From positions 1-44,242 of IMG/VR virus record IMGVR_UViG_3300023094_000001: 44,242 nucleotides of DNA. One strand, given 5' to 3'. This DNA is from a virus. A program made the position numbers and the translations under genes. A model generated the notes under the pieces. It was not told the origin of the DNA. It was given only the letters and a program-made list of their open reading frames with translations, and ran no database searches. Positions within the stretch are counted from its first letter, which is position 1. Every line of letters begins with the position of its first letter. Positions 1 through 44,242 of this stretch are shown one piece after another.

Positions 1-127
1 ATGGCCTTCTTCGGCCACGACTGGAACCTGGAACAGCGGCTGCAGATCATCGAGCGCATCGGGCCGACGCGCCAGATGCAGGCCGGCAAGGATCGGCCGA
101 TGTTTATTCATAACATTATCGCTCGCG
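1..127. repeat. Terminal direct repeat, copy A (assembly overlap)
   Basis: These 127 bases are identical to 44116-44242 at the other end of the window. The repeat lies inside one continuous helicase reading frame, so it joins the ends into a circle of about 44,115 bp. A length of exactly 127 equals the largest k-mer commonly used by de Bruijn assemblers such as SPAdes. It is therefore better read as an assembly overlap than as a real terminal repeat. Confidence 0.93.
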
Positions 128-222
128 ACACGGCCGATACCATGGTCATCGAGCGGGTGGAGACGAAGCGTTCGGTACAGGACATCTTGCTATCGGCGAT
201 GAAACAAAAGGGCTACGCATAA
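1..222 (+). CDS. SNF2-type helicase, C-terminal part (continues from 42937-44242)
   Basis: This is the last 73 residues of the helicase that starts at 42937. Across the circular junction the full protein is 466 residues. The fragment carries the helicase motif VI region, with the arginines of ERIGPTRQ (about R412 and R417 of the full protein) that normally contact ATP at the inter-lobe cleft. The apparent ATG at position 1 is an internal methionine, residue 394, not a real start. The stop at 220-222 lies just before the promoter at 229, so this is the last gene of its transcript block before a fresh start. Confidence 0.9.
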   Translation: MAFFGHDWNLEQRLQIIERIGPTRQMQAGKDRPMFIHNIIARDTADTMVIERVETKRSVQDILLSAMKQKGYA

Positions 223-228
223 AATAAC

Positions 229-257
229 TTGCACAAGTAAATACTTGCGTGTATAGT
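229..257 (+). promoter_or_regulatory. Sigma-70-type early promoter, copy 1, with internal operator palindrome
   Basis: TTGCAC (229-234) and TATAGT (252-257) are separated by exactly 17 bases. The spacer region holds the palindrome CAAGTAAATACTTG (234-247). A 33-bp core is identical at 38553 and 41626. It drives the 291-1577 cassette of small membrane and exported proteins. The palindrome overlaps the end of the -35 box and fills the spacer, where a repressor would block RNA polymerase. Confidence 0.85.
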
Positions 258-290
258 TCTCTACATGGACAACGAACTTAGGAGAACGAA

Positions 291-668
291 ATGAACGAAC
301 AATTGCAAGCCGCCCTGCTGTCCATCTTGAACAGCACCATCAGCGCCGCAACCGTCGCAAAGGATTTCCTGCTGGCGGAAATCCCCGAAGTGATCCGCCA
401 GCTGCTGATTTGGAAGGCAGTAGAGAGCGGCATCTGGTTCGGTCTCGGTGTGGTGCTCACCGCGCTGTCCGTCTTTGTGCTTACCAAGGCCGTAAAATTC
501 TGGAAGGCTGGCTATGAAAAGATGGATGCCGCTATGTTCTGCAGTGTCGCGACTGTACTGTCGGGTGGTTGTGGTATCTGCTTTACTTTTACCAATCTAA
601 CTTGGCTGAAGATCTTAATTGCCCCCAAGTTGTACCTGATCGAATACGCAGCGTCCCTCGTAAAATAA
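291..668 (+). CDS. Small two-helix membrane protein, unknown function
   Basis: A 125-residue protein of unknown function, with an AGGAGAACG ribosome site a few bases before the ATG. The N-terminal ~45 residues are amphipathic. Two hydrophobic segments follow at about residues 47-68 and 82-109, the second rich in Gly, Cys and Phe, so it probably sits in the inner membrane. It is the first gene after the copy 1 promoter and heads a run of five small membrane or exported proteins. The size and topology would fit a holin-like or superinfection-exclusion protein. Its early-type promoter and its distance from the lysis cassette on the opposite strand make the second slightly more attractive, but neither is shown. 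Confidence 0.75.
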   Translation: MNEQLQAALLSILNSTISAATVAKDFLLAEIPEVIRQLLIWKAVESGIWFGLGVVLTALSVFVLTKAVKFWKAGYEKMDAAMFCSVATVLSGGCGICFTFTNLTWLKILIAPKLYLIEYAASLVK

Positions 669-679
669 AGGAGAACACC

Positions 680-778
680 ATGACCATCGCAACTATCATC
701 GGCCTGCTGTACCTGATCGGCTTCGGCTGGATCATCGACGCCTGCCGCCGCGCACCTTTCCTGCCGGGGCATCCATGA
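680..778 (+). CDS. Very small single-span membrane peptide
   Basis: A 32-residue ORF preceded by a strong AAAGGAGAACACC ribosome site, six bases before its ATG. Residues 2-19 form one hydrophobic helix, followed by a short Arg- and Pro-containing tail (ACRRAPFLPGHP). Its stop overlaps the start of the next gene (ATGA), which supports real translation. Function is unknown. Tiny membrane peptides of this kind in phage early regions often act on host membrane proteins, which is only an analogy here. Confidence 0.6.
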   Translation: MTIATIIGLLYLIGFGWIIDACRRAPFLPGHP

Positions 779-999
779 ACCGCTGGGCCACCTTCCTGAT
801 CGTCGCGTTTATCGCCGCCGTGCTGCTGGCGCTGACTGGGTGTGCGCCACGGGACGACACCGACCCGCCGAACAGCCGCAGCGGCATGGGTCTGCGTACA
901 GATGCGCTGACCGGGTGCCAGTATCTCACCTACGGGACAGTGTACGGGGCGGCAATCACCCCGCGCATGGACCGCGACGGAAAGCAGGTGTGCAAGTAA
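775..999 (+). CDS. Putative lipoprotein (DUF6440-like)
   Basis: A 74-residue protein with a positively charged start, a hydrophobic stretch and a lipobox (LTGC, Cys at about residue 23), as expected for a lipoprotein cleaved by signal peptidase II. The mature part contains GCQYL followed by ITPRMDRDGK, a pattern I associate with small phage proteins of the DUF6440 type. It overlaps the previous gene by ATGA and the next by one base (TAATG), so translation is probably coupled. Function is unknown. A phage lipoprotein outside the spanin pair could act in superinfection exclusion, as some phage lipoproteins do. Confidence 0.75.
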   Translation: MNRWATFLIVAFIAAVLLALTGCAPRDDTDPPNSRSGMGLRTDALTGCQYLTYGTVYGAAITPRMDRDGKQVCK

Positions 1000-1115
1000 T
1001 GGATTGGAAACGTGTCAAACGGGCGCAGGAGCGCGCCGAGCGTCGGTATGCTACACAGGCCTATCTTTTCTGTTTTATCGTGTTGGGCGCCGCGCTCGCG
1101 GGTCTCATCACCTAA
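999..1115 (+). CDS. Very small membrane peptide
   Basis: A 38-residue ORF starting at the TAATG overlap with the upstream lipoprotein. The first 18 residues are strongly basic (Lys, Arg) with alternating polar residues. The rest is one hydrophobic helix, about residues 20-37. The positive-inside rule predicts a cytoplasmic N-terminus. It is too short to assign to a family. The evidence that it is real is translational overlap, a plausible membrane topology and its place in a tight gene run. Confidence 0.55.
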   Translation: MDWKRVKRAQERAERRYATQAYLFCFIVLGAALAGLIT

Positions 1116-1163
1116 TACCGAAGTCGTCCCGGTCTTTGGGCGACAACCTTAAGGAGATTTACC

Positions 1164-1577
1164 ATGTTCAAACGCATCATCGCAATGGCAGTAGTCGGCG
1201 CCGCTCTGGCGGCTTGTGGCCTGGGCACCTCGCACGCGGCGGATCTGTCGTTCAAGACCGGCAACAATGAAACCTTCGGCACCGACGGCGTATGGAAGTA
1301 CGACTTCTATCTGCCAGGCGGCTGGGTGAAAGCCTACCACGTAAGCGGCTCGACTTCGGACTACAAAGACGATGGCACCCTGCCTAGCCGCATCCTGCAA
1401 AACACCCCTGAACTGGTGCAGGTGTCGGGCAGCAACAGCTATATCCATCCGGCCTACACCGTGCGCAATGTTTGCCTGAATGGCGAGAGTGTGGCGTCCT
1501 ATCCGAACAGCGGTGTGCAGGTGCGCGTGCAAGACAGCTGCGCGATGTTCAATGCCTTGAAAGCCAAGGCGAAATAG
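1164..1577 (+). CDS. Exported protein with cleavable signal peptide, unknown function
   Basis: A 137-residue protein with an AAGGAGATTTACC ribosome site. The N-terminus is a typical signal peptide: KR, a hydrophobic core, then a likely cleavage after SHA-AD at about residue 26. An alternative lipid-type site at AACG is possible. The mature ~110 residues are rich in Gly, Ser and Tyr, with two cysteines (in NVCLNG and DSCAMF) that could form a periplasmic disulfide. It is the last rightward gene and is followed by a hairpin terminator. No family is recognised. Export to the periplasm suggests envelope modification, receptor masking or lysis control. Confidence 0.75.
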   Translation: MFKRIIAMAVVGAALAACGLGTSHAADLSFKTGNNETFGTDGVWKYDFYLPGGWVKAYHVSGSTSDYKDDGTLPSRILQNTPELVQVSGSNSYIHPAYTVRNVCLNGESVASYPNSGVQVRVQDSCAMFNALKAKAK

Positions 1578-1605
1578 GATACAGTCTCAAAGCGTAAAAC
1601 CCTTT

Positions 1606-1628
1606 GCCCGGCTCCTGCCGGGCTTTTT
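1606..1628 (+). terminator. Rho-independent terminator at the convergent end of both arms
   Basis: A 7-bp perfect stem GCCCGGC / GCCGGGC (1606-1612, 1617-1623) with a TCCT loop is followed by TTTTT (1624-1628). It lies between the end of the rightward arm (1577) and the end of the leftward lysis cassette (1628). Read leftward, the same stem is followed by a short GGGTTTTA, so it may also weakly stop the opposing transcript. Confidence 0.85.
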
Positions 1629-1882
1629 CATTTGGGCCATGCCTCGACCGTCTTGCGGTGGCGGATAGCGCAGTCGGCGTAGCGCGGGAATAGCACCTCC
1701 TGCACCCACCCTTGCAAGACGTCGTAGTCGTCGGTGGTCGGTGTCTCGCCGATCAGCTGACAATCATTTGCCAGATACTGGTCGAGCAATGGCCGCGTCG
1801 GCAGCGGCGGCGCTTTCGGCGAGGTTGCGCAGCCGCACAGGGCCAGGCTTGCAATCAGCAGGGAGAGGAGGAGGGGGCGCAT
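1628..1882 (-). CDS. Rz1: o-spanin, Rz1-like outer-membrane lipoprotein
   Basis: An 84-residue lipoprotein, starting at the ATG at 1882 because an AGGAA ribosome site lies upstream and the signal sequence begins there. A hydrophobic signal ends in the lipobox LCGC, followed by a proline-rich stretch (PKAPPLPTRPL) typical of Rz1. In the known family, the outer-membrane lipoprotein spans the periplasm with the Rz partner and fuses inner and outer membranes as the last lysis step. The gene starts inside the i-spanin gene in another frame and runs 136 bases past its end, the usual overlapping Rz/Rz1 arrangement. Confidence 0.85.
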   Translation of the reverse strand: MRPLLLSLLIASLALCGCATSPKAPPLPTRPLLDQYLANDCQLIGETPTTDDYDVLQGWVQEVLFPRYADCAIRHRKTVEAWPK

Positions 1883-2168
1883 TTTTCTGGTTCCTTCGGA
1901 TGGCGGCAAGCTGGGCGTTGACGGTGGTCAGATCGGTCTGCGCGCCGAGGGCGGCCGCTTTGATTTGCTGGGCACCGGTCACGAGGTCGGACAGCGCAAC
2001 CTGCGACGCCTGCGAGATCGCGTTTGCTTCGTCGCGCTTCGTCTCGGCCGCTGCGATCTTCAGATCGGCGATGGCGTCAGCGTACCACAGCTTGCTGCCG
2101 GTGGCGCCGGCCACCAGACCGACGACCAGCGCGCCAGCGGCGATTGGCCAGGTGGGTAAGATGCTCAT
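1764..2168 (-). CDS. Rz: i-spanin, Rz-like inner-membrane protein
   Basis: A 134-residue protein beginning at the ATG at 2168, which overlaps the stop of the upstream membrane protein gene (ATGA). Residues about 7-26 form an N-terminal membrane anchor. A long alanine-, glutamate- and lysine-rich helical part follows, predicted to lie as a coiled coil in the periplasm. The C-terminus has NAPPPPLPADC and a helical tail that would contact the Rz1 lipoprotein. Length, topology and overlap with the lipoprotein gene match Rz-type inner spanins. An in-frame extension upstream to 2558 only shadows the neighbouring genes. Confidence 0.85.
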   Translation of the reverse strand: MSILPTWPIAAGALVVGLVAGATGSKLWYADAIADLKIAAAETKRDEANAISQASQVALSDLVTGAQQIKAAALGAQTDLTTVNAQLAAIRRNQKNAPPPPLPADCKPGPVRLRNLAESAAAADAAIARPVSGK

Positions 2169-2521
2169 GGTTTCGTCACCTCGGTCTGCTGTTGCACAAT
2201 GGTCGTCGACGTGGTGCTGCCGGGCATATCGGTCTTGTTGAATACCACTTTCGTGACCAGCGGCGCCACCCACATGATGCCGTAGGAAGTAAGATAGCCC
2301 TCGGTCAGCTTGTCGCGCAGCGCCAGATAAACGATCACCCAAGTGGTGACGGCGAATGCGACCATGAAGGCCAAGGCGATCTTGCTCACCCGGCCATTCT
2401 CCATGACCAGATCGAAGGCGTTGAACTGCGCCAGCGCATCGCGGTGGGCGCGCCAGAACGATATCACCAGCAGCGCGGCGGCGATGCCCAGCACGGCCAG
2501 CATGACGTCGCGGGGCGTCAC
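2165..2521 (-). CDS. Membrane protein of the lysis cassette (second holin or antiholin candidate)
   Basis: A 118-residue protein with a GTG start at 2521 that overlaps the endolysin stop (GTGA). It has hydrophobic segments at about residues 7-23 and 50-70, and perhaps a third near 82-100. The C-terminus is Thr/Gln-rich and polar. Placed between the endolysin and the spanin genes, it is a plausible holin or antiholin. The upstream ORF at 2959 is the more conventional holin candidate. No family was recognised with certainty. Confidence 0.7.
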   Translation of the reverse strand: MTPRDVMLAVLGIAAALLVISFWRAHRDALAQFNAFDLVMENGRVSKIALAFMVAFAVTTWVIVYLALRDKLTEGYLTSYGIMWVAPLVTKVVFNKTDMPGSTTSTTIVQQQTEVTKP

Positions 2522-2955
2522 GATAGGCCTTGCGTATAGGTGGTGCGGCCATTGCCAAAGTGCGCGGTCAACACTTCGCGGCGGGGTTTGCCCGTGCTCA
2601 GGGCGATGTGCACCCAGGTGCCCTCGTAGATAAGCTGGTCGAAGATGATCTCGCTCTGGAATATCATCCATGCCAGCGCGCGCGGCGTCATCCCCGGCAC
2701 GGTAATGTCGGCGGCCAGGCCCTGAACGTGGGCGCTGTTCTTGGCCCCACTTACAGCCGCGTTCAGCGCGGGCGCGCGGTAGCCGCTGGACACCCGGACA
2801 GGGCCGCCCACCAGTGTGCGCACTTGCTCCAGCAGCGCGGCGACCCGGCGCAGGTTGTCCAGTTCGATAGGCGGCGGCATGTTGTCGATGCCCTTGCGCG
2901 TCGCGGTCTGCGAGAAGGTCATTTCGGACAGGGTAAAGTGCGGCGACAGGTTCAT
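2518..2955 (-). CDS. Endolysin, M15-family peptidase (peptidoglycan L,D/D,D-endopeptidase type)
   Basis: A 145-residue protein matching the Peptidase_M15 fold. The zinc-site signature SAHVQGLAADI gives H76 and D83, and WVHIAL gives the third ligand H116. VRVSSGYRAPALN before it is the usual substrate-groove segment. Relatives cut peptide cross-links in peptidoglycan. No signal peptide is visible, so release needs a holin. The gene sits directly after the holin candidate and overlaps the next membrane gene by GTGA. The size (~145) is normal for single-domain phage M15 lysins. Confidence 0.9.
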   Translation of the reverse strand: MNLSPHFTLSEMTFSQTATRKGIDNMPPPIELDNLRRVAALLEQVRTLVGGPVRVSSGYRAPALNAAVSGAKNSAHVQGLAADITVPGMTPRALAWMIFQSEIIFDQLIYEGTWVHIALSTGKPRREVLTAHFGNGRTTYTQGLS

Positions 2956-2958
2956 GGT

Positions 2959-3240
2959 TCAGCCCTCGTTCTTCATTTTCTCGCGCATGATTTCGATCTC
3001 CAGCAGCTCGCGCTCCGCGTTCATCTTGCGCTCGTTGGCGCGGTGGTAGCGGGCCAAGGCCAGGGTGCAGATGACCGCCGCGCCGATGGCCAGGAGCGAC
3101 AGACCGGTGTGGATCATATCGAGCAACCCGGCAGCGCCGACAGCAGCAGAAGCACCGGCCGCCGCACCGGTGATGCCGGTCTTATGCTCGGTCAGAATTT
3201 CGGCGGCGAAGGTCGCTAAGCTGTTCGCGGAGTCGGTCAT
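2959..3240 (-). CDS. Putative holin
   Basis: A 93-residue protein with a polar N-terminus, a Gly/Ala-rich hydrophobic region at about residues 22-62 that can form two helices (around AAGASAAVGAAGLL and LSLLAIGAAVICTLALA), and a highly charged C-terminus rich in Arg, Glu and Lys. This pattern is typical of small phage holins. It lies immediately upstream of the endolysin with a 3-bp gap and overlaps the upstream membrane gene by ATGA, a classical holin-lysin pair. Confidence 0.75.
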   Translation of the reverse strand: MTDSANSLATFAAEILTEHKTGITGAAAGASAAVGAAGLLDMIHTGLSLLAIGAAVICTLALARYHRANERKMNAERELLEIEIMREKMKNEG

Positions 3241-3671
3241 TTTTTCTTTTCCATATGAAAGCCTTCGCTCGAAAGATCAGTCCGACCAGAAACAGGACGG
3301 CGCCAGCGAAGGTCAGAAATGCTGCCATTTGAAGGCCATAGTATGCGTATAAATTGTGCATAGGATATCACCGTTATCACTGTGTTGAAAACAGAAACTA
3401 ACGGCGAAGATTTGGCCGAAAACGCGATCAGGTTTAGCAGATTAACAACTAAGGCGCAGTAGGCTAGGCGCTGTAGATCGAAGGATGCTTTCCCGCGCAC
3501 AAAGTAGGCGGCAGATAGCAAGGCGCAAGTGTTGGTTAGCGCCGACAGAATGGACTGGATAACGGCGCTGTAGAAATTATTTTCCGGGGTGTACGCCCAC
3601 GTTTGCAGGTACGCCACCCCGAACGTGATGGCCGCGCACACCGCCCGACCAACCCAGTCCGCCCAGTTCAT
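3237..3671 (-). CDS. Multi-span membrane protein at the head of the lysis cassette
   Basis: A 144-residue protein with about four hydrophobic segments (near residues 8-26, 38-58, 66-84 and 90-110) and a basic, polar tail ending in Lys residues. Its stop overlaps the start of the holin candidate, so it belongs to the lysis operon. The function is unknown. It may be a holin partner, antiholin or superinfection-exclusion protein. Base composition is visibly more A+T-rich than neighbouring tail genes, so it may be a recent acquisition. Confidence 0.7.
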   Translation of the reverse strand: MNWADWVGRAVCAAITFGVAYLQTWAYTPENNFYSAVIQSILSALTNTCALLSAAYFVRGKASFDLQRLAYCALVVNLLNLIAFSAKSSPLVSVFNTVITVISYAQFIRILWPSNGSISDLRWRRPVSGRTDLSSEGFHMEKKK

Positions 3672-3673
3672 GG

Positions 3674-3793
3674 CTATTTCTTCTTGCCCTTCGGCGCGAA
3701 CTTCGCCGGGGCGGGTTTCGAAGTGGCAGGCGCCGGGGTGCCGCGTTTCGGTTGCGGCGGTTTGTTCGGATCGGGCAGGGAGCCGGTGGCCAT
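3674..3793 (-). CDS. Small Pro/Lys/Ala-rich basic protein
   Basis: A 39-residue ORF with a good AAAGGAAC ribosome site. The composition is almost entirely Pro, Lys, Ala, Gly and Thr, with a GKKK end. It is probably unstructured and basic. It lies between the tail-fibre module and the lysis cassette with only 2 bp to the next gene. No function can be assigned. The ribosome site and tight spacing are the evidence that it is translated. Confidence 0.5.
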   Translation of the reverse strand: MATGSLPDPNKPPQPKRGTPAPATSKPAPAKFAPKGKKK

Positions 3794-3847
3794 GGTAGTT
3801 CCTTTCAAGTTGAGGGTGTACCGCGATTGTACATCAATGCCGGGGTT

Positions 3848-4099
3848 TTACTTGACCAGTTGCGCACGGAGGGTTTCGGCTTCTTCCTCCAGCGCCGCAA
3901 CGCGGGCGGCATCACCCTCCCGTAATGGGCGGATGCTCTTGGCGTCCAGTTCGGCAAGCTGTGCCAGTATAGCCGCGTTGCGCACTTCAAAGGTCTGCCC
4001 TTCGCCGTTTTGCATAGCGGTGAATTCGGCGATCTCTTCGGACGTCATGTCGCGTTCGTCTTGCCGGCCGGTTTCATCATTCCAGAATGCAATTTTCAT
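3848..4099 (-). CDS. Small helical protein, possible tail-fibre chaperone
   Basis: An 83-residue protein starting MKIAFWND at 4099, 10 bp after the tail-fibre gene. The C-terminal half (LAQLAELDAKSIRPLREGD, then a Glu/Ala coil) resembles the short coiled tails seen in phage proteins encoded just after tail fibres, some of which assist fibre folding. Position is the main evidence. A longer reading from 4171 would overlap the fibre gene and lacks support. Confidence 0.65.
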   Translation of the reverse strand: MKIAFWNDETGRQDERDMTSEEIAEFTAMQNGEGQTFEVRNAAILAQLAELDAKSIRPLREGDAARVAALEEEAETLRAQLVK

Positions 4100-4109
4100 T
4101 TTCTTGCCC

Positions 4110-5096
4110 TTAGTTTTTGCTGATGCCGTAGACGCGGATGGTGCCCTGCGCCTTGAAGTTACTGCCGTCATCCCAGAGCAACCGGAAGCCAGAGCAGGCT
4201 GCCCCTATATATACGCCGCCATAGGTACTGCCTTGATAAGTCCCTGCGGCCGACTGGGCAGCACCGGGGCCGAACACGTTTTTAAGGGCCGCCGCAGCCT
4301 GCGCGTTGAAAACAGTCAGTTGAACATTCCCACCAACTCCGACCGTTGCGTAATTCCCTGAGACGCCTAGTTTATTTACGGCCGTACTAGAGGTGCTATT
4401 TACAACGTTGTAGTAGTTGCTGGCACTGTCGACTGCCCCTGCGTTGGCGAATCGCAGTGATAGCGCCGTAGAACTGCTGGTGGTGTTGATCCCTTCGACG
4501 ACGATTTCAAAATCGTCAAACGAAGGATTCGCGCTGAAGATCGTCAAGAAGTCGATGGCCGCCACGGCAGTGACGCTAAAAGGTGGCGTAACCGGCACCC
4601 GGCTCTGATTGGCCGGCGCCCCGGACAGACCGACCGTCCACGACGCGAAAGTCCCCGAACCCTTGGTGTGCGTGACGTCTACCGTGAGCGTACCGGTGCC
4701 GCTATTGTACGCGGTGATACTGCCGGCCATCACATTGACACCGTTGGCGATGGTCACGAACTGGCCGACGCCGAAAAGCTTGCCGGTCTGGATCGTCAGG
4801 GTCTTTGAACCTGTGCCCACTGTCAGGCTGGCGGTCGACGTGGCCCCGGACCCTGGCGCGTTGACCGCAGTGCTGGCTGCCGCGCTGGCCGTAGCCGCAT
4901 CGGCATCCGCCGCCGCCGCCGCCGCGTCCACCCCCGCCGCGAGCGCGTTGGCCTGAGTAGCGTAGGTATTCATTTCCGGCACCATCGCCTTCTGCGCCAG
5001 CACCATGGCCGATGCCTTGCTGCTGAAGGTTGGTGCGTCGTCGGTAGCTGGATCTGGTGCCGGCGGCAACAGCGTAATCGTTTGCGTGATGCTCAT
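4110..5096 (-). CDS. Tail fibre / receptor-binding protein candidate
   Basis: A 328-residue protein. The N-terminal ~75 residues contain a long Ala/Asp-rich helical segment (AAAAAADADAATASAAAST), typical of a trimeric fibre shaft. The rest is rich in Gly, Ser, Thr and Asn and probably beta-structured, ending in IRVYGISKN. It overlaps the upstream tail gene by ATGA. Being the last large tail gene before the lysis cassette, it is the best candidate for receptor recognition. No enzymatic motif is visible. Confidence 0.75.
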   Translation of the reverse strand: MSITQTITLLPPAPDPATDDAPTFSSKASAMVLAQKAMVPEMNTYATQANALAAGVDAAAAAADADAATASAAASTAVNAPGSGATSTASLTVGTGSKTLTIQTGKLFGVGQFVTIANGVNVMAGSITAYNSGTGTLTVDVTHTKGSGTFASWTVGLSGAPANQSRVPVTPPFSVTAVAAIDFLTIFSANPSFDDFEIVVEGINTTSSSTALSLRFANAGAVDSASNYYNVVNSTSSTAVNKLGVSGNYATVGVGGNVQLTVFNAQAAAALKNVFGPGAAQSAAGTYQGSTYGGVYIGAACSGFRLLWDDGSNFKAQGTIRVYGISKN

Positions 5097-6151
5097 GTGA
5101 GTCCTCTGAATTCAATGGATGCTGGCTTGTTGTTGATGCTGACCGGGACTTGCCACTGCCCGAGGTAGCCATACGCAATAGCCATAGAGTAATCGGTTGT
5201 GCCGATGATGGCAATCTCGGTGTCGGTCCACTTCGTCAGCAGGCGGTATGCCTCGTCGGCGTAGCCTACGTCGATGAACACCTCGAAGTTCAGTTTCTTG
5301 GCTGATGGCCGCTTCACCATTCGGATGACGCCCTTGGTCTCGGTGGTGGTCGAATAGCTCAGCACGCCACCGGTGAAGTCCCACCGGGTCAGGCCGATCT
5401 TGTTGTACTTGCTCAGCACCATGACGCCCACCGCTGCCGCGCCGGCCGATGGCGTCAGCGTGATTTCGATAGGCGCGATGTATGGCGGGATATCGTCAAA
5501 GGCGATATCGGTTTTCATCAGCAACGGCTGATACCAGTAGTCGTACCAGTTCAGGACGTTGTGGCTCGTCAGCGGCTGGGTCTTGTCATACCCGCTGGCA
5601 GCCTGCACCACGCGGATACTCTGCGCCTGTACGTTCAGCGCTACCATCGTGTTGACCACCGTGTCAGGGGTCAGCGTCATGGTGAACGCCGAGGGCGATA
5701 TCGTCTGCGTTTGCACGGCCTTGTCGAACATCGCCCATCGGTTGGTGTTTCCGATAGGGAGCCAGTATGCGGTGTCGGTCAGTGCGTGGCCGGTGTTGCC
5801 AGCAGCCTGGGACTCGTACAGTGTATGACTGGCCGGGTCGGTGACGATATCGCCCAGCGCATAGGTGCTGCCGCCGGCGTATGTGAAGTACACCGTGCCG
5901 ACTGCTTTCCACCAGGTGGGCGAGGATGCCGGATTGTGGTTGGTGTTCCCGTTCTGCAAGGACTCGTAGACCACTTGGCTGTTCTTCGTGCCCGCCACCC
6001 CGGTGCGGTTGCCGGTGGCGTAGGTGGTGCCACTGGCCCACGCTGTGACAGACACCTCGGGCACGGTGCTTGATGTCAGAATCGCATCAGTGATGTGTAT
6101 CGGCCCGACGATGCGGAAATCCGAATTACCCTTGTCGTCATCAAATGGCAT
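5093..6151 (-). CDS. Tail-tip protein with two carbohydrate-binding-like repeats
   Basis: A 352-residue protein encoded right after the tape measure. Two related repeats at about residues 38-86 and 94-134 follow the pattern Y-x-x-G-x-x-V...YES...GNTxH...W, which resembles small chitin/cellulose-binding (CBM5/12-type) modules. Residues ~135-250 look like a linker or beta domain. The C-terminal ~100 residues (RWDFTGG..., then FEVFID...IAIIGTTDYS) resemble the end of phage tail-tip proteins that bind the tube. A likely role is a distal-tail protein that docks on surface glycan. Confidence 0.75.
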   Translation of the reverse strand: MPFDDDKGNSDFRIVGPIHITDAILTSSTVPEVSVTAWASGTTYATGNRTGVAGTKNSQVVYESLQNGNTNHNPASSPTWWKAVGTVYFTYAGGSTYALGDIVTDPASHTLYESQAAGNTGHALTDTAYWLPIGNTNRWAMFDKAVQTQTISPSAFTMTLTPDTVVNTMVALNVQAQSIRVVQAASGYDKTQPLTSHNVLNWYDYWYQPLLMKTDIAFDDIPPYIAPIEITLTPSAGAAAVGVMVLSKYNKIGLTRWDFTGGVLSYSTTTETKGVIRMVKRPSAKKLNFEVFIDVGYADEAYRLLTKWTDTEIAIIGTTDYSMAIAYGYLGQWQVPVSINNKPASIEFRGLT

Positions 6152-6152
6152 G

Positions 6153-9100
6153 TTAAACCTCGTTCGTTCGCATTGCGGTGCCGCCTTCCGTCACCACTTC
6201 CAGCAAGTCCGCGAAACGCGCGGTGTTGCGCTGGATCTGGTCGAGCGCGGAATCCTGCTCGGCAATTCGTGTTGCCATCTGGGCGAGCGCGGCATCGGCC
6301 GCCGGGTTCGCCACAGGGGCCGACACTACCGGCGCGCTGTAACCCTGATATGTCTGCGCAGGTGCGGGGGCCGTGCTCGCCGGCATTGCGGCGCCGCCCT
6401 CGGTGTAGCGGGCCGTCTCCAGCAGGCTGGCGGCGGTGCGCGCTTGGATGCGCTGCAGGTCCAGCAACGTCGGTGCCTGCTCATCGGCGAGCGACAGCAG
6501 CGCCTGCGACAGGCCCGCCAGCGATTTCGCTGCGTCGACATCGCCCGCGCGCGCTTGCGCGGTGGCGGTGGCGAAAACGGCTTGTGCCTGTGCGAAGCTA
6601 GCCGCGCCGCCGCCGATCAGGCCACGAATGCGCGCCACCTCGTCCATGATCGACTTGTTGGCGTCGCGCCATGCGTTGGCGATCGCTTCGGCGGCGGCCT
6701 TGGCTTCCTGCGCAGCTTGTTCCTGGGCCTGCGCGAAGGCCTCGGCCATCTGCGCCGCTTTCTGGTCAGCGGCCATCTTGTCTTGCAGGGCGTACACCGC
6801 CTCTTTCGCCGCGCGGTTGGCCGGATCCAGCGCGGCCAGTTCCAAGGCGCGCAACGCGGCGGTGTTGCCTTGCAGCTGCAACATTTCGCGATTGATGCCT
6901 GCCCCCTCGCTGGCGACAGCGGCGGCCTTGTCCGCTGCGGCTTTGATGGCCTGGGCGGCAGTCTCGGCGGCAGTCGCCAGATCCTTCTGCGCGTTGATCT
7001 GATCTTGTATCGGGCGTATCGACGCCGCCATCGCGGCCAGCTCCAGTTCGCGCGAGTGGGCCAGTTGCTCGGCCGCCGTGTGCGTCAGGTTGTACAGCTC
7101 CAGCTCTTTGGCGGCGCGCTGTGTGGCCAGTTCCTCGGCGGCGCGCGCCGCTTCCTGCATGGCGGCCTGTTGCACTTGCTGTTGCTTCTCGTAGTTGGCC
7201 GCCCACGCTGCGGCGATATCTTGGTTCAGTTTCGCCGACGCGGCGATGGCGGCGTCTTCCGCCTTCAGCGCAGCCAGTCGGTCGTACAGCGCCACCGTGC
7301 TGGCGTCCATGCCCGCGATCTCCAGCGCGCGCACTGCGGCCTCACCTTGGCGAGCTGCCAGGAGTTGATCGATCTGCTGCTGATACCCAGCATTGATGGC
7401 CGCCAGCTTATCGGCCGCAGCTTGGAGTGCCGCCGCTGCTTTTTCGGCCGCATCAGCCGCCGCCTTTGTGGCGATGTCTTCCGCTTGAAGCGCTTTCAGC
7501 CGGTCGTACAGCGCCACCGTGCTGGCATCCATGCCTGCGATTTCCAGTGCGCGGACTGCGGCCTCGCCCTCGCGTGCGGCGATGATCTGGTCGATCTGCT
7601 GCTGGTATCCCCGGTTGGTTTCGGCCAAGGCCTCCGCAGCGGCTTTCGCGGCGGCAGCGGCTTCCTCCTGCGCCTTGGCGATCACGGCAGCGGCTTCTGC
7701 TGCGGTCTTCGCTTCCGCCTCGCGTGCGTCGGCAACGAGCTTGAACGATGGCGCCAGCGCGAGCATTTGCGCGAACAGCGTGGCACCGGCCTCGGTGCTG
7801 GTGTCGATCGCCAGCGTGGCGGCGGCGAACTGCTCGTTGGTCTTAAGGCTGCTCTGGCCCATGGCCGCCAGCTGCTCGGTGACAGCCTTCTGCACCGGCG
7901 CCAGGCGCTGGGCCTCAGTGAGGAAATTCTGCTGGAAGTAACCGACGCCGCTGGCCAGTGCGTCGAGACCGCCGGCCGCTTCGATCAGCCGTTCGCGTGC
8001 GGCAATGCTCGACACACCGACTGCGCCGAACGTCTTGCCAATCGCGCCGAACAGCGCATCTACGCTGGCATAGTTCGTGCTTACACGTTGCAGCGTAGTG
8101 GATAGGCTTTCGCCTTCCTTCTGGAACTTCGACAGGTTCGGCACCAGTTCAGCGGCCACCGTGTCGGCGACGCCCTCGAAGAACTTGGTGACGGCGCTCA
8201 GCTGCTCGGCTTCAGTCTTCAGCCCCGTCAGATCTACCCGCAGCGCCTGCACGCGGGTGGCGAGCGCGTCGGTGTTCGCGCCCACGGCGTCACCCATCAT
8301 CTTCGACACATCGAGGATCGCTTTGTACGTGTCGGTGAACGCCGTCACCTGGGCCTGGGTGAATGCGGTGCTGTCAGTGCCGCTCTTGCTGCTGGAGAAC
8401 CAGCCGCCCTTTTTCGTCCATGTGCTGAGCATGTTGCCGGTGGCGCCGGTCGGCGTGAGCATGCCTTCCAAGCTGGTGCCTGTGACTTCTTTCGGGCCGC
8501 TGCCGAATGCTTTCTTCAACAGCACCACGCCGCCGGCAATGCCGAGCGCAATCGGCCCAAGGGCGCCGGCCAGTGACGACAGACCTGCCACCGCGCCGGC
8601 GGCGCTGCCGCTGGTGAGCGCGGCCAGGCCAGCCGACAGGGTCTGCCCGATGGCGATCTGGCCGGTCAGCAGCGCACCGGCGGTTTGCAGTGCCCCGGTG
8701 GCGATGCTGCCAACCGAACCCAGCACCCCGGCAATGCCCGCCGCGCTGCCGATGCTACCAGCTACCCCGCCGCCCGCGAGCGACGACGCGGCCGCGCCGA
8801 CCACGCCCGAGGTGGCGCTGGTGGTCAGCTGGCCCTGCACGTTGATGATCCACTTCTTGATCGTCTGCTGGTACAGCCAATCGAAGAACACGTTTTTAAA
8901 CGTTTCTTTCAGGCGGGTCGCGCTATCCTTGCCCCCATTGGCGATCGAGATAAATGTGTCGTGCGCGGTCTTGTCGATGCTGGTCCAGAACTCGGTCTGT
9001 GCAGCTTTGCGCTTGTCCAGGTCATCGACGGTGCGCATAGCGGCGACGTTGCGGCGGCGCGCTTCGATCTCGCGCTCCAGCTGCGCCACCGTGTCCTCGC

Positions 9101-10649
9101 TCAGTTCCAGTTCGCCGCGCCGGGACAGTCGGTCTTCGTCGCGCGCGATAGTCAGCTCCGCGATCTCCATCTTGGTCTTGCCATAGGTGGCGACCAATTC
9201 CTCGTTGGCGTCGGCCTCGGACACCAGGGCAGCGTAGTTCTTGTCGCGCTCGTCTGCCAGAGCCGCGACGGCGGCGCGCGTCTGCTTGGCCGCGTTGGCG
9301 TTGCGCTCCAGCGCCTCGGCGGTGTCGAGCAGCGCATGCGCTTCCTTGATATGTTCTGCGGTCAGGGTGATCTTGCCGGCGGCTAGCTCCTGGTCCAGCT
9401 TGATGCGGGCCTGCTGCACCGGGGTGATCGCGGCGGCGCCGTCCACTTCCATCTGGTCGGCGGCCATCTTCTCCTTGATGGATGCGATCAGGCCGGCGTA
9501 GGCAGACTCTTCTTTCTTCGCGGCGGCCGCAGCGTCGGCGGCGGATTTCTTGCGCGCCGCTTCGATCTCGCCCGAGTTGAGGAAAGCCGCCACCTTGGCC
9601 GCGCTCTTACCGGTGGCCGTAGCTGTTTCCTCGGCCGTCTTGGTGACGGTCTTGCCGGTGTCCGTCCACAGATCGCCGATGCGCTTGGCTGCGTCACCCA
9701 GTCCGCCGTAGACGTCAGCAAACATTTCCGTATAGATATTTCCGACATCTTTAGCCGTCGCTACCGTGTCCTTGAAGTCGCTGGACATTACCTTAGCAAC
9801 GATAGCCATCGTGCCGCCAATAGCCTTGCCCAGGCCGACGAACAGCGCGGATACGCCGATGCCCACCGAATACAGACCTTTGAGAGACGCCGCCAGTACA
9901 TCAATGGTGCCCGCCAACTCTTTACTATTGGCGGCATTGGCCGAGAACTCGTCCGCGATTTTGGATAGCGTGGGCAGCAGGCCGGCGGCGATGCGCGTGC
10001 CGACGCCTTGAGCGGCAAAGCCCAGCTCGTCAATCTTGTCGTTGAATGCGCCGGCATCAGCGGCCACCTGCTCGGTGATGCCGGACAGTTCCTTGCCCCG
10101 CTCCACCAGAGTGCTGATGCCCTCGGAGCCGCCGTCGAGCAGCACCGCCGCCTCTTGCCAGCTCTTGCCCAGTGCCTCGGCGCCGAACGCTGCGCGCTGC
10201 TGCGGGTCTTCGATGTTTTTGAAAATGTCGGCCAGCTGCTTGAACGCTTCTAGCGGCTCGGTGGCGGTGATGCCCAGCTCGCGGAACTTTGCGCCGTCCT
10301 TACCGATGTTCATGCCGAGTTTGCTGATAGCACCGGCCACGCCTTCCAGGCTGGTGTCACCCAGCTTGGCGGCGTAGGACAGGCCGGCCAGGTCCTCGAT
10401 GGCCACCTTGGTGCGGGCGCTCATATCGTTGAGCGCGTCGGCGGCGTCGATACTGTTTTTGATGATGCCGGCAAACCCGGCGACGGCCGCGCCGACAGCG
10501 AGGCCGCCCAGCAGGTCTTTGAATTTCTCGACGGAGGCAGACATACCGTTGACCGCACCGGTCACTTCGCGGCGCGCGCCGTTCAGATCCTGCTGAAGAC
10601 GCGCGATGTCAGCTCGGAGGCGGATTTCTACGTCGCTGACAACGGTCAT
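6153..10649 (-). CDS. Tail tape measure protein
   Basis: A 1498-residue protein, the longest in the genome. The N-terminus has the usual lambda/HK97-type start (coiled coil, then LLGGLAVGAAVAGFAG), followed by long helical Ala/Lys/Glu segments. A Gly/Ala-rich hydrophobic zone near residues 590-710 could insert in the host membrane. The C-terminal third is a long coiled coil with a near-perfect 74-residue tandem duplication. It sits directly after the chaperone T reading frame (TGA then ATG). At about 1.5 angstrom per residue, the length suggests a tail near 220 nm. Confidence 0.93.
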   Translation of the reverse strand: MTVVSDVEIRLRADIARLQQDLNGARREVTGAVNGMSASVEKFKDLLGGLAVGAAVAGFAGIIKNSIDAADALNDMSARTKVAIEDLAGLSYAAKLGDTSLEGVAGAISKLGMNIGKDGAKFRELGITATEPLEAFKQLADIFKNIEDPQQRAAFGAEALGKSWQEAAVLLDGGSEGISTLVERGKELSGITEQVAADAGAFNDKIDELGFAAQGVGTRIAAGLLPTLSKIADEFSANAANSKELAGTIDVLAASLKGLYSVGIGVSALFVGLGKAIGGTMAIVAKVMSSDFKDTVATAKDVGNIYTEMFADVYGGLGDAAKRIGDLWTDTGKTVTKTAEETATATGKSAAKVAAFLNSGEIEAARKKSAADAAAAAKKEESAYAGLIASIKEKMAADQMEVDGAAAITPVQQARIKLDQELAAGKITLTAEHIKEAHALLDTAEALERNANAAKQTRAAVAALADERDKNYAALVSEADANEELVATYGKTKMEIAELTIARDEDRLSRRGELELSEDTVAQLEREIEARRRNVAAMRTVDDLDKRKAAQTEFWTSIDKTAHDTFISIANGGKDSATRLKETFKNVFFDWLYQQTIKKWIINVQGQLTTSATSGVVGAAASSLAGGGVAGSIGSAAGIAGVLGSVGSIATGALQTAGALLTGQIAIGQTLSAGLAALTSGSAAGAVAGLSSLAGALGPIALGIAGGVVLLKKAFGSGPKEVTGTSLEGMLTPTGATGNMLSTWTKKGGWFSSSKSGTDSTAFTQAQVTAFTDTYKAILDVSKMMGDAVGANTDALATRVQALRVDLTGLKTEAEQLSAVTKFFEGVADTVAAELVPNLSKFQKEGESLSTTLQRVSTNYASVDALFGAIGKTFGAVGVSSIAARERLIEAAGGLDALASGVGYFQQNFLTEAQRLAPVQKAVTEQLAAMGQSSLKTNEQFAAATLAIDTSTEAGATLFAQMLALAPSFKLVADAREAEAKTAAEAAAVIAKAQEEAAAAAKAAAEALAETNRGYQQQIDQIIAAREGEAAVRALEIAGMDASTVALYDRLKALQAEDIATKAAADAAEKAAAALQAAADKLAAINAGYQQQIDQLLAARQGEAAVRALEIAGMDASTVALYDRLAALKAEDAAIAASAKLNQDIAAAWAANYEKQQQVQQAAMQEAARAAEELATQRAAKELELYNLTHTAAEQLAHSRELELAAMAASIRPIQDQINAQKDLATAAETAAQAIKAAADKAAAVASEGAGINREMLQLQGNTAALRALELAALDPANRAAKEAVYALQDKMAADQKAAQMAEAFAQAQEQAAQEAKAAAEAIANAWRDANKSIMDEVARIRGLIGGGAASFAQAQAVFATATAQARAGDVDAAKSLAGLSQALLSLADEQAPTLLDLQRIQARTAASLLETARYTEGGAAMPASTAPAPAQTYQGYSAPVVSAPVANPAADAALAQMATRIAEQDSALDQIQRNTARFADLLEVVTEGGTAMRTNEV
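7268..7611 (-). repeat. Tandem 222-bp repeat inside the tape measure gene
   Basis: Two copies of a 74-codon unit lie in tandem. The block starting GYQQQID and containing EAAVRALEIAGMDASTVALY recurs after 222 bp, and GGTCGTACAGCGCCACCGTG occurs at 7280 and 7502 on the plus strand. A degenerate third copy may lie around LRALELAALDPANRAAKEAVY. Tape measures set tail length through their residue count, so repeat gain or loss would change tail length. Confidence 0.85.
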
Positions 10650-11138
10650 TCATTTCTCCTGTTTGGCCTTGCGTGCCAGTCTTCGTTCTTCCCGGTCCAG
10701 TGCTTTTTCTGCCTTCTGGTTCCGTGCCCACCTCCACCGCGCCTCAAACTCAGGCCATGGGCATTTCGCCTCGCGCTTGCTGGCGCTATGCGACTCACCC
10801 AAATACGCCTTGGAAAGCTGGATAAGCAAGCGCGACTCGAATGGCTCCCATTCTACCCCGAGCAAGTGCTCCCACGCCACAAGATCCGGTGCTTCGATTG
10901 GCCCGTCTTTCTTTGTCGGGCCAATCTCCCACAGGTAATCAAGCAGGTACTGCCCCCATTCGACTGGTGGCATCTGGAACGGCAGGCCGGACTCTTCCAC
11001 CACCTGCCTCCGTTGCTTCTCCGGTGGGCGCTGCTGTTTGCCTGTTTCGGGCAGCGCCTCGGGCAGCGCCTCGGGCGTTGCGTTTAGCCAGGCTGCGAAG
11101 CGGACGAATCGTTCGAGGCCGCTTGCTCTGGCAGATAG
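10650..11138 (-). CDS. Tail assembly chaperone T domain, expressed as G-T frameshift fusion
   Basis: This is an open frame overlapping the end of the G gene in the -1 frame. It is entered from G by slippage at GGGAAAC (11144-11138). The fusion would be 131 residues of G plus 162 residues of T, 293 in all. No ATG precedes the conserved part, and the first usable start, GTG at 11003, lies well inside it. The sequence continues open up to a stop at about 11148, just before the slippery site. The W- and E-rich segment (PPVEWGQYLLDYLWEIGP) and charged C-terminus fit T chaperones. It sits immediately before the tape measure, as in lambda. A tandem 12-bp repeat encodes PEALPEAL. Confidence 0.8.
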   Translation of the reverse strand, partial: LSARASGLERFVRFAAWLNATPEALPEALPETGKQQRPPEKQRRQVVEESGLPFQMPPVEWGQYLLDYLWEIGPTKKDGPIEAPDLVAWEHLLGVEWEPFESRLLIQLSKAYLGESHSASKREAKCPWPEFEARWRWARNQKAEKALDREERRLARKAKQEK

Positions 11139-11530
11139 TTTCCCCGATCACCCGCGTACTTGTTGAAGCCCGCCGCCACATGGCCGATCGTTTGATCTTC
11201 ATAGGCGGCGCGATACGCAGCATTGCCGATGCGGCCTTCGTAGTCGAAGCCGTCGAACGAAATGGTGATCGCGGCCAGGAACACGGCCAGGTCGCGGGCG
11301 TCCGCTTCCGGGTCGTCCTTCTGCTCTTTACCGTTCAGCAGCGACGACAGACTACCGGATTTCTTTTTGTTGAAGTCGTGCAGCGCGGACTGGAACACCT
11401 TGGTGCCGGGGCTGTGGTGGGTGATGGTCAGCGGGGTGATACCGTCTTCCTGGTACTGCACCTTGCCGGCGGCGTCGGTGACTGGGAATTTACCGACCGG
11501 CAGAATGGCGAGCGATTTCAGATTTTTCAT
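11084..11530 (-). CDS. Tail assembly chaperone G
   Basis: A 148-residue protein starting MKNLKSLAI at 11530. It lies between the tail tube and tape measure genes, the standard position of tail chaperone G, which coats the tape measure before tube polymerisation. The sequence is acidic and helical in its second half. Near its 3' end the codons CGG GGA AAC contain the heptamer GGGAAAC in the correct phase for -1 slippage into the T frame. An in-frame extension to 11569 lacks a clear ribosome site. Confidence 0.85.
   Translation of the reverse strand: MKNLKSLAILPVGKFPVTDAAGKVQYQEDGITPLTITHHSPGTKVFQSALHDFNKKKSGSLSSLLNGKEQKDDPEADARDLAVFLAAITISFDGFDYEGRIGNAAYRAAYEDQTIGHVAAGFNKYAGDRGNYLPEQAASNDSSASQPG
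11138..11144 (-). promoter_or_regulatory. Programmed -1 ribosomal frameshift site GGGAAAC
   Basis: On the minus strand G-GGA-AAC fits X XXY YYZ in the G reading frame. Slippage leads into the open T frame. A weak downstream stem, GCGG (11122-11119) with CCGC (11103-11100) plus inner CGAA/TTCG, could stimulate it, although the spacer of about 15 bases is longer than usual. Lambda uses the related GGGAAAG at the same step. Confidence 0.82.
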
Positions 11531-11572
11531 GGGTTTCTTTCTTGGGAGGATTAATGCACCTTCGGCCACCTG

Positions 11573-11588
11573 CGCCCTCCCAAGGGCG
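11573..11588 (-). other. Stem-loop between tail tube and chaperone G genes
   Basis: CGCCCT / AGGGCG forms a 6-bp stem with a 4-base loop in the gap between the tail tube stop and the G start. There is no T-tract on the leftward strand, so it is not a clear terminator. It may protect the abundant tail-tube mRNA 3' end or reduce read-through. Confidence 0.4.
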
Positions 11589-11631
11589 ACAGGCGACCGT
11601 CAGTGCTGGTTGTGGCCTAGTGGCCGGGTTC

Positions 11632-12138
11632 TTACGGGGTGATATCAGGGGTCGGGATGACCGGGGTCGTCGCCTTCAGCGCTTCCGATTGCAGCAGCAG
11701 CGTCAGGGCGTAGACCAGGTTGTCATTGGAGCCGCCGCCCGATTCGGACAGGTTCGACACCTGCGCGGTGCAGTACAGCACCGAACCGGATTGACGGACC
11801 ACGGCGAACGAGGCGACGGCGCGGGCGCGCATCGCGGTGTCGGCTGCGTCGAATGCCGCCGTGGTGCCGTCTTCGCCTTCTTCGAGCACTTGCCATTCGG
11901 AATCGATCAGTTGGTAGTTGCCGACGCGGCGGCGCACCAGACCTTGGCTCACGACGTCCAGCTCGGAGGTATTCGACTGGCGGCCTTCCATGGCGCCAAC
12001 CTGAGTGATGGTGAACTCGAAGACGTCGGAGGCACCGAAGAACGTTTCGAAAGCGGCCTCGGTGTTGTCGGTCGGACGACCGGCCTTGATGAACAGGCGC
12101 GTGCCTGCGTAAGTCTCAAAATCTGCTGGGAACGGCAT
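11632..12138 (-). CDS. Major tail (tube) protein
   Basis: A 168-residue protein in the canonical position: after the head-tail and tail-completion genes and before the chaperones. It begins MPFPADFETYAGTRLFI and contains beta-rich segments such as FEFTITQVGAMEGRQ, as expected of tail-tube subunits that stack as hexameric rings. A good AGGAGAATACATT ribosome site precedes the ATG. The extended loop and C-terminal TTPVIPTPDITP tail suggest a short flexible end. Family-level identification rests on position, size and composition. Confidence 0.85.
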   Translation of the reverse strand: MPFPADFETYAGTRLFIKAGRPTDNTEAAFETFFGASDVFEFTITQVGAMEGRQSNTSELDVVSQGLVRRRVGNYQLIDSEWQVLEEGEDGTTAAFDAADTAMRARAVASFAVVRQSGSVLYCTAQVSNLSESGGGSNDNLVYALTLLLQSEALKATTPVIPTPDITP

Positions 12139-12206
12139 AATGTATTCTCCTGTTGAATGCCCGCGCGCACCATTGCGAGACGGGCGGGCAAACCGATACC
12201 GCTATT

Positions 12207-12623
12207 CTAAATCGGTTCGGAATAAGTTACCATGAAATCCCGCGATTTTTCGTGGATTTTATCGTCACCCACTGGCAAGTCCGGGCCTTCGCCCATCGGC
12301 AGGATCGCCTTGACGCTGTACGACAACACCGTGCCGGTATGGACGCCGGCGCCGAGCGCTGCGGCCTTGAGGATTTTGTCGCTGGCCGCATAGCCGCCGG
12401 GGTCTTTCGCCAGTACCGTGACCTGTACGCGGGTACGCATGGTCTTTCCTGGCTGGCGCCGTGCGATGGTGCTGATCTCGTCGCCGTAGATGCGGGTGAC
12501 ACTGACCAGCGGCGGCTCGGTCCCCTGCGGCGCGGCGCCGGCGAAGATCTTCGCCGGCGGCACCAGGGCGGTGAGCGGGGCGTGTGCCGCGAGCAGGGCG
12601 CGGACGATAGCGACAGCGCTCAT
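12207..12623 (-). CDS. Tail completion / terminator protein (DUF3168-like)
   Basis: A 138-residue protein beginning MSAVAIVRALLAAHAPLTAL, then GTEPPLVSVTRI and a C-terminal MVTYSEP beta strand. This pattern matches small DUF3168-type tail terminators that cap the tube and join it to the head. It overlaps the HK97 gp10-like gene by ATGA and precedes the tube gene. Confidence 0.8.
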   Translation of the reverse strand: MSAVAIVRALLAAHAPLTALVPPAKIFAGAAPQGTEPPLVSVTRIYGDEISTIARRQPGKTMRTRVQVTVLAKDPGGYAASDKILKAAALGAGVHTGTVLSYSVKAILPMGEGPDLPVGDDKIHEKSRDFMVTYSEPI

Positions 12624-13117
12624 TCTTCCGCCTCGCCGGCTGGAGTCGGCTCTGGCGCCGACAATCCCTCTTTGGTCAGGCGCTTGCGTATTCGAGCTTG
12701 CACGGCCGCCACCGCCTCTGCGAATTTTGCCTCGGCCGCCGGCCGCATAAACGGCTTTGGCTTCGCCCCTGGGTGCGCTACGCTGCGCACCACGTTGCCG
12801 TTGATGGTCATCGCTTTCGCGGTTATGGCGTGGGGGCGGGTGCCGAACTCTACCATGTGGGCGTAGTAGACCTGCCCCCGCCCTACTTTCACGCTGGCCG
12901 TTACGTTACCGTCCTTGCCTTTGCGGGTAGTGACGCGGGATGCCCCCAGCAGCCCATCAGTCTTTGATATGGCGGCCAGGTTGCGCCGGACCTCGACCAA
13001 GTACACATTGGCCCCCGCACGCAACGCCCCCCGCATGATGTTGGTTTCCAACTTGGCGGGAAGTGTTTGCAGCAACTGATCCAGTTCGCGGCCGCCGGTG
13101 ATGTTTGCGTCGTTCAT
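12620..13117 (-). CDS. HK97 gp10-like head-tail / tail completion protein
   Basis: A 165-residue protein starting MNDANITGG at 13117, where the ATG overlaps the upstream stop. Hallmarks of the HK97 gp10 family are present: a start with LDQLLQTLP, a central ALRAGANVYLVEVRRN, then YYAHMVEFGTRPHAI and PHPGAKPKPFMRPA-like ends (here AHPGAKPKPFMRPAAEAK). The protein takes part in head-tail joining or tail completion. The acidic Pro/Glu tail is longer than usual. Confidence 0.88.
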   Translation of the reverse strand: MNDANITGGRELDQLLQTLPAKLETNIMRGALRAGANVYLVEVRRNLAAISKTDGLLGASRVTTRKGKDGNVTASVKVGRGQVYYAHMVEFGTRPHAITAKAMTINGNVVRSVAHPGAKPKPFMRPAAEAKFAEAVAAVQARIRKRLTKEGLSAPEPTPAGEAEE

Positions 13118-13458
13118 GAGCTGAATTCCCGTACCGTAAATTCGATGTACTCGCGCCGGCCAATTTCCGCCGGCCCCGCGCTGATCTGGTGGATGGTGTC
13201 TACCTCGTTGTGGATGATGATCCGCATGTCGGAGGTGACGCCCCGAACGTAGCGCATGCGCACTCGCGCCGGACGCTCGGCGAGGTTGATGGCCTGGCCG
13301 GTGCGCTCGGCGTTGCCCGGCAACGTGTCCCACACCTGCGCGGGCACGCGCTCGAAGACGGTCTCCCACTCACCCGGCTGCGGGCCATACTCGCCGTCCA
13401 CCTCGACGCCGGGGCGCTGGATGGTGATGCGCCGATCAAGCTGGCCGCCGGTTATCAT
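13114..13458 (-). CDS. Head-tail adaptor / stopper protein
   Basis: A 114-residue protein starting MITGGQLDRRITIQRPG at 13458. The opening LDRRITIQ, a central VWDTLPGNAERTGQAI and a final EYIEFTVREF match the phage head-tail joining family (SPP1 gp16-like stoppers). It overlaps genes on both sides by ATGA. In assembled particles such proteins form the ring below the connector and close the DNA channel. Confidence 0.88.
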   Translation of the reverse strand: MITGGQLDRRITIQRPGVEVDGEYGPQPGEWETVFERVPAQVWDTLPGNAERTGQAINLAERPARVRMRYVRGVTSDMRIIIHNEVDTIHQISAGPAEIGRREYIEFTVREFSS

Positions 13459-14018
13459 TGGTACACCACGTACGGCTGCAGCAGCCATTTGTAGAAGTCG
13501 TCGGGCAGTGCATAGGTCTGCCCCTCGTTCACCATGCTGCGGTGCTCGTAGAACGCACCGATGGCCAGCAGCATCCACTGGCGGATCGGCTCGGGCACGC
13601 TGGCCGCGTCGGCGTAGCCTGCTTGGTACTGGACGACAACGGCGCCGGACTGCGCGCGGGTAGATGGCCAGGTGGTGCCTGGCGCGGCGCTGATCGTCGG
13701 CGGGTCGGAGAAACCGTCCTCCAAATAACCGGTGTCCGACATGGTCTGCTCGGCGCCCTCGCTGTCGGTGTACTTAAGGCTGTCGATTTCGACCAGCGGC
13801 GGGCGCGGCACCTTCAGCACCGTGCAGAACGCATCCGCCCCGAAGGCCAGGGTCTGCGGCATCAGCGCGCGGTTGAGGCGCTCCTCTGCCATCTGGCGCG
13901 CGGCGCGGATCATACGCTCGACGTCGTCGTCCTCGTCCGGGTTGACGATGCGCAGATTCGCCTTGACCTCGGGCAAGGTCAAGGGTTCATCGGTCGGCGG
14001 GGTGATGACTTTTATCAT
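13455..14018 (-). CDS. Head-tail connector protein (HK97 gp6 / phiE125 gp8-like)
   Basis: A 187-residue protein. The start, VITPPTDEPLTLPEVKANLRI followed by DEDDDVERMIRAAR, is the standard signature of the gp6-like connector family that binds under the portal. The C-terminus (PEPIRQWMLLAIGAFYEHR) is the usual helical closing segment. Overlaps with both neighbours suggest translational coupling through the whole connector block. Confidence 0.9.
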   Translation of the reverse strand: MIKVITPPTDEPLTLPEVKANLRIVNPDEDDDVERMIRAARQMAEERLNRALMPQTLAFGADAFCTVLKVPRPPLVEIDSLKYTDSEGAEQTMSDTGYLEDGFSDPPTISAAPGTTWPSTRAQSGAVVVQYQAGYADAASVPEPIRQWMLLAIGAFYEHRSMVNEGQTYALPDDFYKWLLQPYVVYQ

Positions 14019-14254
14019 TTAAGCGACTTCACGTAGGCCGATATGACCGACTGTTTATCGGCACAATCTTTATAGTTCTGGTAGACCGCAGTGTAGTACC
14101 AGGAACGGATCTGCTCCGACGTTTTCGCTGCCTCAGGGATAGGCACCCAGGCCGCACACGATTCGAGATTACGTTTTTCGAGGAACGGTGCCGCAGATGC
14201 GGTAAAGACCGCCAAGGCTAATATAAAAAATGTAATTTTCACATTGTGCCTCAT
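14015..14254 (-). CDS. Small exported protein inserted in the head module
   Basis: A 79-residue protein with a signal peptide (MRHNVK, then a hydrophobic core ending ASAA-P) and a mature part with two cysteines and YQNYKDCADKQ. The Y-x-DCA pattern is faintly like the end of the o-spanin of this phage (RYADCAIRHR), but there is no lipobox. It overlaps its neighbours by ATGA at both ends. It is visibly A+T-richer than the connector genes. Exported proteins are not expected in head modules, so it looks like an inserted accessory gene. Function is unknown. Confidence 0.65.
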   Translation of the reverse strand: MRHNVKITFFILALAVFTASAAPFLEKRNLESCAAWVPIPEAAKTSEQIRSWYYTAVYQNYKDCADKQSVISAYVKSLK

Positions 14255-15978
14255 TTAAAAATCTCGGCATCAAGCGCCGCTTTCGTCTGTGATGCGAGGA
14301 TATTTTGGAAGCCATCGGAATATTCGGAAGCTTTCATCGATTCACACCACTGATAAAAGTGCGTACCATCCCCGCCTATGTTATCCGGCGTACCGAATTT
14401 CTCGGTATGGGTGAATATGTGCTCTATGCCGCCAGAAAACTTCATAGCCGCAATACGATTTACTAATTGCTTATGCGCAGGGCCTTGATTATAGTTTAGG
14501 CCGAGATGGGCGTCCTGCCCCTGCCGGACCATACCGTCCGGGACGTTCGGGCAGCCAAAACCAACATTATGCAGTAGTGGGGTGGCCCCAGCACGGCGCC
14601 AAACGACGCCTTTAGCCGCCAATACTGCGTCATTTGCACGATTACTGGAGTTAAGCGGGTAGGCAAAAGTCCGAGGAGCCGGCAAACCCGCCGCCAAAAA
14701 ATTAGCGACACACGTGTCCCAATCTGCCCCGATATCCCGGCCATTGGTGCTGTAGTCCGTGTGGGTCAGGCCTTGCGTTCCCACTTCCCACCCATACGTG
14801 TTAATCAACGTCAGAAGGGTGGCTTTGAACGAGTTAATCGTTCCGGTATCGCCATCAATAAAGGCTGTTGCTACCCACCCGTTTGCCGCAAAAGCAGGGG
14901 CGATTACGTTAAGGATAGATGGGTCAATGCCGTCGGTTGAGAAAGACCAGAATGGCACAGATTTAGAGCCGACAACGAGGGAATCCACCCAGCAAGTTTT
15001 ACTTGCGAAACCTGTGAAGCTTATTTCAAAATAGTTGAAGGCGTCGCCCCAAGCCTGGCCTCCCACAGAGGCCCACGTAGCGCCGTTTTGCGGCTCGAAA
15101 GTTCCATCCTCCCCCGCCCGCAGCGGGATAACATTCCACCCGGGGCGGAAGTAGAAATTTGTCAACGTGTATGCCAGCGATTTAGTGGCGGCAGCGTCAG
15201 ATGAGAATTTCACGATGGCGCTATAGTTCCCGAAAGTCGGCTCGTCTATGTAAACTACCAGTTTCAAATTAGACCCGCTTTGTACGTAAAACGGGCTACC
15301 GAAGGTTTTCTTTATCCCGTCGGTACTAGCACCGGCGCCGAATACCAACTTTATGGCGGCTGAACTGCGCTTGGCCATAGCAGCGTCTGCAGTGCGAGTA
15401 ACGCCTCCAGAAATGGAGGCCCAGTTCGCAGTATCAGAAAAATCTAGAAGGACGGCGCCTTTACGGCTCCGGGCATAGGGGAGTGATACAACCATACCGC
15501 TCTGCGGGTTGCGGGCCAATAACCCGGAAGCCGACATCACGGGGGTGTTACCGGCCGCGTCCGCTGTCTTCGCCACCAGCGAGCCGGTCGTGCACTTGAT
15601 CTCGACGGTGTAATCGCCCTCAAACGGGCCCACAGTCAACACCGCCGATCCAATCGCGACAGCGGCCCCCACAGCCGCGCCGCTGGCGTCATAGCGCTGA
15701 TAGGTGCCCGTGGTGCCGGCCGTCGGCGTGATCGTCAGGGCGGACCCCTCCGTCAGCGGCACGGTGGCCTTGCGGTTGGCGATAAGGCTAACGCTGCCGC
15801 GCTTCTTCACCGCCGGCTGGATCATGACCGGCTGCCGCTCACGATAGGCGACGACGCCGCCGGTCAAGTTCGCGGTGGCGTTGCCCGCCGCGATGAACGA
15901 GGCCTCCAGCGCGGGGTCGATCGTGATAATCGAGTTAGGCGCGAAGCCGTCATAAGTCGAGAGCAGGCGGATGGTCAT
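14251..15978 (-). CDS. Chimeric head-associated protein with polysaccharide-deacetylase-like C-terminus
   Basis: A 575-residue protein. Residues 1-45 resemble a small phage head-associated domain, and 60-145 look like a beta domain. Residues ~175-345 form a probable jelly-roll, perhaps carbohydrate-binding. Residues ~343-575 resemble a NodB/CE4 polysaccharide deacetylase: FSTDG (D349), GWEVGTQGLTHTD, TFAYPLNSSN and IFTHTE. In typical CE4 enzymes motif 1 is FDDG and motif 2 has two histidines. Here the catalytic Asp position reads Thr (T348) and the first His reads Gln (Q402). Activity is therefore doubtful. Base composition drops sharply at residue ~150, suggesting the C-terminal part was acquired. 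Confidence 0.75.
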   Translation of the reverse strand: MTIRLLSTYDGFAPNSIITIDPALEASFIAAGNATANLTGGVVAYRERQPVMIQPAVKKRGSVSLIANRKATVPLTEGSALTITPTAGTTGTYQRYDASGAAVGAAVAIGSAVLTVGPFEGDYTVEIKCTTGSLVAKTADAAGNTPVMSASGLLARNPQSGMVVSLPYARSRKGAVLLDFSDTANWASISGGVTRTADAAMAKRSSAAIKLVFGAGASTDGIKKTFGSPFYVQSGSNLKLVVYIDEPTFGNYSAIVKFSSDAAATKSLAYTLTNFYFRPGWNVIPLRAGEDGTFEPQNGATWASVGGQAWGDAFNYFEISFTGFASKTCWVDSLVVGSKSVPFWSFSTDGIDPSILNVIAPAFAANGWVATAFIDGDTGTINSFKATLLTLINTYGWEVGTQGLTHTDYSTNGRDIGADWDTCVANFLAAGLPAPRTFAYPLNSSNRANDAVLAAKGVVWRRAGATPLLHNVGFGCPNVPDGMVRQGQDAHLGLNYNQGPAHKQLVNRIAAMKFSGGIEHIFTHTEKFGTPDNIGGDGTHFYQWCESMKASEYSDGFQNILASQTKAALDAEIFK

Positions 15979-15990
15979 GTCGGGTTCCTG

Positions 15991-16260
15991 TTATTTCTTT
16001 GGTTTCGGAGCAGCTTTGTTTTCTGGCGCGGCTTCCATCTTGTTCTGCGGTGCGGCTTCGGCCTTCGTGCCGTCACCCAGCAGATCGTCCGTATCCTGGC
16101 TGTCGGTGATGCCGGTTTGTGGGGCGGTGTCTTCAGCTTTCACCAGGCCCGCCTTGATCAAGTCGGCCATGTCGCCGGGCGTGGCTTCCACCGTGTCGCC
16201 GGTCGCGTACTTTTGCGAGCCGTGCGCGAAACTATCGAGCGCGATTGCTTTGGTTTTCAT
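15991..16260 (-). CDS. Small head-associated protein
   Basis: An 89-residue protein encoded directly after the capsid gene. The first 45 residues (FAHGSQKYATGDTVEATPGDMADLIKAGLVK) match a small domain often found next to HK97-type capsid genes and resemble the N-terminus of the following 575-residue protein. The second half is a flexible Ala/Pro/Lys/Glu-rich tail. It may decorate the capsid or help join head proteins. A strong hairpin separates it from the capsid gene. Confidence 0.7.
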   Translation of the reverse strand: MKTKAIALDSFAHGSQKYATGDTVEATPGDMADLIKAGLVKAEDTAPQTGITDSQDTDDLLGDGTKAEAAPQNKMEAAPENKAAPKPKK

Positions 16261-16281
16261 ACTGATCTCCTGGCTGTTTAG

Positions 16282-16305
16282 AAAAGCCGGGGATTTCTCC
16301 CCGGC
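16282..16305 (-). terminator. Intrinsic terminator after the major capsid gene
   Basis: On the minus strand GCCGGGGA-GAAA-TCCCCGGC forms a perfect 8-bp stem capped by a GNRA-type GAAA tetraloop, followed by TTTTC. It lies between the capsid stop (16313) and the start of the next gene (16260). A partial terminator here would raise capsid mRNA above that of the downstream head genes while letting some polymerase through. Confidence 0.82.
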
Positions 16306-16312
16306 CTCGGCA

Positions 16313-17644
16313 TTACGCGGTCAGGTCGCCCTTAATGCGCGCCTGGGGGCGCCAGTCGACCAGTGCCAGGCGCTCTTCCGCCATGATGGTGATCTTGTTC
16401 TTGATGAAGTCGTCCTGGTTTTCGGTCGACACCACCACGTTCGCATCTTCGCGGTCGAAGATCTGCGCCGACTGGCGGAAGTTACCGGCCAAGAATTTGC
16501 CGGCGGTCATGGCCAGGGTGGTTACGATGCGGCGGCCCCACAGCGTTGGCGCCAGATTGCCCTGTGGGTTGCCGATGATGTAGCGACCCTGGGTGTCCTT
16601 CAGCAGCTCGATCTTCGCCCAGTTCGATGGGTGCAGCACGGCGGCATCGGCCGGCAGCAGCGCCAGCTCACCCTGCAGGAAAGCCAGGCGCAGGATATCG
16701 ATGTCGGTGGCACCGGTGATGGTGATAGGCGCGACGTACGCGGTGGCGGTGGTGTAGATACCGGCCAGATTCTGGCCAGTGCCCGAGCCCATCAGCAGCT
16801 GCACGTCTTCCACGTACGACAGACCGTAGCGCAGACGCTCGTCGATCATCGACTGCATGGCCGGCGCGTCGTCCAGGATCTCGGTGGTGGCCTTGATCCA
16901 GTGCGCCAGCTTGATGACCTTGGCGTCCTTCTGTTCGAAGGTCAGATCCGATTCAGGCTTTTGCGTACCTTCAGCCACCGGTGCGGCGCTGTTGGTGAAC
17001 ACCAGCTCGCGGTAGTACTGAATCAGATTCGACGAGGTGCGGCCGGGGGCCAGCAGATCGCGCACCGTGGCAGGGCGCTGCGGCAGCGGCAGCACGCCCG
17101 GCAGACGATCCGGCGCCACCAGTACGCCGCCGCTTGCGGTCAGGCTGGAGATTTCTTTGACATCGACGCGCAGGGATTCGCCTGCGCGCAGACGGTCGCC
17201 TTTTTCAGCAAACGACTTGAAGGTTTCGCTCTCGATGAACTTGTAGCCGGGAGTTTGCGGCGATTGCTTCTCGGCGGTAACGCGGCGGGCCAGTTTTTGT
17301 TCGAAGTCGTCCAGGCGCGCCAGGGCTTCGCTTTGTTTAGTCATCAACTCGTCGGTGATGCCTTTTTGCTTTTCGCTCAGATCTTTACCCGCCTTGGCCA
17401 GGGCGACGGCTTCCTCGGCCTTCTCGCGCACTTTGTCGGTGGTGTCATTGACGTCTTTCTTGATCTTGCCCAGCTCTTCGACGATACCCTTGACGTCCAT
17501 TTCGCCGCCCATTGCCATGGCGGCCAGGCCGACGCCCGCAGCACCTGTGTGCAGGTCGACAACGCCGAAGGCTTGGGCGAGGCCAGCAACGGCCGTCAGA
17601 GTCAGCAGCACCAGGGCGCGCAGATGGTATTTATTTTTCAGCAT
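16313..17644 (-). CDS. Major capsid protein (HK97 fold) with hydrophobic N-terminal extension
   Basis: A 443-residue protein. Residues ~50-120 are a charged coiled coil (delta/scaffold domain), and from ~150 onward it has the HK97 capsid pattern (ASGGVLVAPDRLPGVLPLP, AHWIKATTEILDDAP, YVEDVQLLMGSGTGQNLAGI, a closing FIKNKITIMAEERLALVDW). The first ~45 residues look like a bacterial signal peptide: basic start, hydrophobic core, LAQA-F. The ATG at 17644 has an AAAAGGAAAC ribosome site, so this start looks genuine. Alternative internal starts are M44 (MGGEM) and M49 (MDVKG). The upstream protease probably removes this region. Confidence 0.92.
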   Translation of the reverse strand: MLKNKYHLRALVLLTLTAVAGLAQAFGVVDLHTGAAGVGLAAMAMGGEMDVKGIVEELGKIKKDVNDTTDKVREKAEEAVALAKAGKDLSEKQKGITDELMTKQSEALARLDDFEQKLARRVTAEKQSPQTPGYKFIESETFKSFAEKGDRLRAGESLRVDVKEISSLTASGGVLVAPDRLPGVLPLPQRPATVRDLLAPGRTSSNLIQYYRELVFTNSAAPVAEGTQKPESDLTFEQKDAKVIKLAHWIKATTEILDDAPAMQSMIDERLRYGLSYVEDVQLLMGSGTGQNLAGIYTTATAYVAPITITGATDIDILRLAFLQGELALLPADAAVLHPSNWAKIELLKDTQGRYIIGNPQGNLAPTLWGRRIVTTLAMTAGKFLAGNFRQSAQIFDREDANVVVSTENQDDFIKNKITIMAEERLALVDWRPQARIKGDLTA

Positions 17645-17655
17645 GATGTTTCCTT

Positions 17656-18348
17656 TTAGTCCGGAGTGAGGTTAAAGCTGCGCAACGCAGCAAGAATTTC
17701 GTCGCATTTTTCGCCACCGGACTCACTCCGGGAAAGCTTCGACAGGCCGCCGTTTGCGACGATTGCGGCCTGTGATTTAGAGAACCCTGCCTCCCGCAGG
17801 AAATCCTCGAATTCTCGCACCGTTGGCAAATTGCCCTTGGTCAGAATCTCGGCGATAGCCGACTTGACGCTCTCTATCTCGGCCTCGGCGTTCGCCGGGA
17901 ACGTCACCGGGCTGATCTCGCGCAGATCCAGTTTGTGCAGCAGGCGGGCGCCGGTCTTGGCGTCCTTGCTGTCCTCGTCGACATAATAGCCTATCGACAA
18001 GCCCTTGATCACCCGGCGCTTCATCAGCGCGTGGATCTCTCGGGCGCGGGCCACTTCGTCGATCATGATGAAGCCGGAGACCTTCAGGCCGCGCGCGTCT
18101 TCTTCCAAGGAGGTATAGCCGCCGATCGGCTCGTCCGACTTGTGATTCCACAGCATCGGCAGCGGGTCGCCGCTGGCGCGGATATCCTTCAGGCTTTTGC
18201 TGAAGGCACCTGGCATGACAATCTCGTTGTAGCTGTCGACGTTGCCGAATACTGAACCATAGCCGGTAAAGGTGCCGTCGTCGGCGACAGAATCCGCCTT
18301 GAAGGCGAAATTCTTGTGCAGCAGGATGCCGTCGTCTTTACGTTTCAT
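17656..18348 (-). CDS. Prohead protease (HK97 family, U35)
   Basis: A 230-residue serine protease that matures the prohead by cutting the capsid delta domain and itself. Visible features are GYGSVFGNVDSYNEIVMPGAF, the catalytic His in WNHK (H69), the serine in KGLSIGY (S118) and the acidic residue in LREISPVTFPAN (E144). It overlaps the portal gene by ATGA and lies just before the capsid gene. The C-terminal ~70 residues are a linker plus helical tail. Confidence 0.93.
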   Translation of the reverse strand: MKRKDDGILLHKNFAFKADSVADDGTFTGYGSVFGNVDSYNEIVMPGAFSKSLKDIRASGDPLPMLWNHKSDEPIGGYTSLEEDARGLKVSGFIMIDEVARAREIHALMKRRVIKGLSIGYYVDEDSKDAKTGARLLHKLDLREISPVTFPANAEAEIESVKSAIAEILTKGNLPTVREFEDFLREAGFSKSQAAIVANGGLSKLSRSESGGEKCDEILAALRSFNLTPD

Positions 18349-19649
18349 GGGGTCGTGTCCTTGGGTTCTTGCGCGATTGTATCAGGATTTTGCGTCGTGC
18401 TCGTGATTTTTCCGGCCATATCCAACGGGACCATGTTGCTTTGCATGAACAGATTGTCACCGCCGTCTTTCGGTTCCAGGTTCTCCAGCGCGCGGCAGAA
18501 GTTCGGTGTGTACACGCCGGCCTTGATCATCTTGTCGTAGAACGCGGCGCGCCCGCTGCTGTCCATTCGGAAGAAGCCCTCGCGGCTGAACTCGGCGAAG
18601 TACTTCAAGCGCTCGGCTGGCGTGAGCAGATTCTTGGCGATGCTCTGCTCGATGCTCACCAGGTCCGGGTCGACGACGTATTGGAGGAAGCCGAGATTCT
18701 GCTGCTCGCGGCCGGTGCCCCAGTTAGATACGGCCGTGCCGTGTCCGACCATGGCCGGCGGCACCTGGAACCAGCGGCACAGATCCTCGACGCTGGCGTT
18801 GACCTGCTCCATCAGCTGGGCGTCCACCGGGTTGATGGTCAGTTGCTTGTACTGTGCGCCACCTTCCATGAGGTACTGGCGGCCGAGCGTGGCGTCACCG
18901 AAAACGCCGTCGATCATGGCTTCTTGGATCTGTTTTCGCTGGTCTTTGGTCAGAATTTCGTTGACGGTGACCACTCCCGAGGGGCGCATGTTGCCGGAAA
19001 AGATGGTCGAGGATGCTATCTCAGTGCTGCGGGCGCGGGCCATGGAGCGGGCGCCGATGCCGATCGGCGAGAGGCCGGTCAAACCGTCCTCGGTGAAGCC
19101 CTTGATGTGCCACACATCGCGCTCGGTGTACACCTTTTGACCCTTCGGATCGGCGTACAGGTACTGCAAATCGCCGGCCGGCGTACGGCGCACCGTCACC
19201 AGTCCGGGGTCCAGCGGGTCGAGCGACACGATGCGCGTGCCGCTGAAGGTCTTGAGAACGAAAGCGTTGCCCCAGGTGAGCAGGCGCACCTCGATCGAAC
19301 TCCAGAACTCGCGCGCGGTCATGTCCGCGTTTGGCGAATCGTGCAGGAGGCGATACAGGGGGTGCTCGCGCGCGACGCGGCGCGACTCGCGGCCGTTCAC
19401 CTCGGTGCGCTCGTAGAGCATCAGCGGTAGCGTGGATACGGCGTTGGATACCAGGCGCACGCACGACCAGACGGTGGAAAGCTGGAGCGCGCGGTCGATT
19501 CGGGGTGTCTGGTCGGTGGTCGACCAGCTGGCGTTGACGACATCGCGGTTGCCGGGGTCGCGGTCGAGTTCCCGATACGCGAGCGCGTCACGGATCGAGT
19601 AGTAGATCGCCTTGAGCGATAGGCCCTTTGGCTTGCCTTTGTCGCTCAT
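18345..19649 (-). CDS. Portal protein (HK97 family)
   Basis: A 434-residue protein of the HK97 portal type, which forms the dodecameric ring at the packaging vertex. Recognisable stretches are STVWSCVRLVSNAVSTLPLML, HPLYRLLHDSPNADMTAREF, WHIKGFTEDGLTGLSPI and, near the C-terminus, FAEFSREGFFRMDSSGRAAFYDKM. Length is normal for the family. It overlaps the terminase and protease genes by ATGA on each side. Confidence 0.95.
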   Translation of the reverse strand: MSDKGKPKGLSLKAIYYSIRDALAYRELDRDPGNRDVVNASWSTTDQTPRIDRALQLSTVWSCVRLVSNAVSTLPLMLYERTEVNGRESRRVAREHPLYRLLHDSPNADMTAREFWSSIEVRLLTWGNAFVLKTFSGTRIVSLDPLDPGLVTVRRTPAGDLQYLYADPKGQKVYTERDVWHIKGFTEDGLTGLSPIGIGARSMARARSTEIASSTIFSGNMRPSGVVTVNEILTKDQRKQIQEAMIDGVFGDATLGRQYLMEGGAQYKQLTINPVDAQLMEQVNASVEDLCRWFQVPPAMVGHGTAVSNWGTGREQQNLGFLQYVVDPDLVSIEQSIAKNLLTPAERLKYFAEFSREGFFRMDSSGRAAFYDKMIKAGVYTPNFCRALENLEPKDGGDNLFMQSNMVPLDMAGKITSTTQNPDTIAQEPKDTTP

Positions 19650-21193
19650 GTCACCGCCATATCCGCAACATAATCATCCCAGGTTCGTTTTCCATCTTCC
19701 ACTTTCTGCGGCATCACGCCGACTGCCATCGCGTAGGCTACCATACCATCGATGCGGCCGCGCGCGGTGCGCTTGTCGAATTTCCGCGAGCCGCTGTCGC
19801 CGACCACCTTTGCGTTCTGCGCGCACATGGTGAGCACCGGGTGGTTGCCGTGGCGGTGCAGGCCGTCTAGCAGCGCCTCCTCAAAAGCGCGCAGAGCCGG
19901 GGTCATACTGGCCGTACCTTGCCCGAAATCCACGAATTTGTCCAGTTCTTCCTGCGAAAACAGGGCCAAACCGGTCTTTTCGTCGGGTTTTTCCATCCAT
20001 TCCTTCAGGTATTTCATGTGGTATCGGTCGAATCCGTACAGCTGGACATCGTAAGTATCGAACACCTGGCGCAAATGGACGGCGATATTTCGGTAGCGAA
20101 CCGACTTTCCGGGGGTGGTTTGGAGGTATCCGGCCTCGGCCCACAGGTCATAGGGCACCTTATCGGCCTTGGATTTGTCCCGCAGACCGTCCGCCGGTAG
20201 CCAGAAAGTGGGCACGACGTCGCCCTTGTCGCTCACCAGCACCTCCGCGCATAGGTCATTCACCTCGGCCAAGTCGAGGCCACCCCACACTTTCTGTTTC
20301 GGCTTCATTTCCGGCGGCGCGCCGTTCGCTTCCCATATCGAGCGGGTGACGAACGGGGCGACCAGTTCTACGCGCTCGTTCCTAACAAGGTTCCGATACG
20401 CCGGCTCAAACGACGGTATCGACAGGGCCTTAGCGCACTGCTTCTCGACGTCGGCGAGCGAACGGAAGACCCCCAGGGCAGGGTTTGCCGCCGTCCAGCC
20501 TGCTGGATCGTCAAGCGCAGTATCCGAGGGTGAAGCGTAGACGTGTTTAACGATGCGCGGATCGTCCGGGGCATCGATGATCTGCGACAGCATGTCAAGA
20601 TCGGTCGGTGCCTGGGTGCTGATGATGATCTTGAGAGGGTTGTCGTACGCGCCCTGCGCCGTCTCGATGGCCTCGATAAACGGATTGGTTGGGCCTTTCA
20701 CCTGGCCCAGCTCATCGAGGATTGCCAGGATCGGCGAGAGGCCGTGCGCGGTCTTGCCCTCGGCGGCCAGCGCGCGATACTCCACGTTCTTGGATAAGCC
20801 GAGAAGCCGCTTACCTGAGGGGAATATCTTGATGCGCGCCGACAACGCCGGCGACATGTTCACCATCTTCACGGCGAGCGAAAAAACTAACCCCGCCTGC
20901 TCGCGGGACATAGCCCCGCTGACGATTTGGCTATTCTGCACCGCCTCGGGGCCTGCCAAATGGGCGAGCAAAATGCATGCTATCAGTGCCGTTTTGCCGT
21001 TTTTACGGGCGATGGACAGCACGGCGGTGTGCGTGCCGTGCGGGTTGTCATAAATTTCCCGTAAAAAACGTTGCTGAAAAGGCATCAATTCGATGGGTTT
21101 TCCAACCAATTTCCCCTCAGGTACGAGGCAGTAGCGGTGGACGAAGGCCACCACCTTGTCACCTCGGGTCATGTGGTCAGGTGTTTTCGCCAT
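19646..21193 (-). CDS. terL: Terminase large subunit
   Basis: A 515-residue packaging ATPase/nuclease of the Terminase_1 (HK97-like) group. The Walker A variant is ARKNGKT (about 62-68), Walker B is LAILDEL (D160, E161) and the coupling motif is IIISTQAP (189-196). The C-terminal RNase H-like nuclease has D307 (GGLDLAE), D389 (GFDRYH) and D482 (RIDGMV). The ATG at 21193 overlaps the 3' end of the HNH gene by 25 bases. A second candidate at 21172 (MTRGDK) overlaps the HNH stop as ATGA and is equally plausible. Confidence 0.95.
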   Translation of the reverse strand: MAKTPDHMTRGDKVVAFVHRYCLVPEGKLVGKPIELMPFQQRFLREIYDNPHGTHTAVLSIARKNGKTALIACILLAHLAGPEAVQNSQIVSGAMSREQAGLVFSLAVKMVNMSPALSARIKIFPSGKRLLGLSKNVEYRALAAEGKTAHGLSPILAILDELGQVKGPTNPFIEAIETAQGAYDNPLKIIISTQAPTDLDMLSQIIDAPDDPRIVKHVYASPSDTALDDPAGWTAANPALGVFRSLADVEKQCAKALSIPSFEPAYRNLVRNERVELVAPFVTRSIWEANGAPPEMKPKQKVWGGLDLAEVNDLCAEVLVSDKGDVVPTFWLPADGLRDKSKADKVPYDLWAEAGYLQTTPGKSVRYRNIAVHLRQVFDTYDVQLYGFDRYHMKYLKEWMEKPDEKTGLALFSQEELDKFVDFGQGTASMTPALRAFEEALLDGLHRHGNHPVLTMCAQNAKVVGDSGSRKFDKRTARGRIDGMVAYAMAVGVMPQKVEDGKRTWDDYVADMAVT

Positions 21194-21912
21194 TTTGCTT
21201 TGCTCTGTGCGGATTTAGGAAGGCCCCGCGCGGCCATATACCACCCCTGGGTAGTCCCGTAGACGCCGGTTACGAGACGCGAGGCATCCGGCCGGCGGAC
21301 GCCCTTCGCGTTACTGAATTCAAATTGCGTGCCCGTGAAGCTGTCGCCCGACAAATGCAGAAATTCATGCACCTCCGATTTGTGCATGTGGTGCTTATCA
21401 CCGAGTGACGTCTTCGGTTCGGTGCCTTCGAGATACCAGCCCTTGGCGATGCTGACTTTGCGCTTCACCAGCAAATTGGCCAGAGGTCGGCCCAGGCCGA
21501 GCTTAGTGTGCATTTCGCTTTGCAGCACCTTGGCCTTGCGGCCGTCCTGATGAAGTAGCGAGTAGACGGTGTGGTCAAACTGAGGGGCATTCTCCCCGCC
21601 CCGGGCCTTTGCCATGGCGCGCGACGCCCACCCGTGGGCTTTGCGTGAGTGGGTCGGCCGATAGTCCTTGCGCGAACCGCCAACCATGAAAGCGATCGGC
21701 GCCCAAAGCTCGCCGCCGTGGATCTTGGCAAGCAGCAGGTGCGCGAAGAAATGGTCTTCTGGCGTGAGTCGAATCAGGTTGCCGGGGGTATCGTCACCGC
21801 CCAAGCTGCGGGGCACGATGTGGTGCTTTTCGGAATATCCGAGGATCTCGGCGAGGTGTTCGGTGGTGCGGCGGTCGGCGATGAAAGCCGTGTAGATTTT
21901 CTGGTAGTCCAT
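21169..21912 (-). CDS. HNH homing-type endonuclease inserted between terminase genes
   Basis: A 247-residue protein starting MDYQKIYTAF at 21912. The HNH motif reads EKHHIVPRSLGGD with N45 in GNLIRL and H54/H58 in PEDHFFAHLL, a layout common in phage free-standing homing endonucleases. The rest includes Gly- and Lys-rich segments that could be DNA-binding (KTSLGDKHHMHKSEV, then GVYGTTQGWYM). It separates the small and large terminase genes, which normally adjoin, and its 3' end runs into terL. This is best explained as a mobile selfish gene, though a packaging role cannot be excluded. Confidence 0.85.
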   Translation of the reverse strand: MDYQKIYTAFIADRRTTEHLAEILGYSEKHHIVPRSLGGDDTPGNLIRLTPEDHFFAHLLLAKIHGGELWAPIAFMVGGSRKDYRPTHSRKAHGWASRAMAKARGGENAPQFDHTVYSLLHQDGRKAKVLQSEMHTKLGLGRPLANLLVKRKVSIAKGWYLEGTEPKTSLGDKHHMHKSEVHEFLHLSGDSFTGTQFEFSNAKGVRRPDASRLVTGVYGTTQGWYMAARGLPKSAQSKAKWRKHLTT

Positions 21913-22019
21913 GGCGGTCCTTGACGAGTGGCGACTGTGGAAGTTGTCGGAAGCTGGTAGTCGGCCAGCTTCTCGGGTGCCCCCTATCCGACACCCAGAC
22001 TCTACCACGGCCGACGTCT

Positions 22020-22484
22020 TCATGCCAGCAGATCGTCTTCCTGCTCGACCTCGGCGCGCAGCTTGCGGGCGGCGGCCTCGTTCTTGCGCTGCTTGGTCGG
22101 CGTGCGCGGGTCGCCGGTGGCGCGGCCGATCATCTGCAGCGAACGGCCGAGGGCCATCTGCCGGCGCGCGAGCGCTTCGTTGATGCCAACCAGCGGATTG
22201 GCCACCTTGGTGCCGCGCTCGTTGGTCAGCACCCGCCCCTCCAGCGCCAGCTCGGCGCGCACTTCCTCCTGCTCGACCATGCACTCGGCCAGTTGCGCGG
22301 CGATCGTCAGCTGGTGTTCGTTCCACTCCTCGCGTGCGCGTGCGCGCACAATGTCCGCGAAGTATGGCTCGGCGTCCGCAGAAAGCTGCACGTGTGGTGG
22401 GGGGCGCAGGTCCGGGGAGGCCGCATTTTTTGCCGCGTTGATCGCTGCGGTCGCGCTATCGGATCGGGTTTTACGTGGCGGCAT
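22020..22484 (-). CDS. terS: Terminase small subunit
   Basis: A 154-residue protein starting MPPRKTRSDS at 22484, with a basic N-terminus, then SPDLRPPPHVQLSADAEPYFADIVRAR and a long helical segment (QLAECMVEQEEVRAEL...). The helical core with NERGTKVANPLVGINEAL resembles P27-type small terminases that recognise the packaging site. The C-terminus is acidic (EQEDDLLA). It is separated from terL by the HNH gene and overlaps the upstream small gene by 14 bases. Confidence 0.85.
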   Translation of the reverse strand: MPPRKTRSDSATAAINAAKNAASPDLRPPPHVQLSADAEPYFADIVRARAREEWNEHQLTIAAQLAECMVEQEEVRAELALEGRVLTNERGTKVANPLVGINEALARRQMALGRSLQMIGRATGDPRTPTKQRKNEAAARKLRAEVEQEDDLLA

Positions 22485-22692
22485 TTTTGAACTTTCCGTC
22501 TTCGATCTGGCCGCACACATCGCGCCCTTTATCGCGCAGCTCCAACCCCAATCGGTAGCGGAGCTGATGCTCTTCCATAGGTTCGCCGTTCCACTCGTCT
22601 GTTTCCGCCTCGGCAATGGCTGCGTCGAAGGCGGCGAGCAGCGCAATTCGCATGCGATTTACTTCATCTTCTGGAATTTTAAATTTTGCCAT
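22471..22692 (-). CDS. Small charged protein before the small terminase
   Basis: A 73-residue protein starting MAKFKIPEDEV at 22692. A TTG start further upstream is less likely. It is rich in Glu, Arg and Leu with a single Cys, and is probably helical. It overlaps the small terminase start by 14 bases, so the two may be translationally coupled. No Shine-Dalgarno motif stands out. No family is recognised. Confidence 0.55.
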   Translation of the reverse strand: MAKFKIPEDEVNRMRIALLAAFDAAIAEAETDEWNGEPMEEHQLRYRLGLELRDKGRDVCGQIEDGKFKNAAT

Positions 22693-22760
22693 GGCGTAAT
22701 TTTTTGAGGCCAAAAAGTTATGGGTTAGAGTTTGAAAAGAGGGTCGGCGCGGTCCTTACC

Positions 22761-22799
22761 AAAACGCAGCCGGGAGGTTTTGACCCGCCCCCGGCTGCG
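22761..22799 (-). terminator. Rho-independent terminator after the 172-residue protein gene
   Basis: On the minus strand CGCAGCCGGG (22799-22790) pairs perfectly with CCCGGCTGCG (22774-22765), followed by TTTT (22764-22761). It lies just after the stop of the leftward gene at 22811 and before the terminase block, so it separates two late sub-operons. Confidence 0.85.
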
Positions 22800-22810
22800 C
22801 GTAAAAATTT

Positions 22811-23329
22811 TCAGGTGGAAGTGTTGGTTTTTATCAACTTCTCGGCGTCTCGGAGCGCTTCGGCGAGTCGGTCCGTCGATGCTGCGGCGCGGTCGGCTTC
22901 CATGAGTGCCAGCTGTGTGGCTACATGCGGAATCGCCCGCTGCCCATCGCTCAGGTCATCGATCGCCACCGCGTACTGCCCATTGGTCTCGTCGCGGCCG
23001 AGCGGCGCCACGGCTTGCATGTCGGTCAGCATGTTGCGGTACAGCCATACGTGCGGCGGGATGCCTTCGGCTTCTGGTTCGTCGGTGTCGACGTGTTGGA
23101 CTTCGCGGTAGCCTTCGCCAGTGGTGGTCGGCAGTTCGTCCTGCGCCTCGGCCAGGTCAACGCCGCGCAGCACGTCGAGCGATTGGCCCGCATCGATGAT
23201 CAACACGCGCTGGGTCTGGCCCAAGGTCTGACGCAGAATATCGACCATGGCGTCGCGTTGGCTCATGCTCAGGTAGCTGGGGTGCGAGACCACCAGAACA
23301 TCGTCGGGTTGAAGTTGGATCAGGTTCAT
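22811..23329 (-). CDS. Hypothetical protein
   Basis: A 172-residue acidic protein starting with a good AAAGGACAAACACC site. The first ~45 residues look like a compact alpha/beta domain (DDVLVVSHPSYLSMSQRDAM, then RVLIIDAG), a pattern found in small phage proteins of unknown role. The middle is rich in Asp, Glu and Pro. The C-terminal ~45 residues are helical. It lies between the fibre gene and the small terminase and ends at a strong terminator. Confidence 0.7.
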   Translation of the reverse strand: MNLIQLQPDDVLVVSHPSYLSMSQRDAMVDILRQTLGQTQRVLIIDAGQSLDVLRGVDLAEAQDELPTTTGEGYREVQHVDTDEPEAEGIPPHVWLYRNMLTDMQAVAPLGRDETNGQYAVAIDDLSDGQRAIPHVATQLALMEADRAAASTDRLAEALRDAEKLIKTNTST

Positions 23330-23488
23330 GGTGTTTGTCCTTTGGGAGGGTCTGCACCGGGGTGGTGGCTGCGTCTCACGACGTTGGCATGTGGCCTGCG
23401 TACGCCAGGACCGAGCGGTCGACCGGGTTCTCCCAGTCCTTGCACCTAACGCTCCGCCAAGAGCAAGTACGACCCTAGCATACCATCA

Positions 23489-24280
23489 TCACGCGGCGAC
23501 CACAACCACCCGTGCAGGCGCGCCGGCCACGTTCGTGGTACCGGCGAGCAGCACCTCGACCGACAGGAGCGTCACGGCCGAGCGCTGCACCAGACGCAAC
23601 GAGAACCCGGCCGCCGTGCTACTGACCGTCACCCACGTCTGGTTCGCTGCCGTGGGCGGGCTGGGCTGCACGCTGGGTACAGCAGCAAACGCGGTTGCGT
23701 ACGCCACCGTGTACAGCCCATTGGCGTCGGTCGTGCCCGTGTAGGTGTCGATGCGCTTGACCGTGGACGCGTCCGCCTTAGCCGCCAGTAGTGCGGTCAG
23801 CGCCGCCGTAGTCGTGTAGTTGCCGAGCGCCGCACCGGTCACCGCGTCGGTAATCCCGAATCCGGCCAGCGTGGTGGGCTTACCCGTGAGAGAGGCCCAA
23901 GTGCCATCGAACAGCGTGGGTTTGCCGGTCAGTGCTGCCCATGTGCCGGGGAAAAGGGCCGGCAACCCGGTCAGATCGGCGTACGCGCCGCTGAAAAGGC
24001 TCGGTCGTCCTGTGAGGTCGGAATACGCGCCGGACGTCGCCACGGCCGCGTATGCCGGTTTCCCGGCCACTCCTGCCCAAGTTGCAGGGAATGCCGATGG
24101 TTTGTCGGTGATGCTGTCCCACGTCACCGGCTGCGCCGTACCGGACCCGGTCACCTGGAACGTGCCGTCAGGGCTGCGCAGGCCGACCACCTGGCCCGAG
24201 CTGTTGACCACCCAGCGCGGCATGTGCTTGCGCGACCACGCCACCAGTCGGTTGAAAGTTTTCTCTTCGTTGAGGTTCAT
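23489..24280 (-). CDS. Fibre protein with short W/Y-x-x-LTGKP repeats
   Basis: A 263-residue protein starting MNLNEEKTF at 24280 (ATGA overlap with the upstream gene). Residues ~65-160 hold six or more copies of a ~13-17-residue repeat of the form W/Y-x-x-L-T-G-K/R-P-x-L-F-x-G. This resembles tail-fibre shaft repeats, in which each unit adds one layer to a trimeric beta-structure. A GITDAVTG linker and a beta-rich C-terminal domain follow. It is encoded next to the terminases, not in the tail module, so it could be a second receptor-binding fibre or a head fibre. Confidence 0.75.
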   Translation of the reverse strand: MNLNEEKTFNRLVAWSRKHMPRWVVNSSGQVVGLRSPDGTFQVTGSGTAQPVTWDSITDKPSAFPATWAGVAGKPAYAAVATSGAYSDLTGRPSLFSGAYADLTGLPALFPGTWAALTGKPTLFDGTWASLTGKPTTLAGFGITDAVTGAALGNYTTTAALTALLAAKADASTVKRIDTYTGTTDANGLYTVAYATAFAAVPSVQPSPPTAANQTWVTVSSTAAGFSLRLVQRSAVTLLSVEVLLAGTTNVAGAPARVVVVAA

Positions 24281-24603
24281 GGTGCGTCTACCCCGCTGAC
24301 CATGAACCAGGCCGAGTCGGACACCTGATTGCCGTCCTGCCACACGTAAGTCTGACGCACGAATCGGCCCTTGCTGTCCGGGCCGCACGTGATCTGGACC
24401 ACATTGCCATCGGCGTCGAGAACGCGCTTGGCGGGCAGGGAATTCACATCGAAGGTAACCTGGCCCGTCACCTCGGTGACCAGTCCACCGCCGGCGGCCA
24501 AAGCCACAGGGTCGGCGTAGCTGCCATCAGCTAGCCGCATCAGGTTCTTGATCTGGCCAGAGCCGATAGCGAAAGGGATTTTGTCGGGGTGGTCGTCTGC
24601 CAT
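24277..24603 (-). CDS. Small beta-rich protein linked to the fibre gene
   Basis: A 108-residue protein starting MADDHPDKIPFAIG at 24603. Segments such as VTGQVTFDVNSLPAKRVLDADGN and FVRQTYVWQDGNQVSDSAWF look beta-stranded. It overlaps the following fibre gene by ATGA, so the two are probably made together. It may be the fibre's attachment domain or a partner protein. No family is recognised. Confidence 0.65.
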   Translation of the reverse strand: MADDHPDKIPFAIGSGQIKNLMRLADGSYADPVALAAGGGLVTEVTGQVTFDVNSLPAKRVLDADGNVVQITCGPDSKGRFVRQTYVWQDGNQVSDSAWFMVSGVDAP

Positions 24604-24688
24604 GGTGCGCCTCGCGGTTGGTGGCCGGTTGTCGGGAGGGCGGCAGAGGGATTTTACAGCAGAGCTTGGTCCGGAATCTAGCGAATTG

Positions 24689-25009
24689 TCACTCCCCCGG
24701 CCACCCGTCCAGTCCGATCTGCACCTTGGGCCGGTAGGCACGGCCATTCTCGGTCGCGGTCTTCTCGTTGTGGCAGGGGGTGCAGATGCACTGCAGGTTG
24801 GCCGGGTGGTCGATCCGCTCCTGCGTCCACCCCAGCTTTTCGGCCTTGGCCTTCGGGGTGATGTGGTCCACCTCGCGGCCCTGGGTGATGCGGCCATTTC
24901 GTTTGCAAGGTTGGCACATGCCCATGTCCCTCTCGATCACCTGGGCGCGGACCTTCTCCCAAAGATTCCCGTATCCACGGGAATGTCGACTTTCTTTTGA
25001 CCAGGCCAT
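24689..25009 (-). CDS. HNH endonuclease (packaging-associated type)
   Basis: A 106-residue protein with the classical short phage HNH layout: RGYGNLWEKVRAQVIERD, a zinc pair C32/C35, VDHI (D48, H49), NLQ (N71), then CTPCHNEKT with C79 and H80. HNH proteins of this type commonly sit near the terminase genes of cos-type siphoviruses, where they assist large-terminase cutting of cohesive ends. An AGGAGAAG ribosome site precedes the ATG. It is the first gene of the leftward late block. Confidence 0.9.
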   Translation of the reverse strand: MAWSKESRHSRGYGNLWEKVRAQVIERDMGMCQPCKRNGRITQGREVDHITPKAKAEKLGWTQERIDHPANLQCICTPCHNEKTATENGRAYRPKVQIGLDGWPGE

Positions 25010-25010
25010 G

Positions 25011-25039
25011 TTGACTTCTCCTATTAACTATTCTATTCT
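25011..25039 (+). promoter_or_regulatory. Promoter of the orphan rightward gene
   Basis: TTGACT (25011-25016) and TATTCT (25034-25039) are separated by 17 bases in an A+T-rich gap, 33 bases before the ATG at 25072. It lies back to back with the HNH gene start at 25009. Confidence 0.75.
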
Positions 25040-25071
25040 ATAGACTCACAAAACCAACAGAGGATTACACC

Positions 25072-25479
25072 ATGCGCATCGAGACTTTGCCTTCCGGCCG
25101 CGTTTTTACTTTCGTCGAGGCCAAACCATACGTTCGGAAAGACGGGACGCCGACAACGATAGAGACTTGGGAGAGTACCTGTAAGGCCGAAGGATGCGGG
25201 AAATTCTTCCAGATCACCGTGCCCGCTGGGTCAACCCCCACCAGTAGTAAATCTTTCTATCGGGTCCACTGCGAGGAACACAAGCTCACTCCTGCGGAGG
25301 CTACTAAAAAATGGGTCACCGCGTGCGTGGCATCAAACACGAAAGTTACACCTGAGATCAAGAAACAAATTTTAGACATGCGGCACCAGAAATTCACCGT
25401 CCCCCAAATCCGAGCCGCGCTATCAATCGAGCTGAGCGCTTCCTATATTTATTCTCTGATCTACAAGAACAACTCGTAA
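25072..25479 (+). CDS. Orphan zinc-binding / helix-turn-helix protein
   Basis: A 135-residue protein, the only rightward gene between 1.6 and 31.9 kb. It has its own promoter and an AGAGGATTACACC ribosome site. The N-terminal half holds a probable zinc site: CKAEGCGKFF followed by VHCEEH. The C-terminal ~45 residues (EIKKQILDMRHQKFTVPQIRAALSIEL...) look like a helix-turn-helix. It is visibly A+T-richer than its neighbours. Orientation, private promoter and composition are typical of a moron-type inserted gene. A DNA-binding regulator role is inference. Confidence 0.75.
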   Translation: MRIETLPSGRVFTFVEAKPYVRKDGTPTTIETWESTCKAEGCGKFFQITVPAGSTPTSSKSFYRVHCEEHKLTPAEATKKWVTACVASNTKVTPEIKKQILDMRHQKFTVPQIRAALSIELSASYIYSLIYKNNS

Positions 25480-25488
25480 AATATTACG

Positions 25489-25627
25489 CCTTCTCTTCTT
25501 TTTCTTCTTCATCTTCCTTCTTCAAAACTAACCCCTGTTATACAGGGGTATAGTTAATTGAAGATGAAAGGATGAGTATTTGCCTTCTTCACTTCAACCT
25601 TCTTCACGAATCTTCAATTGAAGAAGG
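25489..25627. repeat. Iteron-like noncoding region, candidate replication origin
   Basis: This A+T-rich gap between two convergent genes contains the 9-mer CCTTCTTCA three times directly (25516-25524, 25583-25591, 25598-25606) and once inverted (25619-25627). It also has a 35-base stretch with 34 pyrimidines (25489-25523) and a 12-bp palindrome CTTCAATTGAAG (25612-25623). The primase-helicase gene ends at 25643. Repeated short sites, a purine/pyrimidine-biased tract and A+T-richness beside a replication gene are typical of phage origins. Confidence 0.5.
25524..25549 (-). terminator. Terminator after the primase-helicase gene
   Basis: On the minus strand ACCCCTG-TATAA-CAGGGGT forms a 7-bp stem followed by TAGTTTT. 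It lies in the convergent gap downstream of the leftward primase-helicase. Read rightward, the stem lacks a clear T-run, so it mainly suits the leftward transcript. Confidence 0.65.
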
Positions 25628-25642
25628 TAATTATTTGCACGT

Positions 25643-27811
25643 TCAATCCTGCGACTTGAGGGTGTAGCGGCTTTGGTCGTCCTTCTGAATGTAGCCCAAG
25701 GCTTCCAATTTCTCGATCGCTTTGCCCGCATCACGCATCCGATTGTCCACTTTGCCGCGTTGCTCCATGTGTGGGACGGTGGCGCGGCGCAGATCCTCGT
25801 AGTGCATGTCAGCGTCCAGATCCGCCGCCTCGGTGAGCACCCGCAGCACGGCGCGGTGGTCGTCCTTGAGACCGTCCTTGGCGTCTTCCACAACGGCCGC
25901 ACCGGTGCTGTGCTCGACCACGCAAGAGGTGATAGGGTCGCCGTCCTCGTCGATGCCGATCTGGACGACGTGGAGCTTGAAGCCCATGGCCTTGCCCTCG
26001 TCGCCGTCCTTGGCCTTGGACAGCTGGATACTGCGACCCAGCAGCTTGGACCGGGTGACCTCGATCTCGACGTCCATAGCGCCCTTGAGGCCCGACCAGC
26101 CGCGCGCGCCCCGCGATGCGTCCTTGCCGGCATGGTGGACAAGCAGCACCATGGCGCCCGTCATCTTGTTCAGGCCTCGGCAATGCGCCAGCACCTTGCC
26201 CATGTCCTCGCCCGAGTTCTCGTTCGCGCCGGCAGACGACTGGGCCAGGGTATCGAGCACGATGATATCGGCGCCGCCCCAGTCCACCACCTGCTTGGCC
26301 AAGGCCTTGACGTCGTCCTTTAGCAACATGCTGGGCACGTCGCCGATAATTCCGAAGGGCACATCGGCCAGGTCAACGTCGTGGTGCTGTGCGTAGGCCT
26401 TGAGACGGCCGCGTGCGCCCATAAGGCCCTCGGCCACCACCAGCACCACCCGGCCCTGCTTGGTACGCATGCCGCGCCACGGCAGGCCCCGCGCGATCGA
26501 GCCGAGCATGTCCATGGCGACGAACGACTTGCCGGCCGTCGACTCGCCGTAGATCATGCCCACCTGGGCCTTGGGCAACAGCCCTTTGATGATCCACTGC
26601 TGCGGCGGGCCACTGGCAAACTCGCCCGCCCCGCTCACCGCGAACTTCTCACGGCGTACCGGGGATAGGTCACGGGCGGCCACGTCGGTGCCGTCTTCTG
26701 GCCCCAAGTCGTCAAAATCATCATACGGATCAGACGCTTGCACTTCGGCAGGGGCGGCCACCTCGGCCGTGCCGCCGAGCAAATCTTCTATCTCGGCATC
26801 GACGGGTGCTGGCGCCGGCTCCAGCTGCTCGAAGTCGTCGCGCAGTTCGTCGTCGATCTCCTTGGCGCGGGTGGCGCCGGCCCGGCAATGATCCTTCCAG
26901 AGGTAGCGCAGGGCCTTGTCGTAGTCCTGGCGCCGGTGGTCGAGCGCAACTTCCATGGCGTGCTCGTTGGCCTCCAGGATGGACAGCATCTGCTCGCGCG
27001 TGCACCCGGCTTGCGCCAGGGCGATCGAGGTGGCGAACAGCGCATTGGAACGATCGGCACCTGGTTCTGGCCCTTCAGCGAGGAAGTTGGCCGCGTGCGG
27101 CGGCAGGTCCAGGTCCTCCAGATCGGGCAGGTCCAAGGCCGAGAGGAGCGGGGGCAGGTGCAAGTCCTCGACCTCAGCCTTGGTGCGGGCGCGCCGGTAC
27201 TTCGCGGCCAGGCCCTCCAGCACGCCCGCCGGCGCCGGCCGCACGTCGCGGCGCGATCCGTCAACGCGCTGCCCTGTGATGGTTACGAACCGGGCCTGTG
27301 TGCCACCGTATATCTCGATGCCGCGCTCGTGGTTGATGATGTCCGCGTCGACCCCGGCGCGCACCATGACGCGCAGGCCGGTGCCCGACGGGCTGACCTC
27401 GGTGTAACTGTCCAGCTTGGCGATCACCTCGGCGGCCCACGGCGCGATCTCGCCGGTGGAGGCATCACGGCAATGGTCGAGGTCGACACCGGCCAGCTCG
27501 CCAGGTGCGAACACATCGGCGCCTGCGCCTTGGGCCTTCTCGCCCGTAACCAGGTAGCCCACGCCGGCGAACTTATCCGGGTTCTGCAGGTACACGGCCA
27601 TGGCCCGGTGGAAGACGGACCACCCTTTCGTCGACTTCGAGGACAGGCCATAGGCCGGCTGATCGGTACGATGTGGGATCTTGTCGTACTTGCGCTTCTT
27701 CTCGTTCCAGACGGCCCGCCACGGCGCCCAGCGCGGGGTGTCGAGCATGGAGGCGGGGATACCGTCGACGGTAACGGGCAGGAGGGTTGGCAGTTCGGGT
27801 TTGGTAGCCAT
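25643..27811 (-). CDS. Primase-helicase (AEP primase domain plus RepA/DnaB-type AAA ATPase)
   Basis: A protein of about 722 residues. The N-terminal ~200 residues resemble a bifunctional primase-polymerase: GVDLDHC (D110, D112), SPSGTGLRVMV and EIYGGTQARFVTITG. Residues ~400-600 are a RecA-like helicase of the RepA family (AAA_25): Walker A YGESTAGKS (421-429), Walker B IIVLDTL (516-522) and LLVHHAGKD. The C-terminal ~70 residues resemble a winged helix. The ATG overlaps the upstream methyltransferase stop as TGATG; a GTG one codon earlier is possible. It primes and unwinds phage DNA for the family A polymerase. Confidence 0.9.
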   Translation of the reverse strand: MATKPELPTLLPVTVDGIPASMLDTPRWAPWRAVWNEKKRKYDKIPHRTDQPAYGLSSKSTKGWSVFHRAMAVYLQNPDKFAGVGYLVTGEKAQGAGADVFAPGELAGVDLDHCRDASTGEIAPWAAEVIAKLDSYTEVSPSGTGLRVMVRAGVDADIINHERGIEIYGGTQARFVTITGQRVDGSRRDVRPAPAGVLEGLAAKYRRARTKAEVEDLHLPPLLSALDLPDLEDLDLPPHAANFLAEGPEPGADRSNALFATSIALAQAGCTREQMLSILEANEHAMEVALDHRRQDYDKALRYLWKDHCRAGATRAKEIDDELRDDFEQLEPAPAPVDAEIEDLLGGTAEVAAPAEVQASDPYDDFDDLGPEDGTDVAARDLSPVRREKFAVSGAGEFASGPPQQWIIKGLLPKAQVGMIYGESTAGKSFVAMDMLGSIARGLPWRGMRTKQGRVVLVVAEGLMGARGRLKAYAQHHDVDLADVPFGIIGDVPSMLLKDDVKALAKQVVDWGGADIIVLDTLAQSSAGANENSGEDMGKVLAHCRGLNKMTGAMVLLVHHAGKDASRGARGWSGLKGAMDVEIEVTRSKLLGRSIQLSKAKDGDEGKAMGFKLHVVQIGIDEDGDPITSCVVEHSTGAAVVEDAKDGLKDDHRAVLRVLTEAADLDADMHYEDLRRATVPHMEQRGKVDNRMRDAGKAIEKLEALGYIQKDDQSRYTLKSQD

Positions 27812-28992
27812 CACAGGAGATCTCCAAGGTATTCAAATTGCGCGCGCGTCTCGGCTATGTCGGCATACTCGGGAGTCAGCTCAATGCCCGTCATGACAAA
27901 GCCCTCTTGCAAGCCGGCCACGATGGTAGAACCGCTGCCGGCGAAGATATCGAGCGAGCGGCCGCCGGGCGGCGTCACCAGGCGCAGCAGGTAGCGCATC
28001 AGCGCCAGCGGCTTGACCGTGGGGTGGGTGTTGCCCGGACCGCGATCGGACTTGCTGGCCTTGGCGCAGTAGAAGAAGCGGGCGTTGCTTCCTGATCCAC
28101 CGTAGCCTTGATCTTCCGCCGGGGGTTTCTTGTACTTTCCGTAGATCTCGTTATGTACCTCGCCATCTCGGTTGCGCTGTACTGCGACGCCGTCTTTCGA
28201 TTCCGGGAACGCCGCCAGCACCTCGTCGCTGCCGTCGTGGATCAGATTGGCGGGCCAGCGGCCCTTGTTGCTGTCGAAATCGGCCGATGCGCTTGGCTCG
28301 CCGTACGTATTGCCCGCAGATCGCATGCTGTTCGACAAGCCGTACTCGGTTCGCTCGCACCCTTCCACTCGGCAACCGTCGATATTCAGCGCCCCCGTGC
28401 CATGCGCCAGCACGTTGGCCGCCACTGTGCCTATCAGCGGCTTGCGCGCCACGCATATCGGTTCGTGTGCCGGCTTCAGCGCGGTGCCCCAGCCATCCCA
28501 CTGGCGGGCGGCGTCGGTGGCTGGTGCAGTGAGCATAGTACCCTCTGGGGCAGAGAAGTACGTCACCCCGTTACCTGGCTTGGCTTTGGCCGCGTGCCGG
28601 GCTTTTGCGGCCGAATTGATTCCGGGGCCAATCACCTCGCGCTCAGCACCCGCGGCCTTATCAATCGCCTTGCTCACGTCCAGCGACTTTGGGAAACCCG
28701 AACCATACACCCACATAATTTGATCGCGAATTTCGAAACCGGCGTCTTCAATGGCGCAGGTCATGCGGTGGTAGGTGCGCGAACCGGAGAATGCCAGCAG
28801 GTGACCGCCTGGCTTTAGTACACGCAAGGCCTCGCGCCACATCTCAACGCTATTGGCGATGCCGGAAGCGTCCCAGGCTTTGCCCATGAAGGCCAGCTCG
28901 TACGGCGGGTCGGTGACGATGGAGTCGAAGGAAGAATCGGGGAGGGTCTTGAGCACGGCCAGGCAGTCGCCGCGAAGAATTTCATAGGACAT
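27811..28992 (-). CDS. DNA methyltransferase, DPPY type (N6-adenine or N4-cytosine)
   Basis: A 393-residue enzyme. Motif IV DPPY (28-31) comes first, and the AdoMet-binding motif FAGSGST (~350-356) comes near the C-terminus, the beta-class order. A long target-recognition region lies between (~100-320), and GNTHPTVKPLALMRYLL precedes motif I as usual. DPPY more often marks N6-adenine enzymes, but N4-cytosine cannot be excluded. No partner restriction enzyme is seen, so it is an orphan that probably protects phage DNA. An AGGAAAT site precedes the ATG, and a long structured leader lies upstream. Confidence 0.92.
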   Translation of the reverse strand: MSYEILRGDCLAVLKTLPDSSFDSIVTDPPYELAFMGKAWDASGIANSVEMWREALRVLKPGGHLLAFSGSRTYHRMTCAIEDAGFEIRDQIMWVYGSGFPKSLDVSKAIDKAAGAEREVIGPGINSAAKARHAAKAKPGNGVTYFSAPEGTMLTAPATDAARQWDGWGTALKPAHEPICVARKPLIGTVAANVLAHGTGALNIDGCRVEGCERTEYGLSNSMRSAGNTYGEPSASADFDSNKGRWPANLIHDGSDEVLAAFPESKDGVAVQRNRDGEVHNEIYGKYKKPPAEDQGYGGSGSNARFFYCAKASKSDRGPGNTHPTVKPLALMRYLLRLVTPPGGRSLDIFAGSGSTIVAGLQEGFVMTGIELTPEYADIAETRAQFEYLGDLL

Positions 28993-29012
28993 TTTCTATT
29001 TCCTGAAAGAAA

Positions 29013-29099
29013 AAGCCTATAGGATTGCGCTCTGACTGCCAAGTCCCGGACCAATCCCGGCGAGCGCGCTCCTATAGGCTTACTGGTTATTGACTTGGC
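29013..29099 (-). ncRNA. Structured leader (candidate pseudoknot / attenuator) of the methyltransferase mRNA
   Basis: In the leader, AAGCCTATAGGA (29081-29070) pairs perfectly with TCCTATAGGCTT (29024-29013). Inside, GCGCTC (29067-29062) pairs with GAGCGC (29032-29027). TTTTT follows directly, making a terminator. Upstream GCCAAGTC (29099-29092) can pair with GACTTGGC (29045-29038) in the loop. The order a-b-a'-b' allows either an H-type pseudoknot or competing folds. A small local hairpin GACT-TGGC-AGTC uses the same loop. The likely transcript starts near 29101. Confidence 0.6.
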
Positions 29100-29107
29100 G
29101 GACTCAT

Positions 29108-29135
29108 GATATACCTCAAACTTTACTTTACGCAA
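29108..29135 (-). promoter_or_regulatory. Promoter for the methyltransferase / primase-helicase transcript
   Basis: On the minus strand TTGCGT (29135-29130) and TATATC (29113-29108) are separated by 16 bases. ACTTGCGTA here resembles half of the operator palindrome seen at the other promoters. It lies directly after the terminator at 29146-29167 and before the structured leader. Confidence 0.65.
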
Positions 29136-29145
29136 GTGAAATAAG

Positions 29146-29167
29146 AAAAAGCCCGCACGCGGCGGGC
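29146..29167 (-). terminator. Rho-independent terminator
   Basis: On the minus strand GCCCGC-CGCGT-GCGGGC is followed by TTTTTC. It ends the leftward operon that finishes with the gene at 29189 and insulates it from the methyltransferase promoter. Confidence 0.88.
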
Positions 29168-29188
29168 CTTGGGGTGGGTGACGGGGGT

Positions 29189-29587
29189 CTACAGCGGCAC
29201 CAGGTAGTCGAAGTCCCACTCGGCCAGATCGCCATCGAGACCGGCCTTCGACGGATGCGGGTCGAACACAATCTGGCCATCCTTGCCGATCACGGCATGC
29301 AACAGACCGCCGCCGCGAGGGGATGGGCCTCCCATAATATGGTAGCCGCCCATTGCCTCAGCAAATTCCGGTCGATGCTCAGGAAAGGCGCTGAGGTAAT
29401 CCCAGCCGCGTGCCTTGGTGAACTCCAGTACACCACTCCAGAACTTTTGCGGGTCGCCATCCGCGTCGCGGAGAAAATGGGGAACCTCGGCAATCGGCAG
29501 ATCGAGCAGCGAAGCGACGCAAGCCCGCATGCAATCGCCGTATTGCTGACCAGCGATGTTGATAAACTCCTGGTCCTGCGGCGTCAT
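29189..29587 (-). CDS. C39-like papain-fold small protein
   Basis: A 132-residue protein starting MTPQDQEFIN at 29587, in ATGA overlap with the gene before it. QQYGDCMRACVASLL (C19, with C23 nearby), LLHAVIG (H97) and VFDPHPS (D109) give a Cys-His-Asp arrangement like bacteriocin-processing C39 peptidases. I associate this short form, with PSPRGGGLLHAV and DPHPS, with conserved phage proteins of unknown substrate. It could be a small peptidase or amidase acting on a host factor. The family fold is fairly clear, the role is not. Confidence 0.75.
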   Translation of the reverse strand: MTPQDQEFINIAGQQYGDCMRACVASLLDLPIAEVPHFLRDADGDPQKFWSGVLEFTKARGWDYLSAFPEHRPEFAEAMGGYHIMGGPSPRGGGLLHAVIGKDGQIVFDPHPSKAGLDGDLAEWDFDYLVPL

Positions 29588-30024
29588 TTCACCACCGCCG
29601 CGCAAGGCCCCTCATGCCCAGCGGCGCGCGTGCAGCGCCAACCGGGCGGCGGGAGGGTGCACTCTTGGGCTTTGGCGTCGGAGGCAACCATATCTAACAG
29701 CGTCTCGCCGTACTGGATCAGCATAGCGCGCACCGCCATAGGCGAACCGAACACCATTTCGCCTTCCGGGTTCTCCCAAGCGCCGACGTGCGCCGCCCAT
29801 TTCCCAAACGACCACTTGCGGCGTTCATCAAGTCTGGCCTGTTGCGTTTCGGACAGGGAGGGCGCCCGTTGCACCAGTTTATTCATACGGTCGCGTACGT
29901 CCTTCTCGTTTTTGGCCGCCGCGCCCGCATCCGCCGCCTCCAATAGCTCCAGACACTTGCGCGGGCGCACCAACGCCAGCAGGGCGAAGGCGATGAACAG
30001 GCCGAATAGTTTAATTCGCATCAT
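29584..30024 (-). CDS. Membrane-anchored hypothetical protein
   Basis: A 146-residue protein with an N-terminal hydrophobic helix (about residues 3-20), a charged helical middle and a C-terminal motif PPPGWRCTRAAGHEGPCAA. That final CTRAxGHxGPC pattern, with two Cys and one His, occurs at the end of many unrelated phage proteins and may bind a metal. It overlaps both neighbours. Function is unknown. Confidence 0.65.
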   Translation of the reverse strand: MMRIKLFGLFIAFALLALVRPRKCLELLEAADAGAAAKNEKDVRDRMNKLVQRAPSLSETQQARLDERRKWSFGKWAAHVGAWENPEGEMVFGSPMAVRAMLIQYGETLLDMVASDAKAQECTLPPPGWRCTRAAGHEGPCAAVVK

Positions 30025-30295
30025 GGTTTTTCTCCTGGTCGTACTTCACGCCGCAGAACGGGCAATAGGTGAATACCATGTTTTGGGGTTTCTTCTTTTC
30101 CTTGAAGCCGCCTTTCTTCAGTGGGAACGACGCCGTGGCGGCGATCGGCATATACCCTTTCTCGGCCAAGGTGTTGCCGCCGAACACCAGCGTATAGCCG
30201 GATAGCGAAACGGTGTGGCCGGTGGCCTCGGGGCTTTGCTCTTTGAACCGTGCGAGCAGTTTTTCGGTAATTTCTTTGCGGCAGGTACAGGTCAT
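30011..30295 (-). CDS. Small zinc-ribbon-like protein
   Basis: A 94-residue protein starting MTCTCRKEI at 30295, chosen because GGAG lies nine bases upstream. Two Cys near the start (TCTC) and CPFCG near the end can form a four-Cys zinc site. It is rich in Lys in the middle (KKGGFKEKKK). It overlaps the downstream gene by 14 bases. The fold suggests nucleic-acid or protein binding, but no function is known. Confidence 0.65.
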   Translation of the reverse strand: MTCTCRKEITEKLLARFKEQSPEATGHTVSLSGYTLVFGGNTLAEKGYMPIAATASFPLKKGGFKEKKKPQNMVFTYCPFCGVKYDQEKNHDAN

Positions 30296-30297
30296 AA

Positions 30298-30540
30298 TTA
30301 TCTCCAAAGTAATTTCAAACGCGACGCCTTGACGTCAGGGTGGATGCGGCCGGCGCAGATATCGCGCACGGTGTCGTGCGCCAGCAGAGTGCTGTAGCGC
30401 TCAATGCACTGGGCGATGGAAAGCAGGCCGACTTCATAGTCCCAGCGTACAGCGGCCACTAGGCGGTCGGGCGTGGCATGGCGCGCCGTAATGCGCGGGG
30501 CGACCAGGCGCGGGATGACGAGCGGGGGCAAGGTGGTCAT
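30298..30540 (-). CDS. Small helix-turn-helix-like protein
   Basis: An 80-residue basic protein starting MTTLPPLVIPRL at 30540, in ATGA overlap with the upstream gene. The second half, VGLLSIAQCIERYSTLLAHDTVRDICAGR, fits a helix-turn-helix of the kind found in small phage DNA-binding proteins and HNH accessory domains. It may be a regulator of the early leftward operon. Confidence is limited by its shortness. Confidence 0.6.
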   Translation of the reverse strand: MTTLPPLVIPRLVAPRITARHATPDRLVAAVRWDYEVGLLSIAQCIERYSTLLAHDTVRDICAGRIHPDVKASRLKLLWR

Positions 30541-30848
30541 AGTACGATCGCCGCCACGGCCATCACTACAGCGCGCCGCCAAGCGGCCAGCCTGGCATCA
30601 TCCCCTGCGTCGTCCGCTACCCGCACCGTAGCCGAGAAATGCCCGTCAGCCAAGGCCCAACGGCCGGCCATGATGCAGCCCGACGTGCCCATGTCCAGAT
30701 CGATATCGAACTGGACCAGCAGAGTCGCGGCGGCGTCGTTCTGTTCCAGCGGATTCCACCCCGTGCGCGGGTCGAAATCGCGTGGACCTCCCCAACCTTT
30801 TGCCGCCGCTACCTTCTCCAGCAGCTCCCTGTCTTCTGGCGCGCTCAC
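30537..30848 (-). CDS. Phage ABA-sandwich-like protein (DUF2591 type)
   Basis: A 103-residue protein. It opens with an acidic helix and FDPRTGWNPLEQNDAAATLL, then FSATVRVADDAGDDARLAAWRRAVVMA. The plan of an N-terminal 'P-x-ND' segment followed by a C-terminal helix matches small DUF2591 phage proteins. A second copy of this general type is encoded at 42124 in the opposite arm. It overlaps genes on both sides by ATGA. The family's role is unknown. Confidence 0.6.
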   Translation of the reverse strand: MSAPEDRELLEKVAAAKGWGGPRDFDPRTGWNPLEQNDAAATLLVQFDIDLDMGTSGCIMAGRWALADGHFSATVRVADDAGDDARLAAWRRAVVMAVAAIVL

Positions 30849-31195
30849 AGATCACCCCCGACGCCCATCGAGCTGCGCACCTTCGGCGACACCAGGTCGT
30901 TGCGCGGGATACCGAATTGCATTTCGATCTCTTTGGCGCGCGCCAGCGGCACGTAGCCCTGGCGCAGCCACTGGCCCACGGCCTGGCGGGTGACGCCCAG
31001 CGCCACGGCCAGTTTGTTCCAGCTGCCGGCCTTCTCGACGGCCTTGTCCACCGCGCTGGCGGCGCGGGGCGTCGGCTCGTCGGCAGCGAGCCATTCGGCG
31101 ATGGTTGCGTACTTGGTGTTGACCGCCTTGGCGAAGGCGCGCGATCCGCCGGCGTAGGCGATGGCCATTTGCAGGCCGGTTTGTTTCTTGGGCAT
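30845..31195 (-). CDS. Cro/YdaS-like DNA-binding regulator
   Basis: A 116-residue protein with two helix-turn-helix-like parts. Residues ~8-37 (AIAYAGGSRAFAKAVNTKYATIAEWL) and ~54-85 (AGSWNKLAVALGVTRQAVGQWLRQG) both follow the YdaS/Cro pattern of a helix, a short turn and a recognition helix. The C-terminal AKEIEMQFGIPRNDLVSPKVR is also typical. It is the second gene of the leftward early operon, close to the divergent control region, and is the best candidate to bind the repeated CAAG-N6-CTTG operators. Confidence 0.8.
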   Translation of the reverse strand: MPKKQTGLQMAIAYAGGSRAFAKAVNTKYATIAEWLAADEPTPRAASAVDKAVEKAGSWNKLAVALGVTRQAVGQWLRQGYVPLARAKEIEMQFGIPRNDLVSPKVRSSMGVGGDL

Positions 31196-31208
31196 GGTGT
31201 TCCTCCTT

Positions 31209-31877
31209 TTAAATTAAATCGTAAACTGCGTTGATGTGATCGGCCCACTGGGTAAAAGCGCGCGCGATACCGGGGTACGTCTCGGCCCTGAGTTTCCACC
31301 GGTCGTCGGATGGGCCGAGCTTGTTCTGGCCGCTGTCGGTCTGATTCGACCAACGCTCGACCATCTTGCCGCTGCCGCGCGGCCACTCCACGATCCGGCC
31401 GGCGACGCGCTCGGCAGGGTCCGCCACGAGGCGCGGCAAGTTGCGCGTCCAGAGACCCGTCTTCTTGCTGGCGTCGTCGCCGAATTCATAGGGCTGGACG
31501 TATTGCGTCGGTTTTCTGATCTCGGTGCTGATGATGCCCACCGGGTTTTCCAGCGCGATGAAGGGGATCTGGTCTTGCTCCAACAGCAGCGACCGGACAA
31601 AAGACAGCGCCGCCGCCGTACCGGCGCCGCCGAAACGCACGTGGCCCTCGCGAGTGTTCCAGTGGATGCCCGAGCCGCACAGGTAGGTGCAGTCGGGGTG
31701 GAAGATCGCCAAGTCCCAGCCGGCGTGCAGCACGTCCCGGACGTCGCCCTTGTAATGCGGGCCGGGCACGTCGGTCTCCAGCAGATCACACGACATGGCG
31801 TCATGGCCAGCGGCCAGAAACGCGTCGCGGCTGCGGCCCGAGTACTCCATCCCAATTAAGACTTTCAACTTGCGCAT
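31209..31877 (-). CDS. C5-cytosine methyltransferase-like protein
   Basis: A 222-residue protein starting MRKLKVLIGMEYSG at 31877. It has a motif I-like start (GMEYSGRSRDAFLAAGHDAMSCD), a motif IV-like FHPDCTYL with the likely catalytic C63, and ENPVG (110-114) in place of the ENV motif. Compared with full C5 enzymes (300+ residues) it lacks an obvious target-recognition domain, and HPDC replaces the usual PPC. Phage proteins of this short form are widespread and their activity is uncertain. It is the first gene leftward of the divergent promoter region. Confidence 0.8.
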   Translation of the reverse strand: MRKLKVLIGMEYSGRSRDAFLAAGHDAMSCDLLETDVPGPHYKGDVRDVLHAGWDLAIFHPDCTYLCGSGIHWNTREGHVRFGGAGTAAALSFVRSLLLEQDQIPFIALENPVGIISTEIRKPTQYVQPYEFGDDASKKTGLWTRNLPRLVADPAERVAGRIVEWPRGSGKMVERWSNQTDSGQNKLGPSDDRWKLRAETYPGIARAFTQWADHINAVYDLI

Positions 31878-31903
31878 TTCGGTTCCTTTCACTGACAAGC
31901 GCC

Positions 31904-31932
31904 AGCATATACGCAAGCAGCGCTTTACGCAA
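31904..31932 (-). promoter_or_regulatory. Leftward early promoter
   Basis: On the minus strand TTGCGT (31932-31927) and TATGCT (31909-31904) are separated by 17 bases. Two CTTGCGTA boxes (around 31926-31934 and 31910-31918) overlap it and resemble half of the operator. It would drive the operon from the C5 methyltransferase-like gene to 29189. Confidence 0.65.
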
Positions 31933-31946
31933 GCAAAATATATTTG

Positions 31947-31960
31947 CAAGAAAATACTTG
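31947..31960. promoter_or_regulatory. Operator palindrome, copy 4 (divergent control region)
   Basis: CAAGAAAATACTTG, followed by GCG, matches the CAAGTAAATACTTG palindrome of the three rightward promoters with one base different. It lies between the leftward and rightward early promoters, where binding could control both arms. Confidence 0.65.
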
Positions 31961-31985
31961 CGCATAGCATTTCGTTGTGTAATGA
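31958..31985 (+). promoter_or_regulatory. Rightward early promoter (tentative)
   Basis: TTGCGC (31958-31963) and TAATGA (31980-31985) are separated by 16 bases, 43 bases before the ATG at 32029. The -35 box overlaps the end of the operator palindrome. Another reading with TTGCAA at 31945 has a spacer too short or too long, so exact boundaries are uncertain. Confidence 0.5.
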
Positions 31986-32028
31986 TTCGTCTGTCGATTC
32001 GGACAACAACCAAACAGAGGAACCCAAC

Positions 32029-32568
32029 ATGTCGATTGAAAATGCAATTCTGGAACTGGCCGCCGCGATTCGCCACCTGGCCGATAGCAACCGCGAGATC
32101 GCAGCAACGGGCGGCGCGCCGCTGACGATCCACGGCGAGGTCTGCTCGACCCTGGCAGAAGCGGCGCAAGAGGCCGAACTGGAAAAGGCCGTCACCCAGG
32201 TGGAAACTGACGCCAAGGCCGACCCGAAAGCCGAGCAGAAGAAGGTCATGGGCCTGGTGGAAGCCGACCGCAAGTCGGCCGCCAAGCAGGCGATTGCTGA
32301 TGCGCTGGCCAAAGCGGAAGCCGAGAAGAAAGCCACCCCGGTGGTCGAAGAAGACGACCCGCTGGGCGACTCCATCCCGCTGGACTACGAGAAAGACGTC
32401 AAGCCTAAGCTGGTGCAGGTGGGCAAGAACAAGCAGGAAATGGTCGACCTGCTGGCCTCGTTCGGCGTCGGCAAGGAACTGGAATACGCCAAGGCCGACC
32501 AGCTGCCGGCGGACAAGTTCGCCAAGGTGGTCGCCGCCTGCGACAAGATCCTGGCCGCGCGGGGCTGA
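32029..32568 (+). CDS. Acidic/lysine-rich helical protein, first gene of the rightward arm
   Basis: A 179-residue protein starting [10 protein letters not shown], with an AGAGGAACCCAAC ribosome site. The first ~50 residues form a regular helix region. Residues ~45-115 are a long Ala/Glu/Lys coiled segment. The last ~60 residues ([28 protein letters not shown]) look like a small folded domain. It precedes the DUF2800 nuclease and SSB genes with a 2-bp gap, so a replication or recombination accessory role is likely. No family is recognised. Confidence 0.75.
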
Positions 32569-32570
32569 TC

Positions 32571-34310
32571 GTGACGGCCAAACTTCATCCGCTGATAGGA
32601 CCGGACGAGCGCGAGAAGCTGGCCGCGCTCGCCTCGGGCCAGATCAGCCTGGACGAACCGCGCCGCGCCGCACACGCCAAACTCTCCCCAAGCGGCGCAA
32701 AGCGCTGGATGGCCTGCGCCGGATCGCTGGCCATGGAAGCCGGTATCCCCGATCGCGGCAGCGAGTTCGCCGACGAGGGCACCGCCGCCCACTTCCTGGC
32801 GTCCGAGTGCCTGGAGGGCGAGCACGATGCGAAGTTCTTCTTGGGCGACACGATCATCGTCACCGAGCACGGCGAAACTGGCTGGGTCGAGCAGTTCAAC
32901 CTGCAGGGCGGTGAGCGCGAGTTCGTCGCCGACGCCGACATGTGCCGCGAGGTGCAGAAGTACATCGACGCGGTGCGCGAAGCGGCGCAGGGCGGCGAGC
33001 TGCATGTCGAGCAGCGTCTACCGATCTTCGGCGGGGTGATCCCGGATCAGTTCGGCACCTCGGACGCCGTGATCCTGTTCCCCAAGCTGCTCAAGTGCGC
33101 CGATTTGAAATTCGGCCGGGGCGTGCAGGTGTTCGCCGAGGAAAACGAGCAGCTGATGCTCTACGCCCTCGGCGCATTGGACGAGTTCGACTTGCTGGGC
33201 GAGATCGAGGAAGTCGAGTTGATCGTCCACCAGCCCCGGCTCAACCACTACGACAGCTGGACGTGCAGCGTCGAACACCTGCGGGCCTTCGAGCGGCGGG
33301 CGATCGCGGCCGGCAAGCTGGCGCTCAGCATTGCGCCAGTCGAAACGGAAATAGTCCCATGGCTGGATGAAGAAGGCAACCCGGATGGCGAGGACGAGGT
33401 CGTAAAGCAATCCACGATTCCGCTGCAGTACCTCAACCCCGGCCCCGACCAGTGCCGATTCTGCAAAGCCAAGGCGACTTGCCCGGCGCTGCGCGCCCAG
33501 GTGCTGTCCACGGTGGCGGGCGACTTTGAGGTAATCCCCGACATGCCTTTCACCACGCTGACCATGTCGACGGGCGACAAGGAACTGCTGGAGTCGACGA
33601 AGGTTGCCATGCTGCCGCTGGTGACCGTGGTCGACAACCTCATCGCACTAGGCAAAGGCGAGATCGCGGTGTCCATCATCGACGCCGAGAAGATCATCGC
33701 GGCGGCGCACGGTGTGGCGCCTGGCAAGGTGGACTTCGACTTCGGCACCGATGCGAGCGATGGGATTGACGGCACAAAACCGTACTTTGTGGTCAAGAAG
33801 CCCACCCTGCGCCCGGCCCTGGAGAATCCAGAGGCGCGGCTGGCCAGCGCCAGCGACGAGCAGCTCGGCCTCTTGGGCGAAGCGATCGACCTGGTGGAAG
33901 GCTGGGCCAAGGCGGTTCGCGCTGAGCTCGAGCGGCGCATGCTGGCCGGCGGCGAGGTGCCCGGCTTCAAGCTGGTCAAGGGCCGCGAGGGCATTCGTAA
34001 GTTTGCCGACGCCGCCGAGGCCGAGAAGATGATGAAGTCGATGCGCCTGAAACAAGACGTGATGTACGACTGGACGCTGATCAGCCCGACCACGGCCGAG
34101 AAGCTGCACGCCGACGGCATCATCGGCAAGAAGCAATGGCCGAAGTTGCAAGCGCTGATCGTGCGCAGCGAAGCCGGCCTGTCTGTGGCACCCGCCGCCG
34201 ACAAACGACCAGCGGTGGCGATCACCCCGGTGGCCGATGATTTCGACGTCATTGATTCGGATGGCCCGCTGTACCGAGACGGTTCCGACGACCTGTCGGA
34301 TCTTATTTAA
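32571..34310 (+). CDS. RecB/Cas4-like PD-(D/E)XK nuclease (DUF2800)
   Basis: A 579-residue protein; the start is a GTG two bases after the previous stop. The DUF2800 plan is visible: [15 protein letters not shown] (C49), [12 protein letters not shown] (H74), GTSDAVI (D165), CADLKFG (D178, K180) and a final cysteine cluster [11 protein letters not shown] (C295, C298, C304). With C49 these four Cys could hold an iron-sulfur cluster, as in AddB and Cas4. Such nucleases occur beside DUF2815 SSB and PolA genes and probably process DNA ends for recombination-linked replication. The C-terminal ~250 residues are family-specific. Confidence 0.88.
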
Positions 34311-34332
34311 TTTACTTGAAAGAAAACTTACC

Positions 34333-34986
34333 ATGTCTATCGTAAAACTGCCAAACGTCCGTCTGTTCTTCAACGACCTGTTCGTCGCCAAGACCTTCAA
34401 GCAAAGCACCAGCTACAGCGCCACCTTCGGCGTCGAGCCGGGCAGCGCCATCGACAAGGCGATCGAAGCCGCGATGAAGGAAGTGGCCGAAGTCAAGTTC
34501 GGCAAGCGCGCCCCTGCCAAGATGGCCGCCATGCGCCCGGTGCCGCAACAGTTCCCGTACAGCGACGGCAACAGCAAGACCTGGGAAGGCGCCGAGGGCT
34601 TGAACGTCCTCAAGGGCACCAAGCAGGAGAAGTCCGGCAAGCCGCTGGTGCTGTCGAACGTGCGCTACTCGGGCGAGCAGCTGCCTGAATTCGTCGGCAA
34701 GTTCATCATCATCGGTGACGAGAAGGGCACGCCTTACGGCCGCGACAGCGAAAACCGCCTGGTGCAGTTGAATGACGTCACCGAAGAAATCACCGTGCCG
34801 TACAGCGGTTGCTACGTCAACGGCTCGGTCGAATTCTGGGCGCAGGACGGGGACAACTCGGGCATGCGTTGCTCGCTGCGCGCGGTCCAGTTTGTGCGCG
34901 ATGGTGACGCCTTCGCCGGCGGCAGCAAAGTGTCGAACGACGAGTTTGACGCACTGGACGGCGCCGACGCCGACGATCTGGTCTAA
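34333..34986 (+). CDS. Single-stranded DNA-binding protein (DUF2815, T7 gp2.5-like)
   Basis: A 217-residue protein. Segments such as VKLPNVRLFFNDLFVAKTF, YSDGNSKTWEGAEGLNVLKG and GCYVNGSVEFWAQDGDNSGMRCSL match the DUF2815 family, which has the gp2.5 OB fold. The C-terminus is very acidic (DEFDALDGADADDLV), the usual protein-interaction tail of SSBs that contacts polymerase or helicase. It follows the DUF2800 nuclease and ends at a hairpin terminator. Confidence 0.9.
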   Translation: MSIVKLPNVRLFFNDLFVAKTFKQSTSYSATFGVEPGSAIDKAIEAAMKEVAEVKFGKRAPAKMAAMRPVPQQFPYSDGNSKTWEGAEGLNVLKGTKQEKSGKPLVLSNVRYSGEQLPEFVGKFIIIGDEKGTPYGRDSENRLVQLNDVTEEITVPYSGCYVNGSVEFWAQDGDNSGMRCSLRAVQFVRDGDAFAGGSKVSNDEFDALDGADADDLV

Positions 34987-34993
34987 ACCCTAT

Positions 34994-35016
34994 GCCCGGC
35001 GCGAGCCGGGCGTTTT
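34994..35016 (+). terminator. Hairpin terminator after the SSB gene
   Basis: GCCCGGC-GCGA-GCCGGGC (34994-35011) is a 7-bp perfect stem with a 4-base loop, followed by GTTTTC. It is likely partial, because the polymerase gene downstream has no separate promoter visible. Confidence 0.75.
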
Positions 35017-35028
35017 CTGGAGAACGAT

Positions 35029-35256
35029 ATGCCAGTAGCATTTACCCGATGGTTTTCTACCGACAAAGACGGTAGTCCGAGCCGTAAAGGTTGGTACGAA
35101 GTTCTATTTTCAAATGATAAAAAGCCCGACGGCACTACCAGATACTGGGACGGGCGGCGGCGGTGGCTGATGGCCGAACGCGGCAGTATCTCTGTATTCG
35201 GCTTGGGCGACACACGCGGCGAACGCTGGCGCGGCCTGACGGCGCCGGCAAAGTGA
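35029..35256 (+). CDS. Small basic protein, unknown function
   Basis: A 75-residue protein with a GGAGAACGAT ribosome site. It has a WF...GWYEVLF...RYWDGRRRWL pattern: several Trp and Arg with beta-like spacing, suggesting a small beta domain. Phage proteins of the style 'GWYEV...YWDG..W' are common near replication genes and remain uncharacterised. Its stop overlaps the GTG of the next gene. Confidence 0.65.
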   Translation: MPVAFTRWFSTDKDGSPSRKGWYEVLFSNDKKPDGTTRYWDGRRRWLMAERGSISVFGLGDTRGERWRGLTAPAK

Positions 35257-35564
35257 CCACCTACTCGATCCGTTGCCGGCACAAGGCGTGCCGCCACCGC
35301 CGCGTGTCGCGCACCCACCCCGACGACTACAAGGTGGTGCCGCGCTGCCCGGTGTGCGGCTCGCGCAAGGGCTGGCGGATCGAGCAGCGGGCCTACAACA
35401 AGCGCGGGCTGTGCCACTGCGCCGGCCCGCTGGGGCGGAACAACGAGCCGTTCCCGCACCGCGTCACCCATCCGTCGTGCGACCAACACCCGCACGGCAT
35501 TTACAACCAGGCGCGCGCCCGTGGCGTTGCGCATGAGGATATCCCGAAGGAGTATTGGCCGTGA
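35253..35564 (+). CDS. Zinc-ribbon protein
   Basis: A 103-residue protein with a GTG start at 35253 (GTGA overlap). There are several Cys pairs: IRCRHKACRH, VPRCPVCGSRKG and HCAG...PSCDQH. The CPVCG knuckle with the earlier Cys pair is a typical zinc ribbon. Arg-rich composition suggests nucleic-acid binding. It is probably an accessory replication or recombination protein. Confidence 0.65.
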   Translation: MTTYSIRCRHKACRHRRVSRTHPDDYKVVPRCPVCGSRKGWRIEQRAYNKRGLCHCAGPLGRNNEPFPHRVTHPSCDQHPHGIYNQARARGVAHEDIPKEYWP

Positions 35565-35791
35565 TTAAATTTCTGATGTGGGTAGGCTTTATCCGCCGCC
35601 GCGATGACGGTACGATCGTTTGGCCGTTCCACGTGCCTCCCGCGCACATGCGCGAGCACTACTGGCGCCACGGCCCGCGCTTCTATATTTTCCGTAACCT
35701 GCCGGGCGTGATCAAGTGGGTGCCTGGGCGTCTGCTGCCGCGCCGCTGGGGCTTCGGTATCTGCGGCTTCGAGTTCGGCGATCGGGGCTAG
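35561..35791 (+). CDS. Small basic aromatic protein, unknown function
   Basis: A 76-residue protein with a GTG start at 35561, overlapping the upstream stop. Rich in Arg, Trp, Phe, Pro and Gly, with FIRRRDDGTIVWPF and WGFGICGFEFG. The composition suggests a compact, perhaps membrane-peripheral fold. No family is recognised. Confidence 0.55.
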   Translation: MIKFLMWVGFIRRRDDGTIVWPFHVPPAHMREHYWRHGPRFYIFRNLPGVIKWVPGRLLPRRWGFGICGFEFGDRG

Positions 35792-35793
35792 CC

Positions 35794-36216
35794 ATGACCA
35801 TCTACGACGACCCCGAAGACCGTTGCACCACGCCCAGTCGGCGCCGGTTCTTCGGCAACCGCAGCCCCAAGAAGCAGGCCGAGGTGCGCGCCGCCGACCG
35901 CAAGGCGATGCACAAGCCGCCTGATGCGTTCATCGACCGCGCCGCCATGAAGGCCGCACCGGGCAGCGAACTGGCCCGCGCCCGTATCGCGGCGCATGCC
36001 GCCTTCGATCCACTGTGGCAGTCGGGCAAGTTCTCGCGCGGCGTGGCCTATGAGTGGCTGGCCGGTGAACTGGGCATTCCCGTCACCGCCTGCCACATGG
36101 TGTTGTTCGACGTTGCCATGTGCGAGAAGGTGGTGGCGATCTGTTCGGCGGATTCGGAGTGTCAGCACGCGATCTATATTTTGAGCACCATCGACTTTGA
36201 GGATTTGACGAAATGA
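35794..36216 (+). CDS. DUF3268-like protein
   Basis: A 140-residue protein starting MTIYDDPEDRC. The second half carries the DUF3268-type signature FDPLWQSGKFSRGVAYEWLAGELGIP followed by CHMVLFDVAMCEKVV, which in related proteins follows a zinc-binding N-terminal part (here reduced to a basic segment). Its stop overlaps the polymerase start. The role is unknown, but it is repeatedly found in phage replication modules. Confidence 0.7.
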   Translation: MTIYDDPEDRCTTPSRRRFFGNRSPKKQAEVRAADRKAMHKPPDAFIDRAAMKAAPGSELARARIAAHAAFDPLWQSGKFSRGVAYEWLAGELGIPVTACHMVLFDVAMCEKVVAICSADSECQHAIYILSTIDFEDLTK

Positions 36217-38552
36217 CACCACAAAAGCTCTGGCTGGACGACGAGACGTTCGGTCAGGTCAGCCTCAAGTCGCACGGCGCCTACAAGTATTCCGAGCAGG
36301 TCGAGATCCTGCTGCGCGCGTGGGCGCTTGACAACGATGTGCCGGCGGTGGTCGACGTCGCCAACGGCGAGCCTATGCCAAAGCTGCTGATCGGCGCGGC
36401 ACTGGCGGCGCAGGCCGGCGAAATCGAGGTGTGGGCGCACGGCTCGATGTTCGACCGCACCCAGGAAAATGCGGCCGGCATCGACATTCCGCTGAACGTG
36501 TGGCGCGACACCCTGGTGCAGGCGATGGCGCACGGTCTGCCCGGCCAGCTGGAAATGCTCTGCCAGGCGCTTGACGTGCCGGCTGACAAGGCCAAGGACA
36601 AAGCGGGCAAGGCGCTGATCCAATTGTTCTGCAAACCACTGCCGTTCCGTTTCCAGTTCACCCGCAAGGACTTCGCCACCAAGGCCGAGTACGACATCGC
36701 CAAGGCGCTTGCCGCCGAGGGGTGGCCAGGTCGCGCCACCCGCGCTACGCACCCGCGCGAGTGGGAGAACTTCAAGAGCTACGCTGGCGGCGACATTGAG
36801 GCGATGCGCGAGTGCCACCGGCGCATGCCGAAGTGGAATTATCCCGGTCGCGAGGTGGACTTGTGGCATCTAGATCAGACCATCAATGATCGCGGTGTCT
36901 ACATCGATCTAGACCTCGCGCACGGTGCACTGGCGGCCGTGGACGACGAACAGGAGGTACTGGCCGCGCGCACTATGGCGTTGACCGATGACCAGGTGCA
37001 AAGCGCCAACAAGCGGGACCAGCTGCTGCTGCATATTCTCGAAGCCTACGGGGTGGACTTGCCCGACATGCAAAAGGCAACACTGGAGCGGCGCATCAAC
37101 GACCCCGACCTACCGGACGGCCTGAAGGAATTGCTGCGGGTGCGTCTGTCCACCGCGACGACCAGCACCAGCAAGTACAAGACTCTCGTGCGTGCCACCG
37201 GCTCGGACGGGCGCCTGCGCGGGCTGCTGCAGTTCTGCGGCGCGGCGCGCACAGGGCGCTGGGCGGGGCGCCTATTCCAGCCCCAAAATCTACCCTCAAA
37301 AAATCTTATGCCGCCGGACGAAATCGAGATGGGCATCGAGGCGCTGAAGGACGGCACCGCCAACATACTGTTCAACGACGTGATGTGGCTCAGCACCAGT
37401 GCCATTCGCGGCTGCATCGCGGCGCCGCCCGGCCGCAAGCTGGTCGTGGCCGACTTGTCGAACATCGAGGGCCGGGTGCAGGCGTGGCTGGCCGGCGAGT
37501 CTTGGAAGCTGAAAGCGTTCGCCGACTTCGACACCGTGCAGACCGCCAACGGCAAGTGGCTCACCGGTCCGGAATACTTCGGACTGTGCATTGCCAACCG
37601 CGCGCCGGAATTGGCTTTGAACGAGAAAGGCGAGCCGATCCGCGCCGGCCACGACCTGTACAAGATGGCGTACGGCAAGTCCTTCAATATCAAGCCGGAG
37701 GACGTGACCAAAGATCAGCGCCAGGTGGGCAAGGTGCAGGAGCTGGCACTGGGTTACGAGGGTGGCGTTGGCGCGTTTGTGACGTTCGCCGCCGCGTATG
37801 ACATCGACCTGGACGAACTGGCCGACAAGGCCGCGCGCTTCATCCCCGGCGAGGTGTGGGGCCAGGCGTCGATCATGCTGGAATGGCACCGCAGCAAGGG
37901 TCGCGACCCGGCGGCGCAGCTCGGCATGGCCGACAAGACGTGGCTGGTGTGCGAGTCGTTCAAGCTGGGCTGGCGCACCGGCCACGCCAATATCAAGGCG
38001 TATTGGAAGGAGGTCGACGCCTGCGTGCGCGAGGCGATCGCCAACCCCGGTACCACCATCCCGTGCGGCAAGGTGAAGGTGCGGCGCGACGGCGCGTGGT
38101 TGCGCATCGTGCTGCCGTCCGGGCGCGCACTGTGCTATCCCGGCCCGAAGCTGGAAGCGGAGAAGCGCAAGCGGAAGGACGCCGAACTGGTCGAGACGTC
38201 GGACATTTTCAGCGTCGACGAGGAAGTGGCCACCGGTCGCACCAAGATCACCTACATGGGCGTCAACCAGTACAGCCGCAAGTGGGGCCGGATCGACACA
38301 TACGGCGGCAAGCTGTTCGAGAACATTTGCCAGGCGGTGGCGCGCGACGTGATGGCGGTCAACATGCCGCGCATCGAGGCGGCCGGCTATGAGATCGTGC
38401 TGAGCGTCCACGACGAGCTGCCGTGCGAGACGCCCGACGACCCGCGCTACAACCCCGAGCACCTGGCCGCGCTGCTGTGCGCCCCGCCGCCATGGGCCTT
38501 GGACATGCCGCTGGCCGCCGCCGGCTTCGAGTCGTACCGCTACAAGAAATAA
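36213..38552 (+). CDS. DNA polymerase, family A
   Basis: A 779-residue replicative polymerase. The N-terminal 3'-5' exonuclease has D9/D10-E11 in LDDETF, WAHGSMFDRT (D81) and YAGGDIEAM (Y190, D194). The polymerase motifs are A, ADLSNIEGR (D414); B, RQVGKVQELALGYEGG (R503-Y515); and C, LSVHDEL (H733, D734). Motif A deviates from the usual DYSQIELR. It ends two bases before the copy 2 promoter. The enzyme probably works with the leftward-encoded primase-helicase and the DUF2815 SSB. Confidence 0.95.
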   Translation: MTPQKLWLDDETFGQVSLKSHGAYKYSEQVEILLRAWALDNDVPAVVDVANGEPMPKLLIGAALAAQAGEIEVWAHGSMFDRTQENAAGIDIPLNVWRDTLVQAMAHGLPGQLEMLCQALDVPADKAKDKAGKALIQLFCKPLPFRFQFTRKDFATKAEYDIAKALAAEGWPGRATRATHPREWENFKSYAGGDIEAMRECHRRMPKWNYPGREVDLWHLDQTINDRGVYIDLDLAHGALAAVDDEQEVLAARTMALTDDQVQSANKRDQLLLHILEAYGVDLPDMQKATLERRINDPDLPDGLKELLRVRLSTATTSTSKYKTLVRATGSDGRLRGLLQFCGAARTGRWAGRLFQPQNLPSKNLMPPDEIEMGIEALKDGTANILFNDVMWLSTSAIRGCIAAPPGRKLVVADLSNIEGRVQAWLAGESWKLKAFADFDTVQTANGKWLTGPEYFGLCIANRAPELALNEKGEPIRAGHDLYKMAYGKSFNIKPEDVTKDQRQVGKVQELALGYEGGVGAFVTFAAAYDIDLDELADKAARFIPGEVWGQASIMLEWHRSKGRDPAAQLGMADKTWLVCESFKLGWRTGHANIKAYWKEVDACVREAIANPGTTIPCGKVKVRRDGAWLRIVLPSGRALCYPGPKLEAEKRKRKDAELVETSDIFSVDEEVATGRTKITYMGVNQYSRKWGRIDTYGGKLFENICQAVARDVMAVNMPRIEAAGYEIVLSVHDELPCETPDDPRYNPEHLAALLCAPPPWALDMPLAAAGFESYRYKK

Positions 38553-38553
38553 C

Positions 38554-38582
38554 TTGCACAAGTAAATACTTGCGTGTATAGT
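38554..38582 (+). promoter_or_regulatory. Sigma-70-type early promoter, copy 2
   Basis: TTGCAC (38554-38559), 17-base spacer, TATAGT (38577-38582), with the CAAGTAAATACTTG palindrome at 38559-38572. It is placed immediately after the polymerase stop. It shares 39 consecutive bases with copy 1 and another 39 with copy 3. It drives the 38635 gene and probably the following block. Confidence 0.88.
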
Positions 38583-38634
38583 TCTTACATCGGCGCTGCA
38601 TTGGGTGGCGCCAGAACCCTCCCAGGAGAATAAA

Positions 38635-39516
38635 ATGTCCCACTTCACCGTACTTGTCACAGGCGATCACGAGCGCGCACTGCAGCCTTTCCACGAATTC
38701 GAGTGCACCGGCACCAATGACGCTTTTGTCGTAGCGGTCGACCAAACGGAAGATACGCGCGCGCAGCACGCCGAGCACATCAAGGAGGGGGGTGAATACC
38801 CGTTGTTCCGCGATTACGTGGTCAACTACCATGAGGTGCCGGTGGTCGATCATGGCGCAGAACCGGATACCGACGACGAACACAAGTTCGGTTATGCCAC
38901 CCTCAACGAGTCCGGCGAAGTCACGGGCGTATTCCGCCGCACCAATCCAAATTCGAAATGGGACTGGTGGCAGGTGGGCGGCCGCTGGCACGGCAAGCTG
39001 TTGACGAAAGAAGGTATGCGCGTCGATCAAGCGCTCGCTGGCGATATCGACTGGACGGGCATGATCGCTTCCACTTCCAAGGACGCTGGCGCTGCCTTTG
39101 ATAAAATCCATTCGGTTTTAGCCGGCCGGGAGGTGGCAAGTTGGGCGCAAACTCTTTTGCGCCGCGATGCGGGCGAGTTCGACATAGGGGGCGCCCGCGC
39201 TTTCTACGATGGCCAGGAGGCGGTAAAAGATTTGATTCGCCATGGCGCTATCGACATATGGGACGGCGCCAACACGCTGAGCAAAGTATTGGCCGCCGCT
39301 GACCGCGACAGCTACGTTAAGCTCGAAGGCGAAACCAACGCCACCACGTTCGCCATGCTGCACGATGGCAAATGGTATGAGCGCGGCAGCATGGGCTGGT
39401 TCGGCATGAGTAGTGACACCCCCGAATCCACCGCCGACTACACGACGCAATTCTGGGCTATCGCCCGCGCGCTGCCGCCCGACACCCAGGTAACGGTCGT
39501 CGACTGCCACATTTAA
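38635..39516 (+). CDS. Conserved phage protein, unknown function
   Basis: A 293-residue protein with an AGGAGAATAAA ribosome site, directly behind the copy 2 promoter. It begins MSHFTVLVTGDH with FHEFECTGTNDAFV. This opening is common to a family of phage proteins I recognise but whose function is unknown. A central WDWWQVGGRWHGKLL and a C-terminal ALPPDTQVTVVDCHI are also conserved-looking. The private promoter suggests high early expression, perhaps for host takeover. Confidence 0.75.
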   Translation: MSHFTVLVTGDHERALQPFHEFECTGTNDAFVVAVDQTEDTRAQHAEHIKEGGEYPLFRDYVVNYHEVPVVDHGAEPDTDDEHKFGYATLNESGEVTGVFRRTNPNSKWDWWQVGGRWHGKLLTKEGMRVDQALAGDIDWTGMIASTSKDAGAAFDKIHSVLAGREVASWAQTLLRRDAGEFDIGGARAFYDGQEAVKDLIRHGAIDIWDGANTLSKVLAAADRDSYVKLEGETNATTFAMLHDGKWYERGSMGWFGMSSDTPESTADYTTQFWAIARALPPDTQVTVVDCHI

Positions 39517-39524
39517 ACCGAACC

Positions 39525-39542
39525 GCCCGCCACCCGGCGGGC
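39525..39542 (+). terminator. Hairpin after the 293-residue protein gene
   Basis: GCCCGCC-ACCC-GGCGGGC is a perfect 7-bp stem 9 bases after the stop at 39516, followed by ATTACCC with no clear T-run. It may be a weak or Rho-assisted terminator, or an RNA-stabilising hairpin. Confidence 0.5.
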
Positions 39543-39571
39543 ATTACCCACCACCTCCCAAGGAACCCATC

Positions 39572-39802
39572 ATGAAAAACGAAAACGATCTGCTCGACCT
39601 GGTCACCGAAATGGTCAAGGCCCGGAACGACGCCCAGCTGGCCCGCGCACTGGGCGTCGCGCCGCCAGTCATCAGCAAGACGCGCCACGGCCGTCTGCCG
39701 GTGGGCGCCGCGCTGGTGATCAAGATCCACGAGGCCACCAAAATGACCTCCCGCGAGATCAAGGCGTACATCACCCACGGCCCGCAGCAGGTGGTGAAAT
39801 GA
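39572..39802 (+). CDS. Small helix-turn-helix regulator
   Basis: A 76-residue protein with an AAGGAACCCATC ribosome site. DAQLARALGVAPPVISKTRHGRLPV is a clear helix-turn-helix of the Cro/XRE type. The C-terminus (TSREIKAYI) may form a dimer or support helix. It overlaps the next gene by ATGA. Together with the YdaS-like protein at 30845 it is a candidate to bind the repeated operators. Confidence 0.8.
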   Translation: MKNENDLLDLVTEMVKARNDAQLARALGVAPPVISKTRHGRLPVGAALVIKIHEATKMTSREIKAYITHGPQQVVK

Positions 39803-40065
39803 TCCGGGCGGTTAAGCTGCTGGACGGCAAATACGAAGTCCGGATCGAGGACGGAACCGGCGCCATGCTGTTTCTGCGCAACGGCGAACCGTGGCCCGGC
39901 GGTCAGGCACTGTTCCAGCATGCGGGGTTGGTCGCTGCTCTGGTCGACCGCGTTGCCGATCTGGAATCTGCCTTGATCCACGAGTACAACGAAGAATGGG
40001 ACGTCGGCGACAGCATCACCGACGAAGCAAAAGTGCAGTTCCTGATCGATCGGATTCCAAAATGA
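39799..40065 (+). CDS. Hypothetical protein
   Basis: An 88-residue acidic protein with a short beta start (VKLLDGKYEVRIEDGTGAMLFL) and a helical second half rich in Glu, Asp and Ala. It overlaps both neighbours by ATGA. No family is recognised. It belongs to the run of small early genes whose overlapping starts suggest one polycistronic message. Confidence 0.6.
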   Translation: MIRAVKLLDGKYEVRIEDGTGAMLFLRNGEPWPGGQALFQHAGLVAALVDRVADLESALIHEYNEEWDVGDSITDEAKVQFLIDRIPK

Positions 40066-40487
40066 AAACCGTCCTCTTACTCGGCGGCCCGGCCGCTGGC
40101 CAGCGCGTCGAAGTCCATGGCACCGTGCGCCACGTCTTGAACGCGCCGAGCAATACCATGTACCACGTCGTCCCGATGTGCTCGCACGGCGAGGTGCACT
40201 GGTTCGGCGTGCTCGACGGCGCCGACCCGCTGGCGCTGCTCATTGCGGGGTACGCTTCAGGCAACGCGCAGGTGGAGATATCCGCTGTGCGCGAGGACTT
40301 AGAAACTGCCGAATTGCTCATTCTGGAACTGCGGAAGGAACTTGCGCGGTACAAGGACGCTCCGATAACCACGGACAAATCCGGCCGCGATATCGTATGG
40401 GCTCCTGCACCCGCACCTGTTGGCGTCGGCATGCGCGCTCCGAGTCCGTACGGCACGGGCGGCGTGAAAGAAGGAGACGACCGGTGA
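40062..40487 (+). CDS. Hypothetical protein
   Basis: A 141-residue protein starting MKTVLLLGGPAAGQRVEVHG. The LLLGGPAAGQ start resembles a common phage small-protein opening and is not a true Walker A because the GK[ST] is absent. A central helical segment (REDLETAELLILELRKELARYKD) precedes a Gly/Pro-rich basic tail. It overlaps the next gene by GTGA. Function is unknown. Confidence 0.6.
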   Translation: MKTVLLLGGPAAGQRVEVHGTVRHVLNAPSNTMYHVVPMCSHGEVHWFGVLDGADPLALLIAGYASGNAQVEISAVREDLETAELLILELRKELARYKDAPITTDKSGRDIVWAPAPAPVGVGMRAPSPYGTGGVKEGDDR

Positions 40488-40654
40488 AGCCTTCAGTCAT
40501 CGTCGCGGCGCTACTGGTGGCGGGCGTCAGTCTGATAATTATCGGCCAGAAGATCAAGCCGGCACCCGGCAAAACGGAAACCCTGTCCTGCGTCCGCGTC
40601 AAGCAGGTGACTCCGGCCGGCGCCATTAACTACCTATGCGAGGTTCGGAAATGA
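40484..40654 (+). CDS. Small membrane-anchored protein
   Basis: A 56-residue protein with a GTG start at 40484, overlapping the upstream stop. Residues ~4-22 (SVIVAALLVAGVSLIIIGQ) form one membrane helix. A short periplasmic or cytoplasmic part with two Cys follows (LSCVRVKQV, NYLCEV). It overlaps the next gene by ATGA. The role is unknown. Confidence 0.6.
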   Translation: MKPSVIVAALLVAGVSLIIIGQKIKPAPGKTETLSCVRVKQVTPAGAINYLCEVRK

Positions 40655-41148
40655 GCACAAAAGTACCGAGACAGATGCCCCAGCTACCGCAGGCGTGGCA
40701 TAGCTACAAGACGAGCAACGACAGCGACTTCGGTGCGGCGTTCGCTTCGCTCTACACCAAAGAGCAAATGGCCGACTATGCCTCGCTGTGGGTCGCTGAA
40801 ACGGCTTTCCAGATGCAGCAAGAAATTGACGGTCTGCGCACCCACGTACGGAAGTTGCAAGAAGCTGAAGCCGCAGCTAAACGTACTGAGCTTGACTTAC
40901 GTGGCGCGAATAAGTCTCTGAAGGCCCAAGTGCAAATGATAGAGAAGATGCTTGCCGATTCGCAGCAACAGGTGTGGGTACTCCAGTGCGGGATTATGGG
41001 CGTACTGCACGGTGGGCTGTTTGAGGACGGCGGCTTTCGCATGGACGACGGCATCAAGGACTATTACGATAAGGATTGCACGCCGGGCGATATCGTGCGC
41101 GGGTGGAAACTCACGCTGGAGAAAACTATTTCCGAGGGTTCAAAATGA
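40651..41148 (+). CDS. Coiled-coil hypothetical protein
   Basis: A 165-residue protein starting MSTKVPRQMPQ. Residues ~50-105 are a long helical coiled coil (AETAFQMQQEIDGLRTHV, then KRTELDLRGANKSL). The C-terminus contains GDIVRGWKLTLEKT. It overlaps the VRR-NUC gene by ATGA. It may be a structural partner in the replication module, but there is no direct evidence. Confidence 0.6.
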   Translation: MSTKVPRQMPQLPQAWHSYKTSNDSDFGAAFASLYTKEQMADYASLWVAETAFQMQQEIDGLRTHVRKLQEAEAAAKRTELDLRGANKSLKAQVQMIEKMLADSQQQVWVLQCGIMGVLHGGLFEDGGFRMDDGIKDYYDKDCTPGDIVRGWKLTLEKTISEGSK

Positions 41149-41453
41149 AACGCCCACTGCGCGAGAGCGATATCGAAAAGTACCTGGTCAAGCGCGTCAA
41201 GGAACTGGGCGGCGAGTGCCGCAAGATCCAGTTTATCGGCCGGCCGGGTGCGCCGGATCGGCTGGTGATGCTGCCGCCAACGACACTGTGCGGGTTCTAC
41301 GACATCCCGGCCCGCGCCATCTGGGTCGAACTCAAAGCCCCCGGCAAAAAGGCCGAGCCGCACCAGCTGCGCGAGCACGCCCGCATGCGCAAGATGGGCC
41401 AGCGCGTGGCGGTCATTGACAGCCTGGCGGGCGTTGACGAGGTGCTGTCGTGA
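41145..41453 (+). CDS. VRR-NUC domain nuclease
   Basis: A 102-residue stand-alone VRR-NUC protein. The family signature is complete: E11 in the first helix, GRPGAPDRLVML (D38), WVELKAPGKKAEPHQ (E62, K64, Q74), then RMGQRVAVID-like end (RKMGQRVAVIDS). These virus-type replication-repair nucleases cut branched DNA, including Holliday-like junctions. It lies in the same block as the SNF2 helicase, a pairing seen in many phages. It would be the only resolvase-like enzyme in this genome. Confidence 0.92.
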   Translation: MKRPLRESDIEKYLVKRVKELGGECRKIQFIGRPGAPDRLVMLPPTTLCGFYDIPARAIWVELKAPGKKAEPHQLREHARMRKMGQRVAVIDSLAGVDEVLS

Positions 41454-41638
41454 AGCCGATGCCGAAGGACCGGCCGCGCTTCGAGACGCCAGAGGACACC
41501 GAGATCCGGAAGCTTCGCGCCCGCATCGCCGAACTCGAAGCGGCCATCGACAAGCTGATCCAGTGCAAAGGTCGCTACCACACCGAGGCCAATTTCAAGG
41601 CACTGATCGAGGTGCACAATAAAACCTTGCACAAGTAA
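41450..41638 (+). CDS. Small coiled-coil protein
   Basis: A 62-residue protein with a GTG start at 41450 (GTGA overlap). A helical segment (DTEIRKLRARIAELEAAIDKL) suggests a short coiled coil. Its last codons TTG CAC AAG TAA are also the -35 box and operator arm of the copy 3 promoter, so coding and regulatory sequence overlap. No family is recognised. Confidence 0.6.
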   Translation: MKPMPKDRPRFETPEDTEIRKLRARIAELEAAIDKLIQCKGRYHTEANFKALIEVHNKTLHK

Positions 41639-41655
41639 ATACTTGCGTGTATAGT
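41627..41655 (+). promoter_or_regulatory. Sigma-70-type early promoter, copy 3
   Basis: TTGCAC (41627-41632), 17-base spacer and TATAGT (41650-41655), with the palindrome CAAGTAAATACTTG at 41632-41645. The -35 box lies inside the end of the preceding coding sequence. It drives 41692 onward through the SNF2 helicase. Confidence 0.88.
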
Positions 41656-41691
41656 TCTTACATCAGCAGCGCAAACCACTTGGAGAACACC

Positions 41692-41892
41692 ATGCCCCGC
41701 AATATCGAACCAATCCACACCCGCCGCGCCGCGCAGTTGAAAGCGCTGGCCCAGGTGCGCAACACCCTGCCGGGCGCGGACCGCGCCACCGTGGCCGAGT
41801 TCTACGAACGCGGCGCCGACGCGCTCAACGACAAGGAACTGGAAACTGTCAGCGTGCTGGCGACCGCTTACCTCTGCGAGGTGGTGTCGTGA
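41692..41892 (+). CDS. Small helical protein, unknown function
   Basis: A 66-residue protein with a GGAGAACACC ribosome site, first gene after the copy 3 promoter. Arg- and Ala-rich helices (RRAAQLKALAQVRNTL, then FYERGADALNDKELETV). The GTG of the next gene overlaps its stop. No family is recognised. Confidence 0.6.
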   Translation: MPRNIEPIHTRRAAQLKALAQVRNTLPGADRATVAEFYERGADALNDKELETVSVLATAYLCEVVS

Positions 41893-42137
41893 CCGCGCCG
41901 ACCTACATCGAGGTACGCAACCACGTGCGCGAACACTTCGGCTTGACCATGTCCGAGACGTTGGAAGTTCTACGCACCCCGCTGAACCCGGCCGGTATGC
42001 GCGACGAGTTCGCCCTGGCCGCCATCACCGGAACCTTGCCGGGCGCGGCGGTGGATGCTGCTCGCGTGAAGGAATACGCCGAGTGGGCGTACAAGATGGC
42101 CGACGCCATGATGGAGGCCCGTAATGCGAACCGCTGA
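41889..42137 (+). CDS. Hypothetical protein
   Basis: An 82-residue protein with a GTG start overlapping the upstream stop. It is helical, with RNHVREHFGLTMSETLEVLR and a C-terminal helix containing EYAEWAYKMADAMMEA. It overlaps the DUF2591-like gene by 14 bases. Function is unknown. Confidence 0.6.
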   Translation: MTAPTYIEVRNHVREHFGLTMSETLEVLRTPLNPAGMRDEFALAAITGTLPGAAVDAARVKEYAEWAYKMADAMMEARNANR

Positions 42138-42489
42138 CCTGACCGACGCGCTGCTGGACTACCACACCGCCCGCGCCGAGGGCGTGCCGGCCGCTGACCT
42201 GGAGCTGCGCGCCAACGGCACGCTGTGCGTGCAGTACCTGCGCGGCACGCCCGGCAAGATCGTCGCCGTCCAGGTGCTCGACTACAGCACGAACTGGGCG
42301 TTGGCCGGCCCGCTGGTGGAGAAGCACGGTTTTAAACTGGACATGTACGCCACGGCGGACGGCGCGTCGTGGTGCGCAGATAGGGACGGCTGCGCCGAGG
42401 CGCGGGGCGACACCCCGATGATCGCCATCTGCCGCGCCGTCGTGCGCGCCGCGTTCGGCGACGAGGTGGAGGATTTGCCATGTCCGTAG
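42124..42489 (+). CDS. Phage ABA-sandwich domain protein (DUF2591)
   Basis: A 121-residue protein with the family layout: DLTDALLDYHTARAEG at the start, YSTNWALAGPLVEKHGF in the middle, WCADRDGCAEARGDTPMIAICRAVVRAAFGDEVE at the end (split here into WCADR and GDTPMIAICRAVV). These small proteins are common in phages of proteobacteria and their role is unknown. A weaker relative lies at 30537 in the opposite arm. Confidence 0.8.
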   Translation: MRTADLTDALLDYHTARAEGVPAADLELRANGTLCVQYLRGTPGKIVAVQVLDYSTNWALAGPLVEKHGFKLDMYATADGASWCADRDGCAEARGDTPMIAICRAVVRAAFGDEVEDLPCP

Positions 42490-42749
42490 CCGGCGTCATC
42501 AAGCAGAAGTTTTTCGCCGCGCCGGCGGCAAAGCCTCGCGTCCACACGTGCAGCGGCGGCCAGATGCCCGAGCGCCCGGAGACAGACAGCCCCGGCTATA
42601 AGCGGGTCGTCGCGCGCGGCTGTCTCGGCACCACCGACTACTGGGGTGAGGCCGATTGCGTCTACGGCTGGACGTGCGAGGAGTGCCCGGTGCTGCGCGA
42701 ACAGTGGCGCTTGGAAGACCAACAAAACGAAGGAGAACCACCGTGCTGA
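42480..42749 (+). CDS. Small Cys-containing protein
   Basis: An 89-residue protein overlapping the previous gene by 10 bases. Six Cys residues (HTCSGG, RGCLG, DCVYGWTCEECP, and a terminal Cys) suggest a zinc-binding fold. Basic N-terminus. Function is unknown. Confidence 0.6.
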   Translation: MSVAGVIKQKFFAAPAAKPRVHTCSGGQMPERPETDSPGYKRVVARGCLGTTDYWGEADCVYGWTCEECPVLREQWRLEDQQNEGEPPC

Positions 42750-42940
42750 CCAAGTTCCAAGCCAGCCGCCTGCGCGGCCTGATCACCCGCGCCACGTTGA
42801 AGGAGAAACACCTGTTCGCGTTCCGCGCCGACAAGGCGCTTGGGTTCGACCAGGGCGAAGCGAAGCGCCGGGCGTTGATCGAATCCCGTGACGCGGCAAA
42901 CGAAAAGCTGTTCGCATTCATCCGGGAAGTAACGGAATGA
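42743..42940 (+). CDS. Small basic helical protein
   Basis: A 65-residue protein with a GTG start at 42743 that overlaps the previous stop and lies behind a GAAGGAGAACC ribosome site. Arg/Lys-rich helices (RLRGLITRATLKEKHLF). It overlaps the helicase ATG by four bases. It may be an accessory factor of the helicase. No family is recognised. Confidence 0.6.
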   Translation: MLTKFQASRLRGLITRATLKEKHLFAFRADKALGFDQGEAKRRALIESRDAANEKLFAFIREVTE

Positions 42941-44242
42941 TCATCACCCCCCGCGATTTCACACCACGCGGCTACCAGACCCAGATCACCGACTTCATTC
43001 TCGACAACGAGCGGTGCGGAGTGTGGGCCTCAATGGGCGTTGGCAAAAGTGTAAGTACTCTTAACGCTTTGGACACACTGCAAATGCTTGACGACCGGCC
43101 CATTCTGGTCGTCGCACCGCTGCGCGTGGCCACCACCACCTGGCCCGACGAGGTGCGCAAGTGGAACCACCTCAAGCACCTGACCGTGCTGCCGATCACC
43201 GGCAGCGAGAAGGAGCGCATGCGCGCGCTGAAGTACGACGCCAATATCCTGACTACGAATTTCGAGCAGCTTCCCTGGCTAGTAGAATTTTACGGCGAGC
43301 GCTGGCCGTTCGCCACGGTGGTGATCGACGAGTCCACCAAGCTGAAGGGCTTCCGCCTCAAGCAGGGCACCCAGCGCGCCAAGGCCTTGGGCCGGGTGGC
43401 GCACACGAAGATCAAGCGCATAGTCGAGCTGACCGGCACGCCGGCGCCGAACGGCCTCGAAGACCTGTGGGGCCAGGCGTGGTTCTTGGACAAGGGCGCG
43501 CGCCTCGGCCGCACCTACGATGATTTTAAGAAACGCTGGTTCCGCAAGAAATACAGCGGCTTCGGCACCGAGCCGCTCGACCACGCCCAGGAGCAGATCC
43601 AGCGCGCGCTGCGCGACATCTGCGTGACCATCGACGCCAAGGACTGGTTCGACCTGAAAGACCCCATCGTCAACAATATCTATGTGGACCTGCCGGCCAA
43701 GGCGCGCGCGCTGTATCAGGACATGGAGAAGCGCGCCTTCATGGAGATCGCGGCCATGGGGACCCTGCACGGCATCGAGGCGCTGGGCGCGGCGCAGAAG
43801 ATCGGCAAGCTGCTGCAGCTTTCCAACGGCGCCGCCTATCTGTCACCGGGCAGCAGCGAATGGGCCGAGGTGCACGACGCGAAGATCCAGGCACTGGAGG
43901 AGATCGTCGAGGAAGCGGCAGGCATGCCGGTACTGGTGTCGATCCAGTTCAAGAGCGACCTTGCGCGCCTGCTGAAAGCCTTTGGCAAGGACGCCATCGC
44001 GCTGAACAGCCAGGAGGGCGTGCGGCGCGCGCAGGCAGGCGAGGGCAAGGTGTGGCTAGGCCACCCGGCCAGTATGGGCCACGGCGTCGACGGTCTCCAG
44101 AACCACACCAACATCATGGCCTTCTTCGGCCACGACTGGAACCTGGAACAGCGGCTGCAGATCATCGAGCGCATCGGGCCGACGCGCCAGATGCAGGCCG
44201 GCAAGGATCGGCCGATGTTTATTCATAACATTATCGCTCGCG
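42937..44242 (+). CDS. SNF2-type helicase, N-terminal part (continues at 1-222)
   Basis: This part encodes residues 1-435 of a 466-residue superfamily 2 helicase; the rest is at 1-222. Motifs include MGVGKS (33-38, Walker A), VVAPLRVATTTW (motif Ia), VIDEST (130-134, DEAH-box equivalent), TGTPAPNG (166-173, motif III) and VLVSIQFKSDLARLL (start of lobe 2). Compact SNF2 proteins of this size are common in phages that also have VRR-NUC and PolA. The role is DNA translocation or fork remodelling in replication. The ATG overlaps the upstream stop as ATGA. Confidence 0.92.
   Translation, partial: MIITPRDFTPRGYQTQITDFILDNERCGVWASMGVGKSVSTLNALDTLQMLDDRPILVVAPLRVATTTWPDEVRKWNHLKHLTVLPITGSEKERMRALKYDANILTTNFEQLPWLVEFYGERWPFATVVIDESTKLKGFRLKQGTQRAKALGRVAHTKIKRIVELTGTPAPNGLEDLWGQAWFLDKGARLGRTYDDFKKRWFRKKYSGFGTEPLDHAQEQIQRALRDICVTIDAKDWFDLKDPIVNNIYVDLPAKARALYQDMEKRAFMEIAAMGTLHGIEALGAAQKIGKLLQLSNGAAYLSPGSSEWAEVHDAKIQALEEIVEEAAGMPVLVSIQFKSDLARLLKAFGKDAIALNSQEGVRRAQAGEGKVWLGHPASMGHGVDGLQNHTNIMAFFGHDWNLEQRLQIIERIGPTRQMQAGKDRPMFIHNIIAR
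44116..44242. repeat. Terminal direct repeat, copy B (assembly overlap)
   Basis: This is identical to 1-127 (see that entry). It lies in frame inside the helicase gene. Confidence 0.93.

Follow-up and report, generated by a model that had tools for sequence, protein, structure and literature searches.

The late leader of phage lambda, pR'-tR', consists of a promoter and then a terminator, and gives a short RNA until Q-dependent antitermination. To our knowledge, no 5'-end pseudoknot is known in lambda tR'. In P4 immunity (CI RNA, seqA-seqC), RNA-RNA pairing in the leader ends transcription early and so keeps the replication genes off (PMC4825925, where Q of lambda is also outlined). IsrK of prophage Gifsy-1 has its own promoter and terminator and occurs as a short form and as a read-through mRNA form (PMC4825925). 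The put RNA of HK022 is a structured part of early phage transcripts, located at their start or close to it, and influences termination; its 5'-most bases are paired (PMC9378689). In the structure proposed for the guanidine-IV riboswitch (GGAM-1), the pseudoknot or kissing interaction takes in the terminator stem, and stretching of a linker is suggested to keep the outer terminator pairs from forming (PMC7736828; PMC11611296).

Here we describe a leader on the minus strand of a virus record (IMGVR_UViG_3300023094_000001, positions 1-44,242); this whole stretch of 44,242 nt is called the window below. By its sequence, the leader is of the IsrK or P4 CI type in that promoter-like boxes and a stem with a U-tract lie ahead of a phage replication operon. 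The likeness to IsrK is that of a prophage RNA with its own promoter and terminator, which are predicted ones in the leader; IsrK acts in trans on translation, and its read-through serves an anti-repressor gene. In P4, a processed antisense RNA pairs in trans, whereas the complementary pair here is inside one unit of about 90 nt that includes the terminator. As in lambda pR'-tR', a promoter and then a terminator would give a short RNA, as predicted for the leader. No Q-like protein was found among the searched window proteins, which covered part of the genes.

The put RNA comprises about 70 nt with two stem-loops and no terminator of its own, lies downstream of early promoters, and makes polymerase resistant to downstream terminators. 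The leader, in contrast, has one long terminator stem, an internal hairpin, and a predicted pseudoknot, and it ends in the terminator. The guanidine-IV riboswitch shares with the leader a pseudoknot that involves the terminator hairpin, and a similar explanation by strain has been proposed there. However, the partner in the riboswitch is the loop of a separate, kissing 5' hairpin with a conserved sequence, and its ligand is guanidine. In the leader, the partner is the free, single-stranded 5' end, the setting is phage replication operons, there is no sign of a ligand, and no Rfam match was obtained, assuming that Rfam 15 holds GGAM-1.

Architecture of the leader in the window

The features of the locus are listed in Table 1. 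From 5' to 3', the promoter-like boxes are followed by A, B, the 5' arms of P1 and P2, the 5' strand of hairpin H, B', the 3' strand of H, A', the 3' arms of P2 and P1, and the U-tract. The G+C-rich stem of 12 + 6 bp ending in U5 spans positions 29081-29010 (minus strand) and is located between the promoter-like boxes and the first gene, as an intrinsic terminator or attenuator would be. The start of the methyltransferase gene is about 20 nt beyond the U-tract. The predicted position +1 (29099) is the first base of A, six bases past TATCAT. The promoter-like box, the 12 + 6-bp stem with TTTTT, A, and A' in the loop had been described in the first-pass annotation, and all of them are present on the minus strand; hairpin H and the candidate helix B:B' had been missed.

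Table 1. Positions of the leader elements and neighboring features in the window.
Feature	Positions	Strand	Remarks
Cro/YdaS-like regulator gene	30845-31195	-	Separated from the leader by several small genes and then the terminator at 29170-29148
Intrinsic-terminator-like site of the upstream operon	29148-29170	-	Terminator scan: 9-pair stem and T-run; just ahead of the leader promoter
Promoter-like boxes	29106-29135	-	TTGCGT (29135-29130), 18 nt, TATCAT (29111-29106); weak by consensus; arrangement common to homologous leaders
A	29092-29099	-	GCCAAGUC (DNA letters GCCAAGTC); the transcript is predicted to begin with these 8 nt; pairs with A'
B	29082-29087	-	ACCAGU (DNA ACCAGT); directly 5' of the terminator stem; pairs with B' (moderate support only)
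P1, 5' arm	29070-29081	-	Terminator stem, 12 bp; fold and covariation
P2, 5' arm	29062-29067	-	6 bp; fold and covariation
Hairpin H	29046-29060	-	CCGG (29060-29057), 7-nt loop, CCGG (29049-29046); kept in 7 of 7 leaders
B'	29050-29055	-	AUUGGU (DNA ATTGGT); within the H loop; complementary to B
A'	29038-29045	-	GACUUGGC (DNA letters GACTTGGC); in the terminator loop; complementary to A
P2, 3' arm	29027-29032	-	Fold and covariation
P1, 3' arm, and U-tract	29010-29024	-	P1 arm 29024-29013, U5 29014-29010; fold and covariation
DNA methyltransferase gene (N6_N4_Mtase)	27811-28992	-	PF01555, E 2e-26; PHROG DNA methyltransferase; first operon gene in the window phage
Primase-helicase gene	25643-27814	-	PF13481; PHROG primase/helicase families; constant neighbor across homologous loci

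The predicted fold of the transcribed strand has a z value of -2.6, and 3 of 200 shuffles fold as well. In the window, the 19-nt segment at the 5' end is more complementary to the loop than in any of 5000 shuffles; the same test gives p = 0.0044 and 0.0004 in the homologous leaders of L231 and L233, respectively. A second copy of the leader was not found in the window.

The leader promoter is weak by consensus and was missed by a promoter scan. The pattern TTG-N21-TANNNT-N6-GCCAA, which was composed after seeing the sequence, has a single match in the window, whereas shuffles lead one to expect 0.01. The same arrangement recurs before the other leaders, in which TTG is followed by 21 nt, TANNNT, and 6 nt (7 nt in L233) to GCCAA. 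The start codon lies about 20-25 nt past the U-tract in the homologous leaders, leaving no room for another promoter. One further match to the promoter pattern (L313) is unrelated. Two other candidates were dropped: a six-codon frame, ATGAGTCCGCCAAGTCAATAA, because its ATG, which L003 lacks, is placed behind the -10 box but still ahead of the predicted +1, and sequestration of the ribosome-binding site, the likely site being 3' of the stem.

Covariation in homologous leaders

Seven distinct leaders were found in eight metagenomic phage records, as L187 and L213 carry one identical leader. A search with the methyltransferase led to L003 (protein 68% identical), whose leader has the same layout with letters in P1 and P2 that differ from those of the window on both arms. 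Pattern searches led to L187/L213, L224, and L227, and a search with the primase-helicase to the divergent L231 and L233. A covariance model made from the seven leaders recovers each of them as a full-length match. In the seven-row alignment, 97.2% of the cells are paired and 15 pairs are changed on both sides, which none of 500 shuffles reaches, although the seven sequences are related. The divergent part of the family, three types and one paralogue, is a small sample. When the alignment is slid as a control, the paired share falls to 21-46%.

The bulk of the covariation signal comes from P1/P2, the arms of which co-vary at 11 of 18 pairs. In two leaders, different letters restore A:A': GCCAACCUUU with AAAGGUUUGGC, with one bulge, in L231 and GCCAAGCCU with AGGCUUGGC in L233. 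For B:B', L231 has a perfect helix (CCAAUUA with UAAUUGG), L227 one that is offset by a single pair, and L233 one with a bulge; three of the six columns have two-sided changes. B:B' is likely to be a real second helix. It is less certain than A:A' and P1/P2, since this helix is short and the energies of its own and swapped duplexes overlap. The first-pass annotation had named a lack of compensatory changes in homologues as grounds for giving up its proposal; such changes are present in P1/P2, in A:A', and probably in B:B'.

The RNA is better conserved than its surroundings; for example, the window and L213 are 82% identical in the RNA, but the 50 nt ahead of it are only 39% and the 300 nt behind it 51% identical. 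L213 and L231 show the opposite, with 96% identity over the 50 nt ahead of the RNA and 56% within it. Since the RNA and its flanks differ in conservation in both comparisons, the RNA looks like an exchangeable cassette with a border close to its own first bases, judging from a few genomes.

Some of the records contain further elements. The L224 record has a leader at both ends (37-128 and 42519-42609), and tandem repeats of a terminator/-35 unit, GGGCTTTTTCTTTTGTTGCG, are found upstream of the leader on its minus strand at about 130-230. In L233 (IMGVR_UViG_3300030732_000036), positions 4791-4935 hold a second pseudoknotted terminator leader of similar layout. This second leader (4826-4930) has TTGACA and TAGGAT boxes 17 nt apart, a 10-bp A:A', a 22-bp stem, and a GAGA-capped hairpin H, and precedes an ORF of 150 aa and then terminase genes. 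It has no clear B', the GAGA cap being in place of the B' loop.

Genes downstream of the leader

The first gene after the leader is the methyltransferase gene in the window, L003, and L233, and an unrelated ORF of 66-116 aa in L213/L187, L231, and L227/L232; the small ORF thus replaces the methyltransferase gene as the first gene in four of the eight phages. In L224, where the sequence is covered only to the start of the first gene, this start differs from that of the methyltransferase. The small first ORFs (L231:4804-5004, L232:4804-5004, and L213:8853-9203) gave no PHROG match. Their starts look similar, such as MPSIFIPAP and MPSIYTVIPAAP.

The primase-helicase gene, on the other hand, follows the leader wherever the downstream sequence was read, and in every case the leader precedes the replication operon by 20-25 nt and points the same way. 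Since the first gene varies and the primase-helicase is constant, the leader, judging from gene order, is tied to the promoter of the replication operon and not to the methyltransferase. Both genes had been proposed as targets; the primase-helicase remains a candidate, while the link to the methyltransferase is lost in relatives with other first genes. Sensing of AdoMet thereby loses its sole argument. Nothing points to this or any other ligand, and no Rfam match to the SAM (AdoMet) riboswitch classes or to any other riboswitch was found at the leader.

Two other features of the window should be noted. A second DNA methyltransferase gene (31209-31904, minus strand; PHROG 757, E 1e-53) is located upstream of the Cro/YdaS-like regulator gene. 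A cluster of direct and inverted TTCTTCA/TGAAGAA repeats at 25490-25635, including a 26-nt imperfect inverted repeat at 25577-25633, has a plus-strand ORF on one side and the end of the primase-helicase gene on the other; the equivalent region of L233 is also rich in repeats (GCTTCATTTGCTTCA). These repeats may serve as an origin of replication or as a terminator for both directions.

Searches for known families and further relatives

The covariance models of Rfam 15 gave no match in the window at the gathering score. Only sub-threshold, chance-like matches were obtained at the window leader, and none up to E 0.5 at the leaders of L231, L233, and L227. One weak ctRNA match is upstream of the L227 leader, outside it. 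With the window and L233 leaders as queries, no leader match was found in the phage collection, and plasmids gave no match to the window leader. The covariance model found no leader in 294 genomes of the Massilia arenae family; its one match in 62 genomes of the Massilia arenae genus (L325) was rejected because the P1 terminator alone was matched. Relatives of the primase occur in 15 bacterial genomes (36-53% identity), and the regions around eight of them are without the leader. Among the pattern matches, L002 is repeat-rich coding sequence, and most other A...A' matches are also coding or repeat sequence; the true A...A' gap is 42 nt. The first-pass annotation knew of no described RNA with this layout, which agrees with the absence of such a family from Rfam, and none was found in the literature, the search being largely confined to open-access papers. 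The leader is probably a phage RNA that controls termination and represents a new RNA family.

Predicted folding order and possible mechanism

A, B, P1, P2, and H consist of disjoint bases, and A, A', B, and B' share none with P1 or P2. In a classical attenuator, the antiterminator uses bases of a terminator arm. The leader is therefore not a textbook terminator/antiterminator swap. The first-pass annotation had offered either a pseudoknot or such a switch; the A:A' pairing on which the proposal was built holds, and the classical swap does not. Because both terminator arms stay free when A pairs with A', termination could be affected only through the order of folding, through geometry, or through a partner.

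Growing 5' prefixes were folded with nested structures only, a procedure that ignores pseudoknots and kinetics. In all eight RNAs examined, the A:A' fold is the most stable once A' is out, until 12-16 nt later, and the P1/P2 terminator takes over by 16-20 nt past A'. This predicted order suggests that the pseudoknot competes with or strains the terminator. At full length, P1/P2 is far more stable in the predicted folding, so the pseudoknot may also be without effect on termination.

The leader of about 90 nt may well be a cis-acting, pseudoknotted intrinsic terminator (attenuator) that starts the phage replication operon; this is the likeliest reading, and our confidence in it is evenly balanced. 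Polymerase would start at the first base of A, and A:A' (and B:B') would form when A' emerges. After another 12-20 nt, enough of the P1 3' arm would be out to form the terminator hairpin. B adjoins the base of P1, and B' lies at the opposite end of that stem; from this geometry, the pseudoknot would either fray the terminator base or be pulled apart by the terminator, and retention of B:B' should fray the base or hinder completion of the terminator. The share of cases in which the pseudoknot wins would set how many polymerases enter the first gene and the primase-helicase gene. Candidate triggers are a protein, translation, another RNA, or a ligand.

Alternative readings

The main rival is a small RNA acting in trans, in which the terminated RNA of about 90 nt, with a paired 5' end and a terminator 3' end, would target either the nascent leader from which it derives or different RNAs, in the style of IsrK or P4 CI RNA. 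The stable terminated RNA could indeed be the real product. The promoter-like boxes and the terminator of its own, the near-complete base pairing that includes the first nucleotide, and the P4 and IsrK precedents (PMC4825925) are in line with such an RNA, as are the re-coded pairing letters in a kept layout (L213 and L231), expected if specificity matters. The constant spacing and orientation ahead of the replication operon, however, fit it poorly, and there is no obvious trans target, since GCCAAGTC/GACTTGGC occur elsewhere in the window at chance level (4 matches; 13 of 100 shuffles have as many). We consider this reading possible but rather doubtful. An unregulated insulator, that is, a strong terminator behind a weak promoter with constant low read-through, in which the 5' pairing merely stabilizes the short RNA, would explain why the terminator is strongly favored at full length and stands in tandem with that of the upstream operon. 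A:A', H, and B:B' would be superfluous for a plain terminator, however, and the loop is the best-conserved part of the clade-I leaders, which makes the insulator unlikely.

Compact pseudoknots with terminators are common among riboswitches, and several non-homologous first genes lie downstream, as might be expected if the pseudoknot were the aptamer for AdoMet or another small molecule. Against this, few unpaired letters are conserved across the divergent leader types, Rfam gave no riboswitch match, and the downstream genes have no metabolic theme; a riboswitch is thus quite improbable. A hairpin acting at the DNA level, for example in replication or packaging, would account for a long inverted repeat beside replication genes, and the complementary strand folds as well (z = -4.2). 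The helices on the transcribed strand, however, contain ten G-U pairs and no A-C (a hand-curated count that includes some pairs more than once, as they were inherited in common), and these G-U pairs, which would be A-C mismatches on the other strand, fit the transcribed strand only. The covariance model scores 108-110 bits on the leader strand (clade I), compared with 23-32 bits for opposite-strand matches. The G-U bias and the strand scores, together with the U-tract and the promoter-like boxes, argue for RNA rather than a DNA hairpin, and we give the latter hardly any credence.

As related phages retain the knot although its letters change, the leader is in all likelihood a genuine RNA brake or switch of a kind not described before. 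The pseudoknotted attenuator could, more tentatively, stand for a new class of leader RNAs. In such RNAs, the terminator loop would be knotted with the 5' end, and the terminator would be strained or delayed with both of its arms left free. In this somewhat speculative extension, the RNA would be a mobile cassette from the predicted +1 onward, and its re-coded letters would give version-specific, perhaps self-recognizing, control of replication.

With about 90 nt and natural compensatory variants, the leader is directly testable by in vitro transcription. It offers a compact natural test of how a terminator could be controlled by a pseudoknot with which it has no bases in common, a question still to be answered for the guanidine-IV riboswitch. 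If the attenuator reading is true, an RNA family absent from Rfam would join the small number of phage leaders in which premature termination is believed to regulate replication or early genes.
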